DNA of 64,000 nucleotides, from contig JAFWIE010000031.1 in NCBI GenBank assembly GCA_017533825.1, positions 1 through 64,000 on the forward strand, given 5' to 3'. Each line of letters opens with the position of its first letter. Within the stretch, counting starts at the first letter, position 1. The position numbers and the translations under genes were made by a program. Shown here one piece after another: positions 1-64,000 of this stretch. The notes under the pieces were generated by a model. The model searched no databases. It had not been told where the DNA came from and saw only the letters and a program-made list of their open reading frames with translations. This DNA is from Atopobiaceae bacterium (lineage in GTDB: Bacteria > Actinomycetota > Coriobacteriia > Coriobacteriales > Atopobiaceae).

Positions 1-38
1 CGCCGGGCGAGGGCGCCGGGTGGGGGCGCCGGGCGAGG
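1..38. repeat. 13-bp GC-rich tandem repeat at window edge
   Basis: Three copies of a 13-bp unit (CGCCGGGYGRGGG) start at 1, 14 and 27 and are cut by the window edge. They lie beyond the 3' end of pheT. No coding role is visible; this is one of several short intergenic arrays in the window, each with its own unit. Confidence 0.7.
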
Positions 39-71
39 ATACTTGCAAGGCCCGCCCCGAGAGAACAGCCA

Positions 72-109
72 AGGGTGGCCCACGAGGAGTTACCCTCGCA
101 GGCCACCCT
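72..109. terminator. hairpin downstream of pheT
   Basis: A 9-bp stem (72-80 with 101-109) encloses a second stem (83-87 with 94-98), about 25 bases beyond the pheT stop. There is no T-run on the pheT side, so termination is inferred from position and stem strength. Confidence 0.35.
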
Positions 110-134
110 CCCGGGTAACGCTAGCAATACCCGC

Positions 135-2588
135 TTACGAACGGACCTCGCCGCCCGTTGCCTTGAGCACCTTGGTCACCAGGCGCCCATGGGCCTTCTC
201 GACCTCCTTCGAGGTGAGGGTGTGGTCATCAGCGCGGTACGTGAGCGAGAATGCCATCGACTTCTTGCCCGCACCGACGCGCACGGGATCGCGATACACG
301 TCAAAGAGACGCACGTCGCGCAGAAGCTTGCCACCCGCCGATGTGATGCGCTGCACGAGCTGCTCGTAGGTGACATCCTCGTCGACCACGATTGCGAGGT
401 CGACGTCCACGCCCGGCAGCGTGGGCACGTCTTCGTACGGGAGCTGGTCCTGCGCAAGGCTCAGCAGCGTGTCGACCGAGAGCTCGAAGGCCACGACCGG
501 GTCGTCGATGCCAAAGAGCCCGAGCGTCTTGGGATGAATGTTGCCGACCCAGCCGAGAACGGTGCCGCGCACCACGATTTCGGCCGCGAGTCCAGGCTGC
601 ATCCAAGCCGTCAACTCCGATTCAGGCACGCGATAGCGCACCTTCTGGATGCGCAGGGCCGCAAGCAGGTCCTCGACGATGCCCTTGGCATCAAAGAAGT
701 CGAGCTTGGGGTACTTCTTGTTCCACGCGTCGTCGCTCCACGCGCCCGAGAGCACGCCCGCCACGTTGGTGCGTTCGGTGGGCAGGCTCTTGTTGGGACG
801 ACCAAAGAGCAGACGGCCCATCTCGTAGAGACGAACGTTGGCAACGCCGTGATCCTTGTTGTATGCGACGGCACGCAGCAGGCCGGGCAGGAGGTCACGA
901 CGCATCTCGCTCTGCTCGCTCACGAGCGGGCGGATGATCTTGACCGGCACGCCCGCCACCTCCTTCGCCATGCCCGCACGCGCCAGGTCGCGCGGGTCGG
1001 CGAAGCAGTAGGTGGTCGTCTCGGAAAGCCCGCACGCACGCAGCGTCTGGCCGATGAGGCGCATGCGACGCTGGTCCTTGTTGAGGCCGCCCACGTGGTT
1101 GCGCGCGGCGGGAAGCGTCGCCTCGACGTCACCCTCTCCCCAGAGGCGCACGATCTCCTCGATGAGGTCGACTTCGCGCGTGAGGTCTGGACGGTTGGTG
1201 GGAGCGACGACCTGCCATGCGTCGGACGAGCCGCGCTCGACCGAGCAGCCGAGACGCTCCAGACGCGTGGCCATGAAGTCGTCCTCGATGGGGGCACCGC
1301 ACACGGCGCGAACGCGCTCGGGGCGCATCACGATGGTCGCCGGCTCCACGAACTTCGGGTACGCGTCCACCATGCCACGCACGACCTCTGCGCCGCAGCA
1401 CTGCTCAAAGAGGGCCGCTGCGATGTCTGAGACCTCGGCGCAGCGGGCGGCGTCAACCTGACGCTCGAAGCGCATGGAAGCCTCGCTCATGAGGCCCAGG
1501 CTGCGGCTCGTGCGGCTGACGTTACCCGAGTCGAAGCAGGCGCTCTCGAGAAGGACGTCGACGGTGTTCTCGTCGATGTCGGAGTTGAGCCCGCCCATGA
1601 CGCCGGCCAGCGCGACCGCGCGCTCATCCCCATCGGAGATGACCAGCATGTCGGTGTTGAGGGCGCGATCCTGCTCGTCAAGCGTGGTGAGGTGCTCGCC
1701 CTCGTGTGCGCTGCGCACCACGATGTGGCGCTTTCCGTCAACCTCTGTGAGCTTGCCCAGGTCGAAGGCGTGCAGCGGCTGGCCGGTGAGGAACATCACG
1801 TAGTTGGTGACGTCCACCACGTTGTTGATGGGACGCGCACCCGCAGCCTTGACGCGCGCGGCGAGCCACTCGGGACTGGGGCCGATCTTCACGTTGCGCA
1901 CCACGCGAGCCGTGTAGCGGCAGCAGAGCTCGGGGTCGTCGATGCGCACGTCCACGAGGCTCGCGACGTCGTCGGTGCCCTCGGGGCCCACGCCATGCTC
2001 CTGCGCGATGGCGGGCAGCGCGATGTGCGTATCCACGTCGAAGATGGCCGAGACCTCCGTCGCCACGCCCGTCATCGAGAGGCAGTCGGGACGGTTGGGA
2101 GTCATCTCGCAGTCGAGCACCGTGTCGGACATGCCGCGATACTCGGCGAAGGGCACGCCCACCGGCGCGTCTGCAGGCAGCACGATAATGCCCTCGTGCG
2201 AGTCGGAGAGTCCCAGCTCGCGCTCGGAGCAGTTCATGCCGCACGACTCGACACCGCGGAGCTTGGACTTCTTGATGCGGAAGTCACCAGGGAGGACGGC
2301 ACCGATCTTTGCCACCACGATCTTGTCGCCCTGCTCGAAGTTCTGCGCGCCACACACGATCTGCAACGGCTCGGGCTCGTCGACCTGCACCTTGCACAGC
2401 CACATGTGGTCGGAGTTGGGATGGGGCTCCTTGCTGATGACCTGTCCCGTAACGATGTTGTCGAACTCGGCACCCGTGCGCTCGACCGCCTCCACCTCGG
2501 TGCCCGTGCGCGTGAACTCATCGACGAGCTTCTGCGGGTCGCTCGGCAGGTCCACCAGTGACTTGAGCCATTCATAAGAAACACGCAT
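135..2588 (-). CDS. pheT: phenylalanyl-tRNA synthetase beta subunit
   Basis: This is the beta chain of the cytoplasmic (alpha-beta)2 PheRS that charges tRNA-Phe. The 817-residue product has an N-terminal tRNA-binding OB fold (near FDNIVTGQVISKEPHPNSDH), the B3/B4 editing region, the B5 domain, the catalytic-like core and a C-terminal FDX-ACB anticodon-binding domain ending the protein; the length is normal for bacterial PheT. The start is placed at the ATG of MRVSYEW because a GAGAAAGG site lies about 7 bases upstream; an ATG two codons earlier and a GTG at 2624 are less well placed. It is 99 bases downstream of pheS and should share its T-box-controlled transcript. Confidence 0.97.
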   Translation of the reverse strand: MRVSYEWLKSLVDLPSDPQKLVDEFTRTGTEVEAVERTGAEFDNIVTGQVISKEPHPNSDHMWLCKVQVDEPEPLQIVCGAQNFEQGDKIVVAKIGAVLPGDFRIKKSKLRGVESCGMNCSERELGLSDSHEGIIVLPADAPVGVPFAEYRGMSDTVLDCEMTPNRPDCLSMTGVATEVSAIFDVDTHIALPAIAQEHGVGPEGTDDVASLVDVRIDDPELCCRYTARVVRNVKIGPSPEWLAARVKAAGARPINNVVDVTNYVMFLTGQPLHAFDLGKLTEVDGKRHIVVRSAHEGEHLTTLDEQDRALNTDMLVISDGDERAVALAGVMGGLNSDIDENTVDVLLESACFDSGNVSRTSRSLGLMSEASMRFERQVDAARCAEVSDIAAALFEQCCGAEVVRGMVDAYPKFVEPATIVMRPERVRAVCGAPIEDDFMATRLERLGCSVERGSSDAWQVVAPTNRPDLTREVDLIEEIVRLWGEGDVEATLPAARNHVGGLNKDQRRMRLIGQTLRACGLSETTTYCFADPRDLARAGMAKEVAGVPVKIIRPLVSEQSEMRRDLLPGLLRAVAYNKDHGVANVRLYEMGRLLFGRPNKSLPTERTNVAGVLSGAWSDDAWNKKYPKLDFFDAKGIVEDLLAALRIQKVRYRVPESELTAWMQPGLAAEIVVRGTVLGWVGNIHPKTLGLFGIDDPVVAFELSVDTLLSLAQDQLPYEDVPTLPGVDVDLAIVVDEDVTYEQLVQRITSAGGKLLRDVRLFDVYRDPVRVGAGKKSMAFSLTYRADDHTLTSKEVEKAHGRLVTKVLKATGGEVRS

Positions 2589-2687
2589 GTTCATGCCTTT
2601 CTCTATCATCATCTCGTGGGCCACTCGGGACGATCCCCAATGGCCCGGTCACGAGGGGACCGCCCCCTCGCGACCAACGCGGTCTCC

Positions 2688-3755
2688 TTAGAACTGACGA
2701 AGGAAACGCATGTCGCCTTCCATGAGCATGCGCAGGTCTGGCAGGTCGTAACGCAGCGCGGCAACGCGCTCCACGCCGATGCCGAAGGCGAAGCCGGTGT
2801 ACTTCTCCGGATCGATGCCCACGTACTCAAAGACGTTGGGGTCGACCATGCCGCAGCCCAAGATCTCGAGCCAGCCGACATTCTTGCAGAAGCGGCAGCC
2901 CTTGCCATGGCACACGCCGCAGCTCACGTCCACCTCGCAGCTCGGTTCGGTGAAGGGGAAGAAGTGCGGGCGGTAGCGCGTGGCGCGGTCCTTGCCAAAG
3001 ATCTCGCGGCAGAAGTAGTCGAGCGTACCCTTGAGGTCGCCGAAGGTGATGCCCTCGTCGACGACCAGGCCCTCCACCTGCGTGAATTGCGGAAGGTGAT
3101 TGGCATCGGGCGTGTCGGGGCGGAAGACCGTTCCCGGGCAGATCATGTAGATGGGGGGCTTGTTCTCCTCCATGTAGTGCACCTGCATGCCCGAGGTCTG
3201 GGTGCGCAGCAACACGTCAGAGTCGCCAAGCATCAGCGGCGGCTTGCCCTCCGGGGCGTTGTCCTCGATGTAGAACGAGTCCTTCGCCGAGCGGCTGGGG
3301 TGGTTTTCGGGCGCGTTGAGCGCGGTGAAGTTGTAATAGGTGGTCTCCACGTAGGGGCCATCGGCAACGATGTAGCCCAGGCCACAGAAGATGTCCTCGA
3401 TCTCCTCGCGAATCTGGCTGATGAGGTGCTGCGTGCCCAGCGTGAGCCGCCTGCCCGGCAACGTCACGTCAGCCGCCTCGGCCTGCATGCGCTCGTTGAG
3501 GGCGGCCTTCACCAGCTCGTCTCGACGCTGCTTGAGCGCCGAGTCGACGTTGGCGCGTACGGTGTTCGCGAGCTTGCCCATCACGGGACGCTCCTCGGGC
3601 GTGAGCTTGCCCATCATGCGCATGATGGCGGTGAGCGATCCCTTCTTGCCCAGCACCTGCACGCGCAGCTGTTCGAGCGCGTCGAGGTTCTCTGCCGAAG
3701 CGAGGTTCTGGACGACCTGCTCCTGTATTGCCTCGAGCTCTTCCTTCATTGCCAT
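2688..3755 (-). CDS. pheS: phenylalanyl-tRNA synthetase alpha subunit
   Basis: This is the catalytic alpha chain of PheRS (355 residues). It has the N-terminal coiled-coil arm (residues 1-80), class II motif 2 around FRPDTPDANHLPQFTQ, the family cysteine cluster SCGVCHGKGCRFCKN, and motif 3 GIGVERVAALRYDLPDLR near the C-terminus. The ATG at 3755 is preceded at 6 bases by AAGGAG; a second ATG two codons in lacks that spacing. It is first in the pheST operon and lies directly behind a T-box leader, so it should be induced when uncharged tRNA-Phe builds up. Confidence 0.98.
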   Translation of the reverse strand: MAMKEELEAIQEQVVQNLASAENLDALEQLRVQVLGKKGSLTAIMRMMGKLTPEERPVMGKLANTVRANVDSALKQRRDELVKAALNERMQAEAADVTLPGRRLTLGTQHLISQIREEIEDIFCGLGYIVADGPYVETTYYNFTALNAPENHPSRSAKDSFYIEDNAPEGKPPLMLGDSDVLLRTQTSGMQVHYMEENKPPIYMICPGTVFRPDTPDANHLPQFTQVEGLVVDEGITFGDLKGTLDYFCREIFGKDRATRYRPHFFPFTEPSCEVDVSCGVCHGKGCRFCKNVGWLEILGCGMVDPNVFEYVGIDPEKYTGFAFGIGVERVAALRYDLPDLRMLMEGDMRFLRQF

Positions 3756-3776
3756 TCGCAACTCCTTCTCTCCAAA

Positions 3777-3820
3777 CAAAAAACCGCCCTCGGTGCGTCT
3801 GCGCGCAAGCCCAAGGACGG
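3777..3820 (-). terminator. T-box attenuator terminator
   Basis: A 10-bp GC-rich stem with two G-T wobbles is followed by TTTTTTG on the minus strand, 22 bases before the pheS start. It is mutually exclusive with the T-box antiterminator immediately upstream. Confidence 0.88.
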
Positions 3821-4104
3821 AGTTATCCGCGGTACCACCTCGGTTGGACGCTTCGGTTGTGTGCCCGAGCGCCCCGCTCAACGAGACCTTTGGACAGCGC
3901 GCCATAGCACGTGCCAACAGCCCCCTGCCCCGTTTCGTGGGGCATACGGCTCCCCTACTCAGCGTGCGACGCAATCGCCCGCCGTTCAGGTCGCAGCTCG
4001 GGAGTGAACTCCGCGCGTCAACCCTCGCAGGCACCTCTCAGCCGATGGGCGCCCTCTCTGTGGCTTGGGTACGCGGCGCACGAACCTCTCCGTCATCGCC
4101 GTGA
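3777..4104 (-). ncRNA. T-box leader (riboswitch) of pheST
   Basis: The minus strand carries the T-box hallmark AGGTGGTACCGCGG (3827-3840), which pairs with the uncharged tRNA acceptor end. Just downstream is an intrinsic terminator: CCGTCCTTGG pairs with CCGAGGGCGG (3820-3811 with 3793-3784), followed by six T residues. Upstream, a stem I-like region contains GAGTTCACTC with a TTC (Phe) triplet at 4006-4008 followed by A, the probable specifier codon. The terminator and antiterminator overlap as in transcription-attenuating T-boxes. The specifier and 5' end are less certain than the T-box core. Confidence 0.9.
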
Positions 4105-4110
4105 CGCGAG

Positions 4111-4116
4111 AGTATA
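4111..4116 (-). promoter_or_regulatory. pheS: -10 box of the pheST leader promoter
   Basis: TATACT on the minus strand lies just upstream of the T-box leader, giving an expected transcription start near 4104. No convincing -35 box is seen at 17 bases, so the promoter may be weak or activator-dependent. Confidence 0.5.
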
Positions 4117-4181
4117 GCACAAAGAACGCGCGTGCGGGAGTCCCAATGATGGTCGCCCACGAGTCCAATGGGGGATCATGC

Positions 4182-4312
4182 ATGATCGGACCCCCGGTCG
4201 TGCCCCGAGCGGACCCCATGCGGACCCTCGGCCGGGCCCCATGCGGGCCCTCGGTCGGGCCCCCCAGCCGGGACCCGGCCGGGCTCCATGCAAACCCCCA
4301 GCCGGGCCCCTA
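4182..4312. repeat. degenerate GC-rich repeat field
   Basis: About 130 bases of imperfect repeats of a CGGGCCCCATGCGGACC-like unit fill the gap between the pheST promoter and the next gene's stop codon. Frames through it give only low-complexity Gly/Pro/Arg sequence, so it is treated as non-coding. Confidence 0.6.
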
Positions 4313-6709
4313 CGCCATCCAGCCCTTTGCCTCGGCAATGCTCATCAGGTCCTGGAGCTGGCGCGGCGGCGAGAAGAGGTAACCCTGCAGACGCTCGCAG
4401 CCCATCTCGCAAAGTGCGTCGCGCTGCTCGGGCGTTTCGACACCCTCAGTGAGCGTCGTGATGTGCAGGCGGTGGCACATGTCGAGGATGGATGCCACAA
4501 TGGTCGCGCTCCGGCTTCCCTCCACGAAGTTCCTCATGAAGCGCATGTCGAGCTTGATGAGGTCGAAGGTCAGTTCCTCGAGGCTGTTGAGCGTCGAGTA
4601 TTCGCTGCCGAAGTCATCCATCCACACTTCGAATCCCTGCTCGCGGAACCGGTCTACCTCGCGCGTGAGGAGCTCGGGCGTGTCCATGAAGGCGCTCTCG
4701 GTTATCTCAATCTTGATGAAGTCGCGCGAGAGGCCCGACTCGTCCACAAGTGCCCCGATCTCCGCGACCATGTCGCACTCCGCAAAGTCCTTGCGCGAGA
4801 GGTTGACCGACACCGGCACAATCGCAAATCCCCGTTCGCGCAGGTACGTGAGGTCCGCGAGCGCTCGTCTCACCACATAGAGACTCAGCTTATGAAGCAG
4901 CCCCTCGTCCTCGAGCACGCCGATGAACTGGAAGGGAGGAAGCAGGCCGTACAGCGGGTCGAGCCAGCGCGAGAGCGCCTCGAGGTTGGCGAGCCTTCCC
5001 GTGCGCGCGTCAACGATCGGCTGGTAGTGCACCTTGACCCAGCCCTCGTCAAGCGCTTGGTCGAGGTGCGCGACGAGATGGCGTCGCATGCGGATGCGCG
5101 CGTCGAGCTCTTGGTCGTACAGGCGCCACAGCGTGTCCGGCTGATCGGCGACGCTGTCGTAGGCAACCCGCGCCTTGTCGAGCAGCGAGATGACGGAATC
5201 GCCCTCGTGCCACTCCGCGACGCCGGCCTTCACCACCGCCGAGCTCTTCCCCTGCAGCACCTTGTTCAGACCGTCGGTGAGGTGGCTCATCGCAGTCTCC
5301 ACCTCGTCAAAGTACACCAACGCCCCGAACCTGCTGCCACTGATATAGGTGATGTGTCGATTGGGCAGTACCTCCTTGAGAAGATGCGCCATGGTGCGGA
5401 TGAGCTCGTCGCCCTGGGCATATCCGTAGGTTTCGTTAAACTCTCGGAAGTTCCCCGACTTGAGGTAGCACACAACGGGACGCCGCGCGAAGTCCGCCAC
5501 ACTGTGCAGGAGCTCCTCGCTGCGCATCGTGAAGTAGGACATGGACGGCAGACCCGTGAGCTGGTTGACCTCATAGGCGCGCGCATGGCTGTTGACGCTC
5601 GACTCCACCATGCCCTCGCGCAGCGTCGACGCGTCGCACGGCCCGCCGAGGATGTGGGTAGAGCCCTTCTGCCTCACCATATGCGCGTAGATGTTGGCGA
5701 GCTGGACCATCTGTCGCACCTGCTCCTCGTCGGCCGGCACGCCGGTGGCGTATCCAAACGAACTGGAGAGGGCGCTCGGCAGCCCGTCAATCTGCAGCTC
5801 CAGGAACCGGCTTCGGCATTCCTCCACCATCCTGAGCGCATCTTCCTCGTCGACATCCCGAACGATGCAGATGAACTCATCTCCCCCATAGCGATAGGTG
5901 TTCCCAATGCCAAAGACGTCCTTGAGAATGGATGAGAACCCACAGAGCACCGCGTGACCGGCCTCGGCACCGTAGTAGTCCTCGATCAGCGTGAGACGGT
6001 CGATGTCACCCATGGCGACGAAGGCCGGCTTACCGACGTAGCGATTGAACCGCGACTCGAGGCTGCTTCGGTTGAGCGCCCCGGTAAGCGTGTCGTGCTG
6101 CAGGTTGTAGTTCGCCGATTGGAGGCTCGCCACCATGGCGAAGCGCAACTGCAGCACCGTGTACGTGACGGCAACCGAGAGCAGGAAGTACTCGAGCACG
6201 TGGAGCACGTCCAATCGCACAACAGCCTCGTCCTTCGTCACAAGGCAGAGCATCACAAAGAGCAAGCTCCATCCCAGCGTCACCCCGATCACGCGGAATG
6301 GACTGTCGAGGATGAAGACAGGAACGGCGAGCATGAACATGAGGAACGTCACCGCTTGATGGGTGGGGTCCCACAAGGTTCCCTGGAGGATGGTCATGAC
6401 CATTACCGGTGCCTCAACCAGATACACCAGCAAGGTGGAGTACTTGAATCTCTCGGGAATGAAGAACCTCTCGGCAAAGAAGAGCAGCACAAAGTAGGCA
6501 AGCAGCAAGATGCTATTGCTCATGAGGTCGGGAGCGCCTTGGACCAGGGACTGGGCGCAGAGGTTGACGGCAGAGATGGGAAGGCCCGTGGTTGCGAAGT
6601 AGCGTATGGCTGCACGGTTCTGACGTGCAACCTCATCCCAATCAGAGACGTCGTCTCCGCTCAAGTTACGGCTCTTCTTGTCCTCGAGGACGGAGGGTGA
6701 GTTTTGCAT
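4310..6709 (-). CDS. membrane GGDEF-GGDEF-EAL cyclic-di-GMP protein
   Basis: This 799-residue protein probably makes and/or degrades cyclic di-GMP at the membrane. Residues about 35-190 hold six or so hydrophobic segments. A first GGDEF domain has an intact RYGGDEF motif (about 275-279) without an RxxD inhibitory site. A second, degenerate GGDEF-like domain has SGSRF in place of the motif (about 456-460). The C-terminal EAL domain keeps LEALSRW (about 576), ITES, DDFG (about 696) and TEGVET, so phosphodiesterase activity looks possible. The degenerate middle domain may be a GTP sensor. The start ATG (MQNSPSV) follows AAGGG at 7 bases. It is apparently monocistronic. Confidence 0.88.
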   Translation of the reverse strand: MQNSPSVLEDKKSRNLSGDDVSDWDEVARQNRAAIRYFATTGLPISAVNLCAQSLVQGAPDLMSNSILLLAYFVLLFFAERFFIPERFKYSTLLVYLVEAPVMVMTILQGTLWDPTHQAVTFLMFMLAVPVFILDSPFRVIGVTLGWSLLFVMLCLVTKDEAVVRLDVLHVLEYFLLSVAVTYTVLQLRFAMVASLQSANYNLQHDTLTGALNRSSLESRFNRYVGKPAFVAMGDIDRLTLIEDYYGAEAGHAVLCGFSSILKDVFGIGNTYRYGGDEFICIVRDVDEEDALRMVEECRSRFLELQIDGLPSALSSSFGYATGVPADEEQVRQMVQLANIYAHMVRQKGSTHILGGPCDASTLREGMVESSVNSHARAYEVNQLTGLPSMSYFTMRSEELLHSVADFARRPVVCYLKSGNFREFNETYGYAQGDELIRTMAHLLKEVLPNRHITYISGSRFGALVYFDEVETAMSHLTDGLNKVLQGKSSAVVKAGVAEWHEGDSVISLLDKARVAYDSVADQPDTLWRLYDQELDARIRMRRHLVAHLDQALDEGWVKVHYQPIVDARTGRLANLEALSRWLDPLYGLLPPFQFIGVLEDEGLLHKLSLYVVRRALADLTYLRERGFAIVPVSVNLSRKDFAECDMVAEIGALVDESGLSRDFIKIEITESAFMDTPELLTREVDRFREQGFEVWMDDFGSEYSTLNSLEELTFDLIKLDMRFMRNFVEGSRSATIVASILDMCHRLHITTLTEGVETPEQRDALCEMGCERLQGYLFSPPRQLQDLMSIAEAKGWMA

Positions 6710-6784
6710 CGCAGGCCCTTCGATTCTTGACGTGCTACTTCGGGTGGGCACCCCGGGGGCAGACCTTGGGGTGCCCGGTTCTAG

Positions 6785-7951
6785 CTAAACCTCCACGCGT
6801 CTCCCGCCGACGTACGTCTCGACGAGGTTCAAACCTTGGTCGAGCACCACCAAGTCGGCATCGCGACCGGGCAGGATCTGGCCGCATCGATCGTCGATAC
6901 CACACGAGCGCGCAGGCACCTCCGTGGCCATGCGGATGGCCTGCTCGGCCGTCACGATGCCCCAGCTCGCCATGTTGCGCACGCCCTCGACGAGCGTAAG
7001 CGTACTCCCGGCGAAGTTGCCCCCCTCCTTGAGGTATGCGGATCCGCCACGAAGTTCGATGGGCAACTCACCAATGAAATAGTTGCCGTCGGGAAGGCCG
7101 CCGCAGCTCAGGCAGTCCGTGATGAGCGCCACGTGCTCCCAGCCCTTCGAGCGGACGAGCACCTCGCAGACCACGGGATCGACGTGCTTCCCGTCACAGA
7201 TAAGCTCGGAATAGATGCCCTGGCTCGTCATGGCGCAACCGACGATACCGGGCTCGCGATGTGCCATGTCTGCCATGCCGTTGAAGGTGTGCACCACCAC
7301 GCGGGCGCCCGCGAGCACGGCGGCAGCAGCCTCGCCATAGGTTGCCGAGCTGTGCCCGATGGCCACCGTGTAGCCAGCAGCCGACGCAGCCGCCACGTAC
7401 TCGATGGCGCCTTCGCGCTCGGGAGCGAGCGCCGTCTTGCGGATGAGGCCTCGGGCCTGCTCCTGCCAGCCCTCAAGCACCTCCATGCGCGGATCCGTGA
7501 GATAGCGCGGGTCCTGCGCTCCCTTGTGCTCCTCCGTGAAGAAGGGCCCCTCGAGGAAGATGCCCTGCGTGCGGGCACCAACGAATTCCGGGTCCTCCTG
7601 CTGCGCCGCCACGGCATCCGCGACGCTCGCACAGGCCTGGCCGGTCTTCTCGATGCCAGCCGTGAGCGTGGTGGCGAGCCAGCTGGTAGTTCCGCGCTTC
7701 GCGAGCTCGCGCGTGATGGTGTGGATGGAATCAGGGTTACAGTCCATCACGTCACATCCAGCGAAACCATGAATGTGCGTGTCGACCAGACCCGGAGCGA
7801 CCCAGCAACCCCGGCGATCGACGATGCGCATTCCTTCGGGACGGTCGATCGTCACGCCGCCGAACTTGCCGTCCTCGATGATCAGGTACCCGAACCCGTC
7901 GATGCCGCTGGGCAGCACCAGCTCGTCCGATACGATGGCATAGGTCTCCAT
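6785..7951 (-). CDS. nagA: N-acetylglucosamine-6-phosphate deacetylase
   Basis: This cytoplasmic amidohydrolase removes acetate from GlcNAc-6-phosphate, feeding amino-sugar catabolism and cell-wall recycling. The 388 residues match NagA length. Visible family features are the metal-site VDTHIHGFAG near residue 60, GHSSATYGEA, HTFNGMADMAHREPG (normally HLFNAM...REPG) and the late catalytic-Asp segment LITDCLSCGGLPDG. The ATG follows AAGGAGG closely. It lies 16 bases behind the flavodoxin gene, so the two are likely co-transcribed. No nagB or nagE is present in the window. Confidence 0.95.
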   Translation of the reverse strand: METYAIVSDELVLPSGIDGFGYLIIEDGKFGGVTIDRPEGMRIVDRRGCWVAPGLVDTHIHGFAGCDVMDCNPDSIHTITRELAKRGTTSWLATTLTAGIEKTGQACASVADAVAAQQEDPEFVGARTQGIFLEGPFFTEEHKGAQDPRYLTDPRMEVLEGWQEQARGLIRKTALAPEREGAIEYVAAASAAGYTVAIGHSSATYGEAAAAVLAGARVVVHTFNGMADMAHREPGIVGCAMTSQGIYSELICDGKHVDPVVCEVLVRSKGWEHVALITDCLSCGGLPDGNYFIGELPIELRGGSAYLKEGGNFAGSTLTLVEGVRNMASWGIVTAEQAIRMATEVPARSCGIDDRCGQILPGRDADLVVLDQGLNLVETYVGGRRVEV

Positions 7952-7967
7952 GGTCCTCCTCCTTGCG

Positions 7968-8588
7968 CTATTCCTCGGGCGGCAACGCTTCGTCTATGGC
8001 CTTGTCGGCAGCCTCGGAAGCCTTCTCCGCCACGTTCGCTGCAGCTTCGGCAACCTTTGCGGTGCCCTCGGCAATGCTTGCCGCAACCTCGACCTTCTTT
8101 GCCGCCTTCTTCTTCTCGGCGTTCTCGATCATCTGCACGATGGGCGCCTTGGGCTGCTCGCCGTAGGTGCCCTCCTCGATCTGCTTCTCGATCTTTTCCA
8201 GTTCCTTCTTCGCCCACGGCGGCACGATCTCGCGCAGGTAGGGCTTTGGCTTTCCCCTCATGTACAGAGCCATGGGATGGATGTCGATACCCTTCGCCTT
8301 GAGGCGCTCCTGCATCAGGTAGATGGGACGTCGCGTGAGCGCCGAGCTGCCAAACACGATCGCCAATCGCACCATGCCCTCCGGAATGCTCTTGATGAAT
8401 TCCTCCATGGAGGGGTCGAGCTTGAAGGCATAGAGCGCGCCGCCGATAAACAGCACGTCAACGGGCTTCTTGATGGGTGCGCGCGGGTCGTCCACGGAGA
8501 TGGGTTCGACGCCGGCTCCCTCTTGTATGATCTCGGCCATCTCTTTAACGTGGCCACCACGCGACTGATAGCGAATCGCGACTCTCAT
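7968..8588 (-). CDS. flavodoxin-domain protein with Ala/Lys-rich helical tail
   Basis: The 206-residue protein starts with a short-chain flavodoxin-like fold: MRVAIRYQSRGGHVKEMAEII resembles an FMN-phosphate loop but lacks the canonical TGNT, and LFIGGALYAFKLDPSMEEFI follows. After about residue 145 it becomes a charged helix rich in Ala, Lys and Glu (repeats like AEAAANVAEKASEAADKA), a composition also seen in the neighbouring EF-hand protein. The start ATG has GGAGGA upstream; an in-frame codon at 8678 would overlap the promoter. A redox role is inferred from the fold only. Confidence 0.75.
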   Translation of the reverse strand: MRVAIRYQSRGGHVKEMAEIIQEGAGVEPISVDDPRAPIKKPVDVLFIGGALYAFKLDPSMEEFIKSIPEGMVRLAIVFGSSALTRRPIYLMQERLKAKGIDIHPMALYMRGKPKPYLREIVPPWAKKELEKIEKQIEEGTYGEQPKAPIVQMIENAEKKKAAKKVEVAASIAEGTAKVAEAAANVAEKASEAADKAIDEALPPEE

Positions 8589-8619
8589 GCTTCCTCCCTG
8601 TCCGTTGGCAATGCGCATC

Positions 8620-8648
8620 ATTATACGACGCGGCGCTCCTCCCACTAA
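8620..8648 (-). promoter_or_regulatory. promoter of flavodoxin-nagA operon
   Basis: A perfect -10 box TATAAT (8620-8625, minus strand) is separated by 17 bases from a -35-like TTAGTG (8643-8648). It lies 32 bases upstream of the flavodoxin start and is back-to-back with the EF-hand gene. Confidence 0.6.
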
Positions 8649-8653
8649 CGGAA

Positions 8654-8659
8654 TATACT
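8654..8659 (+). promoter_or_regulatory. -10 box of EF-hand gene
   Basis: TATACT on the plus strand is 37 bases before the start codon. The -35 region overlaps the divergent flavodoxin promoter and matches poorly. Confidence 0.4.
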
Positions 8660-8695
8660 CTACGCTATGGTTGGCCACCGGCAGAAGGAGTCCGA

Positions 8696-8962
8696 ATGAG
8701 CATCATCGACAAGGCAAAGGCAGCACTCGACACCAACGAAGACGGCACCGTCGATGCAACTGAGGTTGCGGGGGCCGTCATCGGTCGCCTAAAGGAAACC
8801 GCCGCGGCTGCAGCAGAGGCTGCGGGCGAGGTGAAGAAGGGCTTCGACGCCGACGAGGATGGCAAAGTCTCCCTCGATGAAGTCAAGGCCGTTGGACAGG
8901 GCATCGCCTCCAAGGCGTCGGGCTTCGTGGACGGCATCACCTCCAAGGTGAAGGGCGAGTAG
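8696..8962 (+). CDS. small two-EF-hand calcium-binding protein
   Basis: This 88-residue acidic protein has no signal peptide or membrane segment. Two canonical 12-residue EF-hand loops are visible: DTNEDGTVDATE (12-23) and DADEDGKVSLDE (51-62), with Asp/Asn at positions 1, 3 and 5, Gly at 6 and Glu at 12. They are joined by an Ala/Glu-rich helix. Calcium binding is therefore likely, as in calmodulin-like or calerythrin-type bacterial proteins, though the partner is unknown. AGAAGGAG is well placed before the ATG. It diverges from the flavodoxin-nagA operon, whose flavodoxin has a tail of similar composition. Confidence 0.82.
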   Translation: MSIIDKAKAALDTNEDGTVDATEVAGAVIGRLKETAAAAAEAAGEVKKGFDADEDGKVSLDEVKAVGQGIASKASGFVDGITSKVKGE

Positions 8963-9037
8963 CGACGCCGAGGCCATCGCCGGCGCACCATGCAAGACAC
9001 CGGCGACCGTTCTCACCCAGTTTGTCCGCCAACGCGA

Positions 9038-9073
9038 AGGCGCCCTGGACGTGGAACCACGTCAAGGGCGCCT
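9038..9073. terminator. long hairpin between convergent genes
   Basis: A 17-bp inverted repeat with one mismatch (9038-9054 and 9057-9073, two-base loop) lies between the convergent EF-hand and glucokinase genes. It has no T-run on either side; a bidirectional terminator is the likely role. Confidence 0.6.
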
Positions 9074-9098
9074 AGTTGCGTTGGGTTACGCTTGTCCG

Positions 9099-10034
9099 TT
9101 AGCCCTTCATCGCCTGATAGGCGCTGCCGTACATCGCTGCGTCGTTGCCCAAGCTCGCGGGAAGGATGCGCGTACCGATGGAAGGCGCGAGGCAGTACTT
9201 GCGGAATGCGTTGCGCAGCTCCTCCGCATACAGCTTAAAGCCGCCACCGACGCCGCCGCCGATGAGGTACATCTGCGGGTCCATAATCACGGAAATCTGC
9301 GCCAAGGCATAGCCGAGGCAGTCGCACATGGTCGAGATAGCCGCAATGGCAGCCTCGTCGCCCTCGCGGTAGGCGTTGAAGACCGAGAGCGTGTCGGTGG
9401 GGCCATCGAGCTTCACAGGCTTCTGACCGAGCTTCTTGCACTCCTGCTTGTAGACGCGCACGATGCCCGATGCCGAGGCATACTGCTCGAGGCAGCCCTG
9501 ACGACCGCAGCCGCACGAAGCCGTCTCTTCGCGGTTGACGGTGATGTGGCCGATCTCGCCGCCGGCACCGAAGGCACCCGAGACAATCTTGCCAGCCGTG
9601 ACGACGCCGCCGCCGACGCCCGTGCCGATGGCGACCAGCACGAAGCTGCTCGCGTCCTTGGCCGTGCCCTGCCACAGCTCGCCGAGTGCCGCCGCGTTCG
9701 CGTCGTTGACAAACGCGAGATTCGCGTTCGGGAAGGTACGCTTGAGGGCAGCCTGCAGGCCCTTGGGGTCGAGCTCGATGTTTGCGAGCATGCCCACTTC
9801 GCCGTCATCATCAACGGGACCCGGAACATCCAGACCAACGGCAATCACGTCGTCAGCCGTGGCACCATTGTCCTCGAGCAGTTTCTTGAGACCTTCGGTA
9901 ACCACCGCGAAGGCCGCCTCGCTCACGATCTCGCCCGTCGGAATCTTGGTCGCTGCCTGCAGCTGACCCTCGGTCGAGAACATGCCTGCCTTGATGCTCG
10001 TGCCTCCGATGTCAATGCCCAGTACCTTGCTCAT
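9099..10034 (-). CDS. glk: ROK-family glucokinase
   Basis: This cytoplasmic sugar kinase (311 residues) probably phosphorylates glucose with ATP. It shows the phosphate-1 loop GIDIGGTSIKAG at the N-terminus, NDANAAALGE, GTGVGGGVV, GGEIGH, and the ROK zinc signature CGCGRQGCLEQYAS near residue 180. Length and motifs fit ROK glucokinases; ROK kinases for other hexoses or amino sugars cannot be excluded. No DNA-binding domain precedes it, so it is not a ROK repressor. GAGGAG is 7 bases upstream of the ATG. It is monocistronic. Confidence 0.9.
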   Translation of the reverse strand: MSKVLGIDIGGTSIKAGMFSTEGQLQAATKIPTGEIVSEAAFAVVTEGLKKLLEDNGATADDVIAVGLDVPGPVDDDGEVGMLANIELDPKGLQAALKRTFPNANLAFVNDANAAALGELWQGTAKDASSFVLVAIGTGVGGGVVTAGKIVSGAFGAGGEIGHITVNREETASCGCGRQGCLEQYASASGIVRVYKQECKKLGQKPVKLDGPTDTLSVFNAYREGDEAAIAAISTMCDCLGYALAQISVIMDPQMYLIGGGVGGGFKLYAEELRNAFRKYCLAPSIGTRILPASLGNDAAMYGSAYQAMKG

Positions 10035-10176
10035 GCCGTGCTCCTCTCACGTAGTTGACGCAGCTGAAGTCATGCAAACGTAGCATAGGTGCAATCTTAG
10101 CCCTTGTGCATGACAAGCACCACTGCAATATATGCAAAGTGTCCGAGCGACTCGGGCAGGGGGCAACCAGAAGCGA

Positions 10177-10213
10177 CCCGCGGGGACGGCCTGTTGGGGA
10201 CCGTCCCCGGAGG
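10177..10213. terminator. GGGGACGG/CCGTCCCC hairpin
   Basis: An inverted repeat around 10180-10205 lies about 55 bases beyond the stop of the beta-helix lipoprotein gene. A related GGGGACGGTCCCC core recurs in the terminator after the von Willebrand gene at 35532, so it may be a dispersed hairpin type in this genome. Confidence 0.4.
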
Positions 10214-10264
10214 ACCGAGCACCTGACCGCAGGGTACCCGCTGGAACGATTCCCGAGAGAACAC

Positions 10265-11659
10265 CTAGAAGCGTTGCGGCGCCATTTGGCCCGTCTGGCC
10301 CATCTGGCCCATCTCACCCATTTGGCCCGTTTGGCCCATCTCGCCCATCTGGCCCATTTCGTCGCCCATGCGACCACCCATGCCAGGTCCGCCCATTTCG
10401 TCGCGGGCACCCATGCCACCACCGGGTCCTCCCATGCCACCACCGGGTCCTCCCATGCCACCGCCCATCATGGAGTTCTGCAACTCGGTAATCTCCTCAC
10501 CGTTCACGATGACCGTTCCACCAGTGAGTTGCCCCTCGCCGTCATAGTCGAACGGCGACTGGGCATTGATGGTCACGGTTCCCCCACTTATATATAGGTT
10601 GCCGTTGGCATCGAGCGCGTCGGTGTCGCCCTGAGCCATGGTGATGGTGATGCTGCCACCGGCGATCTGTATGGTTGGCGTGCCGACGGAGACCTTGTTC
10701 GTGGCGTTGATGCCGTCGTCAGTCGCCTGTATGTCAATCGTGCCATCGTTGATGAGAACCTGCGTCGACTCGATGGCCTCCACCGCGCTCAGCTGGAAGC
10801 TGCCTCCGTCAATCTGCACGCTCGCATTGCCCTGAATCGCGTCATCGCCCGCCTCGATTACCCATGTCCCACCAGTAATGCAGATGTTGCCGAGCGTGTC
10901 GTCCTCGTCGTTCTCGGCATGGACTCCATCCTTCTGCGCGTTGATGGTGAACGTGCCGTCGGAGGCATACAGGTTGTCGTTGACCTCAAGCGCGTCGGCA
11001 ACGCACGTGATGACGTACGAGCCGCCCGTCACCTTGAGGTCGTCCTTGCTCGTGACGCCATTGTCCGTCGAGCTGATCTCCAGCGTTCCCAAGCCGTTGA
11101 GCACGAGGTCATCCTTGCTAAAGATGACCGCATCGGTGTTCGTCTCGCCATCGGCGGCGAACGTCCCCGTCACCTTGAGCACGTTGCTGCTGCCCTTTGT
11201 CGTCGTGACAAACACCTTGTCTGCGGACTTCACGTAGATGGCTGGCGCATCCGCGTTCGTGATCGAGGCTCCGTCGAGCACCAGCTGGACCTTGGCACTT
11301 GAGTCCGCATCCACCGTGACGGTGACGTCAGTCGCCGTGCCCGAGAGCACGTACGTACCCTCCTCCGTGATGCTCACGTCCTGACCGTTCGCAAGCGCAA
11401 TGCTTGTCGAACCCGTGAGGTCGGCCTCCTGGCGCAAATCGCGCTCCGTGAAGCGCCCATCGCCAGAGCCCTCGCCGATAGAGCCCCCGTCGCCAGAGCC
11501 CTCGCCATCGCTCGCAGCCGACGCGCTCGACTGGACGGCCGCGTTCGCAGCGCTCGTGGCGCTTCTCTCCTGTGCCTGCGCGCCGCATCCTATGAGAGAC
11601 ACGCTCAGCAGGCTTGCAACTATGGCTGCCTGCGCCTTGTACATGGTACGCTTCAACAT
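10265..11659 (-). CDS. carbohydrate-binding beta-helix lipoprotein with Gly/Met-rich tail
   Basis: A 464-residue surface lipoprotein with lipobox LIGC at about residues 19-22. The body (about 75-390) consists of short repeats such as GGTWVIEAGDDAIQG and GGSITITMAQGDTDALDANG, matching the DUF4353/Cthe_2159 right-handed beta-helix type known to bind polygalacturonate. The last 65 residues are an unusual Gly/Met/Gln repeat (GGMGGPGGGMGGP, then MGEMGQTGQMGEMGQ). The start ATG follows GGGAGG; the frame stays open far upstream but without a good ribosome site. PhoB-like direct repeats and a long palindrome lie upstream. Ligand and Met-tail function are unknown. Confidence 0.8.
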   Translation of the reverse strand: MLKRTMYKAQAAIVASLLSVSLIGCGAQAQERSATSAANAAVQSSASAASDGEGSGDGGSIGEGSGDGRFTERDLRQEADLTGSTSIALANGQDVSITEEGTYVLSGTATDVTVTVDADSSAKVQLVLDGASITNADAPAIYVKSADKVFVTTTKGSSNVLKVTGTFAADGETNTDAVIFSKDDLVLNGLGTLEISSTDNGVTSKDDLKVTGGSYVITCVADALEVNDNLYASDGTFTINAQKDGVHAENDEDDTLGNICITGGTWVIEAGDDAIQGNASVQIDGGSFQLSAVEAIESTQVLINDGTIDIQATDDGINATNKVSVGTPTIQIAGGSITITMAQGDTDALDANGNLYISGGTVTINAQSPFDYDGEGQLTGGTVIVNGEEITELQNSMMGGGMGGPGGGMGGPGGGMGARDEMGGPGMGGRMGDEMGQMGEMGQTGQMGEMGQMGQTGQMAPQRF

Positions 11660-11708
11660 ATGATAACCTCCCTGTCGCACACGTTCGCTTTTCGGCGACA
11701 GTGTACGA

Positions 11709-11740
11709 CCCCATCCTTTAATACTGCTTAAAGAATGGGG
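11709..11740. promoter_or_regulatory. palindrome upstream of beta-helix lipoprotein
   Basis: CCCCATCCTTTAA (11709-11721) and TTAAAGAATGGGG (11728-11740) form an inverted repeat with one mismatch around a 6-base loop, 50 bases before the start codon. It is likely an operator or a leader hairpin. Confidence 0.5.
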
Positions 11741-11764
11741 GCGCAGCTCATCTCTTCCACACTG

Positions 11765-11780
11765 TTTAAGCGACTTTAAG
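11765..11780. promoter_or_regulatory. TTTAAG direct repeats, response-regulator-like site
   Basis: TTTAAG occurs at 11765 and 11775 (CTTAAA-N4-CTTAAA on the gene strand). Ten-base direct spacing is typical of OmpR/PhoB-family sites. The two half-sites resemble the TTTAA of the adjacent palindrome. Confidence 0.45.
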
Positions 11781-11867
11781 ATTGCGAGCGATGGTTCCGG
11801 AGAAGCGGAGAATCGGCTTCGGTCCATCGCATCGATTGGTGCCGCATCCGCTGGGGCAACCCCAATG

Positions 11868-11927
11868 GACGTCCCCAGGGTATCGCCGACGTCCCCGGGG
11901 CGTCGCTGACGTCCCTGAGGCGTCGTC
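11868..11927. repeat. 20-bp tandem repeat, three copies
   Basis: Three adjacent 20-bp units beginning GACGTCCC start at 11868, 11888 and 11908, just after the 3' end of feoAB. They diverge only in the second half of each unit. Confidence 0.75.
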
Positions 11928-11949
11928 GGACAGCCCATCTCGTCACATG

Positions 11950-14298
11950 CTACCCAAGCCCCAAGGCAGAGCCGATGAGCCACACGACGAGCGCAGCGAC
12001 CCACGCGATCGCGCACTGTCCCAGCGCGACACCCAGTGCTCTCTCGCGACCGAGCTCCCGCTTGACGGCAGCGATTGCCGCCACACAAGGTGTGTACAGC
12101 AGCGAGAAGACCAGCATCGATGCCGCCTGAAGCGTGCTGAGCGCAGCAGCCACGCCACCCGGTGCCGAGAACAGCTCCTCCATGACGGCAACGACACTCT
12201 CCTTGGCCATGAAGCCGCTGATGAGCGAGGTCGCGATGCGCCAGTCACCCAGACCGATGGGGGCAAGCACCGGAACCAGCCAACCAGCGACCGAAGCGAG
12301 GATGCTTGACTCCTCGTCGCTCACGAGATTGAGCGCGGCGTCGAAGTGCGAGAGAAACCACACCGCAATCGTCGCCAAGAGGATGACGGAGAAGGCACGC
12401 TGCAGGAAGTCCTTCGCCTTCTCCCAAAGGAGCTGCACAACGCTGCGCGGACTGGGCAGGCGGTAGTTGGGAAGCTCAAGCACGAGCGGAACCGCCTCGC
12501 CCGTGAAGACGAACCTCGTGTAGACAAGTGCCGCGACGATACCCAAGACGATGCCTAGGAAGTACAGTCCCACCATGACGAGCCCGCCATGCCTGGGAAA
12601 GAATGCGTTCACGAAGAACGCGTAGATGGGCAGCTTGGCCGTGCAACTCATGAAGGGTGTCAGCAGGATGGTGATGCGCCGGTCGCGATCGGAGGGGAGG
12701 GTACGCGTCGACATGATCGCCGGGACACTGCAGCCGAATCCGATGAGCAGGGGAACGATGGAGCGTCCGGAAAGACCTATCTTGTGCAAGGGCTTGTCCA
12801 TGAAGAACGCCACGCGGGCGAGGTAACCCGAATCCTCGAGGAGCGAGAGGAAGAGGAACATCACCACAATGATGGGGAGGAACGAGAGCACCGAGCCCAC
12901 GCCCTCGAAGACGCCGTCAATCAGCAGGCTGTGCCACATCGGGTTGACGTTTGCATTCGTCATTGTCGTATCAACCAGCGCCGTGAGGTTTCCGATTCCC
13001 TCCTCGAGCAGCCCCTGCAGCCATGCGCCAATCACGTTGAAGGTGAGGTGGAACATCAGCGCCATGATGGCGACGAAGAACGGGATGGCGGTCCATTTGC
13101 CCGTGAGGATGCGGTCAATCGCCTGGCTGCGTAGGTGCTCCCGACTCTCGCGCGGCTTGATGACGCATGCGTCGCACACGTGGAAGATGAACGAGAAGCG
13201 CATGTCCGCCATGGCGGCTGCGGCATCGAGCCCGCGCTCGGCCTCCATCTGGCGGACTATGTGACCAAGGGTCTCGCGTTCGTTCTGGTCGAGAGCAAGC
13301 TGATCGATGATGAGCTCGTCTCCCTCAATCGCCTTGCTCGCGGCAAAGCGCACGGGCAGACCCGCACGCTCTGCGTGGTCCTCGATGAGGTGCCCAACCG
13401 CGTGCAGGCATCGATGCACCGCACCGCCGTGGTCCTTCGGCGAGCAGAAGTCTTGGCGCGGCGGGCGTTCCTGATAATGAGCAACGTGCAGAGCGTGCCG
13501 CACCACCTCGTCGACGCCCTCTCCCGTCGCCGCGCATATGGGAACCACCGGCACGCCTAGCAACTGCTCCATGCGATTGATGTCCACGGAGCCGCCGTTG
13601 CCCGTAAGCTCGTCCATCATGTTGAGCGCCACCACCATGGGGGTATTCATCTCGAGACACTGCATGGTGAGGTAGAGGTTGCGCTCGATGTTGGTGGAGT
13701 CTACGATGTTGATGATGCCGTGTGGATGCTCGTGCAGAACGAAGTCGCGACTTACCAGCTCCTCACTCGAGTACGGCGACATGGAGTAAATGCCCGGTAA
13801 GTCCGTTACCAGCGTGTTTGCATGCCCGCGAATCACGCCATCCTTGCGATCCACCGTTACGCCCGGGAAGTTGCCCACGTGCTGATTTGCACCGGTCAGT
13901 TGGTTGAAGAGCGTGGTCTTGCCGCAATTCTGATTACCGACCAACGCAAACGTGAGGGTCGTGTCGTCGGGCAGGGGGTGTTCTGATGTCGCATCATGAA
14001 ACCTGCCCTCTTCGCCCAAACCGGGGTGCGGCACTTGCGGCACAGGGAAATGCGTACCGTCGGTCTCCTCCGTCGGAGCGGAAGTGACATCAATGCGAGC
14101 CGCATCCGCCAAGCGCAACGTGAGCTCGTAGCCATGAATGCGCAGCTCCATAGGGTCGCCCATGGGCGCGTATTTCACCAGCGTGACCTTCGCTCCGGGA
14201 ATCACACCCATGTCGAGAAAGTGCTGGCGCAGCGCACCCTCTCCCCCGACACGCTCCACCACGGCGCTTTCGCCTATCTGCAGCTCATCGAGCGTCAC
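11950..14298 (-). CDS. feoB: FeoA-FeoB fusion ferrous iron transporter
   Basis: This 782-residue inner-membrane protein imports Fe(II). Residues 1-75 are a FeoA-type SH3-like domain (GGEGALRQHFLDMGVIPGAKV) that is normally a separate small protein. The G domain follows: G1 GNQNCGKTT near residue 118, switch TVDRKDG, G3 DLPG and G4 NMMD. A helical linker then leads to the FeoB membrane core, including the GFGCSVPAI cysteine segment of the pore region. The GTG at 14298 is chosen because AGGAGG sits 5 bases before it; the ATG at 14325 has no site and would place AGGAGG inside the gene. There is no separate feoC. Element E1 lies about 200 bases upstream. Confidence 0.93.
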   Translation of the reverse strand: MTLDELQIGESAVVERVGGEGALRQHFLDMGVIPGAKVTLVKYAPMGDPMELRIHGYELTLRLADAARIDVTSAPTEETDGTHFPVPQVPHPGLGEEGRFHDATSEHPLPDDTTLTFALVGNQNCGKTTLFNQLTGANQHVGNFPGVTVDRKDGVIRGHANTLVTDLPGIYSMSPYSSEELVSRDFVLHEHPHGIINIVDSTNIERNLYLTMQCLEMNTPMVVALNMMDELTGNGGSVDINRMEQLLGVPVVPICAATGEGVDEVVRHALHVAHYQERPPRQDFCSPKDHGGAVHRCLHAVGHLIEDHAERAGLPVRFAASKAIEGDELIIDQLALDQNERETLGHIVRQMEAERGLDAAAAMADMRFSFIFHVCDACVIKPRESREHLRSQAIDRILTGKWTAIPFFVAIMALMFHLTFNVIGAWLQGLLEEGIGNLTALVDTTMTNANVNPMWHSLLIDGVFEGVGSVLSFLPIIVVMFLFLSLLEDSGYLARVAFFMDKPLHKIGLSGRSIVPLLIGFGCSVPAIMSTRTLPSDRDRRITILLTPFMSCTAKLPIYAFFVNAFFPRHGGLVMVGLYFLGIVLGIVAALVYTRFVFTGEAVPLVLELPNYRLPSPRSVVQLLWEKAKDFLQRAFSVILLATIAVWFLSHFDAALNLVSDEESSILASVAGWLVPVLAPIGLGDWRIATSLISGFMAKESVVAVMEELFSAPGGVAAALSTLQAASMLVFSLLYTPCVAAIAAVKRELGRERALGVALGQCAIAWVAALVVWLIGSALGLG

Positions 14299-14494
14299 GT
14301 GTGCCTCCTCGCATACTCGCCGCATGCGCGGGCCACTCGGCTGCCCACTCCCCGCGGTATCAAAGGTGTATAAGGAACACTATCATGTTTGCGGTTGAAA
14401 GTCACCCGCACGCGGCGACCATGGACGAGCGAGCGGAATACAAACGGCCAATCGGCGCAAACCCTTCGGACCTAACGGTCGAGTGAAAGAATTA

Positions 14495-14649
14495 GTGCGG
14501 AAAATCGTCAGTATGAAGTCTTGCCAACTGGGCTTTTTTCATCATTGATATCGATTTTCCACACTGGATAAAATAGCCACTGTGGAAAATCGCTATCAAA
14601 ATCGGTAAAATCCCTGTTGACATCGATGTCCCACTACGATTTTCCGCAC
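14495..14649. other. palindromic element E1 (four-arm, conserved core)
   Basis: Four copies of one word alternate in orientation: GTGCGGAAAATCGT (14495-14508), its complement in 14547-14563, the forward form in 14581-14597, and the exact complement ACGATTTTCCGCAC (14636-14649). The middle pair forms a 17-bp hairpin with one mismatch around a loop containing GATAAAATAGC. Right after it is AAAATCGGTAAAA then TCCCTGTTG (14598-14619). Element E2 near 63.1 kb shares loop and core but has different arms. Promoter-like TTGATA-N18-TATTTT spans the hairpin on the feoAB strand. Function unknown. Confidence 0.7.
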
Positions 14650-14710
14650 TTATGCACAATGGTTATAAGCTCTTGCGCGCCAATTGGGCGCTTCCGTAGG
14701 CTTCTAGGTG

Positions 14711-14894
14711 CTACCAGCGGCAGTTCGGGTGCCGCAATCGGCCTTCCGGGCGCTGCCGTTGGCCTTCCGGGTGCTGTCGACGGCCGTCCGGGTACCGCAA
14801 TCGGTCTTCCGAGTGCAACCACCGGCCTTCCGAGTGCCGCAATCGGCCTTCCAGGCGCTGCCGTGGGCCTTCCGGGTGCCGCAATCGGTCTTCC
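14711..14894. repeat. 21-bp tandem repeat array
   Basis: About nine degenerate 21-bp units (CCGCAATCGGCCTTCCGGGTG type) run from 14711 to 14894 between ogt and element E1. A frame through the array would encode Ala-Ile-Gly-Leu-Pro heptads but lacks a ribosome site, so it is scored as non-coding repeat DNA. The rest of 14299-14951 holds E1 and no recognisable gene. Confidence 0.8.
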
Positions 14895-14951
14895 TAAAGG
14901 GCTTGCCTGAGAATTCCCCCAACTATCGCTCACACCTCTTGCGATGATTCC

Positions 14952-15443
14952 TCAAAGCCCAATGCCCTCGTGTGCAAGCAAGCGCACCTTCGTTTGGATG
15001 CCGCCCCCAAAGCCCGTCAAGCTGCCATCCGCCCCCACGACGCGATGACAGGGAACGATGATGGCGATGGGATTGCGCCCTGCCGCACCTCCTACAGCCC
15101 GCGCAGACGCGCGCCGCCCCGTTCTCTCCTCGATCCACCTGGCAATAGCACCATACGTAGAGGTATGCCCATAGGGGATCTCGAGCATCGCCTCACGAAC
15201 AAGCCCCTGAAAGCGCGTCGAAGGAGCCGCGAACGGCAGCTCACGCGGGTCGGGCATCTCCCCAACCAGATAACGAGCAATCCAAGAACGCGCCTGCGAG
15301 AGAACCGGGGGCTCGACATCGCGCGCCGTGCCGAGACCCTCGCAGCTGTCGCCCGCAAAGCGACAACCCGTGAGCAGTGCGCCGTCACTCGTCAGCACCA
15401 GCGTGCCCACGAGGTCAGTTTCAATCGCGATGCGATACTCCAT
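14952..15443 (-). CDS. ogt: methylated-DNA-protein cysteine methyltransferase
   Basis: This suicide repair enzyme removes O6-methylguanine lesions by transferring the alkyl group to its own cysteine. The 163 residues contain the active-site motif IVPCHRVVGADGSLTGFGGG, the helix-turn-helix segment EIPYGHTSTYGAIARWI, and the family's N-terminal ribonuclease-like domain. No Ada regulatory domain is present. It begins 9 bases after the preceding gene's stop, with GAGG inside the junction, so it is probably translated from the same transcript as the two upstream genes. Confidence 0.95.
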   Translation of the reverse strand: MEYRIAIETDLVGTLVLTSDGALLTGCRFAGDSCEGLGTARDVEPPVLSQARSWIARYLVGEMPDPRELPFAAPSTRFQGLVREAMLEIPYGHTSTYGAIARWIEERTGRRASARAVGGAAGRNPIAIIVPCHRVVGADGSLTGFGGGIQTKVRLLAHEGIGL

Positions 15444-15452
15444 GGTCTCGCC

Positions 15453-16322
15453 TCAGGCAAGGCCTTCGAATCCCAAGCGAGCCAACGTCGCATCCGCCAA
15501 CGTGACGCCCTGTGGCGTGAGGGTCGACAACCCACCAGCGTCTTCGCTCACCAGACCCCATGCGCGCAATCGCTCGAGTGCCGCACCGATCGCATCGTCG
15601 CAGGTATACCCACCTGTCGTGTCCTCCGCCGAGGCGAGGCGAATCAGTGCGAGCGTGAGTGCGTCAACCGCCTCCTCGCGCGTTGCAGGCGTGTTGCTCT
15701 CGCCGACCTCCGGAGCGACCTCGCCGGCCTTTGGAGCGACCTCGCCGGCTCCCGGAGCGACCTCGCCGACCTTCGGCGAGACCTCCCCCGCTGACGACGC
15801 GGCCGGCACCGCGCCGCGCACGCCACCGAGCGAATTCGACACCGCCTCGTGGATGCTTGCGAGCAGACCTCTTCCGTGCCCAGCATCGGAGCCACTCTCA
15901 GCTGAGGTTCCGCCAATCTTTCGGCACTCGTCCTTCCACAGGGGCAGCTGAGCATCGATGGTCGCCCGCAACTCGTCGAACGCGTCCTCGTCCACATGAT
16001 GGGTGTCACGCATGAACCGATAGAAGCGCACGAGCGACGCACCGTTGTGCTCGATCGCACGCGGCGTCGCCCACGAACACTGCTGGATGACGTAGGTCTC
16101 CATGTAGTCGTCAACCAGATAGCACCCCATCTCCGTGCTGTTGTCGTCCTCATGCAGCAAATACTCGTTGAGAAAACAGCCAACATTGCGCAGATGATGA
16201 CGTATCGTCCGATCCGGCATCCCGTCGGCCTCAAGCGACGACGCAAACGCGGCCAAATCCTTCTCGTTCTGCTGCCACTGCTCCCGAAGCGTACGCTCGT
16301 AGGAGTCTAGGTCGATGTGCAT
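15453..16322 (-). CDS. protein with integrase-like N-terminal SAM domain, no catalytic domain
   Basis: A 289-residue cytoplasmic protein of unknown role. Residues 1-110 resemble the SAM-like core-binding domain of tyrosine recombinases (DRTIRHHLRNVGCFLNEYL), but there is no R...HxxR...Y catalytic domain. A low-complexity stretch around 180-215 repeats GEVAPKA-type octamers (24-bp DNA repeats near 15705-15790), followed by a winged-helix-like end (AIGAALERLRAWGLVSEDAGG). It sits between a lipoprotein gene (16 bases upstream) and ogt. This may be a domesticated DNA-binding domain; function is not assigned. Confidence 0.6.
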   Translation of the reverse strand: MHIDLDSYERTLREQWQQNEKDLAAFASSLEADGMPDRTIRHHLRNVGCFLNEYLLHEDDNSTEMGCYLVDDYMETYVIQQCSWATPRAIEHNGASLVRFYRFMRDTHHVDEDAFDELRATIDAQLPLWKDECRKIGGTSAESGSDAGHGRGLLASIHEAVSNSLGGVRGAVPAASSAGEVSPKVGEVAPGAGEVAPKAGEVAPEVGESNTPATREEAVDALTLALIRLASAEDTTGGYTCDDAIGAALERLRAWGLVSEDAGGLSTLTPQGVTLADATLARLGFEGLA

Positions 16323-16338
16323 GCGCCCGCCCCTCTCA

Positions 16339-17169
16339 CTACTCAGCTTCCTTCACCTGCAGCTCGCCGTCGACATAGCGCAGAGTGGCCGTTGCCTCGA
16401 AGTCATGCTGGTAATAGTCACCCTTCATATAATGAATAACGAGGTAGGGTCCCTTGTCGTCCGTGGCAGCCTCGAGCCCCTCGATGGAGTACGCCCCGTC
16501 GAGGTAGGTGGTCTCGTCGAAGTTCTCGCCGAAGACCCTCACGACGTAGACGCTGGGCGCCTCATCCCCGTTGTCGCTGAAGTCGAGCCACACGTGCTCG
16601 CGCATCCCGTCCCCATCGGCATCCCACAGCCAAGCGCCGTTCTCGTACGGCACCTCATCGCCGAGCTTCGCCTCTTCTTCCTCAATGAGCGCAGAGAGCT
16701 TGTCGATAATGGCTTGGACCGCCTGGGGGTCCTCGACCGGGAACGCACCACCCGACGAGAAATTGGTGTAGGCAATCGTACGGAAGCTAAACGGGATAAT
16801 CTCGCGTCCGGAGTCGAAGTCAAAGGTGATGGTCTCGTCCGCACTGCTGATCCGGGTACTGGGATGGTCGAGGTCGATGCGAATCGCGCAGAGGTCATCC
16901 CAGATTTCGCGCATGACCTTCGGGTCGTGCACGTAGCCATCGGTGGTATGGGCGATGTACAGGCGCAGGCTCTGCACGAGGTCGTCGCCATTCTCCATGG
17001 CCTGCGCGAAGGTGTAGAAGCTCCCGTAGTGCTCGCTCATGTAGTCCGCCATGGTGACGATTCCCTTGAGGTCTTCCTTCACCGTCTGACCCACCTGAGG
17101 CCGGGATTGCGAGCAGCCAAGCAGGAAGAAGAGCGAAAGAATCGCGATGACCGATGCGATGCGCTTCAT
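16339..17169 (-). CDS. lipoprotein of unknown function
   Basis: A 276-residue exported lipoprotein with a short charged start, a hydrophobic segment and lipobox LLGC at about residue 19. The mature part is acidic and includes WDADGDGMREHVWLDF, which resembles a single calcium-binding DxDxDG loop. No enzyme family is recognisable. It is the first gene of a likely three-gene run with the SAM-domain protein and ogt, all on the minus strand with gaps of 16 and 9 bases. Confidence 0.7.
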   Translation of the reverse strand: MKRIASVIAILSLFFLLGCSQSRPQVGQTVKEDLKGIVTMADYMSEHYGSFYTFAQAMENGDDLVQSLRLYIAHTTDGYVHDPKVMREIWDDLCAIRIDLDHPSTRISSADETITFDFDSGREIIPFSFRTIAYTNFSSGGAFPVEDPQAVQAIIDKLSALIEEEEAKLGDEVPYENGAWLWDADGDGMREHVWLDFSDNGDEAPSVYVVRVFGENFDETTYLDGAYSIEGLEAATDDKGPYLVIHYMKGDYYQHDFEATATLRYVDGELQVKEAE

Positions 17170-17342
17170 TTCGAGTACCTCGCTTTCTGGGGAGGGGCAT
17201 CCCTGCGTGCTATGACAACTAAGATACTACGCGTCAGGAGCAGCATGCTTGAGACCACACCGGTCGGTCGGTGTATGATTATTAGACGGCAAGCAGTTTG
17301 GACGATGATTAACTGCTGTGTAAAGAGAAGAAGGGCAGGCAC

Positions 17343-18002
17343 ATGGCATCCGACTACAAGCGCACAGTGACGATGGACCCCTCGAGTTTCGTAGTTCTCG
17401 CTGATCATGTGCCAGGCATCATTCAAGAGATTCGCTATTACTCGACGTACAACTTCGTGGGCGAGCGCATCGACGGATACGAGGAGCCATGCGCGTTGGC
17501 AACGCGCGAAGCCGCACGCGCGCTGCGGTCCGTCGCAAACCAACTCAACGCGCAGGGCTTCCGGCTCAAGGTGTTTGACGCCTACCGCCCCGCAAACGCC
17601 GTGCGGCACTTCGTCCTTTGGGGCATCGACGACCTCGACCAGCGCATGAAACCCTTCTTTTATCCCGACCTCGAGAAGGAAGACCTCTTTGAGCAAGGCT
17701 ATATCGCAAGCAAGTCAAGTCATAGCAGGGGCAGCACCATCGACCTGACGTTGCTCGACATGACCACCGGCAAGGAAGTGGACATGGGCAGCCCCTTCGA
17801 CCTCTTTAGCGAGGTGTCGCATCCAGACTACCAGGGCGTTACCGAGGAGCAGTACACAAATAGGATGCGCCTCCAGGGCGCTATGGTGCGTAACGGCTTC
17901 GTGCCCATCGACTGCGAGTGGTGGCACTTCACGCTCGGGGACGAGCCCTTCCCCGATACGTACTTCGAGTTCCCGGTTTCTGCCGACTATCTCAGGCGCT
18001 AG
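17343..18002 (+). CDS. VanX-type D-alanyl-D-alanine dipeptidase
   Basis: A zinc dipeptidase of family M15D (219 residues) that hydrolyses D-Ala-D-Ala. The metal and catalytic residues are all present: SSHSRGSTIDLTL (zinc His and Asp) near residue 127 and CEWWHF (catalytic Glu and zinc His) near 195; VFDAYRP is also conserved. There is no signal peptide, so it would act in the cytoplasm. No vanH, vanA/B or vanRS gene is nearby, so a recycling role like that of E. coli DdpX is more likely than glycopeptide resistance. AAGAAGGG lies about 9 bases before the ATG. Confidence 0.9.
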   Translation: MASDYKRTVTMDPSSFVVLADHVPGIIQEIRYYSTYNFVGERIDGYEEPCALATREAARALRSVANQLNAQGFRLKVFDAYRPANAVRHFVLWGIDDLDQRMKPFFYPDLEKEDLFEQGYIASKSSHSRGSTIDLTLLDMTTGKEVDMGSPFDLFSEVSHPDYQGVTEEQYTNRMRLQGAMVRNGFVPIDCEWWHFTLGDEPFPDTYFEFPVSADYLRR

Positions 18003-18011
18003 CACGGAGCG

Positions 18012-18043
18012 GGGGTCCACTGGGGCAGCTCCCAGTGGACCCC
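18012..18043. terminator. bidirectional terminator hairpin
   Basis: A perfect 13-bp stem (18012-18024 with 18031-18043) with a 6-base loop lies in the 47-base gap between the convergent dipeptidase and aminotransferase genes. No T-run is present. Confidence 0.65.
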
Positions 18044-18049
18044 TGCTGA

Positions 18050-19543
18050 CTACTGGCGGTAATAGCGCAGGAACTCCTCGAGCTTGTCGAGCGCCTCGCC
18101 GAGAATGGCTCGCCGCGGCAGGAAGACGATGCGGAAGTACCCGGGCGTCATCCAGTTGAAGCCCTTTCCCGGCACAATGAGCACCTTCTTGTCTTGCAGC
18201 AGGTCGAGTTGGAACTGCTCGTCGTCGGTGATGTGGAACTTCTCGGGGTCAAGCCGCGGGAATATGTAGAACGCCGCCTTGGGCTTGACCACGCTCACGC
18301 CGTCGATGGCGCACAGGCGCTCATACACGAAGTCACGTTGGTTGCGCACGCGGCCACCGGGAACCACGTAGCCCTTAACGCTCTGGTGCCCGCCGAGGGC
18401 GGTTTGCACGATGGACTGCGCCGGGACGTTCGAGCACAGGCGCATGTTGCTCATCATGTTGATGCCTTCCATGAGGCCGCGGCCAATCCTCTTGTTGCCG
18501 CTGATAGAGATCCAACCAATGCGCCATCCCGCGATCATGTGGCTCTTCGAAAGGCCGTTGAACGTGATGCAGAAGAGGTCGGGCGCGAGGCTCGCGATGC
18601 TCACGTGCTCCTCGTCGTCCATCACCAGACGATCGTAGATCTCGTCAGAGAGGAGGATGAGCTGATGCTCGCGGGCAATCTGCACGATCTCCTCGAGCAC
18701 CTCACGCGGGTACAGAGCGCCTGTGGGATTGTTTGGATTGATGATGACAATCGCCTTCGTGTTGCTCGTGACCTTCGAGCGCATGTCATCGAGGTCGGGC
18801 ATCCAATCCGCCTGCTCGTCACAGAGGTAATGCACGGCCTTGCCGCCGGCAAGCGTCACGCACGCGGTCCATAGCGGGTAGTCAGGGCTCGGCACCAGAA
18901 TCTCGTCACCGGTCTCGATCATCGCCTGCATCACCATGTTGATGAGGTCGCTCACGCCGTTACCGGTGTAGATGTCGTTCATCGTCACGTTGGGTATGTG
19001 CTTGAGCTGGTCGTACTGCATGATGGCCTTGCGCGCGGCAAAGAGACCACGACTGTCGGAATACCCCTCCGTGTGCCTGAGCTGGCTCGCCATGTCCTGC
19101 ACGACCTCGTCTGGTGTGCGGAAGCCAAACGGAGCGGGGTTGCCGATGTTCAGCTTGAGGATGTGGATGCCGTCCTCCTCCATGCGCATGGCCTCGTCGA
19201 GCGCAGGGCCACGTACGTCGTAGGAGACGTTGTCGAGCTTGTTTGATTTGTCGAACCTGCGCATGGTGGATACCTCCCTAGGTGTGGACTGTTCGACTGG
19301 CACCGATGGCTTGTCCTGCTCCGCGTCGTCCCCCATGAGCCACTGCTCGGTAGTGCCGAGGACATCCGCCAAGAAGGAAAGCATGTCGGGGCGAGGGATG
19401 GTCTTGCCGCTCACGTATTGGCTGATCTGGCTCTTCCCCAGCTTTCGCCCACGCTCTTCTGCTACGCGCAGAAGGTCGACCTGCTTGAGGCCTCGATCCT
19501 CCATGGCCGCTCGCAGACGCTCGGCGAAGGAGCTTTGAACCAT
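18050..19543 (-). CDS. XRE regulator fused to an alanine-type aminotransferase
   Basis: A 497-residue fusion. Residues 1-75 are an XRE/Cro helix-turn-helix (LKQVDLLRVAEERGRKLGKSQISQYVSGKTIPRPDML). After a 25-residue linker comes a complete fold-type I aminotransferase closest to AlaA/AlaT: YSDSRGLFAARKAI, NPNNPTGALYP, DEIYDRLV, and the PLP-lysine segment NGLSKSHMIAGWRIGW. The enzyme half probably interconverts pyruvate and alanine; the HTH half may tie its own transcription to metabolite state. GGAGG is 6 bases before the ATG. A strong TTGAAC palindrome lies directly upstream, the likely autoregulatory site. Confidence 0.9.
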   Translation of the reverse strand: MVQSSFAERLRAAMEDRGLKQVDLLRVAEERGRKLGKSQISQYVSGKTIPRPDMLSFLADVLGTTEQWLMGDDAEQDKPSVPVEQSTPREVSTMRRFDKSNKLDNVSYDVRGPALDEAMRMEEDGIHILKLNIGNPAPFGFRTPDEVVQDMASQLRHTEGYSDSRGLFAARKAIMQYDQLKHIPNVTMNDIYTGNGVSDLINMVMQAMIETGDEILVPSPDYPLWTACVTLAGGKAVHYLCDEQADWMPDLDDMRSKVTSNTKAIVIINPNNPTGALYPREVLEEIVQIAREHQLILLSDEIYDRLVMDDEEHVSIASLAPDLFCITFNGLSKSHMIAGWRIGWISISGNKRIGRGLMEGINMMSNMRLCSNVPAQSIVQTALGGHQSVKGYVVPGGRVRNQRDFVYERLCAIDGVSVVKPKAAFYIFPRLDPEKFHITDDEQFQLDLLQDKKVLIVPGKGFNWMTPGYFRIVFLPRRAILGEALDKLEEFLRYYRQ

Positions 19544-19586
19544 ATTGAACCTCCAAGTTCAATTTTGCCGCCCGCAAATTGAACTT
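19535..19586. promoter_or_regulatory. operator cluster of the XRE-aminotransferase gene
   Basis: A perfect 11-base inverted repeat, AAGTTCAATTT (19555-19565) and AAATTGAACTT (19576-19586), surrounds 10 bases. Further TTGAAC half-sites lie at 19535 and 19545, and GTTCAA recurs near 19610. The cluster overlaps the ribosome site and probable promoter, as expected for autorepression. Confidence 0.7.
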
Positions 19587-19820
19587 GAGATTAGCACGAC
19601 GCCAGAAAAGTTCAAGGGTGCAATTCTCACGATTCAACGAACGGCCACACCACACACATCCCCACACCCGGCGAATTCCGGCGCTCATTTCGCAGTATCC
19701 GTGCGTGCCACCCATCGAGGTACCTACAGGTTTCGGGGCTAAGCCTTTTTTGAGACTCTGCTGAGTTGTACACTAATTGCAGATGTATTTGCCCTACTGC
19801 CCAACACAAGGACGTGACCC

Positions 19821-22343
19821 ATGTCGAACGCACATGAGCAGAACGCTCAGCTCAACATACCTGCATTCCTCTTGAACCCCATCGCCAGCCGCGTCGAAGT
19901 ACGGGGTACACGCCCCACCGAAGCGCCGACGGCTGAGGAGCTGGACACCGCCGTCCCTAAGGAGCCGGACGCCGCCATCCCTGGGGAGCCGGACGCCGTC
20001 CCCGAGGAGCCGGAGGCCGCCTCCCCTGAGGAGCCTGCGGAAGTTCCACAGGAGGAACCGTCAGAGGTGGCGCAGAGCGCGAGCGAAGAGAAGCCAGCAG
20101 AGGAGCGACCACGGAGAAGGCGCGCGATGCCCGAGCCTGGTTCCGTGCGCGTCCTGAAGCCTGAGCCCGAACCTGAGCAGGAGCCCAATCAGGAGCCTGC
20201 GCCCGAGCAGGAGCCCGAACCTGAGCAGGAGCCCAATCAGGAGCCTGCGCCCGACCAGGGCATTCTCGCTGAGTCGCAGGCGGACGCGGAAGACGACGAC
20301 GCCACGGCTGAACCAGAGGACGCCACGGCCGAACCAGAGGACGCCACCACCGAACAGGATGAGGCCACGATCGAGGATGACGTGCCCGCGGAGGACGAAG
20401 GTCCACAGCTCGAGCTCGCGGTGGGAGCACCCGAGGGAACCGAGGCCGCAGCGGACGAGCCGGAGGAGACCCCGGCCACCAAGGCCCCATCTCGCGAGGA
20501 CGAAGTCGACGCCATGATGCAATCGGTGTTGCAGGCGGTACACGGAACGCGGGAAGACGACGAACCGGCCGAACCCGTTGAGGACGACGCCAAGGACGCA
20601 CCCACCCTCCTTGCACACGCGCTCGCCCTCGCATCGATACCCCAAATCGAGGAAGAAGACGAGCCCGAGCAAGACAATGCGATCGCCGAGCCCGAACCGC
20701 AGGAGTTGGCTGAACCAAAGGCCACACCTTTCCCCGCGCCGGAGCCAAAGCCAGAGCCTTTTGTTACCCCTGCGCCCAAGGACGAGGATCCGGAGCCCGA
20801 TGCGCCAATCGAGGACGACGCGCCCGTCCCCACGCTCGAGGAGGACCTCGAGACCATGAAGCGCATTGAGCGTCGTCTCTTCGCACACCGTTATGCGTCA
20901 ACGGAGCTCGATGCCTTCGGCTCGTCAATCGACCCCCGCAAGGCCACGGCCGACCGTTCCGAAGCGCTCGCGGTTCTCGCAGAGGAGGATCACGAGCTCC
21001 TGAGCGCCCCAGGAGTCGGAGAGGCGCTCGACCGTCTTTGCAAGCGCGAGAACGAGCTCGAACCGCTCGTCGCGACGCAGGCGAAGGTGCTCGCCAAGGA
21101 TCGTTGGCACATCGTCAGTGCACCTGCCAGCCTCCGTTCGGAGCTCGTACGCCTTACCGCCGAGTCGTACGACGTATGGGTACGCGCGCGCAGAGAGGAT
21201 GACTGGCAGAGCTTCGCCCCCTACCTCGACCGAATCGTGGACATCAAGAAGCAGATGGCGCTCGCGCAGGATCCGGACGCACATCCCTACGACACGCTTC
21301 TCGACGAGTACGAGCCGGGCACGAACCGCGCCTTCTACAATTCCTTCTTCGCACGCGTCAAGCACTCCGTCGTTCCGCTACTTTCGTCCATCTCTATGAG
21401 CAACCGCAACATGAGCAGGGCATGCGTTGAGGGCCACTTCGATGAGCGCCGCCAGTGGGACCTTGCCGAGGACATCTGCGAGATCATGGGCATTGACGAG
21501 GACGCTCACTACCTCACCTCGACGGTACACCCCTACTCCGAGGCAATGACCAGCAACTATGTGGTTACCGCTTCGCACATCGTTGGCAACGACCTGATGT
21601 CGAACGTGTACACCATGCTTCACGAGCTGGGCCACAACCTGTACGAGCAGGGCGTCGATCCCAAGTTCAACCGCACTTCCCTCAAGGGTGGCACGTCTTC
21701 GGGCATGCACGAGGCACAATCCCGCTTCTTCGAGAACTGCGTCGGACGCGACCGCGCGTTCATGGGCCCGCTGCTTGAGCTCATGCGGTTCCGCTATCCC
21801 GGACAGCTCAGCCGCGTGACGCCTAACCAGCTGTATCGTGCCGTCAACATCGTCGCCCCATCGCTGATTCGCGTCGAGGCGGACGAGGTCTCGTATCCGC
21901 TTCACATCCTGGTGCGCTACGAAATCGAGTGCCTGCTCTTTGACGGCAAGGCAACGGCACGCGACGTCCCCAAGCTTTGGGCAGAGCGCTACGAGAACTA
22001 CATCGGCATCCGCCCCACCAACGACGCAGATGGCGCGCTGCAGGACGTCCATTGGGCCATGGGCGACTTCGGCTACTTCCCCGCCTATGCCTTGGGCAAC
22101 GCCTATGCCGCGCAGCTTCGCGCAAAGATGCTCGAGGAGGGCATGGATTGGAACGCCCTGCTCCGCGCAGGGAACCTGGCACCGATTCGCGCCTGGCTCA
22201 AGGACCGCATATGGCAGTATGGACGCTCAAAGAAGCCGCGGCAGCTCATCCAAGAGGCATGCGGAGAGCCGTTCAGCCCGCGCCACTACGCCAATTACCT
22301 CACCGACAAGTTCACCGCGCTCTACGGGTTGGGACGCAACTAG
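19821..22343 (+). CDS. M32 carboxypeptidase with long acidic N-terminal extension
   Basis: An 840-residue metallocarboxypeptidase. The C-terminal 500 residues (from about 343) are the family M32 (Taq carboxypeptidase) fold, with zinc motif HELGH at 601-605, the third ligand in GMHEAQSRFFEN, and the substrate-pocket region NRTSLKGG. The HPF/ITTRY motif is altered to HPYSEAMTSNYVVTASHI. Residues 1-340 are a disordered Glu/Pro/Ala-rich segment with internal repeats (EPEQEPNQEPAPEQ), absent from normal M32 enzymes of about 500 residues. No signal peptide is seen. AAGGA lies 8 bases before the ATG. The next gene, dtd, starts 1 base after the stop. Confidence 0.9.
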   Translation: MSNAHEQNAQLNIPAFLLNPIASRVEVRGTRPTEAPTAEELDTAVPKEPDAAIPGEPDAVPEEPEAASPEEPAEVPQEEPSEVAQSASEEKPAEERPRRRRAMPEPGSVRVLKPEPEPEQEPNQEPAPEQEPEPEQEPNQEPAPDQGILAESQADAEDDDATAEPEDATAEPEDATTEQDEATIEDDVPAEDEGPQLELAVGAPEGTEAAADEPEETPATKAPSREDEVDAMMQSVLQAVHGTREDDEPAEPVEDDAKDAPTLLAHALALASIPQIEEEDEPEQDNAIAEPEPQELAEPKATPFPAPEPKPEPFVTPAPKDEDPEPDAPIEDDAPVPTLEEDLETMKRIERRLFAHRYASTELDAFGSSIDPRKATADRSEALAVLAEEDHELLSAPGVGEALDRLCKRENELEPLVATQAKVLAKDRWHIVSAPASLRSELVRLTAESYDVWVRARREDDWQSFAPYLDRIVDIKKQMALAQDPDAHPYDTLLDEYEPGTNRAFYNSFFARVKHSVVPLLSSISMSNRNMSRACVEGHFDERRQWDLAEDICEIMGIDEDAHYLTSTVHPYSEAMTSNYVVTASHIVGNDLMSNVYTMLHELGHNLYEQGVDPKFNRTSLKGGTSSGMHEAQSRFFENCVGRDRAFMGPLLELMRFRYPGQLSRVTPNQLYRAVNIVAPSLIRVEADEVSYPLHILVRYEIECLLFDGKATARDVPKLWAERYENYIGIRPTNDADGALQDVHWAMGDFGYFPAYALGNAYAAQLRAKMLEEGMDWNALLRAGNLAPIRAWLKDRIWQYGRSKKPRQLIQEACGEPFSPRHYANYLTDKFTALYGLGRN

Positions 22344-22344
22344 C

Positions 22345-22782
22345 ATGCGCGCCCTGCTTCAACGGGTCCTCGAGGCCCAGGTAGTGGTGGATGGCGAGGT
22401 CGTTGGTTCCTGCGGACACGGCCTTGCCGTGTTTGTCGGCGTAGGCACCGACGACGATGAGCGCAGCGCCGAGAAGCTCTGGCACAAGATTCATGGCTTG
22501 CGCATCTTCGCCGACCAAGCGGGCAAGACGAACCTCTCGCTCGCGGATGTCGACGGAGAGGTGCTCATGATAAGCCAGTTCACCCTCTTTGCCGACAGCC
22601 GGAAGGGCATGCGGCCGTCCTTTACCGCGGCCGCACCCGCCCAGCAGGCGGAACGACTCTACGACTACGTGTGCTCGCTTGCCGAGCGCGACGTTCGCCA
22701 TGTGGGCAGGGGCGTCTTCGGTGCAGACATGAAGGTAAGCCTCATTAACGACGGCCCCTTCACCATCTGGTTGGATATGTAA
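22345..22782 (+). CDS. dtd: D-aminoacyl-tRNA deacylase
   Basis: This 145-residue enzyme hydrolyses D-aminoacyl-tRNAs (and mischarged Gly-tRNA-Ala) to keep D-amino acids out of proteins. It starts MRALLQRV and has GLAVFVGVGTDDDE, the SQFTLFAD motif and the C-terminal Gly-cisPro-type segment NDGPFTIWLD, all diagnostic of DTD. The ATG lies 1 base past the carboxypeptidase stop with only a weak upstream site, so translation is probably coupled to that gene. Confidence 0.95.
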   Translation: MRALLQRVLEAQVVVDGEVVGSCGHGLAVFVGVGTDDDERSAEKLWHKIHGLRIFADQAGKTNLSLADVDGEVLMISQFTLFADSRKGMRPSFTAAAPAQQAERLYDYVCSLAERDVRHVGRGVFGADMKVSLINDGPFTIWLDM

Positions 22783-22790
22783 GCCTCCGG

Positions 22791-22823
22791 TTCATCCGGC
22801 GGGCGAGGCACGGCCCGTCGGAT
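22791..22823 (+). terminator. hairpin after dtd
   Basis: An imperfect inverted repeat (CATCCG..CGGGC with GCCCGTCGGATG) follows the dtd stop. The T-run is missing, so confidence is modest. Confidence 0.4.
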
Positions 22824-22929
22824 GACAATCAGTGTTTCAATCTGTTAAAGTCCTTCACATATCCTCCACACTGTGGCATTATCGTACCACGTTGCATCAG
22901 AGCATCTGGTCTATCGGAAAGGAGCCAAC

Positions 22930-23373
22930 ATGGGCATGATCGACGAGTTCAAAGAGTTTATCAATAAGGGCAACGTCATGGACATGGCCGTCGGCGTTAT
23001 CATCGGCGGCGCCTTCACGTCAATCGTGACGTCACTCACCGACGACATCATCAACCCTGCAATCACGGCCGCTACCGGCGGCGGCACCGACTTGTCTGGT
23101 TCGCTCGTCGTGCCCGGAACCGACATCGACTTCGGTGCCTTCATCAGCGCCGTCATCAACTTCCTCATCGTGGCACTCGTGGTCTTCATCCTCGTCAAGG
23201 CCTTGAACAAGTTCCAGGAGGCTAGCGCTGCCCTTCTCAAGAAGCAGGAGGAAGAGGCCGAGGCTGCTGCTCCCACCTGCCCGTTCTGCCTCGAGGAAGT
23301 CAAGGAGGGCGCAACTCGTTGCCCGCACTGCGGTGGTGCCTTTGATGAGCCCGCGGCCCCCAAGGTTGCATAA
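22930..23373 (+). CDS. mscL: large-conductance mechanosensitive channel with zinc-ribbon tail
   Basis: A 147-residue inner-membrane osmotic safety valve. It has the N-terminal amphipathic helix (MGMIDEFKEFI), TM1 AVGVIIGGAFTSIVTSL, and TM2 near residue 75 (AVINFLIVALVVFILVKALN). After the cytoplasmic helix it adds CPFC...CPHCG (about 119-137), a zinc-ribbon not present in E. coli MscL. GAAAGGAG is well spaced before the ATG. It is flanked by hairpins and so is probably monocistronic. Confidence 0.95.
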   Translation: MGMIDEFKEFINKGNVMDMAVGVIIGGAFTSIVTSLTDDIINPAITAATGGGTDLSGSLVVPGTDIDFGAFISAVINFLIVALVVFILVKALNKFQEASAALLKKQEEEAEAAAPTCPFCLEEVKEGATRCPHCGGAFDEPAAPKVA

Positions 23374-23408
23374 GGCGTAGTTCGCGATCAAGCAATCGAC
23401 GCTTCGAG

Positions 23409-23440
23409 CGCCCTTCCGCATTCGCGCGGAAGGGCGTTTT
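23409..23440 (+). terminator. intrinsic terminator of mscL
   Basis: An 11-bp perfect stem (23409-23419 with 23426-23436) is followed by TTTT, 36 bases past the mscL stop. Confidence 0.85.
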
Positions 23441-23729
23441 GCGTGGGTAGGAACGACCAAAAAGAATGGTGGCCCGCCATGACAGGCCACCCGAGGAGAG
23501 ACTCCAGCGGATCGAGACGTACGGAGCGCGAGGGAGTGCACGCGACGCGGTTGGGGGGATGGCGTCTTCGGCCTTGAGGGGAGAGGACCTCAGATTTGCC
23601 GTGCCACACTCCGTTGCGTCTCTCGTCATCCGCTTCGGATTAACCATAGTTAACTATAAAAGTTACCCTATGTCAACTCACAATTTGAGGAATCCTTCGC
23701 TCCGTGCGGATGGCACGCGAGACGCTTTC

Positions 23730-23837
23730 GAGGCAAAGCCGCGAATCGTGTTGGTGGAGGCAAAGCCGCGAATCGTGTGGGTAGGGACAAAGCCGCGAAT
23801 CGTGTTGGTGGAGGTAAAGCCGCGAAACGTCTGGTGT
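23730..23837. repeat. 27-bp tandem repeat, four copies
   Basis: Units starting at 23730, 23757, 23784 and 23811 share AAAGCCGCGAATCGTGT. They form the centre of the 23441-23931 gap. The gap otherwise shows an AT-rich patch with a TTAACCATAGTTAA palindrome near 23640-23655 and no convincing gene; a frame through the array lacks a ribosome site. Confidence 0.8.
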
Positions 23838-23931
23838 GTTGTTTTGTCGCTATTCTGAGCCCGCGTCCGTCTCCTCACACGGCCCACATCTCTGGCTGTC
23901 ACAATATGGCTTTGCGTCGAAAGGAGCAGAC

Positions 23932-25554
23932 ATGAGACTGACAGACCGATTTGTCGCGGCATTCGCCTCGGTCGCACTCGTCAGCTGCGGGCTGATTCCC
24001 ACACCCGCGCTCGCGGCCCCCCAAGACGAGCTTGCTGCAGCACGCCAGGAGCTTGAGGCATACGGAAAGCAGCTTGCCGAGGTTCAGACCCAACTGGTGA
24101 AGGGTGCTGACGAGCTCAACATCACCGAATCGGAGATTGTCGAGCACCAAGCCGAGGCAGATAAGACGAAGAAGGAGCTCACCGCAGCGCAGGCCCTCTT
24201 GGCCGAGCACATGCGTGAGAACTATCGCGCTGGCAATGCCACGCTCATCTCGGTCCTGCTCGAGGCAGAGACGGTCGAGGACCTCGTGAGCCGCGTGTAT
24301 TACCTCGACAAGATTGCAGAGCGCAACTCCAACGAGATCGCGCAGGTCAAGGAGCTCAAGACCTCGCTCGATGAGCAGGTCGCTCAACTCGAGGTGCAGC
24401 GCAACGAGCAGCAGCGGATGCTCGACGAGGCAACGCAGCAAGCAGAGATATACACCGAGCGCATCGAAGAAGCGCAAGCATACTACAACGAGCTTGACGC
24501 AAAGCTTCAGGCCCAGCTCGCTGCCGAGGCGCAAGCTGCAGCAGCACGTGAGCAGGCAAGCTCCAAGCCTCAGCAGACGACCGTCAAGCCTCAGCAGACG
24601 AACGAATACGGCGTGATGACGGACGGTGTCCAGAACGCCATGCGAGCCGTGACGGAAGAACCGATTCCCACGCCTGTCTTCGAGGAGGAGGACGTCGAGG
24701 AAGAGGAGCCCAGCGCCCCCAGCAAGGACGAAGAGGCTTCCGAGGAGAACACGACGGAATCCACCGATACCGCCTCGGACGAGGCGACGGAGTCCGACGA
24801 GACCGCAACGACGGAGACCGCCGACGATTCCGAAGCCGCGCAGGAAGAAGAGACGGACGCCGAGTCCGAGCAGGACGCGGAGGCAGACGCTGACGCAACG
24901 GAGGGCGAGAACCCCACGGAGGAGGAGTCCGCCGAGGAGGAGCCGCCGGCAGATGAGCAGCCCGCCGAGGAGGAGCCGCCCGCAGAGGAGCCCGCTGAAG
25001 AAGAACCTCCGGCAGAGGAGGAACCCGCAGAGGAGGAGCCGCCCGCAGAAGAGCCTGCCGAGGAGGAGCAACCTGCGGAGGAAGAATCCGACGAAGAGTC
25101 CGACGAGGAGGAATCAGAAGAGGAAGCTCCCGAGGAGGAACCCGCTGAGGAGGAGGCTCCCGCAGAGCAAGAGCCCGCCCCCACCTACAGCGACGATGGT
25201 ACGCGCCAGGCAATTATCAGCATGGCGTACCAGTACATCGGCGTCCCCTACGTATGGGGTGGCAAGTCTCCGAGCGGCTTCGACTGCTCAGGCCTGACGA
25301 CGTATTGTTACGAGAACTGCGGCGTCGACGTGGGCGGCAACCGCACGACCTACCAGCTCATCAGCTGGATGCAGGAGCGCGGCACCTGGCGTACCTCCAT
25401 GGACGAACTGCAGCCGGGCGATATGCTCTTCCCCTCCGCTGGCCACGTGGCCATCTACCTGGGCAACGGCAGGATGATCCATGCCCCGCACGAGGGCGAC
25501 GTGGTGCGCGAGGCCGACGTCTACGCCTTCTACGGCGGAGGCTGGGCGGGCTAG
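23932..25554 (+). CDS. secreted NlpC/P60 peptidoglycan hydrolase with coiled coil and acidic linker
   Basis: A 540-residue exported cell-wall endopeptidase. Residues 1-29 are a signal peptide ending ALAA. A long coiled coil (about 30-215) of the RipA/PcsB type follows, then an acidic linker of Glu/Pro/Ala repeats (EEEPPAEEPAEE type, about 245-420). The C-terminal NlpC/P60 domain (about 425-540) has Cys in GFDCSG, His in GHVAIY and a third polar residue in MIHAPHEG, so it should cleave gamma-D-Glu-diaminopimelate stem peptides. The coiled coil normally restrains the enzyme until activated, for example by FtsEX. AAAGGAG precedes the ATG. Confidence 0.92.
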   Translation: MRLTDRFVAAFASVALVSCGLIPTPALAAPQDELAAARQELEAYGKQLAEVQTQLVKGADELNITESEIVEHQAEADKTKKELTAAQALLAEHMRENYRAGNATLISVLLEAETVEDLVSRVYYLDKIAERNSNEIAQVKELKTSLDEQVAQLEVQRNEQQRMLDEATQQAEIYTERIEEAQAYYNELDAKLQAQLAAEAQAAAAREQASSKPQQTTVKPQQTNEYGVMTDGVQNAMRAVTEEPIPTPVFEEEDVEEEEPSAPSKDEEASEENTTESTDTASDEATESDETATTETADDSEAAQEEETDAESEQDAEADADATEGENPTEEESAEEEPPADEQPAEEEPPAEEPAEEEPPAEEEPAEEEPPAEEPAEEEQPAEEESDEESDEEESEEEAPEEEPAEEEAPAEQEPAPTYSDDGTRQAIISMAYQYIGVPYVWGGKSPSGFDCSGLTTYCYENCGVDVGGNRTTYQLISWMQERGTWRTSMDELQPGDMLFPSAGHVAIYLGNGRMIHAPHEGDVVREADVYAFYGGGWAG

Positions 25555-25579
25555 GCCGGAACGGAAAAGGGAGCACTAC

Positions 25580-26140
25580 ATGTCCGACCAACCTTGGGAC
25601 CTGTTCGTCATCTATGTGAATGCCTACTATGCCGTGCAGGAGGCATATGATTCTGCACGGCGCAACTGGGAGCGTCCGGCACCCGGCCTTGACCAGTTCT
25701 GCCGGGACGCCAATCCATTCCTGTGGGACGAGCACGGGTCCGCCGACGAAGAGGTCTTCCACAGCTTCTCCCGCCGCTTCCTCGACACCTTCGAGGGCAA
25801 GTCGGAATGCCGGGGAATGGACGGCTATGCATTCGCCCGCTCATGGCTCGAATCACTTGAGGGAGACGCATACGGCACGAACCTCGTCTCCTCCTTCGAC
25901 TCCATCACTGACGAGCATTCGTTCGCAGAGGCATGCGAACCCATAGCACACCAACTCGCCGCGCGGGCCATGCGCCTCGAGCGCACCCCGCAGGACGAGC
26001 CCCTTCCGTATGAGGAGCCTGCCACGCACACTCCCTCCACCGCAGACATCAATGCGGTTATCGAACTCCTCGCGAAGGGTGACGAGAACTTCGCCGCCGT
26101 TCTTCGCGCACGATTGGCGTCGGACGAGGAGGGCGCGTGA
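25580..26140 (+). CDS. unknown acidic protein, first of an overlapping gene run
   Basis: A 186-residue soluble, acidic protein rich in aromatic and charged residues, with no signal, membrane segment or recognised domain. The first half resembles a small alpha-helical fold (DLFVIYVNAYYAVQEAYDSARRNWE). AAAAGGGAG precedes the ATG. Its stop overlaps the start of the spermidine-synthase-like gene by four bases (GTGA), so the two are translationally coupled. Confidence 0.7.
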   Translation: MSDQPWDLFVIYVNAYYAVQEAYDSARRNWERPAPGLDQFCRDANPFLWDEHGSADEEVFHSFSRRFLDTFEGKSECRGMDGYAFARSWLESLEGDAYGTNLVSSFDSITDEHSFAEACEPIAHQLAARAMRLERTPQDEPLPYEEPATHTPSTADINAVIELLAKGDENFAAVLRARLASDEEGA

Positions 26141-26928
26141 GTCTCAGCAGCCTTTGGCGAAGGCTTCGCTCGCGCTCTCGCACCGTTCGTCTGGACACCA
26201 AATTTGGCACCGCCTCGATCTACGAGACCAAATGGGGCGGTCGACCCATACGCATCCTGAGCATCGCGGGCACCATGCAATCCGCGACCTATCTCGATGC
26301 CGGTTGGTGCGACCTCCCCTTCCCTTATTTGCAGCTCTATGATCGTCTCTTCGAGATCAGGCCGCACGCACACGACTTGCTCATGCTCGGCGGAGGCGGA
26401 TACGCCTACCCCAAGCATGTGATTGCGCATCATCCCGAGGCACGCATCGACGTAGTGGAGATTGACCCCTCAATCACGCGCATTGCGTACGAGCGCTTCT
26501 TCCTCGATCGCCTCATGCACAAATGGGACACGCAGAGATCCGGACGCCTTGGCATCTATCACGCGCACGCGCTCGACTACCTGGAAGCATGTCGCCGGAA
26601 GGGTAAGCGCTACCATGCCATCCTCAACGACTGCTTTGCCGCAGGCGCGGCCGACCTTGCCCTTGCAGCCCCGGATGCACTCGCAACCATAGGAGCCTGC
26701 CTTACGACAGACGGCCTCTACCTCGTCAACATCATCACCGCGATCGAAGGTGACGATGCGGCGCCTCTTCAGCGGCTCGTCGCAAACCTCTCTGACGTCT
26801 TCGGCTTCATCTGTGCGATTCCATGTGGCCGTGAGCCTCTCGACGAGTACGACAACGTCATCGTCGTCGCATCCCAGCAGCCACTGAGCATCGACGGCTC
26901 CCTCGTCCTCTACGAGGCAATCGGCTGA
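26137..26928 (+). CDS. spermidine-synthase-like SAM-binding protein
   Basis: A 263-residue protein with the Rossmann core of polyamine aminopropyltransferases and related methyltransferases: LMLGGGGYAYPKHV (nucleotide loop), VVEIDPSITRIA (acidic end of beta-2) and NDCFAAGAADLAL replacing the usual D-hydrophobic-D active loop. The catalytic Asp pair is not clearly conserved, so true spermidine synthesis is doubtful. The GTG start overlaps the preceding stop. The next gene's ATG overlaps this stop (TGATG). Confidence 0.75.
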   Translation: MSLSSLWRRLRSRSRTVRLDTKFGTASIYETKWGGRPIRILSIAGTMQSATYLDAGWCDLPFPYLQLYDRLFEIRPHAHDLLMLGGGGYAYPKHVIAHHPEARIDVVEIDPSITRIAYERFFLDRLMHKWDTQRSGRLGIYHAHALDYLEACRRKGKRYHAILNDCFAAGAADLALAAPDALATIGACLTTDGLYLVNIITAIEGDDAAPLQRLVANLSDVFGFICAIPCGREPLDEYDNVIVVASQQPLSIDGSLVLYEAIG

Positions 26929-27443
26929 TGGCAGAGGGAGACAAGGGCGTCAACATGGCGGTCGCATCACTTGGTTCCACCCTCTTACCCTTCATTGCGT
27001 GCATCGGGGCTGCAATCGTACTTCACGTCACGGGCATCGGCTGCCCCATCAAGTTCGTCACGGGCGTCTCGTGCCCCGGATGCGGGATGACACGCGCATG
27101 GCTGAGCGCACTTGGCGGCCGACTCGACCTCGCGCTCGCCTACCATCCCCTCTTCTGGGTCCTCCCCCTGGTCTTCCTGCTTGTGGCATTGCGCGACCGC
27201 ATGCCGCAGAGAGGGTTTGTCGTAGCCTCGTTATGCATTGCGGCAGCCCTTCTCGTCGTCTGGGCCCTTCGTCTCGCACTGCATGACGAGCCAAACGTGC
27301 TATTCTCAGGTTTGCTCTCGGAGGATGTCGTCTCCATCGACGTTCCCCGATGGTTTCCGCTTGTTCACTCGCTCGTCACCTCGACGCGCGATTCAATAGG
27401 AGGTGGCCATGTATTGCCCCCATTGTGGCACTCATCTTCCTGA
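26928..27443 (+). CDS. DUF2752 membrane protein
   Basis: A 171-residue membrane protein with the family motif CPGCGMTRAWLSALGGRLDLALAYHPLFWVLPL and about three hydrophobic segments. DUF2752 proteins have no established function. The start at 26928 overlaps the previous stop; the ATG at 26955 behind AAGGGCG is an alternative. Its end overlaps the next gene by 35 bases. Confidence 0.78.
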   Translation: MAEGDKGVNMAVASLGSTLLPFIACIGAAIVLHVTGIGCPIKFVTGVSCPGCGMTRAWLSALGGRLDLALAYHPLFWVLPLVFLLVALRDRMPQRGFVVASLCIAAALLVVWALRLALHDEPNVLFSGLLSEDVVSIDVPRWFPLVHSLVTSTRDSIGGGHVLPPLWHSSS

Positions 27444-28080
27444 CGGGACGTTATTCTGCACCGAATGCGGCATGCGCATGCAGCCCGCATCGCACACAGA
27501 CGCCTGGCAGGACAATGCCGCAGCACCACAAGGCTCGACGAGCTCCTGGTCGGCTACGGACTACGCCCAACCTCCGCATGAGGAGTGGCGGGCGCCTCAG
27601 CCGGGGCCTGCTGCTCCCGGCGGCCCCACTGTGCCCGACCCGACGGCCGCACCTGTCTCTGCCCAAGGTCCGCTCAATCCCAAACGCGACATCGTAGCGT
27701 ATGTGCTGCTCAACATCGTCACCTGCGGCATCTACAGCGCCTGGACCGTTTACACCATGGCACAAGACGCGAACGTTCTGTGCGAGGGCGACAACGAGGA
27801 GACGCCCGGACTTCTCATCTTCATCCTGCTCAACATAGTGACCTGCGGCATCTACTCCTACTACTGGTTATACAAGCTGGCCAACCGTCTTCAGGCAAAC
27901 GGTCCACGTTACGGGATTACCATCTACCAAGGCGGTTCAGACGTGCTACTGTGGCTCATTCTGGGCATCTTCACGTGCGGCATCTGCGCGTATATTGCCA
28001 TAAACATCATCTTCAAGAATATGAACGAGCTGAGCGCAGCGTACAACTTCGAGCATGGATACGTTTGGGAGCAGCAGTGA
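27409..28080 (+). CDS. zinc-ribbon membrane protein with DUF4234 repeats
   Basis: A 223-residue protein with an N-terminal zinc ribbon (YCPHCGTHLPDGTLFCTECG), a Pro/Ala linker, and a membrane part containing two DUF4234-like units (VAYVLLNIVTCGIYSAW and FILLNIVTCGIYSYYWLYKLANRL) plus a third hydrophobic pair. The start ATG is 5 bases after AGGAGG (27398-27403); the GTG two codons upstream overlaps that site. It overlaps DUF2752 upstream and GNAT downstream (GTGA). Function unknown. Confidence 0.8.
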   Translation: MYCPHCGTHLPDGTLFCTECGMRMQPASHTDAWQDNAAAPQGSTSSWSATDYAQPPHEEWRAPQPGPAAPGGPTVPDPTAAPVSAQGPLNPKRDIVAYVLLNIVTCGIYSAWTVYTMAQDANVLCEGDNEETPGLLIFILLNIVTCGIYSYYWLYKLANRLQANGPRYGITIYQGGSDVLLWLILGIFTCGICAYIAINIIFKNMNELSAAYNFEHGYVWEQQ

Positions 28081-28556
28081 TACTTCGACGCGCCACCAGA
28101 CAAGACCTCCCCGGGATCGACGAGCTCCTCTCGCAGGTGCTCGACGTACATCATGCCGGGCGACCCGATCTCTTCAAGGCGAACGCACGCAAGTACACGG
28201 ATGATGAGCTGCTACAGATCCTCGCTGATGACGAGCGGCCCATCTTTGTGGCCGTGGAGCCTGATGCCATGCCGGGCGAGATTCTCGGCTATGCCTTCTG
28301 CATGCATCAACACCATCCGAACGACAACATCCTCACCGACGTTCACACCCTCTACATCGACGACCTCTGCGTCGACGAGGCGGCGCGCGGCAAGCACGTG
28401 GGCACGAAGCTCTACGAGTACGTGCTGGACTACGCACGCAGCAGGGGCTTCTACAACGTGACCCTCAACGTATGGGCATGCAATGAGTCGGCCCATCGCT
28501 TCTATGAACACCTTGGCCTTACGCCGCAGAAGTACGGCATGGAACAAATCCTCTAG
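28077..28556 (+). CDS. GNAT-family N-acetyltransferase
   Basis: A 159-residue acetyl-CoA-dependent acetyltransferase. The GNAT core is visible as IDDLCVDEAARGKHVGTKLYEYVLDYARSRG (motif A, the pyrophosphate loop) and NVTLNVWACNESAHRFYEHLGLTPQKYGME (motif B). The substrate is unknown. The GTG start overlaps the preceding stop by four bases, closing the five-gene overlapping run that began at 25580. Confidence 0.88.
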   Translation: MILRRATRQDLPGIDELLSQVLDVHHAGRPDLFKANARKYTDDELLQILADDERPIFVAVEPDAMPGEILGYAFCMHQHHPNDNILTDVHTLYIDDLCVDEAARGKHVGTKLYEYVLDYARSRGFYNVTLNVWACNESAHRFYEHLGLTPQKYGMEQIL

Positions 28557-28579
28557 CTCGCGACCGAAAGGAACCACAC

Positions 28580-29989
28580 GTGGCATCAACGCAACCCAAA
28601 CACCTCGCTCCCAACTCGCGTCCACGCAAGCATCCCATCCTCTTCATCCTCATCGGCGTCATCGTAGTGGCGGGGCTGGTAGTGGGCGAGTACTACGCGC
28701 GCCCGTATCTCTCCAGCTTCTATCAGCAGCTCCAGAACAACTCACAGGCAACCAACGCGCAGCAGGGCACCTCTGCCACCGATGCCACGGCCACATCCGC
28801 GACCGATTCCACGGCAACGCAGACGGATGAGCAGGCGACCGCCGACGGCGAGACGGCCGAGGCCGAGACACCGGAGCCCGTGCCCGCGCAGCCCGTGAAG
28901 ATCGAGGCTATGATGATTGGCGACATCCTGATGCACGACGCACTCGTGCAGAGCGGTGCTCAGGATGACGGTAGCTACAACTACGACTTCCTCTATGAGC
29001 ACATCCGCCCCTACATCGATGCGGCCGATGTGCGCATCCTCAACCAAGAGACCGTCATGGGATACCCGGAGAACGGATTCTCCATGACAAACGGTGCCAT
29101 GGGCCCCATCATGAACTCCCCCACCGCGCTGGCGGACTCCGAGGCACGCTTCGGCTTCAATCTCATCCTCAACGCGCACAACCATGTATATGACCAAGGC
29201 TACGAAGGCCTCGCACACGAGATGGACTATTGGAAGGCGAACTACCCCACCATCCCCATCATCGGCGTCAACAACCCCAATCATGCTCCAGGCGATGAGT
29301 CCCAGAACTATGTGGACAACGTCTATGTATATGAGAAGGACGGCTTCAAGATCGCCTTCCTCAACCACACCTACGACACCAACGAGCACCCCAACTACGA
29401 GACCGACGGGAAGTTCTGCTCGTACATGACGGAAGAGAAAGTTCGCGCCGACGTCCAGAAGGCACGCGACTTGGGCGTAGACCTCATCGTCGCCTGTCCC
29501 CACTGGGGCGTGCAGTACACCACCGAGCCTTCCGACGAGGAGTGGACCTTCTCGAAGCTCTACACCGAGCTGGGCGTTGACCTCATCTTTGGCTGCCACC
29601 CACACATTCTGCAGCACGTGGAGATGCTGCGCAACGCAACGGGCCACAAGACCGTCTGCTACTACTCCCTCGGCAACTACGTGGCGAGCCTGATGAGCCC
29701 CGAGTGCCTCATCGGCGGCGTCGCGCGTGCCACCTTCGTCAAGGAGCCGGACGGCACCGCCCGCGTAGAGGCCGCCAGCCTCGTACCTACCGTCATCTGC
29801 AACACGTACGGGCCCAACATGACGGCATTCCCCATCCTCGACTACACCTGGGACATCGCCTCCATCAACAGCAGCGGCATGACGCCCGACGGCGCGCAGG
29901 CGTTCTGCTCCGAGGTCTTTGGCGCGGGATACGACCAGACCACCGGCGTCTACACGCTCAACATGGCAGACGAAGGCCGCCTGGTGTAG
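28580..29989 (+). CDS. CapA/PgsA-family membrane-anchored metallophosphatase-fold protein
   Basis: A 469-residue protein anchored by one N-terminal membrane segment (about 19-41) with a Thr/Ala/Glu-rich stalk to about residue 105. The external domain is the PGA_cap fold of calcineurin-like enzymes: MMIGDILMHDAL, LNQETVMG, LNAHNHVYDQG, PHWGVQY and GCHPHILQ supply metal ligands. Relatives (CapA, PgsA) take part in poly-gamma-glutamate capsule export, but no capB or capC is present, so the substrate is uncertain. The GTG start has AAAGGA 7 bases upstream. Confidence 0.88.
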   Translation: MASTQPKHLAPNSRPRKHPILFILIGVIVVAGLVVGEYYARPYLSSFYQQLQNNSQATNAQQGTSATDATATSATDSTATQTDEQATADGETAEAETPEPVPAQPVKIEAMMIGDILMHDALVQSGAQDDGSYNYDFLYEHIRPYIDAADVRILNQETVMGYPENGFSMTNGAMGPIMNSPTALADSEARFGFNLILNAHNHVYDQGYEGLAHEMDYWKANYPTIPIIGVNNPNHAPGDESQNYVDNVYVYEKDGFKIAFLNHTYDTNEHPNYETDGKFCSYMTEEKVRADVQKARDLGVDLIVACPHWGVQYTTEPSDEEWTFSKLYTELGVDLIFGCHPHILQHVEMLRNATGHKTVCYYSLGNYVASLMSPECLIGGVARATFVKEPDGTARVEAASLVPTVICNTYGPNMTAFPILDYTWDIASINSSGMTPDGAQAFCSEVFGAGYDQTTGVYTLNMADEGRLV

Positions 29990-30024
29990 AAGACGCGTAG
30001 CGAGCAGCAGGACGTATAGCGAGC

Positions 30025-30069
30025 GGGACGGGCCATGCCACCTACTAGGGGACATGGCCCGCCCCTTTT
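30025..30069 (+). terminator. intrinsic terminator of capA-like gene
   Basis: Stem GGGACGGGCCATG (30025-30037) pairs with CATGGCCCGCCCC (30053-30065) with one mismatch, followed by TTTT. Confidence 0.82.
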
Positions 30070-30160
30070 CCATCTGTGCCATCCCGTGTTCCCTCGTCAC
30101 GTTTGCCACGCATCCGCGAAGGTGTCTGAACACTGCACATCCCGGCATACTGCGAAGGCC

Positions 30161-30198
30161 GAAGGCGCCCCGACGAAAGCTTCCGTCGGGGCGCCTTC
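30161..30198. terminator. 15-bp perfect hairpin after pit
   Basis: A perfect 15-bp stem (30161-30175 with 30184-30198) lies 22 bases beyond the pit stop on the minus strand; the T-run is only two bases. It is a likely terminator. Confidence 0.7.
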
Positions 30199-30220
30199 TC
30201 ACTTGGCTCTGGAATCGCTG

Positions 30221-31216
30221 CTAGATAAAGAACTCTATGATGAACGCAGAGACACCACCCAAGATCATGGTTGCCGGCAGTGTGGTGAACCACGCACGCA
30301 CAATGCTTGCCGCGACGCCCCAGCGCACGTGCTTTGCGCCGCCCTTGGACGTGCCTGCACCCATAATGGCCGTCGTCACGACCTGAGTGGTACTCACGGG
30401 CGCACCGAACGCCGTCATCGTCTCGATCGCGATGGCAGCAGAGGTCTCCGAGACGAATCCCACCACCGGTTCGAGCTTGGTGACACCGCCTCCGACGGTC
30501 TTCATGATGCGCTGTCCGCCAATGGAGGTCCCGAGCGCCATGGTGGCCGCGCAGAATAGCTTGACCCACAGCGGGATGCCCGAACCGGGCGCGAGCTCGT
30601 TGCTGGCGATAAGAGCCAGCGTGATGATGCCCATCGTCTTCTGGGCGTCGTTGTTGCCATGGCTGTAGGCCATGAACATCGAACTCGCGATTTGCGCCCT
30701 GTGGAAGAACCCGTTCGCATTCGCAGGCTTCCAGTTGGCAAAGAGCTCAAAGACGAGCCGCATGAACAAAAAGCCGAGGAGGAAGCCAATGAGGGGCGAG
30801 GTGAAGAGCGGGATGACGACCTTCTCCGCAACGCCTGCCCACATAATGTGCTCGATGCCGCCCGTAAACACGATCGTCGCCCCGATGAGGCTGCCGATGA
30901 GCGCGTGAGACGAGCTTGAGGGAATGCCCTGCCACCAGGTGAACAGATCCCAAATGATAGCGCCGAGCAACGCGGCAAGGATGACGTACAGCTCGAGCTG
31001 CACATTGACCAAGCCGGTTGCAATGGTCATCGCGACCTTCTCGCTCATGAGGGCGCCGATGAAGTTCATCGTCGCACTCATGAGGATGGCAACGCGCGGC
31101 GGCAGTGCACGCGTGTACACCGTCGTCGCGATCGCGTTTGCCGTGTCGTGAAAACCATTGATGAATTCAAAGGTAAACGCCGCGATAAGCACGGCGACAA
31201 GCAGATGGCTAAGCAT
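30221..31216 (-). CDS. pit: PiT-family inorganic phosphate transporter
   Basis: A 331-residue inner-membrane low-affinity phosphate carrier. Both inverted-repeat PiT signatures are intact: NGFHDTANAIATTVYT at the N-terminus and SHGNNDAQKTMGII in the middle, with GIPSSSSHALIGSLIG and GAPVSTTQVVTTAIMG. About ten hydrophobic segments are present. The ATG lies inside the 3' end of the DUF47 gene (8-base overlap), the usual pairing for this transporter. Confidence 0.95.
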   Translation of the reverse strand: MLSHLLVAVLIAAFTFEFINGFHDTANAIATTVYTRALPPRVAILMSATMNFIGALMSEKVAMTIATGLVNVQLELYVILAALLGAIIWDLFTWWQGIPSSSSHALIGSLIGATIVFTGGIEHIMWAGVAEKVVIPLFTSPLIGFLLGFLFMRLVFELFANWKPANANGFFHRAQIASSMFMAYSHGNNDAQKTMGIITLALIASNELAPGSGIPLWVKLFCAATMALGTSIGGQRIMKTVGGGVTKLEPVVGFVSETSAAIAIETMTAFGAPVSTTQVVTTAIMGAGTSKGGAKHVRWGVAASIVRAWFTTLPATMILGGVSAFIIEFFI

Positions 31217-31832
31217 TTTTCATTATCACGCCTTGGACGATGTCGCACGCATGCTCGCAGGCATTGAGCGCGAGCTCCATGCGATCGTACACACGCGACC
31301 ACTTCATGATCTCGAGCGTCGGTACGTCGCCACGGAAGAGATCGGCAAGCGCATTCTTGTATACGGCGTCGCCCTCATCCTCCGTCACATCCACGGCAAG
31401 TGCCAGCTCCATAACCGAATGGTCCTTCTTGAAGCTGGGCAAGCGGTCAAGAACCTCGGCAACCTGGTGGATAGCCTTAACGGTGATATCGGCCAGCGCA
31501 ATTGCCTCTGGGCGCATCTCCTCGATGGCAAACAGATCAAGTCTGCTCGCACCCGCCTCCATGTAGTCGACGACGTCATCAAGTCGCTTCGTAAGGACGC
31601 TGATGTCCTCGCGATCGAAGGGCGTGATGAAGGAGCTGCTGAGTTCCATGAATATCTTGCGTGCCTGCTCGTCGCACACGTTCTCGTATTCCTTCATGCT
31701 GGGCACGAGCACGCGCGAACTCGGGTACTCATGGAAGATGCGCTGGTACACCTCCCCCACCAGAACGAGTTTCTCTCCGTACTCTCTGAAGAGGCCGTAG
31801 AAGACGTCCTCTTTCCTTTTGACTCTACTCAT
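31209..31832 (-). CDS. DUF47/PhoU-like Pit accessory protein
   Basis: A 207-residue all-helical cytoplasmic protein of the DUF47 (PhoU-related) family: FYGLFREYGEKLVLVGEVYQ at the start, a Glu/Asp-rich central helix (FITPFDREDISVLTKRLDDVVDYMEA) and NACEHACDIVQGVIMKNA at the end. Such proteins regulate or couple to PiT transporters. It is first in the pit operon. GAGGTG lies 6 bases before the ATG. Confidence 0.93.
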   Translation of the reverse strand: MSRVKRKEDVFYGLFREYGEKLVLVGEVYQRIFHEYPSSRVLVPSMKEYENVCDEQARKIFMELSSSFITPFDREDISVLTKRLDDVVDYMEAGASRLDLFAIEEMRPEAIALADITVKAIHQVAEVLDRLPSFKKDHSVMELALAVDVTEDEGDAVYKNALADLFRGDVPTLEIMKWSRVYDRMELALNACEHACDIVQGVIMKNA

Positions 31833-31849
31833 AGGTCACCTCTTTCAAA

Positions 31850-31866
31850 CGTACCTCGATTGTACG
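31850..31866. promoter_or_regulatory. -10 box within an inverted repeat upstream of DUF47-pit
   Basis: CGTAC-N7-GTACG (31850-31866), extendable to AAACGTAC...GTACGTAAA with an extra base, encloses a minus-strand -10 box TACAAT (31859-31864). An operator placed on the -10 would fit phosphate- or metal-dependent repression of the operon. Confidence 0.45.
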
Positions 31867-31991
31867 TAAAACTGGCCCTTCATGTGCGGATGCGTCCATC
31901 GTCGTGTACGGTCGCTGCTTTACCGAATGTAACGAAACACCGATTGACAAATGATTTCCAGTGTGAATCCTTATCGCCGCGCGCACCTCGA

Positions 31992-32648
31992 TTAGCTGGC
32001 AAAACGCCAGTCTGCGGAATCACCGTACCGTACAAAAAGGGCTCCGTCCCGCTCGATCAGCTCGCAGGCAACCGAGCGCTTTCCATCCTCGCTGAATGCG
32101 ACCGACTCCTCTGGCCGCACGTCATCGAACTTCCCTGCATAGACGTCGCCCACGCGCAACTCCCTGCCCTCAGGGGTCACGACGATAGGATAAAGCTCGC
32201 ACAAAGGCTCTCGTGACTCGGCCCCGGCTGCCGCATCGGCCTCAGCTGCCTCTGACTTGGTAGCCTGCGGAGCGAGACCCTCTGCCTCCTCTGCGACCTC
32301 GACGGATGCGTCACCGGCAACGGCGGCGTCGGAAGAGGCGGCATCAACGGTCTCCTCTACGACGACCTCCTCCTGCGATACCTTTGTGGCCGTCGGCATC
32401 ATCGCGGAAGGCCGCAAGAGGATTGCCGCAGCAACGACGCAAGCCGCCAACGGAAGCAAGAACAGGCCAAATCGCAGGGCACTCCGCGAGTCAGGCTCTA
32501 CCGATTTACGCTTCTTCTCGGGAACTCGAGCGTCATCGCGGAGTCGAGCCAGAACTCGATCCGTCACCTCGGCGCTCGGCGACATCGCATCGTAGGCAGC
32601 CACGAGGCGTGCGCGCGTCTCCATCTCGCTTCGTTCACGCTCATCCAT
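31992..32648 (-). CDS. membrane anti-sigma factor-like protein
   Basis: A 218-residue single-span protein encoded directly after an ECF sigma gene. The cytoplasmic N-terminus (about 1-62, ERSEMETRARLVAAYDAMSPSAEVTDRVLARL) is helical, one membrane segment follows (about 66-85), then an acidic Ala/Glu/Val stalk and a small C-terminal extracytoplasmic domain. It lacks the zinc HxxxCxxC motif of ZAS anti-sigma factors, so the anti-sigma role rests on position and topology. The ATG is 2 bases after the sigma stop, and GGGAGG at the sigma 3' end serves as ribosome site. Confidence 0.72.
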   Translation of the reverse strand: MDERERSEMETRARLVAAYDAMSPSAEVTDRVLARLRDDARVPEKKRKSVEPDSRSALRFGLFLLPLAACVVAAAILLRPSAMMPTATKVSQEEVVVEETVDAASSDAAVAGDASVEVAEEAEGLAPQATKSEAAEADAAAGAESREPLCELYPIVVTPEGRELRVGDVYAGKFDDVRPEESVAFSEDGKRSVACELIERDGALFVRYGDSADWRFAS

Positions 32649-32650
32649 GG

Positions 32651-33118
32651 CTAAGAGCCTCCCAACGAGTCCTTGAGCAAGGCACGGGCCTTGCGCAGCC
32701 TGTTGCGCACCGTAGACGCCGGAATGCCCAGCATGTCTGCCACTTCCGCCGTCTTGTACCCCTCGTAATAGTACAGGTACACGCAATCCTTGTACTTCGG
32801 GGGAAGCTTCAGGACTGCGTCTATCGTCTCGTCGAGGTGATCAGTCGCACCGAGCGACGCGTCCAGACGTTCGCCCATGGAGACCACGCGCGTGCGCCGC
32901 GCGCTCTTGAGCTCGTCCTTGCAATGGTTTGACGCACAGACGATGAGCCACGCCTTCTCGTGCTCGGAGTCCGCGAACTCGCGCGGATGATTGAGGAGCT
33001 TAAGGAAGACGCTCTGCGCGGCATCCTCAGCATCCGACGCAGAGCCCAAGTATGAATAACACAGCCGATACACCGTGGCGAAGTGCCGACGGAACACCGC
33101 CTCCAAGTCGATGGCCAC
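32651..33118 (-). CDS. ECF-type RNA polymerase sigma factor
   Basis: A 155-residue ECF sigma factor. Region 2 contains RHFATVYRLCYSYLGSASDAEDAAQSVFLKLL and region 4 contains LPPKYKDCVYLYYYEGYKTAEVADMLGIPASTVRNRLRKARALLK. The GTG of VAIDLEAVF is preferred; an upstream in-frame TTG would overlap the YbjN-like gene. It sits between that gene (8 bases upstream) and the membrane anti-sigma-like gene (2 bases downstream), a standard membrane-stress signalling layout. Confidence 0.88.
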   Translation of the reverse strand: MAIDLEAVFRRHFATVYRLCYSYLGSASDAEDAAQSVFLKLLNHPREFADSEHEKAWLIVCASNHCKDELKSARRTRVVSMGERLDASLGATDHLDETIDAVLKLPPKYKDCVYLYYYEGYKTAEVADMLGIPASTVRNRLRKARALLKDSLGGS

Positions 33119-33126
33119 TATGTAAC

Positions 33127-33555
33127 TCAGCTGGCCCAAATTGCCTTCATGAAGGACCCGTAGGCTTCATCGGTGATGTTGAGCGTGCGGTTGAGCAGCT
33201 CATAGCAGGTATCACCCACCACGTTGGGTGCGAGCACCTGATCCCCACTCGCGACGATGTCGCTATCCTTGTCGAGGAAGAAGGTGAGCCAGCGATAGTT
33301 GACGTTAGCATCGTTGATGGCGCGCAGCGCCTGATCGGTCTTTCCCTCGGGCACATGCGCGATGACGCCAGTGCCGAAGTGCATCGTCTCACCGTCCGGA
33401 TCGAACCAGAAGAACACGTCGAGGTGATTCATGTTCTCCATGCTGTATCCAATGCGAACCGCGGGTTGGGCTGAGTTCTCCAACTCGGTGTATTTGATGT
33501 CGCGCTGATCGAGGGCTGTCTCGAACGCTATGAGATTGCCAGCTCCTGTAGCCAT
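33127..33555 (-). CDS. YbjN-domain protein
   Basis: A 142-residue cytoplasmic protein of the YbjN/secretion-chaperone-like fold (ALDQRDIKYTELENSAQPAVRIGYSMENMNHLDVFFWFDPDGE, then NDANVNYRWLTFFLDKDSDIVASGD). YbjN proteins have been tied to stress and motility regulation without a known biochemical activity. GAGGGGAG precedes the ATG. It is the first gene of the ECF sigma operon, and divergent from the von Willebrand lipoprotein gene, a possible regulon member. Confidence 0.75.
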   Translation of the reverse strand: MATGAGNLIAFETALDQRDIKYTELENSAQPAVRIGYSMENMNHLDVFFWFDPDGETMHFGTGVIAHVPEGKTDQALRAINDANVNYRWLTFFLDKDSDIVASGDQVLAPNVVGDTCYELLNRTLNITDEAYGSFMKAIWAS

Positions 33556-33711
33556 GGCCGCTCCCCTCTCGTGTGTTGTCGCCTTATCATAGCATGTTCG
33601 TCCGAACGGTCCCCGAATGCCGCCCGATTGTGCGCGACAATTTGCACCGCTGGCTCGTATTCTAGATGTTGTGACCAATGTGCGTATTGGCATCCTTCGA
33701 GAGGAGAGAAC

Positions 33712-35511
33712 ATGAGACGCACGAAGAAGATGGCTGCCCTTGGCATCGCAATCGCGCTTGTCATCGCTGGATGCAGCCTCGCGCCCCAGCCGCTTACGAA
33801 CGAGCCCGAGCCAGCTCCCGAACCACCAGCCAAAACCGAGACGCAGACGCAGGAGGTTGAGACCGAGAAGCAGGAGCTTGAGACCGAGCCGGTGACGGGC
33901 CAGGATGCAAAGGTTGGGTCAACCGACGCCGAGGCCGTCGCGGTAGAGGACGACGCGATGGGCATGTACGCCATGGAGGATACCGCCTATTCCATGGCCC
34001 CCATGTCAAGCGAGTCGTTCACCACGGAGGAGTATGACGCCGTGGAGGAGTCCGGATTCGTCTCGACCAAGACGAAGCCCCTCTCGACCATCTCGGCTGA
34101 CGTGGACACGGCCAGCTACGCGAACCTGCGTCGCCTGCTCAAGGACGGCTGCAAGGTCCAGTCGGCGACGGACAAGGACGCCTCCAGCTCCAAGACCGAA
34201 GTCGAGGACGAGGATTACCCCTACTACGACCCGTACTACTATAGCCAGCCAGACGTGATTCCCACCGGGGCGGTCCGCATCGAGGAGATGCTCAACTACT
34301 TCGACTATGACTATCCCGCGCCCGAAGGCACGGACCCGTTCCGCATCACTGCCCGCGTGGGCCGCTGCCCATGGAACAACGACACAGAGCTCCTGGTCCT
34401 CGGCTACGCCACCGGCGAGGAAGACCAGAGCTTTGCGCAGAAGGGCTCGAACCTCGTCTTCCTCATCGACGTCTCGGGATCCATGGACGAAGCCGACAAG
34501 CTCCCGCTGCTGCAGAGCTCCTTCGGCGAGCTGGTGAAGAACCTCGGCGAGAACGATCGCGTCTCCATCGTGACCTACTCGGGCGAGGAGGAGGTCGTGC
34601 TCGAGGGCGCGAAGGGCTCCGACCAGCAGCAGATCATGCGCGCGATTCGCGGCCTCAAGGCGGAGGGCTCCACGAACGGTGAGGCAGGCCTGCGCATGGC
34701 TTACGAAATCGCCGAGAAGAACTTCATCGAGGGCGGCGTCAACCGCATCGTGATGGCCTCCGATGGGGACCTCAACGTGGGCATGACGAGTGAGAGCGAC
34801 TTGCACGACTACGTGGAGGGACAGCGCAAGAAGGGCGTGTACCTCTCGGTGCTGGGCTTTGGTGCCGGAAACTACAAGGACAACAAGATGGAGACCCTCG
34901 CCGACCACGGCAATGGCTCGTATCACTACATCGACTGCGAGGCAGAGGCGGACCGCGTCTTTGGCGACCGGCTCACCGCGAACCTCGTGCCCTTTGCCAA
35001 CGACGTGAAGGTGCAGATTGAGTTCAATCCTGCACAGATCAAGGCGTACCGCCTGATTGGCTACGAGAACCGTGCGATGGCCGATGAGGACTTCCAGAAC
35101 GACGAGAAGGATGCGGGAGAGGTTGGACCGAGCAGCCAGTTCACGGTGGCGTACGAAATCGTGCGCATCGACTCCCCCATGGAGTTCTCCGCGCCCGACC
35201 TCAAGTACGAGCAGAAGAGCGAGGGACAGCCGAACTCGAGCGAGTGGCTCACCGCAAAGCTTCGCTACCAGCCGTCCGAAGGCGGTGACGTCCGTGAGCA
35301 GGAGCTCGTCGTCGCAGAGCAGGACTGGAGTGAAGACCCGGGTGCCGACTGGCGCTTCGCTGCTGCCGTGAGCGAGTTCGGCATGCTGCTGCGCGACTCC
35401 GAGCACAAGGGGACGAGCTCCTACGACAGCGTGCGCAAGCTCGTCGACAAGACCGAAGACGCAACCCGTAACGAGTTCCTCGAACTGGTGAGCCTCGCCG
35501 AGCACAACTAA
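33712..35511 (+). CDS. von Willebrand factor A lipoprotein (YfbK-like)
   Basis: A 599-residue exported lipoprotein with lipobox IAGC at about residue 21, followed by a Glu/Pro/Thr-rich spacer. It has the N-terminal vWA-associated domain (PLSTISADVDTASYANLRRLL and IRIEEMLNYFDY-like), then a vWA domain with a complete MIDAS (DVSGSMDEAD near 258, the later Thr and Asp in GSTNGE and MASDGDLNVG), and a C-terminal DUF3520-like part. E. coli YfbK has the same order; adhesion or complex assembly is inferred. GAGGAGAG precedes the ATG. It diverges from the YbjN-ECF operon with a 156-base shared promoter region. Confidence 0.9.
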   Translation: MRRTKKMAALGIAIALVIAGCSLAPQPLTNEPEPAPEPPAKTETQTQEVETEKQELETEPVTGQDAKVGSTDAEAVAVEDDAMGMYAMEDTAYSMAPMSSESFTTEEYDAVEESGFVSTKTKPLSTISADVDTASYANLRRLLKDGCKVQSATDKDASSSKTEVEDEDYPYYDPYYYSQPDVIPTGAVRIEEMLNYFDYDYPAPEGTDPFRITARVGRCPWNNDTELLVLGYATGEEDQSFAQKGSNLVFLIDVSGSMDEADKLPLLQSSFGELVKNLGENDRVSIVTYSGEEEVVLEGAKGSDQQQIMRAIRGLKAEGSTNGEAGLRMAYEIAEKNFIEGGVNRIVMASDGDLNVGMTSESDLHDYVEGQRKKGVYLSVLGFGAGNYKDNKMETLADHGNGSYHYIDCEAEADRVFGDRLTANLVPFANDVKVQIEFNPAQIKAYRLIGYENRAMADEDFQNDEKDAGEVGPSSQFTVAYEIVRIDSPMEFSAPDLKYEQKSEGQPNSSEWLTAKLRYQPSEGGDVREQELVVAEQDWSEDPGADWRFAAAVSEFGMLLRDSEHKGTSSYDSVRKLVDKTEDATRNEFLELVSLAEHN

Positions 35512-35531
35512 TCAGGTCATTTGACCCCGCA

Positions 35532-35565
35532 GGCGGCCCTTGGGGACGGTCCCCCAAGGGCCGCC
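35532..35565. terminator. bidirectional terminator after the vWA gene
   Basis: A perfect 14-bp stem (35532-35545 with 35552-35565) lies between the convergent vWA and JetD-like genes. Its loop side shares a GGGGACGGTCCCC core with the hairpin near 10190. Confidence 0.75.
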
Positions 35566-35618
35566 TTCCTTGTGGAACCCGCAATGGAACCCGCACCCTA
35601 CCGGCTGCCCCTTGTGGA

Positions 35619-36926
35619 TCAGCGTCCCAAGAGTGGCAGCCTGACGCGCTGCGTCGGACGCATGCGCCGCTCCGCAAGCGTGGCGCCACAATACTGCTCC
35701 GCCGCAACCGCTTCCTGGGGGATGCGCAAGTCATCCGCTATCACGCGCAAATATGTCTCGAGCCGCGCTCGATTGAGTTGCGCGGCAAGGTCTATGCCGT
35801 TGTGCAGCAGGCGCGTCGCCCCACCTGCGACGGGAAGCTCCTCATCCACGCCAGCATCGAGCATGGCCTCGTACGCGCCGATAAGCAGCTCTATCTCGCG
35901 TTCCTCTCGGAGCTGCTCATACGCCAAGATTCCAGGCCGATCAATGTCTCCCCAGTAGAGGTAGCGGACGGGGCCACCTCGCGAAAACAGGCGCTCGGTC
36001 TCGTCGAGCACCCCTTCCCGCGATACGGCCGAACCCGCCCCATAGATGACGCCGTCCACATGGCGACCAAAGAAACGATGCCGCCCGCGCTTGAGCTCCT
36101 CTTGCAGCCGAACGTAAGGTACGTGGTTCTCGACGATGAGCATACTGAGGTTCTTGCGCATGCCATAGGGCAGGTAGTGTTGCAGCGTCGGGGCCACCTC
36201 GATGATGGCAAGCCGTTCGAGCACGCCCACAGACTTGAGCAGCGAGTGCAGACGCACCCCCTCACGCGGCTCCGAGCGCGGCGACAACAGCTTCTCGTTG
36301 CGGAAGACCTCGTACGACCGCTCTTCGAGCAGCACGGGATCCACATCCCCCTCATGACAGTCCAACCACGCGCTCACGGCACGCAGCTCCTTGTACCATG
36401 CCTTGGCAAAGGGTAGGTTACTCGCCAGATAGCCATTCGCCGTGAGCTCAGGAGACAGATTGCTGAGATATCCCGAGAGGTCGGGGCCGCTCGCCGCGCG
36501 CGAAGCCTGTGTCCCAGGCGTCGGAACCGTCGCAACGGGCTTCTGCGGCGTCGACTTCGCAGGTGCATCGCCATTCGGCTTCGGCGCTTGCCTATCAGCC
36601 GGACCTTCTGCCGCGCTCGCGGACGATCGGGCGGACGCGCTCGCGACGCTTTGCGGACGAAGGCCAAGGTTCTGGGGCGGTTCGTCAGCGATGCGATACT
36701 CACGGTAGATGGGCCGCTTCTCGGAACCCTTGGCAAGCGAGGTGGTCGACGCCTCAATCGCCTTCGCGGCAACCAACGGTGCGATAACGCGATCGTACTG
36801 GAGGTTGCTGCTCGGCGTTCCACAGAGCTTGTCGAGCCTGCGCCACGTGAGCGTACCACCCGGATGGGATCGAACGTATGCCTCAACGTTGTTGAGCGCA
36901 GAGTCGCTGACGGTCTTTTGTGCCAC
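35619..36926 (-). CDS. JetD-like Toprim protein (DUF2220), solitary
   Basis: A 435-residue protein. The C-terminal 200 residues match the Wadjet JetD/DUF2220 Toprim type: an invariant Glu in SMLIVENHVPYVRL and an Asp-x-Asp in YLYWGDIDRPGILAYEQL, the metal ligands of topoisomerase VI-like nucleases. The middle has the usual JetD arm features (LDCHEGDVDPVLLEERSYEVFRNEKLL). The N-terminus (1-75) is winged-helix-like, followed by an Ala/Pro/Ser linker. No jetA, jetB or jetC (SMC-like) gene is nearby, so this is an orphan. The GTG start is supported by AAAGGA. Confidence 0.75.
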   Translation of the reverse strand: MAQKTVSDSALNNVEAYVRSHPGGTLTWRRLDKLCGTPSSNLQYDRVIAPLVAAKAIEASTTSLAKGSEKRPIYREYRIADEPPQNLGLRPQSVASASARSSASAAEGPADRQAPKPNGDAPAKSTPQKPVATVPTPGTQASRAASGPDLSGYLSNLSPELTANGYLASNLPFAKAWYKELRAVSAWLDCHEGDVDPVLLEERSYEVFRNEKLLSPRSEPREGVRLHSLLKSVGVLERLAIIEVAPTLQHYLPYGMRKNLSMLIVENHVPYVRLQEELKRGRHRFFGRHVDGVIYGAGSAVSREGVLDETERLFSRGGPVRYLYWGDIDRPGILAYEQLREEREIELLIGAYEAMLDAGVDEELPVAGGATRLLHNGIDLAAQLNRARLETYLRVIADDLRIPQEAVAAEQYCGATLAERRMRPTQRVRLPLLGR

Positions 36927-37002
36927 GTGGTTCCTTTCTTGGTTCTGGTGGCGCCGAATTCGAAGCCACGGGCCTCTTGCCCGTCGACAAGCGCCCGACG
37001 TC

Positions 37003-37545
37003 CTAAGAGGTGAGGTTCTCCAAGACGTCGAAGCGATTGATGCGCATAAGGATCTGGTCGAGGTCGAGCACCGCCCACAACAGGGCACGTCGACGATGTC
37101 CCACAAAGACGCTCACGTTGCGCGCATGCGGAACCAGAAACGAGGGATTCCACTCCATGGCGCTGATCTCGTCGTAGCGAATCGTCGCCACGGAACCTAT
37201 GAATGGCGTCACGCACATGTAGTCGTCGAAGGTCACCACACGATACCTCCGCAACGCCATCCATGCGGCAAATGTCGTGAGCAAAAACGTATCGGAGAAC
37301 GCCAAGACAACCTTGGGGTCCGCTTCGAACGTCGTCAAGAGGCAGAGCCAACCCAAGATGAGCCCGAACGCCCCCATGAAGAGCATCGAGAAGAGCACAC
37401 CCCACGAGAAGGTTCCCGCAATCATATACGTGTCGTGATGGCTGTGGTGACGCTCCGAGATCTCGAGGCTACCCAGACGCACGACGAACACCGAGACAAG
37501 CGGCACAAGCACGGCTATCGCCATGAGGACACCCGTCGTGACCAT
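37003..37545 (-). CDS. small membrane protein with PH-like C-terminus
   Basis: A 180-residue protein with an N-terminal membrane segment, two or three further hydrophobic segments (GTFSWGVLFSMLFMGAFGLILGWLCLL and FLLTTFAAWMAL), and a C-terminal beta-rich part (YRVVTFDDYMCVTPFIGSVATIRYDEISAMEW) resembling bacterial PH-like domains. Function unknown. It begins 7 bases after the tyrosine phosphatase stop, with GGTAGG spanning that stop, so the two are coupled. Confidence 0.65.
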   Translation of the reverse strand: MVTTGVLMAIAVLVPLVSVFVVRLGSLEISERHHSHHDTYMIAGTFSWGVLFSMLFMGAFGLILGWLCLLTTFEADPKVVLAFSDTFLLTTFAAWMALRRYRVVTFDDYMCVTPFIGSVATIRYDEISAMEWNPSFLVPHARNVSVFVGHRRRALLWAVLDLDQILMRINRFDVLENLTS

Positions 37546-37552
37546 GCCACGC

Positions 37553-38302
37553 CTACCACTTCACGAGTCTGCGCCGGACGGCCGCCACGTCCTCGTCGCG
37601 AACGCCGCACTCGAGGAGGAAGTTCTCCACGCCTTCGTGCTCGTCATTCATCAAGTCGTACGTCTGCTCGATGACGTCTGCCTGGGAATCCAGAATCGGC
37701 CGCCATTTGCGTAGAGAGTAGTCCTCCCATTGCGCATGCCAGACGGGCGAACGCATGAGGTTCGGACGCGTCTGCACGTAATCGGCCACAATGTCCCATT
37801 TGTCCACGCCCGCGAGGCTCAGAAGCAGCATGGCGAGAACGCCCGTGCGGTCCTTGCCGACGGCGCAATGGAAGAGCACGCACCCCTCGGGAGCATCGGC
37901 GATGAAGCGCATGCACGCGCGCACCGCCTCGTAGTTCTCGAGGATGAGACGGTACATGTTTGCCATGGAGATGTTCTCGGGGTCATTCATCAAGCTCGCC
38001 TGATCAGTGTCCGCGAGGTTGTAGCTGAGCAGGGGGATGTTGGCACTGACCACATCTGGACCTATCGGGCGGTCCGGATCGTCTGCGACCTCCGAGGGAT
38101 CGCGCAAATCAAGGATGGCACGAACGCCATAGTCGTACAGAAATCGTTCGTCTCGTGCAGTGAGCATAGAGAGGCTGTCAGAACGCAAGAACCGATGGAA
38201 GAGGGTTTGTTCGCCGTTCGCGGTGGGATGTCCGCCGAGCTCGCGAACGTTGCAAGCACCATCTAAGGGCAGTCGCACCCAACTTCGTTCGTAAGGATCC
38301 AT
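37553..38302 (-). CDS. tyrosine/dual-specificity protein phosphatase
   Basis: A 249-residue cytoplasmic phosphatase of the Y_phosphatase3 (LipA/PtpB-like) family. It contains NVRELGG near the start, the DLRDPSEVADDPDR acid-loop region and the P-loop FHCAVGKDRTG with nucleophile Cys146. Relatives dephosphorylate phosphotyrosine proteins or phosphoinositides. AAGGG lies upstream of the ATG. It is first of a two-gene unit with the PH-like membrane protein. Confidence 0.9.
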   Translation of the reverse strand: MDPYERSWVRLPLDGACNVRELGGHPTANGEQTLFHRFLRSDSLSMLTARDERFLYDYGVRAILDLRDPSEVADDPDRPIGPDVVSANIPLLSYNLADTDQASLMNDPENISMANMYRLILENYEAVRACMRFIADAPEGCVLFHCAVGKDRTGVLAMLLLSLAGVDKWDIVADYVQTRPNLMRSPVWHAQWEDYSLRKWRPILDSQADVIEQTYDLMNDEHEGVENFLLECGVRDEDVAAVRRRLVKW

Positions 38303-38485
38303 AGATTCCCTTCAGTCGTGCCGATACCCTCGGCAAATTGTTTGCCCTTTACTCTACCGCAAAATATCGCGTTGTCCCTCCACAGCAACGAACGATTTGC
38401 ACAAAGGTCTGCCCCCTTTGCCACGCCGCTCTTTGCCTCATCGTCCGCGACGATATATACCATTTGCCGCAGAACCCAGACGCGT

Positions 38486-38529
38486 GCAGGCCAACAACAC
38501 AGGCATTGTCTCCCGTGTTGTTGGCCTGC
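38486..38529. terminator. perfect 15-bp hairpin after the HAD gene
   Basis: GCAGGCCAACAACAC (38486-38500) pairs perfectly with 38515-38529 around a 14-base loop, 20 bases beyond the HAD stop. It has no T-run. Between it and the phosphatase start, 38330-38470 contains several TTTGCC/GGCAAA words but no gene. Confidence 0.6.
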
Positions 38530-38548
38530 CTCATCGCTTCATCGTATG

Positions 38549-39850
38549 CTATGCGGCCTCTGCGAGCTCAACCTCTTCTTCCGCCTCGACTGCACCAGGC
38601 AGCGCCGTCTTGACGACACCTTCGCCATAGATTGTGGCCCAGTCCTGGTCGCTCATGTGGAAGAGGGTCCAACCCTCTTTGTTGGCCTCCTCGGTCTGTT
38701 CCTTCGCGCGATCCAGGTCGCCGTACTCACGCTCCGCATCGTCGCATAGCACGAGCACGCCCATGCCCTTGTGGTCAGGATTTGCCTGGGCAAAGTTCAG
38801 CATGGAGTAGTCACCGGAGCTGTTGCCAAACGCAAGGATGGGCCGCTTGCCAATCTCACGCATGATGGCGATGGACTTGCCCGTCTTGCCGGTCTCCTGG
38901 CCGAGGGGATCGCCAAGCACGATGTCTTCGTCCTGGCCCATATTGTACTTGTCATACGCCTCGTCACCCTCGCCGGTCGCCACATAGGCAACGTCGGTGC
39001 CGATGATGCGGTCGGGGGCAATGTCAAAGACGGTCGGCACGAGAGCGCGGACGAACTCACGCTCGCAGGCACTGACCATCCACACGTCGAAGTCGTTTGC
39101 CTTGAGATAGTCGATGACCTCAAGCATGGGCTTGTAGAACGACTGGCCGTAGGTCATGCCCTCGAATCCCACGGCGTCAACGGATTCTGCAAAGGACCGC
39201 ACGTGCGCGTGATACTCCTCGGGCGTCATGCCGGCAAACTCGGAGGTAATGAGCTTGCCCTTGTTTTCTTCCTGCTCAGCCGTGACCTTCTCGCCCGCAT
39301 TGATGGTGTTGCGGATGTCCTGGCACATCTTGACCGTCTCGTCGGAGGGAGTGTAGTCGGCCTCGTTATAGCTGGGATTGTCGAGCACGCGGTTGAGCAG
39401 CATGCACCAATCAATGTAGAAAGGAGCCTTCTCGCAGATAATCGTTCCGTCCATGTCGAAGGTCGCGATGCGGTCGGCGGGCTCCACGTAGTCGGCGCTC
39501 GACTCGTCCGTCACCGCCTTCACGTACTCAACAAGGGTCTTGAGGGACTCGGAATCCGCGTTCCACGAGGGGAATGTGACCGCAAAGTCGATGTTGTTGT
39601 TATCGAAGGCTGTCGTCGTGGCTTCCGTCGAGGCTTCGGTGGTCGCAGTGGTCTCAGTGGTCTCGGTAGCCTCAGTCGTCTCCGCCGTCGTCTCGGTAGC
39701 GGCGGCATCCGACGATGCCTCATTTGTGGCAGCCTGGTTGTTGGCGCATCCTGCAAGCAGGACGATCATGGTGAGGCTCAGCACAAGCATCGAGACGAGT
39801 GCGGCGCGCAGCGTCTTGCCTCCCTTAGATGACGTGGTGGTCTGAGACAT
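38549..39850 (-). CDS. HAD-superfamily phosphatase lipoprotein
   Basis: A 433-residue exported lipoprotein: lipobox LAGC at about residue 35, then a Thr/Glu/Ala-rich spacer (repeats of TETTE). The enzyme part is a HAD hydrolase with motif I FDMDGTI near 134, motif II VSAC, motif III Lys in the GKTGKS region and motif IV FGNSSGDYSM. The cap region and DMDGT/GDY motifs resemble phosphoserine phosphatase-like acid phosphatases. It probably scavenges phosphate from organic phosphates outside the membrane. AAAGGGG precedes the ATG. Confidence 0.85.
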   Translation of the reverse strand: MSQTTTSSKGGKTLRAALVSMLVLSLTMIVLLAGCANNQAATNEASSDAAATETTAETTEATETTETTATTEASTEATTTAFDNNNIDFAVTFPSWNADSESLKTLVEYVKAVTDESSADYVEPADRIATFDMDGTIICEKAPFYIDWCMLLNRVLDNPSYNEADYTPSDETVKMCQDIRNTINAGEKVTAEQEENKGKLITSEFAGMTPEEYHAHVRSFAESVDAVGFEGMTYGQSFYKPMLEVIDYLKANDFDVWMVSACEREFVRALVPTVFDIAPDRIIGTDVAYVATGEGDEAYDKYNMGQDEDIVLGDPLGQETGKTGKSIAIMREIGKRPILAFGNSSGDYSMLNFAQANPDHKGMGVLVLCDDAEREYGDLDRAKEQTEEANKEGWTLFHMSDQDWATIYGEGVVKTALPGAVEAEEEVELAEAA

Positions 39851-39915
39851 GGTACCCCTTTCTGCGATGGACAACGAACCATGTCCCACCGTAGCACAAA
39901 AGCTGAGAGGCGCTT

Positions 39916-39959
39916 AAAACGAGGCTGCTTGCACCGTTCGTGGCGCAAACAGCCTCGTT
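39916..39959 (-). terminator. intrinsic terminator of the dehydratase gene
   Basis: AACGAGGCTG and CAGCCTCGTT pair (39918-39927 with 39950-39959), extended by four inner pairs, and TTTT follows on the minus strand, 36 bases past the stop. Confidence 0.8.
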
Positions 39960-39994
39960 CATGCAGCAAAGGGGGCACGGGATGTCCCTCAGCC

Positions 39995-42900
39995 TCAGAG
40001 CGCGGCTTCAATCTTGTCGAAGATGGTATCGGGCAGCTCGTCGCCCTCAAGCACGAAGCCCTTACCCTCGCGGAAGTTCTCCTTCGCCACCGAAATCATG
40101 AGCTTGATGCGGTTGAGCTGGTTGACCTCGCTCGCACCGGGATCGTAGTCCACAGCCACGATGTTGCTCTGCGGATGCAGCTGCCGCAGGCGCTTGATCA
40201 CGCTCTTGCCCACCACGTGGTTGGGCAGGCAGGCGAACGGCGAGGCGCAGATGATGTTCGGCGTGCCCGTCTCGATGAGCTCCACCATCTCGGCCGTGAG
40301 CAGCCAGCCCTCACCCATCGTGTTGCAAAGCGAGAGGATCTCCTCGGCCTTCTTGCCCAAGTCAAAGATCTGCGTATAGGGCTCAAAGCGCTCGCTCTCC
40401 TCGAGCATCTTGTTGATGGGAGCGCGCAGCGCGTCGATGGCGGCAATGCCGATGCCGTGCGTCACGCGATTTTTGCGCTTGGTGCCGAGTTCATGCCTGA
40501 GGTTGATCTGGTTGGACGTGCCAAAGAGGAAGAAGTCCAGAAGCCCGGGCACATTCGCCTCACAGCCCTCCGCCTCGATGACGTGCACGACGTCGTTGTT
40601 TGCCGTGGGGTGGAACTTGACGAGAATCTCGCCCACCACACCGACGCGCGGCTTCGAACGGTCGTTCACGAGCGGCAGCGCATCGAACGCCTGCACCGTG
40701 TCGCGGCAGAGGCGATAGAACGTCTTGCGCGACGCGCGCGGCACCTGCACCTTGGCACGGCCCATGAACTCGCCATAGAGCCTGTCGGCCGCACCCGGCT
40801 CCGCCTCGTAGGGACGCGTGCGATACAGGCACTGCATGATGAGGTCACCGTAGAGCAGCGAGTAGATGGCGCTCATCACGAGGCTCGGCTTCAAGACCTT
40901 GAAGCCCGGATTCGACTCGTCGAGACCACCCGCCACCGAAAGCGAGATGACGGGAATCTCGGGATGGCCCGACTCCTTGAGCGCCTTGCGGATAAGCGCG
41001 ATGTAATTGGTCGCGCGACAGCCGCCGCCCGTCTGGGAGATGAGCACTGCGGTGCGCTTGAGGTCGTACTTGCCCGAGAGAACCGCGTTGATCAGCTGCC
41101 CCGTCACCAGAATCGAGGGATAGCAGATGTCGTTGTTCACGTACTTGAGGCCCGCATCCACCGCACCGTGGTCCACCGACGGAAGCAGCACGACGTTGTA
41201 ACCCGCATCTCGCAGCACGGCTTCCACGATTTCGAAGTGTATGGGCGACATCTGGGGCGCAAGGATGGTGTAGCCACTCTCCTGCATCTCCTTGGTGAAG
41301 CGCACCTTCTGGAACGCGGCGCTCTCCGAGGCACGATACACCGGCGGCCTGCGGCGCAGGTCCGTCTGGCGCGCCTGCTCGAGCGTGCCGTCGGCCATGA
41401 GCACCTCAGGCGGCTGAATCTCCTTGACCTCGCCTCGCTCGACCTGCAAATCGAGCTTCTCGCGCTCCTCCTCGAGGGCCGCCATGAGGGAGCGGATGCG
41501 AATTCGTGCGGCGCCGAGGTTCGAGACCTCGTCGATCTTGAGCACGGTGTAGATCTTGTCGCTGGCCTCCAGGATTTCCTGCACCTGGTCGCACGTGAGC
41601 GCGTCCAGACCGCAGCCGAAGCTGTTGAGCTGGATGAGGTCCAGATCGTTGCGCGAGGCGACGAAGCGCGCCGCACGATACAGGCGGCTGTGGTACATCC
41701 ACTGATCGACCACGCGGATGGGTCGCTCGGGACGCATCTTGTGGGCAACGCTGTCCTCGGTGAGCACGGCAAAGCCGAAGCTGTTCACCAACTCGGGAAT
41801 GGCATGGTTGATCTCGGGGTCATTGTGATAGGGGCGCCCGGCGATCACGATGCCATGACCGTCGTGCTCCTCGATCCACGCGAGCGTCTCGTCACCCAAG
41901 CGATGCATCTGTTCCTTGAACTCGAGGTCTGCCTGCCAAGCCGCGTCGACGGCGGCATCAATCTGCTTCCGCGTGATGCGCGTCCCGTGGAAGCGACCCT
42001 TGCCCTGCTTGGCATCCTCTTCACGCTGCACCGAGACGACCTCGTACAGACGCCGCTTGAGCTCCTTCTTATCGTCGTAGGGCAAGAATGGCGCGAGGTA
42101 CTGCACCTCGTGCGCGCCGAGCTCGTCGACGTTGAGTTCGAGCGCCTGCGGATAGCTCATCACGATGGGGCAGTTGTAGTGGTTGGTCGCCGTCTCGTCC
42201 TCCTGGCGCTCCCAACGCACGCAGGGCATCCAGATGAAGTCCACGTCCTTCGCGAGCAGGTTCATGATGTGGCCATGGCTCAGCTTCGCGGGGTAGCAGA
42301 CGCTCTCGCTCGGCATGGACTCGATGCCAGCCTCGTAGATGCGCTTGGTCGACTGGTCGGAGAGAACGACCGAGAAGCCAAGCCGCGTGAAGAACTCGTG
42401 CCAGAAGGGGTAGTTCTCGTACATGTTGAGCGCACGCGGGATTCCCACGGTACCGCGGGGTGCGTCTTGAGGCGCGAGGCCCTCGCGCTCGAAGAGGAGC
42501 TCATTCTTCCGCTTGAAGAGATTGGGCGCCTCCACCTTGCCCTTGCGCGAACGACCGGAACCCTTCTCGCAGCGATTGCCAGTGATGAAGCGATGGCCAC
42601 CGCCGAAGTCGTTGATGGTGAGGAGGCAGTTGTTGGAGCAACGCCCGCAGTTGACCTTGGTGAGTTTGACGGAGAGCTCGTTGAGGGCGCGCCGGCCGAG
42701 CACCGTGGAGGTGCCGTCGCGCCCCGCGCGGTCGCGCGCGAGCAGCGCCGCACCGTACGCACCCATCGAGCCGGCGATGTCGGGACGAATAACCTCGCGT
42801 CCCGTGAGCAGCTCGAACGCGCGCAGTGTCGCGTCACTCATGAAGGTACCGCCCTGCACCACGATATGCGCCCCAATCTCGTCGTAGTCGCGCAGCTTGA

Positions 42901-44569
42901 TGACCTTAAAGAGTGCGTTCTTGATAACCGAGTACGAGAGGCCCGCCGCCACGTCGCCGATGGTCGCGCCTTCCTTCTGGGCCTGCTTGACGCGCGAGTT
43001 CATGAACACCGTGCAACGGCTGCCGAGGTCCACGGGATGCTCCCCCGCCACGGCCGCCTGCGCGAACTCCTGCACCGTCATGCCCATGGAGTCGGCGAAG
43101 CTCGCCACGAACGAGCCGCAGCCCGACGAACAGGCCTCGTTGAGCGCGATGTGCTCGATGACGCCGTCCTTGACCTGCAGACACTTCATGTCCTGGCCAC
43201 CGATGTCGAGAATGAACTCGACGTCCGGCACAAAGGCCTGGGCCCCACGGAGGTGGGCGACCGTCTCGACCTCACCCGAATCGGCACGCAGCGCCTCGAT
43301 GAGGATGCCCTCGCCGTAACCGGTGGTGGTGACGTGACCGATCGTGCAGTCTGCGGGCATGTGGTCGTAGATGTCGTTCATGATGGCGCGCGCCGTACCG
43401 AGGACGTCGCCGTTGTTGACGTCATACCACGTGTAGAGCAGCTCGCCATCCTCGCCCACCACGGCAGCCTTGAGCGTGGTGGAACCAGCATCGATGCCGA
43501 TGAAGACACGCCCGTGGTACTCGTCAAGCATGCCCTTGGGCACGACTTCGGTGTCGTGGCGCGCGTGGAACGCGTCAAGCTCGACCGCGCTGGCAAAGAG
43601 CGGGTCTAGGCGGGCGACCTCGGTGCCCTGGGTGTCCTTGAGCGCCGCCAGCGCATCGATGACCTGCGCAAACGTTACGAACTTATCCGTCTCGCCAGCC
43701 AATGCCGCACCCGTCGCCACAAAGAGGTGCGCGTTCTGCGGCACGATGCGGTGCTCCTCGTCCAAGTTGAGCGTAAGGTAGAAGCGCTCGCGCAGCTCGC
43801 TGAGGTACTGCAGGGGGCCGCCGAGAAAGGCGACGTAGCCTCGTATGGGATGGCCGCAGGCAAGGCCGGAGACCGTCTGGTTCGCGACTGCCTGGAAGAT
43901 AGAGGCTGCGATGTCGGCAGGGGCGGCGCCCTCGTTGAGGAGCGGCTGCACGTCCGACTTCGCAAAGACGCCGCAGCGGCTCGCGATGGGATAGATGTGC
44001 GTGGCGGACTTCGCCAGCTCGTTGAGGCCGGACGCATCGGTCTTGAGCAGCGATGCCATCTGGTCGATGAAGGCGCCCGTGCCGCCGGCACAGGTACCGT
44101 TCATGCGCTGCTCGATGCCGTTGTCGAAGTAGATGATCTTTGCGTCCTCGCCGCCGAGCTCGATGGCGCAATCCGTCTGGGGAATGAGCGCCTCCACCGC
44201 GCGCTTGCTCGCGATGACCTCTTGGACGAACTCGAGGTCAAGCCAGGTGGCAAGCAGCATGCCGCCCGAGCCGGTGATGGACACGCGCATCGGAGCGTCG
44301 CCGATCACGCGGCGCGCACGCTCAAAGAGCTCCGTCGCCGTGGCGCGGATGTCGGTGTGATGACGCTCGTAGTTCGCGTACACCAAGTTCGAGTTGCCGT
44401 CGATGACCGCCAGCTTGACGGTGGTTGACCCGACGTCAATCCCGAGCCGAAGCCTGGCATGTCGGAAGTCCACATGGCTGCGGGGCTTGAGCTCGGCGCC
44501 GTCAGCGACGAGGGCTACAAATGGCTTCGCGGCACTCTGGGCCGCAGAAGACTGGCTGGTCCTAACCAT
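39995..44569 (-). CDS. fused 2-hydroxyacyl-CoA dehydratase/activase-type protein
   Basis: A 1524-residue cytoplasmic iron-sulfur protein. Two BcrAD/BadFG ATPase activase modules come first (GIDVGSTTVKLAVID near 42 and GIDAGSTTLKAAVV near 356), each with a GGEDAK/GGQDMK loop; the second has the cluster ligands NEACSSGCGSF near 480. GRCSNNC (about 640) and DUF2229-type sequence follow, then an HgdB-like C-terminal half (LNSFGCGLDALTC near 980, QTGGGCRATNY, CASPFACLPNHVVGK). Family members reduce or activate radical dehydration of 2-hydroxyacyl-CoA in amino-acid fermentation; the true substrate is unproven. Its ATG overlaps the TetR stop by 8 bases. GAGGAG is 7 bases upstream. Confidence 0.9.
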   Translation of the reverse strand: MVRTSQSSAAQSAAKPFVALVADGAELKPRSHVDFRHARLRLGIDVGSTTVKLAVIDGNSNLVYANYERHHTDIRATATELFERARRVIGDAPMRVSITGSGGMLLATWLDLEFVQEVIASKRAVEALIPQTDCAIELGGEDAKIIYFDNGIEQRMNGTCAGGTGAFIDQMASLLKTDASGLNELAKSATHIYPIASRCGVFAKSDVQPLLNEGAAPADIAASIFQAVANQTVSGLACGHPIRGYVAFLGGPLQYLSELRERFYLTLNLDEEHRIVPQNAHLFVATGAALAGETDKFVTFAQVIDALAALKDTQGTEVARLDPLFASAVELDAFHARHDTEVVPKGMLDEYHGRVFIGIDAGSTTLKAAVVGEDGELLYTWYDVNNGDVLGTARAIMNDIYDHMPADCTIGHVTTTGYGEGILIEALRADSGEVETVAHLRGAQAFVPDVEFILDIGGQDMKCLQVKDGVIEHIALNEACSSGCGSFVASFADSMGMTVQEFAQAAVAGEHPVDLGSRCTVFMNSRVKQAQKEGATIGDVAAGLSYSVIKNALFKVIKLRDYDEIGAHIVVQGGTFMSDATLRAFELLTGREVIRPDIAGSMGAYGAALLARDRAGRDGTSTVLGRRALNELSVKLTKVNCGRCSNNCLLTINDFGGGHRFITGNRCEKGSGRSRKGKVEAPNLFKRKNELLFEREGLAPQDAPRGTVGIPRALNMYENYPFWHEFFTRLGFSVVLSDQSTKRIYEAGIESMPSESVCYPAKLSHGHIMNLLAKDVDFIWMPCVRWERQEDETATNHYNCPIVMSYPQALELNVDELGAHEVQYLAPFLPYDDKKELKRRLYEVVSVQREEDAKQGKGRFHGTRITRKQIDAAVDAAWQADLEFKEQMHRLGDETLAWIEEHDGHGIVIAGRPYHNDPEINHAIPELVNSFGFAVLTEDSVAHKMRPERPIRVVDQWMYHSRLYRAARFVASRNDLDLIQLNSFGCGLDALTCDQVQEILEASDKIYTVLKIDEVSNLGAARIRIRSLMAALEEEREKLDLQVERGEVKEIQPPEVLMADGTLEQARQTDLRRRPPVYRASESAAFQKVRFTKEMQESGYTILAPQMSPIHFEIVEAVLRDAGYNVVLLPSVDHGAVDAGLKYVNNDICYPSILVTGQLINAVLSGKYDLKRTAVLISQTGGGCRATNYIALIRKALKESGHPEIPVISLSVAGGLDESNPGFKVLKPSLVMSAIYSLLYGDLIMQCLYRTRPYEAEPGAADRLYGEFMGRAKVQVPRASRKTFYRLCRDTVQAFDALPLVNDRSKPRVGVVGEILVKFHPTANNDVVHVIEAEGCEANVPGLLDFFLFGTSNQINLRHELGTKRKNRVTHGIGIAAIDALRAPINKMLEESERFEPYTQIFDLGKKAEEILSLCNTMGEGWLLTAEMVELIETGTPNIICASPFACLPNHVVGKSVIKRLRQLHPQSNIVAVDYDPGASEVNQLNRIKLMISVAKENFREGKGFVLEGDELPDTIFDKIEAAL

Positions 44570-45233
44570 GGACGTGCTCCTCTCTCGTCTCCGCCAAGCT
44601 TGCGGAGGCATTCACCAAGTTGAAGTCGATGGGTCGCCCGTAGAGGTCTCCCGGACGCACGAACATGAGGGCGGTCATCACCCGTGCCATCATGTCGTCG
44701 GTCTCCACCATCCCTGTCGTGAGCCATCGAATGAGGACCCCAACCTCGGCCGATATGGCAAAGGTCAGGTAGTAGTCGAAGCCGGCCTCGACCAACGGCG
44801 AGAATCCCTGATGTGCACGTGCCTCGACGACCTCGCGCACCAAATGCTTGAGGCGGGCCACGAACGCGGGGTCGCCTCCCTCACCTAAGAGGGCGCTCAA
44901 CAGCTCGCCGTTCTCGCGGAAGTATGCCAAGAGCTCCGTCACTCCGGGACACGGATTGAACACCTGGATAGCTTGCTCGAGCTCGGGCAGGGTGACGTTG
45001 GAGATGCTCTGTACGAGGGGCACGAGATCGGCTGCGGTCTCCTCCTCGATGGAACGAACCAGGGTCGGAATGTCTCGATAATGCGAATAGAACGTGCGGC
45101 GCGTCACGTCGGCACGCTTGGTGACTCCCGTCACCGTGACCTTAGAAAGGTCGCCCAGATCATGAATCTCGGCCGCCAACGCCTCGCGGAGGGCAAGCCG
45201 CGTACGTAGGCTGCGTCGGTCAGTTGCTCCCAC
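44562..45233 (-). CDS. TetR-family transcriptional regulator
   Basis: A 223-residue regulator with an N-terminal TetR helix-turn-helix (ALAAEIHDLGDLSKVTVTGVTKRADVTRRTFYSHYRDI) and an all-helical ligand domain. The GTG start follows AGGAG at 6 bases; an ATG four bases earlier is out of frame. It overlaps the dehydratase start by 8 bases, so the pair is one operon and the regulator probably controls it through the inverted repeat just upstream. Confidence 0.92.
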   Translation of the reverse strand: MGATDRRSLRTRLALREALAAEIHDLGDLSKVTVTGVTKRADVTRRTFYSHYRDIPTLVRSIEEETAADLVPLVQSISNVTLPELEQAIQVFNPCPGVTELLAYFRENGELLSALLGEGGDPAFVARLKHLVREVVEARAHQGFSPLVEAGFDYYLTFAISAEVGVLIRWLTTGMVETDDMMARVMTALMFVRPGDLYGRPIDFNLVNASASLAETREEHVHG

Positions 45234-45241
45234 ACATGCTC

Positions 45242-45277
45242 CTTCACGCTGTGTGCAAAATTACACAACACGTGAAG
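45242..45277. promoter_or_regulatory. probable TetR operator
   Basis: CTTCACG (45242-45248) and CGTGAAG (45271-45277) form an inverted repeat with an inner TGTGT/ACACA pair, immediately before the TetR ribosome site. Confidence 0.6.
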
Positions 45278-45416
45278 TATTACCCATTCTGCGCAGAAAC
45301 TCCCCGACTTCACAGAATTCTCTCATCGCGTGAATCTTCGATGGACGCGCTTCGGGCTGTTGGCACCATCGTGAGCTTCATCGCTCGCGCGCGTCCACTT
45401 CGGTCTTCGACGAGTT

Positions 45417-47398
45417 CTAAAGCTCGTGCGTGTCCGATTCGGTCTCTGACGATTCCCGCTCCTCACTGCTTATGTGGTGGCTTGGCGTGCTCATCACACT
45501 CGGATGATACCAATACCTACTATTGTGAGGAGTGCCTAGCGTGCCAGCGCCCCACTCTCTCAGGCGCTCCACATGAGCCACTACGTAATCTCTCTTTCCG
45601 GAGCCCTCTCCACCAGACGCGGTGGTCCCTGCATACTCGAGACAAAGCATGGTGACGTCATCCGACTGCTCAGCCCCTCCGGCCCACGCCTGAATGTCGG
45701 CACGAAGCGCGTGAATCAGCTCGCGAGGGTTCTTATCCGCATGTGCGTTCAAAAACTCCTCGAGTCGCTCGCTGCCATACGGCGCGCCGTGCGCATCGAA
45801 GGCCTCAGTGACACCGTCCGTGTACAGGAGCAGCTGGTCACCGGGCTCCATCACGAACGTCTCTTGGGCATAATCCACCGAATCGAGTCCGCCGAGGAAC
45901 AGGCCGGATACTCCCTTGAGCCAGCACCATGTACCGTCACGACGCAGGAGGGGGTAGTTGTGACCCGCATTCACGCAGGTGAGCTCGCCCGTCCTAAAGT
46001 CAAGGGTTGCCACCCAGGCCGTCACGAACATGTCCTCGTCATTTCCTTGGCAGATGCTTCGATTCGCCATGCCCACGGCTTCGCTCAGCTCGGCACCAGA
46101 CTTCATGCAATTGTCGAGTTCGGACTTTGCCTCCATCATGAGCAACGCGGCGGGTATCCCCTTGCCACTCGCATCCGCAATGAAGAAACCCAACGTATGG
46201 TTGTCCATCAAGAAGAAGTCGTAGAAGTCTCCGCCGACCTCGCGTGCGGCATCCATGGAGGCGTAGATATCGAAGGCGTCGATATGAGGAAACGGCGGGA
46301 AGGTACGTGGCAACGTCGATTCCTGAATGGCCCTCGCCGTCGCGAGGTCGGCCTCGATGCGCGCACCCTCGGCGGCAATGGCCTCGCGCAAGGAGCCGAC
46401 CGTGGCATTGATGCCGTCCGAGAGCGATGCGAACTCGACGCTGTCGCGCACGTCGACCTCGACCGAGAGATCGCCCGAGGTAATCCGCTCGAGCTCTTCG
46501 TCGACGCGCCACATGTTGCGTACCACCACAAAGCGTATGAGGACGTAATTCACAATGAACAGTGTGCCAAGAAGAACGATCTGCAAATACCCACTCATGA
46601 GCAACACGAAGTTGCGAACGAGCTCCGACTCTTGCGTGAGCGCCATACCCAAATCCGACCGGAACAGGTCATTGAGCAGAGTCCTGCTTATTGCATATGA
46701 CGCAAAGATCCCCATGATGGCAACCACAAGCATCCCGGTGCGCACCTGGGTGGCAATTTTGGGAACTTGCGCGTGCCATTCTCCACACTCGCCATACATG
46801 ATCGACAAGACGATGCTACAGATCGTAACCGCAATCGCATTGCACACGATCATGGGCACGTTGCACGCCCACACGACAAAAAACGCGCGTCGCGCCTCGT
46901 TCATGTTTGTGAGGAGGATCAGCAACACATATGCGAGACCTCCACCATGACGCCGAGGGCAAACGAAATCAGCCACCGGGGACGTTCGCCGTCGAAGACG
47001 AACCGGCGCAGGAGAGCCGCAAATACGCCCGCGAGGATTGTGGCCACACTACAGCCGACGCGAGATAACATGCCCGCGCCCCAGAGTGCGGCGAACCAGC
47101 GCTCCACACCGCCGATAACGCCAGCGATGATTCCGGCCGGTCCGCCAAAGAAGAGCCCCGCCGTAAGTGGAGCTGCGTCTCGCACGTTCATCGTTGCGTC
47201 ATGCGTTACGATGCCAGCCTCGGTACCGTAGACCGCAATGGCACCAAAGACCAAGCCATAAATCACCTGCTTGGGCCAATATCCCAGATCAGCAAACTGC
47301 TTCGTGCGCCCAAGCAGCGTTAGAAGGATGGAAGTCGCTGCAGGTAGAAGTGTGGCGAACGCAAAGTGCAGAATGGTGTTTAGGTCCGCTATGTCCAT
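45417..47398 (-). pseudogene. 5TMR-HAMP-SpoIIE phosphatase, frameshifted
   Basis: Two frames make one protein. The first (47398 to 46919) is a 5TMR_LYT membrane sensor starting MDIADLNTIL and ending in a stop after VEVSHMCC. The second frame (to 45417) continues with VLLILLTNMNEARRAFFVVWACN, more membrane segments, a HAMP domain (MWRVDEELERITSGDLSVEV) and a PP2C/SpoIIE phosphatase (AREVGGDFYDFF, FFIADASGKGIPAALL, DDVTMLCLEY). Removing one TG from the TGTG at about 46925-46932 restores one frame. All phosphatase metal residues survive, so the second half could still be made from an internal start. It follows the STAS gene by 12 bases. Confidence 0.8.
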
Positions 47399-47410
47399 CC
47401 GTCGGTCAGC

Positions 47411-47713
47411 CTACTCCTCGTCGAAGAGGGCCATCATGCCAGTCATCTCCAGGGCATCCTGAACAACTGGGGTCATGTTGCGGATGGTGTAGAGAGCACC
47501 TTGTGCACGCATCTTCTTCGCCCCGCGCAAGAGTACGCGTAGGCCGGCGCTGGAAATGTATTCGAGGTTGGCCGCGTCAAGTACGACCGTCTCCACGTCT
47601 GCAGAGAGGCTTTGGAGCGCCTCATCGAGCATGGCCGATGAGCTGACGTCAACCCTGCCGCCAAGGCTGAGCGTAACCGTCGCGCCCTCAATTTCCTTTT
47701 TGATTTCCAACAT
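47411..47713 (-). CDS. STAS-domain anti-sigma factor antagonist
   Basis: A 100-residue SpoIIAA/RsbV-like protein. The phosphorylation loop ANLEYISSAGLRVLL is intact, with Ser55 the expected target. In partner switching, its unphosphorylated form binds a kinase/anti-sigma factor, and a SpoIIE-type phosphatase reactivates it; exactly such a phosphatase gene follows 12 bases downstream. No RsbW-type kinase or cognate sigma factor is encoded here. GGGGAGGG lies before the ATG. Confidence 0.92.
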   Translation of the reverse strand: MLEIKKEIEGATVTLSLGGRVDVSSSAMLDEALQSLSADVETVVLDAANLEYISSAGLRVLLRGAKKMRAQGALYTIRNMTPVVQDALEMTGMMALFDEE

Positions 47714-47955
47714 GGCACCCTCCCCTGCCTGCTTTTCTCGCCAACCATCATATAGCATTTGTGCAGCTGCGATAGGACATGCCTCGGATGGCTCGCAACT
47801 GTGGGATGGCCTTCCGCCCTCCTTTGCTTTAGGGTCACAGTCGCGGGCCCCCACGACCCTCGAAGAAGTCCTCGGGGTCGCCCACCATACGCCGCAGGTA
47901 CCTGTCATTTGACGACGGCTCGCGGAACGCCCGTAGTCACGTCCCCGTTGTCACG

Positions 47956-50037
47956 TCAACGCTTGGCCACAAGGACCATGAGACTGCGCGGCATAAGCGC
48001 GATGGGAGACTCGGCCGCCGCTTCCTCGTAGTTCTCCTCTTCGAAGGTGTAGGCGACCTTCCTCCACTGCATGCCCGCTGGCACGATTGGCAGCTCCAGC
48101 GTCCGCTCTTCCCAGTAAGTGTTCACGCCACAGTAGATGAAGCAGTCCTGTTCCGCGCCGTGGTCGGCCACCGTCTCCGCAAACATGAACCCGAAGGTGT
48201 GGAAGGGATTCATCGCGTCAAACACCCAAGCGCGCTCGCCATGGAACGAGACCTCGGGATAGCCGCTCGAGTTCACACCCGAGTAGAACTGCGCCCTGCG
48301 CAACACGGGATGTGCTTTCCTCAGCTCAATCATTCGTTTGAAGAACTCGAATGTAGAGCGATTCCGTTCCAGATCACCCCAGTCGAGCCACGAGATGGCG
48401 TTGTCCTGGCAGTAGGCATTGTTGTTGCCACCTTGCGAGTTGCGGAACTCATCACCAGCCAGAATCATCGGCACACCGCGACTGAGCAGAAGCAGCGCAA
48501 CGGCGTTCTTGATCTGCCTCACGCGCAAGGCATTGACCTCAGCGTCATCCGTCACGCCCTCGACGCCGCAGTTCCAGCTGTTGTTGTCGTTGGCGCCATC
48601 GCAGTTCGCCTCGCCGTTGCCCTCGTTGTGCTTATCGTTGTACGAGACGAGGTCATTGAGCGTGAACCCATCGTGGCAGGTGACGAAGTTGATGCTCGCC
48701 TCCGCGTTCCTGTTTGCGTAGAGGTCGGGCGAGCCCTGAATCCGCATGAGCATCTCGGGACCACACTCGGCCTCGCCCTTGAGGAAGCGCCGCAGGCAAT
48801 CGCGATACTTGCCGTTCCACTCGGCCCAACGGCCCCAGGCAGGGAAGCTTCCCACCTGGTACAGGCCACCTGCATCCCAGGCTTCAGCTATGAGCTTCGT
48901 CTTGCCAAGGACGGGATCCTGAGCGAGGGACTCGAGCACCGGCGGACTGCTCATGGGAGCGCCGTTCGCATCCCTCGAGAGAATCGAGGCGAGGTCGAAG
49001 CGGAATCCATCGATGTGATAGACACTCACCCAGTAGCGCAGGCAGTCCAGAATGAAGTTCCTCACCACGGCGTTGTTGCAGTTCATGGTATTGCCGCAAC
49101 CGCTGAAGTTGTAGTAATAGCCTTCAGGCGTGAGCAGGTAGTACGTCTTGTTGTCGATGCCCCTAAAGGAGATGCAGGGGCCCTTCTCGTTGCCCTCGGC
49201 CGTGTGGTTGAAGACAACGTCAAGCATCACTTCGATGCCGCTTCGGTGGAACTGCTTGATTGTGTTCTTCAGCTCTTCCGAGGCAAGGCCCCGCATGCTC
49301 GACGCGGCGTAGCCCGCTTTGGGCGCAAAGAAGTCCACGGTCGAGTAGCCCCAATAGTTGACGAGACGTTCCCCATCCACGACGCGGTTGTTCTCGAGTT
49401 CGTCGAACTCAAAGATGGGCAGCAACTCCACGCAGTTGACACCCAGCTCCTTGAGGTAGGGAATCTTCTCCACGAGCCCGGCGAATGAGCCCTTGTATTT
49501 GACGCCGCTCTCTGCGCCCATGGTGAGGCCGCGCACGTGAGCCTCATAGATCACGAGGTCGCGAAGTGGGAGCTCGAGGGGTTTGTCGGTCTCCCAATCA
49601 AAGTCCTCAGGTATGACCTTGCCCCTATGAACGAACTCGCGACCGGAAGCAGGTAGCTCGCCCCATCGCTCCCTACCGGCAACCATCTTTGCGTACGGGT
49701 CGAGCAGCGTCTTCCGATAATCGAACCGATGACCACCTTGCGGGTCAATCGGCCCGTCGAAGCGGTATCCGTACTCAAGCTCCTCGTAATCGAGCCCATA
49801 GACGATCATCGAATAGACGTTGCCGATTCTGAACTCCTCCGAGAACGGAATCACCGCAAAGGGCTCCTCCTCACCTCGATGGTACAAGACGAGCTCGCAC
49901 GACGTCGCATGCTTGGAGAACACAGAGAAGTTAATCGCGTTCTCGTAGAGTATGGTCGCTCCGAACGGGCTCACATGTCCGCTCCGATACAAGATGCCGC
50001 CGAGCTCGTGCGTTGGATAGTTGTCCATCGTCTTCAT
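47956..50037 (-). CDS. glgX: glycogen debranching enzyme (isoamylase type)
   Basis: A 693-residue GH13_11 enzyme that hydrolyses alpha-1,6 branches of glycogen or limit dextrin. It has an N-terminal CBM48 domain (ENAINFSVFSKHATSCELVLY) and the four GH13 regions: DVVFNHTAEG, GFRFDLAS (nucleophile Asp), IAEAWDA (acid/base Glu) and FVTCHDGFTLNDLVSYN (transition-state His-Asp). Length matches GlgX/TreX. GGAG precedes the ATG at 8 bases. It is monocistronic. Confidence 0.94.
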   Translation of the reverse strand: MKTMDNYPTHELGGILYRSGHVSPFGATILYENAINFSVFSKHATSCELVLYHRGEEEPFAVIPFSEEFRIGNVYSMIVYGLDYEELEYGYRFDGPIDPQGGHRFDYRKTLLDPYAKMVAGRERWGELPASGREFVHRGKVIPEDFDWETDKPLELPLRDLVIYEAHVRGLTMGAESGVKYKGSFAGLVEKIPYLKELGVNCVELLPIFEFDELENNRVVDGERLVNYWGYSTVDFFAPKAGYAASSMRGLASEELKNTIKQFHRSGIEVMLDVVFNHTAEGNEKGPCISFRGIDNKTYYLLTPEGYYYNFSGCGNTMNCNNAVVRNFILDCLRYWVSVYHIDGFRFDLASILSRDANGAPMSSPPVLESLAQDPVLGKTKLIAEAWDAGGLYQVGSFPAWGRWAEWNGKYRDCLRRFLKGEAECGPEMLMRIQGSPDLYANRNAEASINFVTCHDGFTLNDLVSYNDKHNEGNGEANCDGANDNNSWNCGVEGVTDDAEVNALRVRQIKNAVALLLLSRGVPMILAGDEFRNSQGGNNNAYCQDNAISWLDWGDLERNRSTFEFFKRMIELRKAHPVLRRAQFYSGVNSSGYPEVSFHGERAWVFDAMNPFHTFGFMFAETVADHGAEQDCFIYCGVNTYWEERTLELPIVPAGMQWRKVAYTFEEENYEEAAAESPIALMPRSLMVLVAKR

Positions 50038-50132
50038 GCTATTGCTCCGTTCTTATCGCGTGAGATAGAGTGTAGCACGTACCGAACCCAACCACCGCAG
50101 AAGCGTGCCTTCGTGGCGGTGCCCTGTGGCCA

Positions 50133-50340
50133 CCTAACGGAATCGGAGGTTGCGGCAGGCCGAGGCGAGCGGGCCTAACGGAATCGGAGGTTGCGGCAGG
50201 CCATCTATCGAAATGGGAGGTTATGGCACGCCACAACCTCGATTTTTGTTAGACGGCGTGCCACAACCTGCCCTTTTGTTAGACGGCGTGCCACAACCTG
50301 CCCTTTTGTTAGACGGCGTGCCACAACCTGTCTTTTTGAT
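50133..50340. repeat. bidirectional word array, 29/30-bp units
   Basis: Two identical 29-bp copies of a unit with GGAGGTTGCGGCAGGCC (50133-50161, 50174-50202) and a third variant (50206-50232) point one way. They are followed by the same word in reverse, GCGTGCCACAACCT, in 30-bp direct repeats at 50251, 50281 and 50311. At the turn (50216-50240) the two orientations form a hairpin. This array fills most of the 318-base gap 50038-50355; no gene is seen. Confidence 0.8.
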
Positions 50341-50355
50341 AGGTGCCCGATCGCT

Positions 50356-50799
50356 TCATGCCGGGTCATCGCCTTCCAGCAGCGCAATCGCCCGTTGGTA
50401 GCGCTTTAGTCGGCTGAGGTCGCGCTCGGTCGGATCATGGTTCAACCTGCTCAGGTCGGCGTTGTGACGCAGGTCTGCGAGTTTGACCTTCCGAGCAACG
50501 GGGTCATCCGCGAGCGCCGCGACGTAATCCATATAGAGCGTGCCCGGTTTGTGCGCGAGCTTCTTGCACGTGGCAACGTAACGCTCCGGTACACCGGCCT
50601 CTATCAGCTCCTCGGGCGTGGTCTCCGTGTCTTCCATCACGTCGTGCAGCAACGCAACGCACACCTCGTGCTCCGTCTCCATCTGCTCTGCAAGGTGCCA
50701 AGGATGAAAGACGTACGGCAGACCAGACTTATCGACCTGGTTCTTGTGCGCATCGAAGCAGATTCTCATCGCGAGCTTTGTGACCGGTGTATACAGCAT
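50356..50799 (-). CDS. HD-domain (p)ppGpp hydrolase-like protein
   Basis: A 147-residue stand-alone HD protein resembling the hydrolase domain of RelA/SpoT (MESH1-like small hydrolases). It shows FDAHKNQVDKSGLPYVFHPWHLAEQM, the HD motif ALLHDVMEDTETT, and KLADLRHNADLSRL (normally KLADRxHN). No synthetase or TGS/ACT domain is present. It probably removes alarmone pyrophosphate, though other nucleotides are possible. GAGAGGA supports the ATG at 50799; the frame extends 13 codons upstream without a site. Confidence 0.85.
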   Translation of the reverse strand: MLYTPVTKLAMRICFDAHKNQVDKSGLPYVFHPWHLAEQMETEHEVCVALLHDVMEDTETTPEELIEAGVPERYVATCKKLAHKPGTLYMDYVAALADDPVARKVKLADLRHNADLSRLNHDPTERDLSRLKRYQRAIALLEGDDPA

Positions 50800-51027
50800 T
50801 CGGAAATCCTCTCTTGCACAAAGGGAGGCCGTTCGCACCCGCCTCCCAGTCGGTCCCCCAGCAGGAGACCGTCTTCATCGCCTCATTATCATGGAACACT
50901 TTACAAACGGCGACGAAATAATCCTTGCGCGTTCCGCCAATGCTTATTGGAACTCAACCGGAGAAGCCCAGTCTGAGCAGCTCAGCCGGAAGGCCGATGC
51001 TTCTTGCGTTATTGCCGACGGAATCTC

Positions 51028-51157
51028 CGCCCGAATAACCTCCCAAAGTTAGCTGATTTCGAACTTTCCAGGAGGTTGTTCGGATTGGGGCAGAACCAAA
51101 TCCGAACAGCCTCCTCGGATGGGCCGATTTGGTTTATTTTGGGAGGTTATTCGGGCG
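51028..51157. other. palindromic element E3 (four-arm)
   Basis: A perfect 20-base outer inverted repeat (51028-51047 with 51138-51157) encloses an inner 17-bp hairpin with one mismatch (51070-51086 with 51099-51115). All four arms carry related words (CCGAATAACCTCC, GGAGGTTGTTCGG, CCGAACAGCCTCC, GGAGGTTATTCGG) in alternating orientation, the same plan as E1 and E2, but the E1/E2 core is absent. It lies about 230 bases upstream of the HD gene. The rest of 50800-51240 shows no gene. Confidence 0.7.
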
Positions 51158-51240
51158 CACCGCCGTGGCGGCGAATACCACAGGTCTTGATACCGAGCTT
51201 GCTTGCGGTTCCTCCCTCGCAAATCCAAGACAAGTCCCAA

Positions 51241-52356
51241 TCATGGACGCCAGAACTCTCCCTGGTTGGCCATCGACGCATCGACCTTGCATATGGCGCC
51301 CTCGATACCGTAGTGGAAGTAGACCTTCCCGTCCACAATCTCCATACTCCCACTCTCGAAGTGCTGCTCGCCGAGCGCGGTTGTCTTGCCTTCCGGCAAC
51401 GACACACGCCACATCTTCGACCCCATACCTATGTAGGCCACATCGTCGGTGACGTTGTAAAGCCGACCGTCTCCGTTGCCCGGAATCGCGCAAACCTCCT
51501 TATGGTCCGAGCCATCTGGCAGTATCGACCTGAACGAGCCACCATACATGAAGCACGCGCGCCCACCAGTAACAGCCGCTCGACCAAAGAAGGACTTGCC
51601 GAGCTCGTCAGCATCGCCACCAGCGATAGGTGCCGACCATAGCGTGTACAAGCAGCTATACCCGCCTTGCTGCTCCCCTGTCGTGAACACAACCCTTCCG
51701 CCCGCCACGCCTTCCACCTGAGGGCCGAGCGAACCCTGCGCGTACTCACCCGCACAAACGACGGATGAGGCCGAACCGCTCGCTGCGCAAGAACGTATCT
51801 CCCATGCACCGGGCCCAGCAACGATGGGATAGTACACCTCGCCTTCATGCACGGCAAAGCGACCTCCCCGCGGATACCCCATAGCTGCCGCCACGATAAC
51901 GTGCGCCTCGCTGCCGTCCTTCTTCATAGAGATGATGTCGTCGCCCATCGAGACCACAAGCCACTGACCCGATACCCTTATCCCACTGATGAAGTCCCCG
52001 TCGACGCCCTCGTAGAGACACTGATAGCCCGAGCCGTCCGCACGCATGCGCGACACCTTGCGCAACGTCGGGCCCGCGCCCGGTTCCACGCTCTGCTCGG
52101 CAAAGTACACGTACTTCCCGTCACCAGTCATGAGCGTGTTGAGGGCGCCGACGGACGAAGGCGTGGCAGCCTTCGACTTGGCCTTGGACTTCGACTTTGC
52201 AACCGCCTTCTTCGCGTGCGTCGCAACGCCGGAGGTCACCGTCGTCAGCGCGTAGCCATCACGCGGTGTAGAGAACCATGCACCTGCCGCCACCGCGATC
52301 GCACACACAACGAGCATCGCGGCAATGCCCGCCTTGGAACGAGACTTATTTGCCAT
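51241..52356 (-). CDS. membrane-anchored beta-propeller-like protein (DUF5050 type)
   Basis: A 371-residue exported or anchored protein with an N-terminal hydrophobic segment (about 10-28), a Lys/Ala/Ser-rich spacer (KKAVAKSKSKAKSK), then repeated blades such as GALNTLMTGDGKYVYFAEQS, VSRMRADGSGYQCLYEG, SGQWLVVSMGDDIISMKKDGSE and GKVYFHYGIEGAICKVD. The pattern fits DUF5050-type propellers. No catalytic motif is visible; a ligand-binding surface role is inferred. Confidence 0.7.
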   Translation of the reverse strand: MANKSRSKAGIAAMLVVCAIAVAAGAWFSTPRDGYALTTVTSGVATHAKKAVAKSKSKAKSKAATPSSVGALNTLMTGDGKYVYFAEQSVEPGAGPTLRKVSRMRADGSGYQCLYEGVDGDFISGIRVSGQWLVVSMGDDIISMKKDGSEAHVIVAAAMGYPRGGRFAVHEGEVYYPIVAGPGAWEIRSCAASGSASSVVCAGEYAQGSLGPQVEGVAGGRVVFTTGEQQGGYSCLYTLWSAPIAGGDADELGKSFFGRAAVTGGRACFMYGGSFRSILPDGSDHKEVCAIPGNGDGRLYNVTDDVAYIGMGSKMWRVSLPEGKTTALGEQHFESGSMEIVDGKVYFHYGIEGAICKVDASMANQGEFWRP

Positions 52357-52427
52357 TCTCGATCACCGCCTTTCCCTCCATAGCTTAGCGCATGAAATGG
52401 CGAGTCCGGGGGGGCGAGGTCATTGGC

Positions 52428-52490
52428 GCGCGCTATAAGCCGGGAGACAGGTCCCCTAGCGCGCTATAAGCCGGGGAGACAGGTCCCCTA
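52428..52490. repeat. 31-bp direct repeat, two copies, each with a hairpin
   Basis: Two near-identical units (52428-52458 and 52459-52490) each contain CGCTATAAGCC and a GGGGA...TCCCC hairpin. They sit just before the start of the next rightward gene, between divergent genes. Confidence 0.7.
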
Positions 52491-52541
52491 ACACGTGCTA
52501 TGGTTGCAAGAAGCGTCCGCCCTCCGCCGAAAGGTTTCCCT

Positions 52542-53600
52542 GTGATAAGCGCACCCTTGATTGCAGCCTTCGGTCTCGGCTCGTATCTACTCCTAGACCA
52601 CAAGAACTACCAAGGGCGCCTCCGCCGCATGGCGGTAGAGTACGTCAAACGCAAGTATGGCTTCAGGGCAAAGGCCGGTAGGGTCGGCACCATGTCCATC
52701 GGCTGGCTCGAACCGAAGTGGCACAAGGGAAAATCAGGCTACGTGGAGATGTCATATGAAGGCAAGACGTTCTATGTGCGGGCGAGCTTGCGCGCACGCA
52801 CGGACCAATGCTCCGACACCTACCAAATGCGTGAGTTCGCCGACCGCATCATCGGCCCTCTCAGAGACTCCCTTGAGTACGCGGGCCTTTGCGCGCATGT
52901 CCAGTATGGTGATCGCGACTTTGGTGGCTGCTACCTCGGCATGGACGTAACGTCATTCGAGGACCTCGTTCGTAGCGTCGGGAGCATCGAGGTGACCGTG
53001 AGCGCCTACGGCCTCGACGAATCGCGCATCGCACAGCTCGACCTCTCGTACCTCGGAGAGAGTCCGCGCGTCGGCATTTACGACTGGGAAGACGTGCGTG
53101 TCGTTGAGGCGGGATACACGCCGGTCAGTCCCAGGAACGCCAGCGACGGGGACATCATCCGCCTCCGTGACCACTATTTCTACGCCGACGGCACCTGGAC
53201 TCATCGTAGGTATCAGCGCTATGACGGTGAAGGCGTGACCTTTGCATACGATGCCGACCTCGGCATCGAGGTCGTGCCCTTCGACGTGGAAGCCACGTCG
53301 GCCGAGGATGGCAACGCACGGAGCCCGTGGTATCGGCTCAGTATCGCCTCCGAAGAGGAAACGCGCGTGATCGTCTTTCCCCACGAGACATCACCGGACG
53401 TCAAGATGCGCATCCAGTTCTATGACCTTCGCACTCATCAGTTCTCCGATGGATTTGGCGATCTCCCCTACTACGGGAACTTCGAGGGACAAGACGCGCT
53501 GGCAGACGAGTGGCCGTACCATGGTGCCGTGTGGCTCAACCTGACGTACAAAAACGGCACGGTCGACGGAGCACCCAAGGTCATCAGAATCGTGCAATAG
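52542..53600 (+). CDS. unknown protein with N-terminal membrane anchor
   Basis: A 352-residue protein with a hydrophobic start (ISAPLIAAFGLGSYLLL) followed by a basic segment and a beta-rich soluble part with many aromatic and acidic residues. No family is recognised. The GTG at 52542 has GAAAGG 6 bases upstream and is preferred over the ATG at 52500, which overlaps the repeat region without a ribosome site. It converges with carB. Confidence 0.65.
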   Translation: MISAPLIAAFGLGSYLLLDHKNYQGRLRRMAVEYVKRKYGFRAKAGRVGTMSIGWLEPKWHKGKSGYVEMSYEGKTFYVRASLRARTDQCSDTYQMREFADRIIGPLRDSLEYAGLCAHVQYGDRDFGGCYLGMDVTSFEDLVRSVGSIEVTVSAYGLDESRIAQLDLSYLGESPRVGIYDWEDVRVVEAGYTPVSPRNASDGDIIRLRDHYFYADGTWTHRRYQRYDGEGVTFAYDADLGIEVVPFDVEATSAEDGNARSPWYRLSIASEEETRVIVFPHETSPDVKMRIQFYDLRTHQFSDGFGDLPYYGNFEGQDALADEWPYHGAVWLNLTYKNGTVDGAPKVIRIVQ

Positions 53601-53622
53601 AGTCCACATTCTCAGAGAGTAA

Positions 53623-53667
53623 TCGCGTTCCCACAGCGAGTCTTGCATGCTCGTTGTGGGAACGCGA
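53623..53667. terminator. bidirectional terminator hairpin before carB end
   Basis: An 18-bp stem with one wobble (53623-53640 with 53650-53667) and a 9-base loop lies between convergent genes. No T-run is present. Confidence 0.7.
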
Positions 53668-53701
53668 ACGGAGACGTTGGGGGCGCGGGGGCGCGGCGGT
53701 C

Positions 53702-56700
53702 CTACTTGATGGCAGCGTGAATGTCCTGCAGGGCATTGACGCCGGAGTCGGTGCCGTCCACCTTGGCCTTGATGCCCACAGCCGAGGCATGCGCCGCGGC
53801 CATCGTAGTGACGTACGGGATATGCGCACTGATGGCGGCCTTGCGAATCTGGGAGCCGTCCGACTCGGAGTGCACCTCGCCCTTCGGCGTGTTCACGACA
53901 AGCTGAATCTGCCCATTCGCGATGGCGTCGGTGACGTTAGGGCGCCCCTCACGCTGCTTGAAGATGACGGTGCAGGGGATGCCATTCTCGGCAAGGAAGG
54001 CGGCCGTTCCGCGCGTCGCCATGATGGAGAGGCCCGCATCGACAAACTCGCGCGCGATGTCGATCATCTCGTCTTTGTTCTGGTCCGAGACCGACATGAA
54101 CACCGTGCCCTCGGTGGGCAGCGTAGATCCGATGGCCTCTTGCGACTTGAAGAACGCCTCGCCAAAGGTAGGCGCCAGGCCGAGCACCTCACCGGTCGAG
54201 CGCATCTCCGGCCCGAGGATGGGGTCGACCTCCGGGAACATCGAGAAGGGCAGCACGGCTTCCTTCACGCCATAGAACGCGTACTTGGCCTCCTTGAGTC
54301 CGGCAACGGGGCTCGGACGGCCCGTAAGCTCGCCCATGATGGCATCGGTCGCAATCTGGACCATCTGAATGCCGCACACCTTGGAAACCAGCGGCACCGT
54401 GCGGCTCGCGCGCGGATTTGCCTCGATCACGAAGACCTTGCCGTTCTCGATGGCGTACTGGATGTTCATGAGACCCACGACGTGCATTTCCTCGGCAATG
54501 CGGCGCGTGTACTCCTTGATGAGGGTGACGTGCTCATCGCTGATGGAGATGGACGGCAGCACGCAGGCAGAGTCACCGGAGTGGACGCCCGCAAGCTCGA
54601 TGTGCTCCATGACCGCAGGCACGTAGGCATGCGTGCCGTCGCAAATCGCATCCGCCTCGCACTCGAGCGCATGCCGCAGGAAGCGGTCGATGAGGATGGG
54701 ACGATCGGGCGTCACACCGATGGCAGCTGCCATGTAGGAACGCAGCGCATCGTCCTCAAAGACGACCTCCATGCCGCGTCCGCCGAGCACGTAGCTGGGA
54801 CGAACCATCACGGGATAGCCAATCCTGTGGGCGGCGTCAAGCGCCTCCTCCACCGTGACGGCCATCGCTGCCTCAGGCATGGGGATGCCAAGCTTGGCCA
54901 TCATGGCACGGAATTCGTCGCGGTCCTCGGCGAGGTCGATGACTTCAGGCGTCGTGCCCAGAATCTTGACACCGGCAGCCTGCAGCTCGCTCGCGATGTT
55001 GAGCGGCGTCTGTCCGCCAAACTGCGCGATGATGCCGAGCGGCTTCTCCTTCTGATAGATGGAGAGCACATCCTCGGTAGTGAGCGGCTCGAAATAGAGC
55101 TTGTCGGAGGTGTCGTAGTCCGTGGAGACCGTCTCGGGGTTGCAGTTCACGATGATGGTCTGGAAGCCAAGCTTGCGCAGAGCGATGGCCGCGTGAACCG
55201 AACAGTAGTCGAACTCGATGCCCTGGCCAATGCGGTTGGGGCCGCCGCCGAGAATCATGACCTTGTTGCCCTCGAGCGGGGTGCTGGCATCGGGCGCGTT
55301 GTAGGTGCTGTAATAGTAGGCGGAGTCCTGCGTCGAGCTCACGTGCACGCCCTCCCACGCCTCGGTGACGCCGAGCGCAGTGCGCTGCTCGCGGATGCTC
55401 GCCTCGGAGAGGCCGGTGAGCTGTGAGAGATACTTGTCGGAGAAGCCGTCCTTCTTTGCCTGCGTGAGCATGTAGTTGGGCAGCTGCACGCCGGGGTTGG
55501 ACTTGGCATAAGAGAGGATGACCTCCTCTTCCTGCACAAGCTCGGCCATCTCTTGGATGAACTCCCGCTTGATGTGGGTGAGGTCAAAGAGCCGCTCCAC
55601 CGAGACGCCCTTGCGCAGCGCCTCGTACATCTGGAACTGACGCTCGCTCGTGGGGGTGCGCAGCAGCATCTCGAGTTCCACGGCCGACTTCTCGTGGAAG
55701 TCCTTGGCGAAGCCCAGGCCGTAACGTCCCTGCTCCAGCGAGCGGATGGCCTTCTGGAAGGCCTCCTTGTAGGTCTTGCCGATGGCCATGACCTCGCCTA
55801 CGGCGCGCATCTGCGTGCCGAGCTTGTCTTGGACGCCCTTGAACTTCTCGAACGCCCAGCGAGCAAACTTGATTACGACGTAGTCACCCGTAGGATGGTA
55901 CTTGTCGAGCGTGCCCCACTTGCCACAGGGAATCTCGGCGAGGGTGAGTCCGCTGGCAAGCATGGCCGAGATGAGCGCGATTGGGAAGCCCGTGGCCTTC
56001 GACGCAAGAGCCGAAGAACGGCTCGTACGGGGATTGATCTCGATGATGATGTCGCGATCGCTCACGGGGTCATGCGCCCACTGGACGTTGGTGCCACCGA
56101 TGACCTTGACGGCATCGACGATGCGATAGCTCTTCTCCTGCAAGCGGTCGATGACAGCCTGGTCGATGGTCTGCATCGGCGCCGCACAGAACGAGTCGCC
56201 CGTGTGGACGCCCATGGGATCGATGTTCTCGATGGTGCACACGGTAATCATGTGGCCGGTAGAGTCGCGGACGACCTCGTACTCAAGCTCCTCCCAGCCG
56301 AGGACGCTCTCCTCCACGAGGACCTCATGCACGGGACTGGCAGCGAGACCGCGCGCAACGACGGTACGCAGCTCGTTAACGTTGTACACGAGGCCGCCAC
56401 CAGTACCGCCCATGGTGTAGGCAGGACGCAAGACGCAGGGATATCCCAGGTCGTTGGCAATCTGCACAGCCTCCTCCACGGAGTAGGCCACCTTCGAGCG
56501 GGCCATCTCGATGCCGAGGTCATTCATGAGCTCCTTGAAGGCCTCGCGGTCCTCGCCGCGCTCGATGGCGTCGACCTGCACGCCGATGACCTTCACGCCA
56601 TACTTGTCGAGAACGCCCGTCTTTGCGAGTGCGCTCGAGAGGTTGAGCGCGGACTGCCCGCCCAGGTTGGGAAGAATGGCGTCCGGACGCTCCTTCTCGA

Positions 56701-56932
56701 TGATGGCCGTCAGGCGGTCCACGTTGAGCGGTTCAATATAGGTGCGGTCCGCCGTACCGGGGTCCGTCATGATGGTCGCGGGGTTAGAGTTGACAAGGAC
56801 GATCTCGTAACCGAGGCTACGGAGCGCCTTGCACGCTTGCGTGCCGGAATAGTCGAACTCACATGCCTGGCCGATGATGATGGGGCCAGATCCAATAATC
56901 ATCACTTTATGTACGTCTGTGCGCTGTGCCAT
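53702..56932 (-). CDS. carB: carbamoyl-phosphate synthase large subunit
   Basis: A 1076-residue synthetase that makes carbamoyl phosphate for arginine and pyrimidine synthesis from bicarbonate, ATP and ammonia delivered by CarA. Two homologous ATP-grasp halves are visible (IIGSGPIIIGQACEFDYSGTQ near residue 15 and ILGGGPNRIGQGIEFDYCSVHA near 560), with the oligomerisation domain between and a C-terminal MGS allosteric domain. The length is complete. The ATG of MAQRTDVHKV follows GGAG. carA is not adjacent, which is unusual but known. Confidence 0.97.
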   Translation of the reverse strand: MAQRTDVHKVMIIGSGPIIIGQACEFDYSGTQACKALRSLGYEIVLVNSNPATIMTDPGTADRTYIEPLNVDRLTAIIEKERPDAILPNLGGQSALNLSSALAKTGVLDKYGVKVIGVQVDAIERGEDREAFKELMNDLGIEMARSKVAYSVEEAVQIANDLGYPCVLRPAYTMGGTGGGLVYNVNELRTVVARGLAASPVHEVLVEESVLGWEELEYEVVRDSTGHMITVCTIENIDPMGVHTGDSFCAAPMQTIDQAVIDRLQEKSYRIVDAVKVIGGTNVQWAHDPVSDRDIIIEINPRTSRSSALASKATGFPIALISAMLASGLTLAEIPCGKWGTLDKYHPTGDYVVIKFARWAFEKFKGVQDKLGTQMRAVGEVMAIGKTYKEAFQKAIRSLEQGRYGLGFAKDFHEKSAVELEMLLRTPTSERQFQMYEALRKGVSVERLFDLTHIKREFIQEMAELVQEEEVILSYAKSNPGVQLPNYMLTQAKKDGFSDKYLSQLTGLSEASIREQRTALGVTEAWEGVHVSSTQDSAYYYSTYNAPDASTPLEGNKVMILGGGPNRIGQGIEFDYCSVHAAIALRKLGFQTIIVNCNPETVSTDYDTSDKLYFEPLTTEDVLSIYQKEKPLGIIAQFGGQTPLNIASELQAAGVKILGTTPEVIDLAEDRDEFRAMMAKLGIPMPEAAMAVTVEEALDAAHRIGYPVMVRPSYVLGGRGMEVVFEDDALRSYMAAAIGVTPDRPILIDRFLRHALECEADAICDGTHAYVPAVMEHIELAGVHSGDSACVLPSISISDEHVTLIKEYTRRIAEEMHVVGLMNIQYAIENGKVFVIEANPRASRTVPLVSKVCGIQMVQIATDAIMGELTGRPSPVAGLKEAKYAFYGVKEAVLPFSMFPEVDPILGPEMRSTGEVLGLAPTFGEAFFKSQEAIGSTLPTEGTVFMSVSDQNKDEMIDIAREFVDAGLSIMATRGTAAFLAENGIPCTVIFKQREGRPNVTDAIANGQIQLVVNTPKGEVHSESDGSQIRKAAISAHIPYVTTMAAAHASAVGIKAKVDGTDSGVNALQDIHAAIK

Positions 56933-57047
56933 GGGTACTCCATCTCCCTCGCTAAACCGACGCAAATCTGTACTAGTTTAGCGGCAAGGCACGAGACGGG
57001 TGTAACGCGATAGAAGATGTTAACGAAACCACCCCAACCGAGCGGGG

Positions 57048-57150
57048 CGGCCGGCAGGGCACATCGGGACGGCCGGCGAGGCACATCGGGGCGGCCGGCA
57101 AGGCACATCGGGGCGGCCGGCGAGGCACATCGGGACGGCCGGCAGGGCCA
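57048..57150. repeat. 22-bp tandem repeat, five copies
   Basis: Units with CGGCCGGCRAGGCACATCGG start at 57048, 57070, 57092, 57114 and 57136, between the GGDEF gene's 3' end and the carB promoter region. Confidence 0.85.
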
Positions 57151-57160
57151 CCGAGAGCAG

Positions 57161-58726
57161 CTAGCGAGGCGCCCAAGTCCGCGGATTCTCTCCCGCCAGC
57201 TCCTTGAGCTGCGCCTTTCGGTCGTACATGCGCTTATCGGCACGATAGAACACGTCATGAAGCCGCATATCGCCCGGTTCATACTCGGCCATTCCCGCAG
57301 CGACAACGACCTCGCCACGCTGATTGTTCTCCTCGACGATGCGATTGAGTTCCGCGAGTATCTCATGCCGATGGATATAGTCCTCCCCACGCAGAATGAC
57401 CACGAACTCATCGCCGCCAATCCTGAAAACCGGACTGTGGTCGTATAGGTCACAGACGAGCTTGCATGCCGTCCGGATGTATTCGTCGCCAGCCGAATGG
57501 CCAAACGTGTCGTTGACGTACTTCAGATTGTTCACGTCGCACACCAGGATGCCAAGCTCACCGATGCTCCCATCGCGCATGGACTCTTCGATTGCAGGCT
57601 CCTCCTCGGTGTAGGCGTACTTGCTCTTCACACCCGTAAGAGCATCGCGATAGGCAATCTCCTTGACCACGCCGAGCTCCTGCTCGCTTCTCTCGGCACG
57701 TTCTCCGGCATGCCGGCTGTGCTCGCGTTCCTCTTCGAGCATGGTGTTGGAGATGCGACGCATCCTGATCAGCAACCCGCCGAAGTATATGAGGAGCACC
57801 GCAAGGGTCACCATGATCTGGATGGTGCTCTGCGCAAGCACATCATCGCTCACGTCGCGAATCTGGTCGCGAATCAAGCTATCGGAAATGAGAACCGCGA
57901 GCATCCAATTCGTATCCTCAACCGGAGCATAGTAGAGTGTCTCCGTCGCTCCCTCATACGTGAACCTGACCTCGCCCCGTCCTCCACGCTCGAAATTCTC
58001 CTGAAGTCGCCTCCACTCATTGACATCGAGATGACCCTTCAGGGCGTTCAGGATGTTCTCGCTCGCGCCGATGGGACCAAAGCCCATCTGAGCCAGGTTC
58101 TCGCCGTTCTTGTAGTAGATGCAGCATGACGTCTCGCCGCCGTCCTCATCGTTGAAGGTGAGCGTGCTTATGATGTCGTCGATGTCCACCTGCACGAAGC
58201 ATGCCTTGAGATTCTTGCCCATGAACACGCGATCGGCAATAGGTACCGCCAGACAGATCTGCTTGTTCGCACCGTACAGGCTCGTCGTGCTCACGAGCCT
58301 ATCGGTGAGCTCGCGTCCCTCTTGCAAGAAGTCGTATCTGCTCCCACCCATGTAGGTGGCATACCGCGCATATACGACGTCGTCCTCGTCAACTACCGCG
58401 AACAAATCCAAGTCGCACAGCGTCTCGACTCTGCCGATGAACGTGCGCAAGGACTCCTGGGAAGCAAGATCCTCTGGCGCCATAAGGCTGATTGCTCGTT
58501 CCATCTGCTTGAATTCCGTGACGATGAGTTCCGCCATGGCCTGCGAACGGCGACCCGCAAGTTCCTCAAGGTAAAATTCGCTCACTTTGTCGCCGGCGTT
58601 GTCTGCAGCGGTTCGGGCGGCATTAACCGTCCACAGCGTCATGCCCAAGATGACCGCCATCGCAACGAGGGCGCCCACAAAGATGCGTGTCATGAACGTA
58701 TGCTTATCATCCACCGCTCTCGTCAC
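57161..58726 (-). CDS. Cache-type receptor diguanylate cyclase
   Basis: A 521-residue membrane enzyme predicted to make cyclic di-GMP in response to an external signal. It has one N-terminal membrane helix (about 12-33), an extracytoplasmic double-Cache-like domain (about 40-290; ends DTNWMLAVLISDSLI), a second helix (about 300-320), a short coiled coil, and a GGDEF domain with intact FRIGGDEF; no RxxD inhibitory site is seen five residues upstream. The GTG start abuts the stop of the upstream sugar-binding-protein gene (TAG-GTG), so the pair is tightly coupled, implying the binding protein is its ligand partner. Confidence 0.88.
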   Translation of the reverse strand: MTRAVDDKHTFMTRIFVGALVAMAVILGMTLWTVNAARTAADNAGDKVSEFYLEELAGRRSQAMAELIVTEFKQMERAISLMAPEDLASQESLRTFIGRVETLCDLDLFAVVDEDDVVYARYATYMGGSRYDFLQEGRELTDRLVSTTSLYGANKQICLAVPIADRVFMGKNLKACFVQVDIDDIISTLTFNDEDGGETSCCIYYKNGENLAQMGFGPIGASENILNALKGHLDVNEWRRLQENFERGGRGEVRFTYEGATETLYYAPVEDTNWMLAVLISDSLIRDQIRDVSDDVLAQSTIQIMVTLAVLLIYFGGLLIRMRRISNTMLEEEREHSRHAGERAERSEQELGVVKEIAYRDALTGVKSKYAYTEEEPAIEESMRDGSIGELGILVCDVNNLKYVNDTFGHSAGDEYIRTACKLVCDLYDHSPVFRIGGDEFVVILRGEDYIHRHEILAELNRIVEENNQRGEVVVAAGMAEYEPGDMRLHDVFYRADKRMYDRKAQLKELAGENPRTWAPR

Positions 58727-59842
58727 CTACGGTATGTCTCCATAAAGCACTTCTCGCATCAACTTGGCGTCATCCTGATAAATGATCGTCGTGCTCTCGT
58801 TTATGGTCTCGGAGTAAAGCTTGCCAGGCTTGACCCCATCGGCAATCTTCACCGCGGTCTGGAGCGTGTCGAAGCCGATGGAGTAGCAGTCCTGAACACC
58901 CAGGCAGTATATGACACCCTCGTCCAGGAAGCGCAGGGCCTCCCGATCGTGGTCCATGCCAACGATGACGACTTCCCTGTTCGAACGCACCACGGCCCTT
59001 GCAGCACCGACAGGGTTGCTCATGTTGCAACAAATGAAGCCAGCGAGGTCCTCGTGGTTGTCGAGAATGTGACGAGTGAGCTCGAAGGCACGCGCCGAGG
59101 AGTCGTCGTCGTACTCCACCTCGACGACCTCCATGTCCTCATACTGGGCAATCGTATCCATGGCCCCCCGGGCACGATCCTCGTGACAGGGTGCCCCCTT
59201 TGTGCCTACGAGAATCGCAACCTTGCCCTGGTAGTCAAGCTTCTTGCAGAGGGCCTCGGTGAGCTGCGCGCCATCCTCGTAATTGTGGGTATTCCCCACG
59301 TAGGCAATCCGCTTGCAGCCTTCCGCAGCGTCCGAGCTGGAGAACGTCATGACCTTCTTTCCCTCGGCTATGAGTTCGTCGAGCACTGGCGAGATGACCT
59401 CCTCATCGGCCACATCTACACCGATGACGTCGTAAGGTCCCTGCGCGGCCTCCAGCAGACGTTGCTTCTGGTCCTCCGCAGACGCGGCCTCGGGTGCCAG
59501 GTACTCATACGTCACCGTGACCCCACGGTCCAAAAACTGCCGTTGCGCGTCTTCCATGCCCAAGGCAACTGCATCCCACCAGGGATGCACAATCTTGTAC
59601 GTCAGGTACACGTTGTAATGATCCTTCTTGGGTACGTACCCATCAAGCTCGTGGTCGAAGTTGACTGCCTCCTGCACGTCCTGCGCGCTCTCGGCCCCAG
59701 CAGCATCCGCCTTCGCACCATCCGTTCCCGTCTCGCTCTGTGCCAGGGTCCTGGTGCCACCATTCCACATGGGCACAACCAGTGCCAGAAGAATCGCAAA
59801 CGCCAAGCTCGCCCTCACCGTGATCGCCCTCACCGGGGACAT
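58727..59842 (-). CDS. periplasmic sugar-binding-like protein, receptor partner
   Basis: A 371-residue exported protein of the ribose-binding/LacI-like fold (Peripla_BP_4): YLTYKIVHPWWDAVALGMEDAQRQF, DVIGVDVADEEVISPVLDELIAEGKKVMTF, ICCNMSNPVGAARAV and GVQDCYSIGFDTLQTAVKIADG. The N-terminal hydrophobic segment is a signal peptide or anchor without a clear lipobox. No ABC permease or ATPase is adjacent; the partner is instead a GGDEF receptor. The start is ambiguous: a TATAAT box at 59870-59875 would put transcription start downstream of earlier in-frame codons, favouring the ATG at 59842 or GTG at 59833. Confidence 0.82.
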   Translation of the reverse strand: MSPVRAITVRASLAFAILLALVVPMWNGGTRTLAQSETGTDGAKADAAGAESAQDVQEAVNFDHELDGYVPKKDHYNVYLTYKIVHPWWDAVALGMEDAQRQFLDRGVTVTYEYLAPEAASAEDQKQRLLEAAQGPYDVIGVDVADEEVISPVLDELIAEGKKVMTFSSSDAAEGCKRIAYVGNTHNYEDGAQLTEALCKKLDYQGKVAILVGTKGAPCHEDRARGAMDTIAQYEDMEVVEVEYDDDSSARAFELTRHILDNHEDLAGFICCNMSNPVGAARAVVRSNREVVIVGMDHDREALRFLDEGVIYCLGVQDCYSIGFDTLQTAVKIADGVKPGKLYSETINESTTIIYQDDAKLMREVLYGDIP

Positions 59843-59869
59843 CCCCTTTCCACTCTGCGCCTTGCCTTT

Positions 59870-59875
59870 ATTATA
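59870..59875 (-). promoter_or_regulatory. -10 box of sugar-binding-protein operon
   Basis: A perfect TATAAT on the minus strand lies 28 bases before the ATG at 59842. The -35 region is poor (TGTCCC at 17 bases), suggesting activator control. Confidence 0.5.
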
Positions 59876-59920
59876 CTCAATAGCACGCTCATGGGACATA
59901 AACGCCAATCGCCTAACCAT

Positions 59921-59951
59921 TTGTCAATCTCCATGGACATTGGGCTATTCT
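59921..59951 (+). promoter_or_regulatory. GH32 promoter with palindromic operator
   Basis: TTGTCA (59921-59926) and TATTCT (59946-59951) are separated by 19 bases. The spacer holds an 18-base palindrome, CAATCTCCATGGACATTG (59925-59942), centred on TCCATGGA, the form expected for a LacI-type sugar regulator. Confidence 0.5.
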
Positions 59952-59990
59952 GGAATCGTTCCCGTACGTACCTCGAGAAAGGCTTCGCCC

Positions 59991-61544
59991 ATGACCATGC
60001 TCGTCAAGCTCGACCAGCACCATAACTGGCGCATGCGCTATCACCTGCAGTGCCCGTCTGGCAACATCACCGACCCCAACGGCCTGAGCCACTTCAAGGG
60101 TGTCTACCATATATTTCATCAGTACGAGCCCCGTTGGCCGCGCGAGGCAGGCCACGGCTGGGGTCATTGGTCGAGCCCCGACTTTCTCACCTGGTACTGG
60201 CACGGCGGCGCCATCATGCCGAGCGTGCAGACGGACAAGAACGGTTCGTATTCCGGCTCCGGCATCGTGAACGGCGACGAGCTGTGGCTCTACTACACCG
60301 GCAACGAGCTCATGCCTGGCGGGAGGGAGGCTGGCTACGACTACGACTTCAAGGGTCGCAAGGCCAACGAGACGCTGGTGGTCTGCAAGGACGAGGGCGA
60401 TAAGTGCCACATCTCCCTCGGCGAGAAGCGCCCCGTGCTGTGCAACGACCAGTATCCCGCCTACGCCTCCAACCACGTGCGCGACCCCAAAGTCTGGAAG
60501 CAGGACGGCAAGTGGTGGATGCTGCTCGGCTGCCGCACCGTCGAGTCCCATGGCTGCGCACTGCTGTACAGCTCCGACGATGGCATCAAGTGGGAGATGG
60601 CCGGCTCAGCGACCAACAAGGACGACGAGAATCCGTTTGGCTACATGTGGGAGTGCCCGAGCGTCGCGAAGTTCGGCGACAAGGAGTTCCTCTTCGTGTG
60701 CCCGCAGGGCGTGCCCAAGCAGCAGTACAAGTTCCAGACCATCCACAACTCCGGCTACTTCCCCATGGAGGGCAAAGTCATCGACCTGCTGTCGCAGGAT
60801 CCCGGCAAGCAGGATGGCGAGAAGCCGTACGCTTGCGTCGACCGCGACACGTTCATTGAGCTCGACTACGGCTTCGACTTCTACGCGTGCCAGGTCTTCG
60901 AGGACGAGAATGGCCGCAAGATCCTGATGGCGTGGGCCGGCGTTGCCGACATGGAGTTCGAGTACGACGTTCCCACCACGCCCGAGTGGGCGCACTCCCT
61001 CACCATGCCGCGTGAGCTTACGCTCAACGACGCAGGCCGCATCTGCCAGTGGCCCGTCGCCGAGATGGATACCCTGCGCGAGGACGAGGTCGAGTGGACC
61101 GCCGAGGCTGCCGACGGCGCGACCGGCTACATGGGTTCCTCCACGTATGATAAGTTCAGCATGGTCGGCGCCAAGGGCGTCCGCCTCAATGGCATCGGCG
61201 ACATCACCATCGATGACATCAAGGGCAAGGGTCACGTCATGCTCAATGGCGACCTTGAGTTCGTGATCAATGATCACGACGCCGAGCTCGTCTTCCACAG
61301 CCATGCCGGCCGCTTCCGTTCCATCCGTCGTCTCCCCCTCACCGCACTCTCTGCCGGGAAGGTCGAGAGCCTGCGCTTCATGATCGACACCTCCTGCGTC
61401 GAGATCTTCGTCAATGGCGGCGAGGCTACGATGACTACCCGTTGGTTCCCGCTCGACATCAAGAAGCTCGCCGTCACCTCCACGCTTGAGGGCGAGCATC
61501 ACGCTTGGAACCAGCACGGCTGGACGTTCGAGAACATCGCGTAG
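59991..61544 (+). CDS. GH32 sucrose/fructan hydrolase
   Basis: A 517-residue enzyme of glycoside hydrolase family 32, probably a sucrose-6-phosphate hydrolase or fructan beta-fructosidase. The three family signatures are intact: nucleophile Asp28 in TDPNG (usually NDPNG), Asp165 in VRDPKVW, and acid/base Glu221 in MWECPS; a C-terminal beta-sandwich ends the protein. No signal peptide is present, so it acts on imported sugar. GAAAGG lies 9 bases before the ATG. It diverges from the binding-protein/GGDEF operon across a palindromic operator. Confidence 0.92.
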   Translation: MTMLVKLDQHHNWRMRYHLQCPSGNITDPNGLSHFKGVYHIFHQYEPRWPREAGHGWGHWSSPDFLTWYWHGGAIMPSVQTDKNGSYSGSGIVNGDELWLYYTGNELMPGGREAGYDYDFKGRKANETLVVCKDEGDKCHISLGEKRPVLCNDQYPAYASNHVRDPKVWKQDGKWWMLLGCRTVESHGCALLYSSDDGIKWEMAGSATNKDDENPFGYMWECPSVAKFGDKEFLFVCPQGVPKQQYKFQTIHNSGYFPMEGKVIDLLSQDPGKQDGEKPYACVDRDTFIELDYGFDFYACQVFEDENGRKILMAWAGVADMEFEYDVPTTPEWAHSLTMPRELTLNDAGRICQWPVAEMDTLREDEVEWTAEAADGATGYMGSSTYDKFSMVGAKGVRLNGIGDITIDDIKGKGHVMLNGDLEFVINDHDAELVFHSHAGRFRSIRRLPLTALSAGKVESLRFMIDTSCVEIFVNGGEATMTTRWFPLDIKKLAVTSTLEGEHHAWNQHGWTFENIA

Positions 61545-61577
61545 AACCGCGACTGCTCAAGGGACGTTTTCCCTACG

Positions 61578-61622
61578 GGGGGTGGCCCCCAGTGGCGCAG
61601 TGCACCACTGGGGGCCACCCCC
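61578..61622. terminator. 18-bp perfect terminator hairpin
   Basis: A perfect 18-bp stem (61578-61595 with 61605-61622) with a 9-base loop lies between the convergent GH32 and Nif11-type genes, serving one or both. Confidence 0.75.
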
Positions 61623-61679
61623 GTTAGCCATCTCCGGAAGTCCAGGTTAGTCCAAGGTCACCGGCTTGTCGTACGGCGT

Positions 61680-62012
61680 TCATCCCTGCAACCACTGTGG
61701 CAGCAAGTCATCTTTCGCTTCCTTCTCCCTGTCCCGAATCAACTTCGCGATGATGGCCACGATATCCGAGGAATCCTCTTGCGATCCCGAAAGCCTTACG
61801 CGCGACCGACCACCCGAAACGGAGTCCAGAGTCTCCTCGTCCAGCTCTGCTCCGTCCGCCTCCGCCGTCGCTGCGAACTCCTCTACGATGGCAGCGTGCA
61901 TCTCGTCGGTCAACTCGTAGCCATTCTCTTCTGCAACCGCGATGATGTCTTCGGCCGTCTCACACGCCTCCAGCTTTGCCTTCAGCTCGTTGTTCAGGTT
62001 CTCGATGCTCAT
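61680..62012 (-). CDS. Nif11-type RiPP-like precursor peptide
   Basis: A 110-residue peptide with a leader like Nif11-derived precursors: MSIENLNNELKAKLEACET, AEDIIAVAEENGYELTDEM, then an acidic stretch ending LDEETLDSVSGG, a double-glycine cleavage motif at 67-68. The putative core (69-110) is RSRVRLSGSQEDSSD followed by an amphipathic helix (IVAIIAKLIRDREKEAK) and ends LLPQWLQG. It has no Cys and few candidate Ser/Thr, unlike lanthipeptide or proteusin cores. AAAAGGGG is 8 bases before the ATG. No modification enzyme or C39 transporter gene is within the window, so the maturation partner must be elsewhere. Confidence 0.8.
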   Translation of the reverse strand: MSIENLNNELKAKLEACETAEDIIAVAEENGYELTDEMHAAIVEEFAATAEADGAELDEETLDSVSGGRSRVRLSGSQEDSSDIVAIIAKLIRDREKEAKDDLLPQWLQG

Positions 62013-62186
62013 CTTCAGTACCCCTTTTTGTTCGTTAGTACCTTACGCTCACCTATACTTTGATCTTGCGCGAGCGTCTCGCTTGTTTGAACTTTTTCGT
62101 TCGGCTTGGATACTTGTGGGCACGCAAGTACAGGAGATTCTCGAGTATGCGATTGTCGACTACAGCACCGAACCCGCCCCTCAACC

Positions 62187-62903
62187 CTAGGAGGCACATG
62201 CGGCGGCAAGTTGTGCCTCTTCTGCCACGAGGCTCGCCAGCAGATCAGCCAGTCCACCGCAACGGCTCCCGATGCTCGCAGAGCAAGCCGAGGCATTGCG
62301 GGCCTTGCGCGTCTCCTGCTTCACGCGCTTGCGGTGCTCCGTGAGCTCTCCCGAAGCCATCATGTCGAAGACTTCCCGCGTGATCTGTGCGTCGTACAGA
62401 GCGCGGTGCGCGCGCGAGCGGTCATTGGGGATTCCAAGCCAATCCGCAGCATCGCACAGGGCGACCTTCTTGCGTCCCAAACCCATGAAGTGAGCATACA
62501 GCGGCTGGATGTCCATCCACCGATGCGGCAGGGCGCATTCGATTCCCTTCGCATCGAGCTCGGTCCTTATCTGCTTGAGGTCGCTCTCACTCCACGTGAC
62601 CATGCGCGCACGACAAGGTCCAATCCATGCGGCAAGTGCTCCGATAACCTCTTCCAACGGTCGTGCACATGCGATGTCGCCGTTGACGATGCCAGTCAGG
62701 CTGCGCACCTGGCCAGATACGCTCCGCGCCAACGTGGGCCGCACCACATGGCTGAACTCACCCACGACATTGCCGTCCGGGTCGAGCTTGACGGCCCCCA
62801 CCTCGATAATCTCTTGCCGCAGACCGGTGCCGCCTCGCACTGCCTTCGGAACCGGTGTGAACTCCAAGTCGATGATTACATTGCAGTCATATGCGTTTGC
62901 CAT
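62187..62903 (-). CDS. DEDDh 3'-5' exonuclease
   Basis: A 238-residue exonuclease of the DnaQ/ERI-1 (KapD-like) type. The catalytic residues are visible: Asp-x-Glu in IIDLEFT near the start, the Asp of TWSESDLKQI, and His-x4-Asp in AHRALYDAQ. The C-terminus carries a basic then Ala/Ser-rich tail not needed for the fold. It probably trims RNA or DNA 3' ends; the substrate is not determinable. GAGGAC lies before the ATG. Element E2 is about 130-290 bases upstream. Confidence 0.88.
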   Translation of the reverse strand: MANAYDCNVIIDLEFTPVPKAVRGGTGLRQEIIEVGAVKLDPDGNVVGEFSHVVRPTLARSVSGQVRSLTGIVNGDIACARPLEEVIGALAAWIGPCRARMVTWSESDLKQIRTELDAKGIECALPHRWMDIQPLYAHFMGLGRKKVALCDAADWLGIPNDRSRAHRALYDAQITREVFDMMASGELTEHRKRVKQETRKARNASACSASIGSRCGGLADLLASLVAEEAQLAAACAS

Positions 62904-63030
62904 TGTGCGTCCTCTCCTCGCGCGTCCGTTGACGATGCAAGCATACGAGGCGCACGGGACAAGAATTGCGCATTGACACCGCTTCAGCGCATGGCAACCG
63001 AACGACGCATGTATTCAGGTGCACGTAAGA

Positions 63031-63196
63031 GTGACCAATCAATTATGCAACCAATTACAAAAGCCCAGCTCAGAGAGATTTGCAATGAAACTTGATGTGA
63101 CAATTGGTCACTGCGTAAAATAGCTAGTGACCAATTGTCACATCAAAAACGGTAAAACCCCTGTTGGCGAATCCAACGCCACTGTTAATTGGTCAC
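63031..63196. other. palindromic element E2 (four-arm, conserved core)
   Basis: GTGACCAAT-type words alternate in orientation: 63031-63039, the hairpin arms 63094-63111 and 63127-63144 (a perfect 18-bp inverted repeat), and 63185-63196. The 15-base loop TGCGTAAAATAGCTA and the following AAAAACGGTAAAA plus CCCCTGTTG (63145-63166) match E1 in sequence and spacing although the arms share nothing with E1. It occupies much of the 365-base gap 62904-63268, which otherwise shows no gene. Confidence 0.72.
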
Positions 63197-63268
63197 TTTT
63201 CGAATGGCATACTAATGATGACAGCACAATCCCGCGTCACGCCACGTCATCTATGGGCGCACCCATCA

Positions 63269-64000
63269 CTAATGTATAATAAGCAGCACCAAACACGCCA
63301 CCGCCACGATGACGAGGGCAACAATGAGTGCGATTACATATATAGGAATGCGTAACCCCGTGGCCTCTGCCGATGTCCGCGATTCGTTCTCCGACGCAGA
63401 CGCTTGGGAATGCTCCTCGCTCTCCCCTGTTTGCCCAGATTCCGCACCTTCGGTGGCATCTGCTTCCACAGAGCTCAGCTGCGCCTCTTGCTCCGCAGCA
63501 GCTTCCTGCTCCTCGTAGGTCGTCACGTGCTCGAGCATGTCATTACTGGTGTCGGGTCCCACGGTAGAGCGATACAAGCCGAACTCCGAGCAGTTGATCT
63601 GTGAGGCATACGGATCATTCGGGTCATCAGACACGTAGAACCACGTCCACTGCTGCGACGTGTGCTTCTCGTACGCGTTTTGCTGCGCCTCGATGGCAGT
63701 CATCCCGCCAAGATTCGCGATGGGCTGGTGCAAATCGAGCGTTATGCGATTCTGGTCATATAGATGGTAGTAGGTCTTCGGAACGTCCCACGTGCCGTAC
63801 GTCTGCGCAGTGTCTGAGCAAAACATCGCATCGGCACCCTTGTCCACCGCCTCCTGCACGGCAAGTGCCAGGACCTGGTGTCCTCCGTGACCATACTCCC
63901 CCGCGAAGTCCTGGCACACGACCACCAGCGGCTTGAAGCGTCGCACGAGACCGGTAAAGAACGCGCTTACCTCATCTTGGTTGTAAATGGCCTGAGCAGT
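63269..64000 (-). CDS. PIG-L-type deacetylase with C-terminal membrane anchor, partial
   Basis: The C-terminal 243 residues of a zinc-dependent de-N-acetylase; the frame stays open to the window end, so the N-terminus, including the first metal motif (HPDD), is missing. The retained part has the second motif as FAGEYGHGGHQVLALAVQEAV (usually EYGHxDH), a Glu/Ser/Ala-rich spacer, and a final transmembrane helix (IPIYVIALIVALVIVAVACLVLLII). Relatives deacetylate GlcNAc-containing lipids or glycans at the membrane. The terminal anchor suggests surface action. Confidence 0.82.
   Translation of the reverse strand, partial: TAQAIYNQDEVSAFFTGLVRRFKPLVVVCQDFAGEYGHGGHQVLALAVQEAVDKGADAMFCSDTAQTYGTWDVPKTYYHLYDQNRITLDLHQPIANLGGMTAIEAQQNAYEKHTSQQWTWFYVSDDPNDPYASQINCSEFGLYRSTVGPDTSNDMLEHVTTYEEQEAAAEQEAQLSSVEADATEGAESGQTGESEEHSQASASENESRTSAEATGLRIPIYVIALIVALVIVAVACLVLLIIH

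Follow-up and report, generated by a model that had tools for sequence, protein, structure and literature searches.

Palindromic repeats that are tied to a single partner gene are described for the REPIN-RAYT systems, in which intergenic palindromes, more conserved at their ends than in their spacers, form a population that spreads, and in which each repeat class has a distinct single-copy, apparently non-mobile partner, the RAYT, with the matching repeat beside its gene (PMC3116915). Two other described proteins bear on the partner discussed below: Rv2827c, an AbiEi antitoxin whose binding sites are four inverted repeats, with 13 bp between the members of a pair (PMC7319586), and I-Bth0305I, an EDxHD nuclease that forms a dimer on its target of almost 60 bp (PMC3943268). 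In the window (the whole 64,000-nucleotide stretch of DNA that was analysed), the elements E1 and E2 belong to a dispersed, genome-wide family of palindromes of 155–170 bp in gut Coriobacteriia. The best reading of our results, and a probable one, is that these palindromes are owned by a nuclease and co-evolve with it, in analogy to REPIN-RAYT with unrelated parts. As with the RAYTs, the partner is a single-copy gene flanked by its own repeat, here at the 3′ side in 29 of 30 cases and never upstream. In contrast to REPIN-RAYT, the partner is an AbiEi-like protein with an EDxHD/Vsr-like domain, whereas a RAYT is an HUH Y1 transposase (PF01797); the elements have four words at fixed spacing and a TAAAATA loop, whereas a REPIN has two GTAG-type ends; and it is the internal core that stays constant while the words change.

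Each element begins with an outer word, a spacer of about 17 nt, CAACTGGnnTTTTACCnnnTTTGAT and the inner word in reverse, which leads into a 13-bp loop with TAAAATA or TATTTTA; the inner word, the complementary core half, a spacer and the outer word in reverse follow. The spacing of the words is constant, at 58/27/58 in class A, to which E1 belongs, and at 58/27/58 or 58/27/69 in class B, that of E2. The features of the two copies are listed here with E-values from covariance model R1, which describes the 93-bp core unit with its arms entered as base pairs.

14494..14650, + strand: E1, complete class A element, 157 bp; word spacing 58/27/58; R1 match E = 2.9e-13
14494..14507, + strand: E1 outer word 1 (AGTGCGGAAAATCG)
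14508..14525, no strand: E1 left spacer, fixed in length and drifting as the flanking DNA does
14526..14549, + strand: E1 left core half (AACTGGGCTTTTTTCATCATTGAT, the 'TTC' variant)
14550..14565, − strand: E1 inner arm 2
14566..14578, no strand: E1 loop, 13 bp, centre TAAAATA
14579..14594, + strand: E1 inner arm 3
14595..14618, − strand: E1 right core half, overlapping the core of the sequence-only reading
14619..14636, no strand: E1 right spacer
14637..14650, − strand: E1 outer word 4
63030..63197, + strand: E2, complete class B element, 168 bp; spacing 69/27/58 read on the + strand; R1 match E = 6.5e-8
63030..63040, + strand: E2 outer word 1 (AGTGACCAATC)
63041..63096, − strand: E2 left half, alternative type (AAAAGCCCAGCTCAGAGAGATTTGCAATGAAA...TTGAT)
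63097..63112, − strand: E2 inner arm 2 (GTGACAATTGGTCACT)
63113..63125, no strand: E2 loop, TAAAATA centre
63126..63141, + strand: E2 inner arm 3 (AGTGACCAATTGTCAC)
63142..63165, − strand: E2 right core half
63184..63197, − strand: E2 outer word 4 (AGTGACCAATTAAC)

These are the only hairpin-type sites in the window, and both are largely as an earlier, sequence-only reading of this DNA had described them, including the 22-base core at 14598–14619 in E1 and 63145–63166 in E2, with 20 of 22 bases identical. Several corrections apply. That core makes up only half of a longer palindrome, which has CAACTGGnnTTTTACCnnnTTTGAT on its left and a partly complementary copy of it on its right. Four copies of a word in alternating orientation, claimed for both elements, are exact in E2 (GTGACCAAT); E1 has GTGCGGAAAATCG exactly at 14495+ and 14637−, with one mismatch at 14552− and two at 14580+. 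Similarly, the hairpin of 17–18 bp ascribed to both takes in E2 the form of a 21-bp inverted repeat without mismatches around a 13-nt gap and in E1 that of an inner hairpin with mismatches. The description of the two words as unrelated, the product of total change, was an overstatement: nearly all words in the genus keep an AGTG/AGTT tip and a loose nnCAAT-like follow-up.

The family has about 35 copies in its own genome (4.2 Mb), and R1 has matches in each of the 16 genomes that represent the genus. With up to three mismatches, the core gave 38 matches in the own genome versus none for reversed-pattern controls, a difference that, with the covariance-model E-values, places the family far beyond chance. 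A search of Coriobacteriia for the 22-base core, as the sequence-only reading had suggested, recovered the family and showed the core pattern to be practically confined to the genus among the 60 related genomes searched. The public contigs with both core and element layout come from Coriobacteriia MAGs of rumen and gut (RUG series, 'uncultured Coriobacteriaceae bacterium'), and in a wider scan of contigs with the core pattern the matches outside Coriobacteriia were mostly chance. Candidate matches also occur among viral contigs. The class A word, with at most one mismatch, is found in the own genome within elements only, plus one likely chance site. Other genomes have other words, among them AGTGGACAATCGTT, AGTGTACATTCTTT, AGTGGGAAATCG, AGTTGCCAAT, AGTGCAAAGTC and AGTGTACGCGCG, with several per genome; more than 12 words are built on one core, and constant termini are absent. 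A further class with GTAGnTGTGAACTC-like words has at least five alternating copies and no TAAAATA loop; its members (L042-L044, L046, L053, L061, L200-L204, L214, L219-L221, L225, L227-L230) share the CAACTGG core and have another half, with GCTGGGCTTTTG or GACCTGCGGTTTTGC.

This variability bears on whether the elements are ordinary MITEs, that is, relics of DNA transposons bounded by terminal inverted repeats, in which case the owner gene would be there by coincidence or as the neighbour of a lost partner. Elements of this size that are palindromic, lie between genes and end in TIR-like words would suit such an origin, and they resemble ERIC, Correia and RUP in being short, non-coding, palindromic, intergenic and multi-copy. 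However, changing termini around a constant core are the opposite of what defines a MITE family, and the arms vary across the genus, whereas remnants of one transposon would have constant arms. In addition, no related transposon or target duplication was found, no transposase or other gene with the words on both sides was found in the own genome, the aligned class A and class B flanks show no consistent target duplication, and it would be left unexplained why every word is linked to the 3′ side of a gene from one protein family. We consider a MITE origin quite improbable. Pairs of elements that could flank a transposon (the C21 and C84 pairs) were discounted, since the intervening ORFs are not transposase-like.

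The arms keep their self-complementarity. In an alignment of 28 diverse copies, 95.5% of the cells in the 16-bp arms are paired, and all 16 pairs show changes on both sides, whereas sliding the partners by one base brings whole-structure pairing down to about 40%. These figures bear out the earlier suggestion that pairing is kept through large sequence change: the arms covary at every pair, and arms in other copies stay complementary. One conceivable source of such pairing is mutational. Quasipalindrome-correction mutations are known to perfect hairpins, and templating of this kind could keep the arms complementary without selection. However, in the same copies the core halves that flank the arms are only 78% paired and keep fixed mismatches (for example, columns 7-8 and 16-18); because these mismatches have stayed uncorrected, palindrome correction does not explain the arms. 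Moreover, copies within a genome share their word even though their spacers, which differ between paralogues, do not match. We regard a mutational artefact as the least credible of the alternatives.

Conservation at orthologous loci instead argues for selection. At ten loci shared between the own genome and G011 (one pair interrupted by an insertion on the right), core and arms are 76–91% identical, versus 48–65% for the spacers and 56% for the flanks. Boxes that are kept while spacers and flanks drift are held in place by selection. The 17–18-nt spacers were also considered as locus-specific guides, an idea that we rejected because orthologous spacers drift like flanks, with a faint common ancestor still to be seen.

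The sequence-only reading had proposed that the four arms act as a structured RNA or attenuation switch, pairing in mutually exclusive ways (1:2, 2:3 or 3:4), and both the several alternative pairings and the strong covariation are compatible with this. However, G-U pairs make up 7 of 448 arm cells and 7 of the 27 non-Watson-Crick cells, with no enrichment among the exceptions. This, together with the mismatches kept in the flanking core, makes the constraint look like one on double-stranded DNA rather than on an RNA switch. In the class B orthologues in G011, changed words are compensated on the partner arm, best for 1:4 and 2:3; 1:4 pairing is retained at 11–13 of 14 positions, whereas 1:2 falls to 6–10. 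The orientation of elements relative to flanking genes is random, which makes a leader RNA for the neighbouring genes unlikely and led us to reject a 5′ leader or riboswitch. Given also that Rfam has no match and that a likely DNA-binding nuclease partner exists, an RNA switch is very unlikely.

That partner emerged from clustering the proteins that adjoin all copies, which yielded one recurrent family, its 3′ end facing the element, in association with several different words. The stop codon lies about 20–130 bp before an element with the matching word in 29 of 30 owner genes, compared with 1 of 48 controls, and the single positive control is the gene adjoining E2. Across the genus, 29 of 30 close-family genes, complete or partial, have a TAnnnTA-loop hairpin 62–186 bp after the stop codon, and in the hairpins 3′ of the 29 owner genes 10–16 of 16 arm positions are paired. 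The geometry of words in these 3′ flanks is constant (60/25/60 for 12-mers in most), and the words were found in the 260 bp upstream of 0 of 26 owner genes. The owner genes of the two classes in the window are as follows.

G000:C36:12598-13719, − strand: class A (E1) owner gene, single-copy, outside the window
G000:C83:56625-57797, + strand: class B (E2) owner gene, single-copy, outside the window

Both have syntenic orthologues in G011, and a search with the class B protein showed that almost every one of the 16 genomes has close copies, some as many as about six. The association extends from the gene-linked palindromes to the dispersed ones. Among 74 dispersed copies, 43 have a gene-linked word of the same genome as their nearest (label shuffles: mean 5.8, maximum 31), and 60 of 74 do so when the own and G011 class A orthologues are pooled. 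Protein distances correlate with word distances, the latter computed as a simple Hamming count with shifts allowed (Mantel r = 0.43, p = 2e-4), more weakly once close pairs are removed (r = 0.23, p = 0.023). For the dispersed words G014 AGTTGCCAAT and G003 AGTGGCCAAT and those of G005 and G004 L036, no owner gene was found in the same genome; since the genomes compared are mostly MAGs, these may be assembly gaps. By sequence comparison, then, the gene very probably owns its palindrome words and co-evolves with them, and the co-varying DNA-binding partner postulated from the window now has a candidate.

Strong matches to the protein are rare beyond the host's taxonomic family. In other genera of that family, many homologues have 3′ inverted repeats with a CAACTGG/CCGCAG-type loop, often as a single hairpin, and six (L422-L425, L438, L441) have no clear 3′ palindrome. 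Distant paralogues (L408, L409, L410, L413), several per genome, look DUF559-like (E 0.15), with E replacing N246; they too apparently have inverted repeats after the stop codon, and for this reason the pairing of gene and palindrome may be much older and wider.

The owner proteins, of about 380 aa, belong to a large unannotated Coriobacteriia family with several copies per genome and have no meaningful sequence match in Pfam, NCBIfam, PADLOC or PDB. An AlphaFold2 model (pLDDT 88.4, from 28 sequences) shows a predicted Vsr/I-Bth0305I-type (EDxHD) nuclease domain behind an AbiEi-antitoxin-like domain. The C-terminal half of the model, in which the predicted nuclease fold spans residues 185–340, matches I-Bth0305I with Z 9.4 over 97 of 97 residues and Vsr with Z 8.2. 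Foldseek ranks Vsr first at a weak E of 0.2, so the nuclease assignment draws on the VIA Z-scores and on E190, D235, H252 and D294, which are invariant in 53 of 53 sequences and were assigned to the EDxHD motif by position, not superposition. The resemblance of the N-terminal half to Rv2827c (Z 5.3 over 116 residues) is only suggestive, and Pfam AbiEi_1 matches weakly (E 0.089) in one family member. The likeness to I-Bth0305I and Vsr thus lies in the predicted fold and the invariant E, D, H and D; unlike EDxHD homing endonucleases, the owner gene is not in an intron, has an AbiEi-like N-terminal half and is linked to palindromes. The likeness to AbiEi proteins, which bind pairs of inverted repeats, extends to the 13-bp loop of the palindrome, which may be compared with the 13-bp gap of the Rv2827c repeats. 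It differs in that no DUF1814 toxin is seen among the gene calls beside the own class A and B owners, that the sites lie 3′ of the gene and dispersed rather than in a promoter, and that a nuclease domain is fused. The family would thus combine a homing-type nuclease fold with an apparent antitoxin-type DNA reader.

In the model that best explains these results, two single-copy genes located elsewhere in the genome own the palindromes of which E1 and E2 are dispersed copies. The AbiEi-like N-terminal half would bind the word, probably as several monomers on four words, and the EDxHD domain (Vsr/I-Bth0305I-type) would nick or cut within the palindrome or beside it; copies could then reach new intergenic places by repair or through a hairpin intermediate. 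The owner gene would stay in place and be inherited vertically, as a RAYT is for its REPINs, while the words evolve with the owner protein and the cores are kept because recognition needs them. We give about even weight to the nuclease driving this spread rather than merely binding. The flanks of classes A and B and a joined-flank search for class B yielded neither an empty site nor a target duplication or transposition intermediate, and at three of the tested class B loci G011 has an orthologous copy instead of an empty site; movement is accordingly a predicted step of the model.

If the protein merely binds, the palindromes could form a regulon, and this is the main rival: the AbiEi-like protein would be a transcription regulator or genome organiser, the palindromes its operators, and the words would drift with the regulator. 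AbiEi-type proteins do bind multiple inverted repeats, and the elements lie between genes and are kept at orthologous loci, where selection acts on the boxes and not on the spacers. However, their orientation to the flanking genes is random, often with 100–300 bp to both neighbours, invariant nuclease residues would not be expected in a mere regulator, and since the words never lie upstream of the owner (0 of 26), AbiE-like autoregulation is not seen. On balance, a regulon is rather unlikely. A second rival is an addiction or defence module, in which the nuclease attacks DNA and the palindromes serve as protective, decoy or sensor sites whose loss is costly. The purifying selection on copies, the several gene-palindrome pairs per genome and the known place of AbiEi-type proteins in toxin-antitoxin and abortive-infection systems would all fit, but no obvious toxin gene adjoins the class A or B owner genes, as judged from gene calls, and no PADLOC model matches. 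Such a module seems improbable.

Palindromes linked to such a nuclease are not described in the open-access papers searched, in keeping with the sequence-only reading, which knew of no described family of this form; the palindrome-nuclease system, selfish or regulatory, looks previously undescribed. The chances seem evenly balanced that it is a second, independent invention of the REPIN-RAYT lifestyle, with AbiEi-EDxHD genes driving the dispersal and upkeep of palindromes and protein and word co-evolving. If the nuclease does spread palindromes, unrelated enzymes would have given rise, on at least two occasions, to bacterial repeat populations owned by a stationary gene; if the protein only binds them, it would represent a regulator family with unusually fast turnover of sites. 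Under either reading, an unannotated Coriobacteriia protein family gains a testable DNA partner, and about 30 ready-made protein-word pairs become available for decoding DNA recognition.

The own genome also holds a separate REP-like system, with a RAYT-like Y1 transposase (L257 1435-2226, G000:C77) that has repeated GGAACAGGGGACGGGTTTT-type sequences upstream; because its flank contains a different repeat, we rejected this protein as the partner. Several elements of G011 carry an insertion close to the hairpin tip, with three different inserted sequences among them (L239 and L243; L242, L244 and L250; L240 and L249). Separate copies have identical junctions, ...TCGTT|TGTCGTCGTTGAGCGAAAATGTCACC, for example, being seen three times, so that insertion sequences seem to favour the palindromes as targets.

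Finally, the surroundings of E1 show two minor features. In the right flank of class A copies, a TATA-like motif (CACTTATGCACAAAnGCTATAT) lies about 11 bp outside one outer word (for example, at 14651–14672 of the window), which gives the class A element a polarity; we rejected a promoter function because a −35 box is not conserved in class A copies. An imperfect tandem repeat (GGCCTTCCGGGTGCCGCAATC...) adjoins E1 at 14720–14900 of the window.

Follow-up and report, generated by a model that had tools for sequence, protein, structure and literature searches.

In the current understanding of Wadjet, the decision falls to the SMC motor and the cut is made by JetD. JetD is a type of nuclease that normally serves a four-part anti-plasmid machine. 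According to the part of PMC10586767 considered here, a high concentration is required for JetD alone to cut DNA, and JetD is likely autoinhibited before JetABC comes into action. With a divalent metal, MksG cuts plasmid DNA without need for MksBEF or ATP, and it has no tyrosine at the CAP position (PMC10123090, in the portion considered). A Wadjet-type piece that also survived the break-up of its system is described for P. aeruginosa, i.e., MksBEF, which likely arose through JetD loss (same portion of PMC10586767). MksBEF keeps the SMC part and has lost the nuclease, whereas the gene described here encodes a nuclease that persists in the absence of the SMC part. Searches of one open-access library of journal papers returned no account of a solitary JetD.

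The window, i.e., the whole stretch of DNA analysed, is 64,000 nucleotides long and comes from an Atopobiaceae bacterium (GCA_017533825.1, contig JAFWIE010000031.1). The solitary JetD3-like gene is localized at 35619-36926 on the minus strand. It is an open reading frame of 435 amino acids plus stop, with a GTG start, and is matched by PADLOC and Pfam models. A likely ribosome-binding site, AGAAAGGA, is seen by eye 5 nt 5' of the GTG (36932-36939, minus strand). The GTG start and the sequence are also kept in an 83%-identical homologue of genome G014. The PADLOC JetD3 models (Wadjet type III) give a strong match (best E 3.8e-36), and the JetD1 models are far behind them. The Pfam match to JetD_C (PF09983, presumably the renamed DUF2220) is borderline, i.e., 22.4 bits vs. 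a cut-off of 22 (E 8e-5). The NCBIfam scan assigned no family to five relatives or to P0001. No JetA/B/C-like sequence is found within the 12 kb stretch around the gene, the only JetA matches of the genome being on other contigs; the JetD-JetA-JetB-JetC order of a Wadjet type III operon is thus absent from the locus.

All the protein features are encoded on the minus strand. The N-terminal winged-helix domain (residues 8-79; 36690-36905), recognized from the AlphaFold model, the VIA-align row for 1cf7 and conservation, contains a near-invariant Tyr77. It is followed by a disordered linker (residues 94-146; 36489-36647) with pLDDT < 50, which appears as a gap in alignment A2 and is mostly missing from 48%-identical relatives. 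A helical arm (residues 150-250; 36177-36479) joins the winged helix and the Toprim domain (residues 258-410; 35697-36155) in the AlphaFold model, the latter domain being also aligned by VIA-align to 8b7f and 7til. The catalytic Glu266 of the VEN motif (codon at 36129-36131), Asp327-x-Asp329 of the YWGDIDR motif (35940-35948) and Pro403-Gln404-Glu405 (PQE, 35712-35720) are invariant in the 18/18 rows of A1 (solitary relatives) and in the 41/41 rows of A4 (solitary plus operon-borne relatives). On the basis of curated models, metal ligands and fold, the protein belongs to the JetD family. These results bear out what the sequence-only reading had claimed for this place: a JetD-like Toprim protein (the ORF is exact and intact, with a JetD3 E-value of 4e-36), Glu and Asp-x-Asp ligands, a winged-helix-like N-terminus and a gene that stands alone. 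The profile search which it had proposed as a check returns JetD as the family, by JetD_C as well as by PADLOC JetD3.

The AlphaFold model (input A4) has a mean pLDDT of 83.9 and displays, in this order, the winged helix, the disordered linker, the helical arm and the Toprim domain. The winged helix is made of helices 8-20, 28-35 and 40-53 and of strands 57-79, mostly with pLDDT > 90. Its residues 1-80 align with 1cf7 (which we take to be E2F-DP, a winged-helix protein) with a VIA-align Z of 6.4, i.e., weaker than the Toprim matches. The top Foldseek match in the PDB is C. glutamicum MksG (8b7f, E 2.2e-4), the sole one with E < 0.001, and topoisomerase VI-A comes next (E 0.02). VIA-align gives Z 11.3 for MksG 8b7f (140 residues, 3.2 Å), Z 9.3 for JetD 7til (141 residues, 3.7 Å) and Z 8.7 for topoisomerase VI-A 1d3y (149 residues, 4.2 Å), all of them inside residues 247-416. 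Sequence profiles reach the JetD and MksG of the PDB weakly (E 0.46 and 0.066, respectively). The model of a clade B protein (clades are described below) has a pLDDT of 86.2 and the same layout as that of the clade A solitary JetD; VIA-align matches it best to topoisomerase VI-A (Z 8.4) and to JetD (Z 7.8, rmsd 11.2).

The protein resembles the JetD of Wadjet type III by its JetD3 profile, by the order of winged helix and Toprim, by E plus D-x-D and by PQE. It differs from it by the absence of adjoining JetA/B/C and of a Y-x-T-P-E stretch. The latter, located before the Toprim domain, is 91-100% conserved in 23 operon-borne type III rows, and the 6 rows of clade A and the 11 of clade B no longer have it; it is a feature found in the present analysis and not a published definition of type III. 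Its loss fits a lost JetABC contact without proving it. MksG 8b7f (Corynebacterium glutamicum) and JetD 7til (Pseudomonas aeruginosa) are the best folds and share the Toprim metal site. However, their identity to the solitary JetD is 17-19% over ~140 residues, and both belong to SMC systems as type I subunits (PMC10123090 and PMC10586767, in the portions considered). Topoisomerase VI-A and Spo11 share the Toprim fold with a lower score (VIA Z 8.7 and 7.6, respectively), a relation by fold alone, and may differ in the catalytic tyrosine, for which no residue at a matching place is identified in the solitary JetD. Tyr77 (codon at 36696-36698 of the window) is near-invariant in operon-borne as well as in solitary rows, whereas type I MksG has no CAP tyrosine candidate in the portion of PMC10123090 considered. 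Judging from conservation, Tyr77 of the winged helix is a candidate Spo11-like catalytic residue that is worth checking.

Among 80 named relatives, 37 have JetABC downstream (in a few of these loci the contig stops after A, or after A and B), 7 are truncated by the end of their contig and 36 are without JetABC. The operon-borne relatives are mostly from Bacillota, with the gene order D-A-B-C. The JetABC-less loci are all from Coriobacteriales (36/36). Within Atopobiaceae, profile A1 has matches at E 1e-10 in 55 of 140 genomes. Genomes G010, G011 and G012 were left out of the solitary count (two have type III operons and G010 has a divergent, N-terminally short copy), which leads to 52/140 genomes, i.e., 6 for clade A, which includes the gene described here, and 46 for clade B. 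With profile A1, clade B is found in 25/31 genomes of g33 (which includes Thermophilibacter) and in 8/8 of g34 (which includes Tractidigestivibacter); considering only the good genomes of g33 (completeness of 90% or more, contamination of 5% or less), the solitary JetD is present in 24/25. The counts for other genera are 3/3 (g26), 3/3 (g27, which includes Parafannyhessea), 2/2 (g28), 2/3 (g25), 1/1 (g22), 1/1 (g5) and 1/5 (g21). In several genera, the clade B solitary JetD comes near to being a core gene. Clade A is smaller and patchier: 6 genomes (5/16 in g1, the genus of the present gene, and 1/18 in g35) with three chromosomal locations. Over the whole order, a match at E 1e-20 is found in 95 of 395 genomes, i.e., 55 from the family of the window, 39 from family f3 (30 of them in g39, which includes Collinsella) and 1 from family f4. 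The solitary JetD is not an oddity of one genome and is shared by numerous related bacteria of the gut.

In the tree with the Atopobiaceae Wadjet III rows, forcing clades A and B together costs 1.4 log units (p-AU 0.28), and clade A groups with JetDs from the Wadjet III systems of its genus (support 68/34). In the tree without these rows, clades A and B form one side of a branch (support 64/71). Loci L029, L109, L182 and L185 were excluded from both trees. In other trees the supports for clade A joining the Wadjet III rows of Atopobiaceae are 94/87 and 91/89, long branches being flagged. Clades A and B as one proven clade is not supported, a p-AU of 0.28 leaving the placement of clade A either way. 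The Nei-Gojobori dN/dS is 0.141 for the present gene vs. its G014 homologue, 0.073 for G015-G003 and 0.116 for G013-G003. The solitary JetD is under purifying selection, with dN/dS of 0.07-0.14 in these three pairs.

We lean towards the view, without great assurance, that the protein is a stand-alone DNA nuclease which descends from the JetD of type III Wadjet and has been freed from JetABC. We infer its dimerisation, cutting, switch and target as follows. Two JetD copies probably pair via their Toprim domains. In each Toprim, E266, D327 and D329 would hold a divalent metal and the DNA backbone would be cut. The winged helices would grip the duplex and, when packed together, would hold the enzyme inactive. 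In Wadjet, it is the JetABC loop extruder that acts as the switch. Since JetABC is either absent or serving its own JetD, the solitary enzyme would be switched on by DNA itself (i.e., by its shape) or by a partner encoded elsewhere. The solitary JetD is widely distributed and long maintained in Atopobiaceae, which agrees better with a chromosomal function than with a mobile defence gene in transit; this function would be DNA maintenance or a standing protection against foreign circular DNA. For clade B in particular, a chromosomal role is the better fit. A more specific proposal, tentative and rather doubtful at present, is that of a domesticated genome-maintenance nuclease of Coriobacteriales, of Spo11/topoisomerase VI-A type, derived from Wadjet, core in several genera, SMC-free and possibly making programmed or structure-triggered breaks. 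On the present evidence, the gene belongs to a Coriobacteriales family of solitary JetDs for which no description was found; it is not a new system.

A near-core JetD without motor provides a natural experiment that separates the motor from the nuclease, and makes the restraint and the trigger of a JetD-type nuclease testable. It suggests that a defence nuclease may become established in chromosomal life, i.e., the mirror image of MksBEF. It should be added that any defence-finding tool which reports a lone JetD as a partial Wadjet may mislabel a separate family.

In genomes G000 and G014 the solitary JetD comes after a tyrosine phosphatase gene and a small gene named Mem (without Pfam match, and with the look of a membrane protein by eye), downstream of Act. 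The latter is a 1538-aa CoA-enzyme activase (BcrAD_BadFG, DUF2229) at 39995-44611 of the window; found in 132/140 genomes of the family, it is a good positional landmark. Act is at most 10 kb from the solitary JetD in 12 of the 52 carriers (from g1, g21, g33 and g34) and at most 30 kb in 19/52, this proximity having been noticed after looking and not predefined. The two genes are on different contigs in 24/52 carriers and more than 1 Mb apart (linear coordinates) in 3/52. The localization of clade B near Act suggests an old chromosomal position. The suggestion is weaker for clade A. In G013, G015 and G003 the solitary JetD lies beside other genes, including a UvrD/PcrA-like helicase (by eye), and that of G128 is at another location again. 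The shared locus was also considered as proof of vertical descent. For the present gene it is suggestive and no proof, relatives without the solitary JetD (such as G001, G007 and G011) having kept Act, the phosphatase and Mem. A Ser/Thr protein kinase gene is located a few kb from the solitary JetD at L056 (5962-7191) and at similar g33 loci; it is identified by Pfam for L056 and by eye for the other loci of the Thermophilibacter group.

Several points weigh against the stand-alone chromosomal nuclease that we favour: clade A is patchy with three locations, as expected of a gene that is mobile or serves defence; the solitary JetD is missing from close relatives in which Act, phosphatase and Mem are the same; the tree does not decide between clade B and the Wadjet III JetDs of the genus as the nearest kin of clade A; the Pfam score is borderline and the profile matches to the JetD and MksG of the PDB are weak. 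The first of these points also favours a single-gene nuclease for defence against plasmids or phages, which would sense foreign or circular DNA without SMC motor and whose clade A would have passed between lineages. Such a nuclease would have its roots in an anti-plasmid family, and in vitro, nuclease subunits are able to cut on their own (PMC10123090 and PMC10586767, in the portions considered). On the other hand, the gene is near-universal in several clade B genera, and the Pfam scan of nine neighbours reveals no defence-type family. Phage and plasmid records contain no match to the solitary JetD; in viral contigs, 104 stretches matched and none encodes a relative, a weak negative obtained with one pattern pair from A2. 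An all-against-all comparison of the neighbours at 32 loci shows no recurring partner gene across genera. The multi-genus clusters consist of the JetD gene, its antisense ORFs and the genes of the Act neighbourhood; further clusters are common to g25, g26, g34 and g5, and one set is M20-like. A single-gene defence nuclease is rather unlikely, and for clade A, the present gene included, it is a live rival.

JetA is detected in 19/140 genomes by PF11855 and in 4/140 by the type III profile (one of these being a weak fragment). In 47 of the 52 solitary carriers neither search matches and no JetD_C is found beyond the solitary gene, the absence of JetA, that of type II included, being judged from the PF11855 and A3 profiles and from there being no other JetD_C. 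The five other carriers are G000, G003, G013, G014 and G021. That most carriers are without JetABC, and that JetD is built for activation by an SMC complex (PMC10586767, in the portion considered), would be in line with a nuclease partner of the housekeeping condensin Smc-ScpAB, which would replace JetABC as the switch. This is nevertheless improbable, no gene near the locus pointing to Smc-ScpAB.

JetD_C is present three times in the assembly of the window, the solitary JetD being the third and operon-less copy. Contig C25 carries a complete type I system, i.e., JetA1, JetB1, JetC1 and JetD1 (PADLOC). Contig C125 carries a type III JetD3, JetA and JetB, then the start of a JetC cut by the contig end. 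Its JetA and JetB are 57% and 59% identical, respectively, to those of the complete type III operon of G011. PADLOC assigns JetB3 to the C125 JetB and JetC3 to the G011 JetC, and has no match for the JetA. A scattered Wadjet, with the solitary gene as its missing JetD, is ruled out since both JetABC sets carry their own JetD. The presence of a complete type I and of a contig-cut type III system would also allow a spare JetD used in trans by the JetABC of either type. This is very improbable: both systems own a JetD, no JetA is found in the 47 carriers mentioned above and the Y-x-T-P-E motif of Wadjet III JetDs is lost in both solitary clades. The same observations (the JetD of C25 and that of C125, and the 47/52 carriers without detectable JetA) weaken the suggestion of the sequence-only reading that the gene is a defence part acting with distant SMC genes. 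That reading had counted a jetABC with its own JetD elsewhere in the genome as evidence against it; such a set is found twice, while the solitude of the gene stands. Its two other suggestions, a domesticated nuclease and a single-gene system, both stand, and sequence alone does not separate them. Finally, a decaying remnant of a former Wadjet operon, or a DNA-binding regulator without catalytic activity, is hardly credible: the gene is alone and the disordered linker is long, but the ORF is intact, the ligands are kept in all rows, dN/dS is low (0.07-0.14) and the distribution is wide.

Several JetD-like genes of other forms were also observed. The gene of G010 (L029, 9456-10565) is solitary and without N-terminal winged helix. 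The g39 proteins (two were read, of 585 and 738 aa) are much diverged and keep VEN, GDIDREG and IPQE; loci L182 (8454-10670) and L185 (7688-9445) of the Collinsella group encode solitary proteins of 585-738 aa whose middle part is of low complexity and whose JetD core is diverged. Locus L193 (7968-10121), together with the matches of G033 and G044, corresponds to a solitary JetD_C protein of ~717 aa with a central Toprim and a low-complexity tail. In Collinsella stercoris (L109, 7743-16464), a JetD3-like gene is followed, after 2 nt, by a small gene and a pPIWI-RE set, i.e., a REase, a DinG-like helicase and PIWI; one of the 30 g39 matches is apparently this pPIWI-linked copy. A JetD-type nuclease is possibly joined there to a prokaryotic Argonaute-like system.
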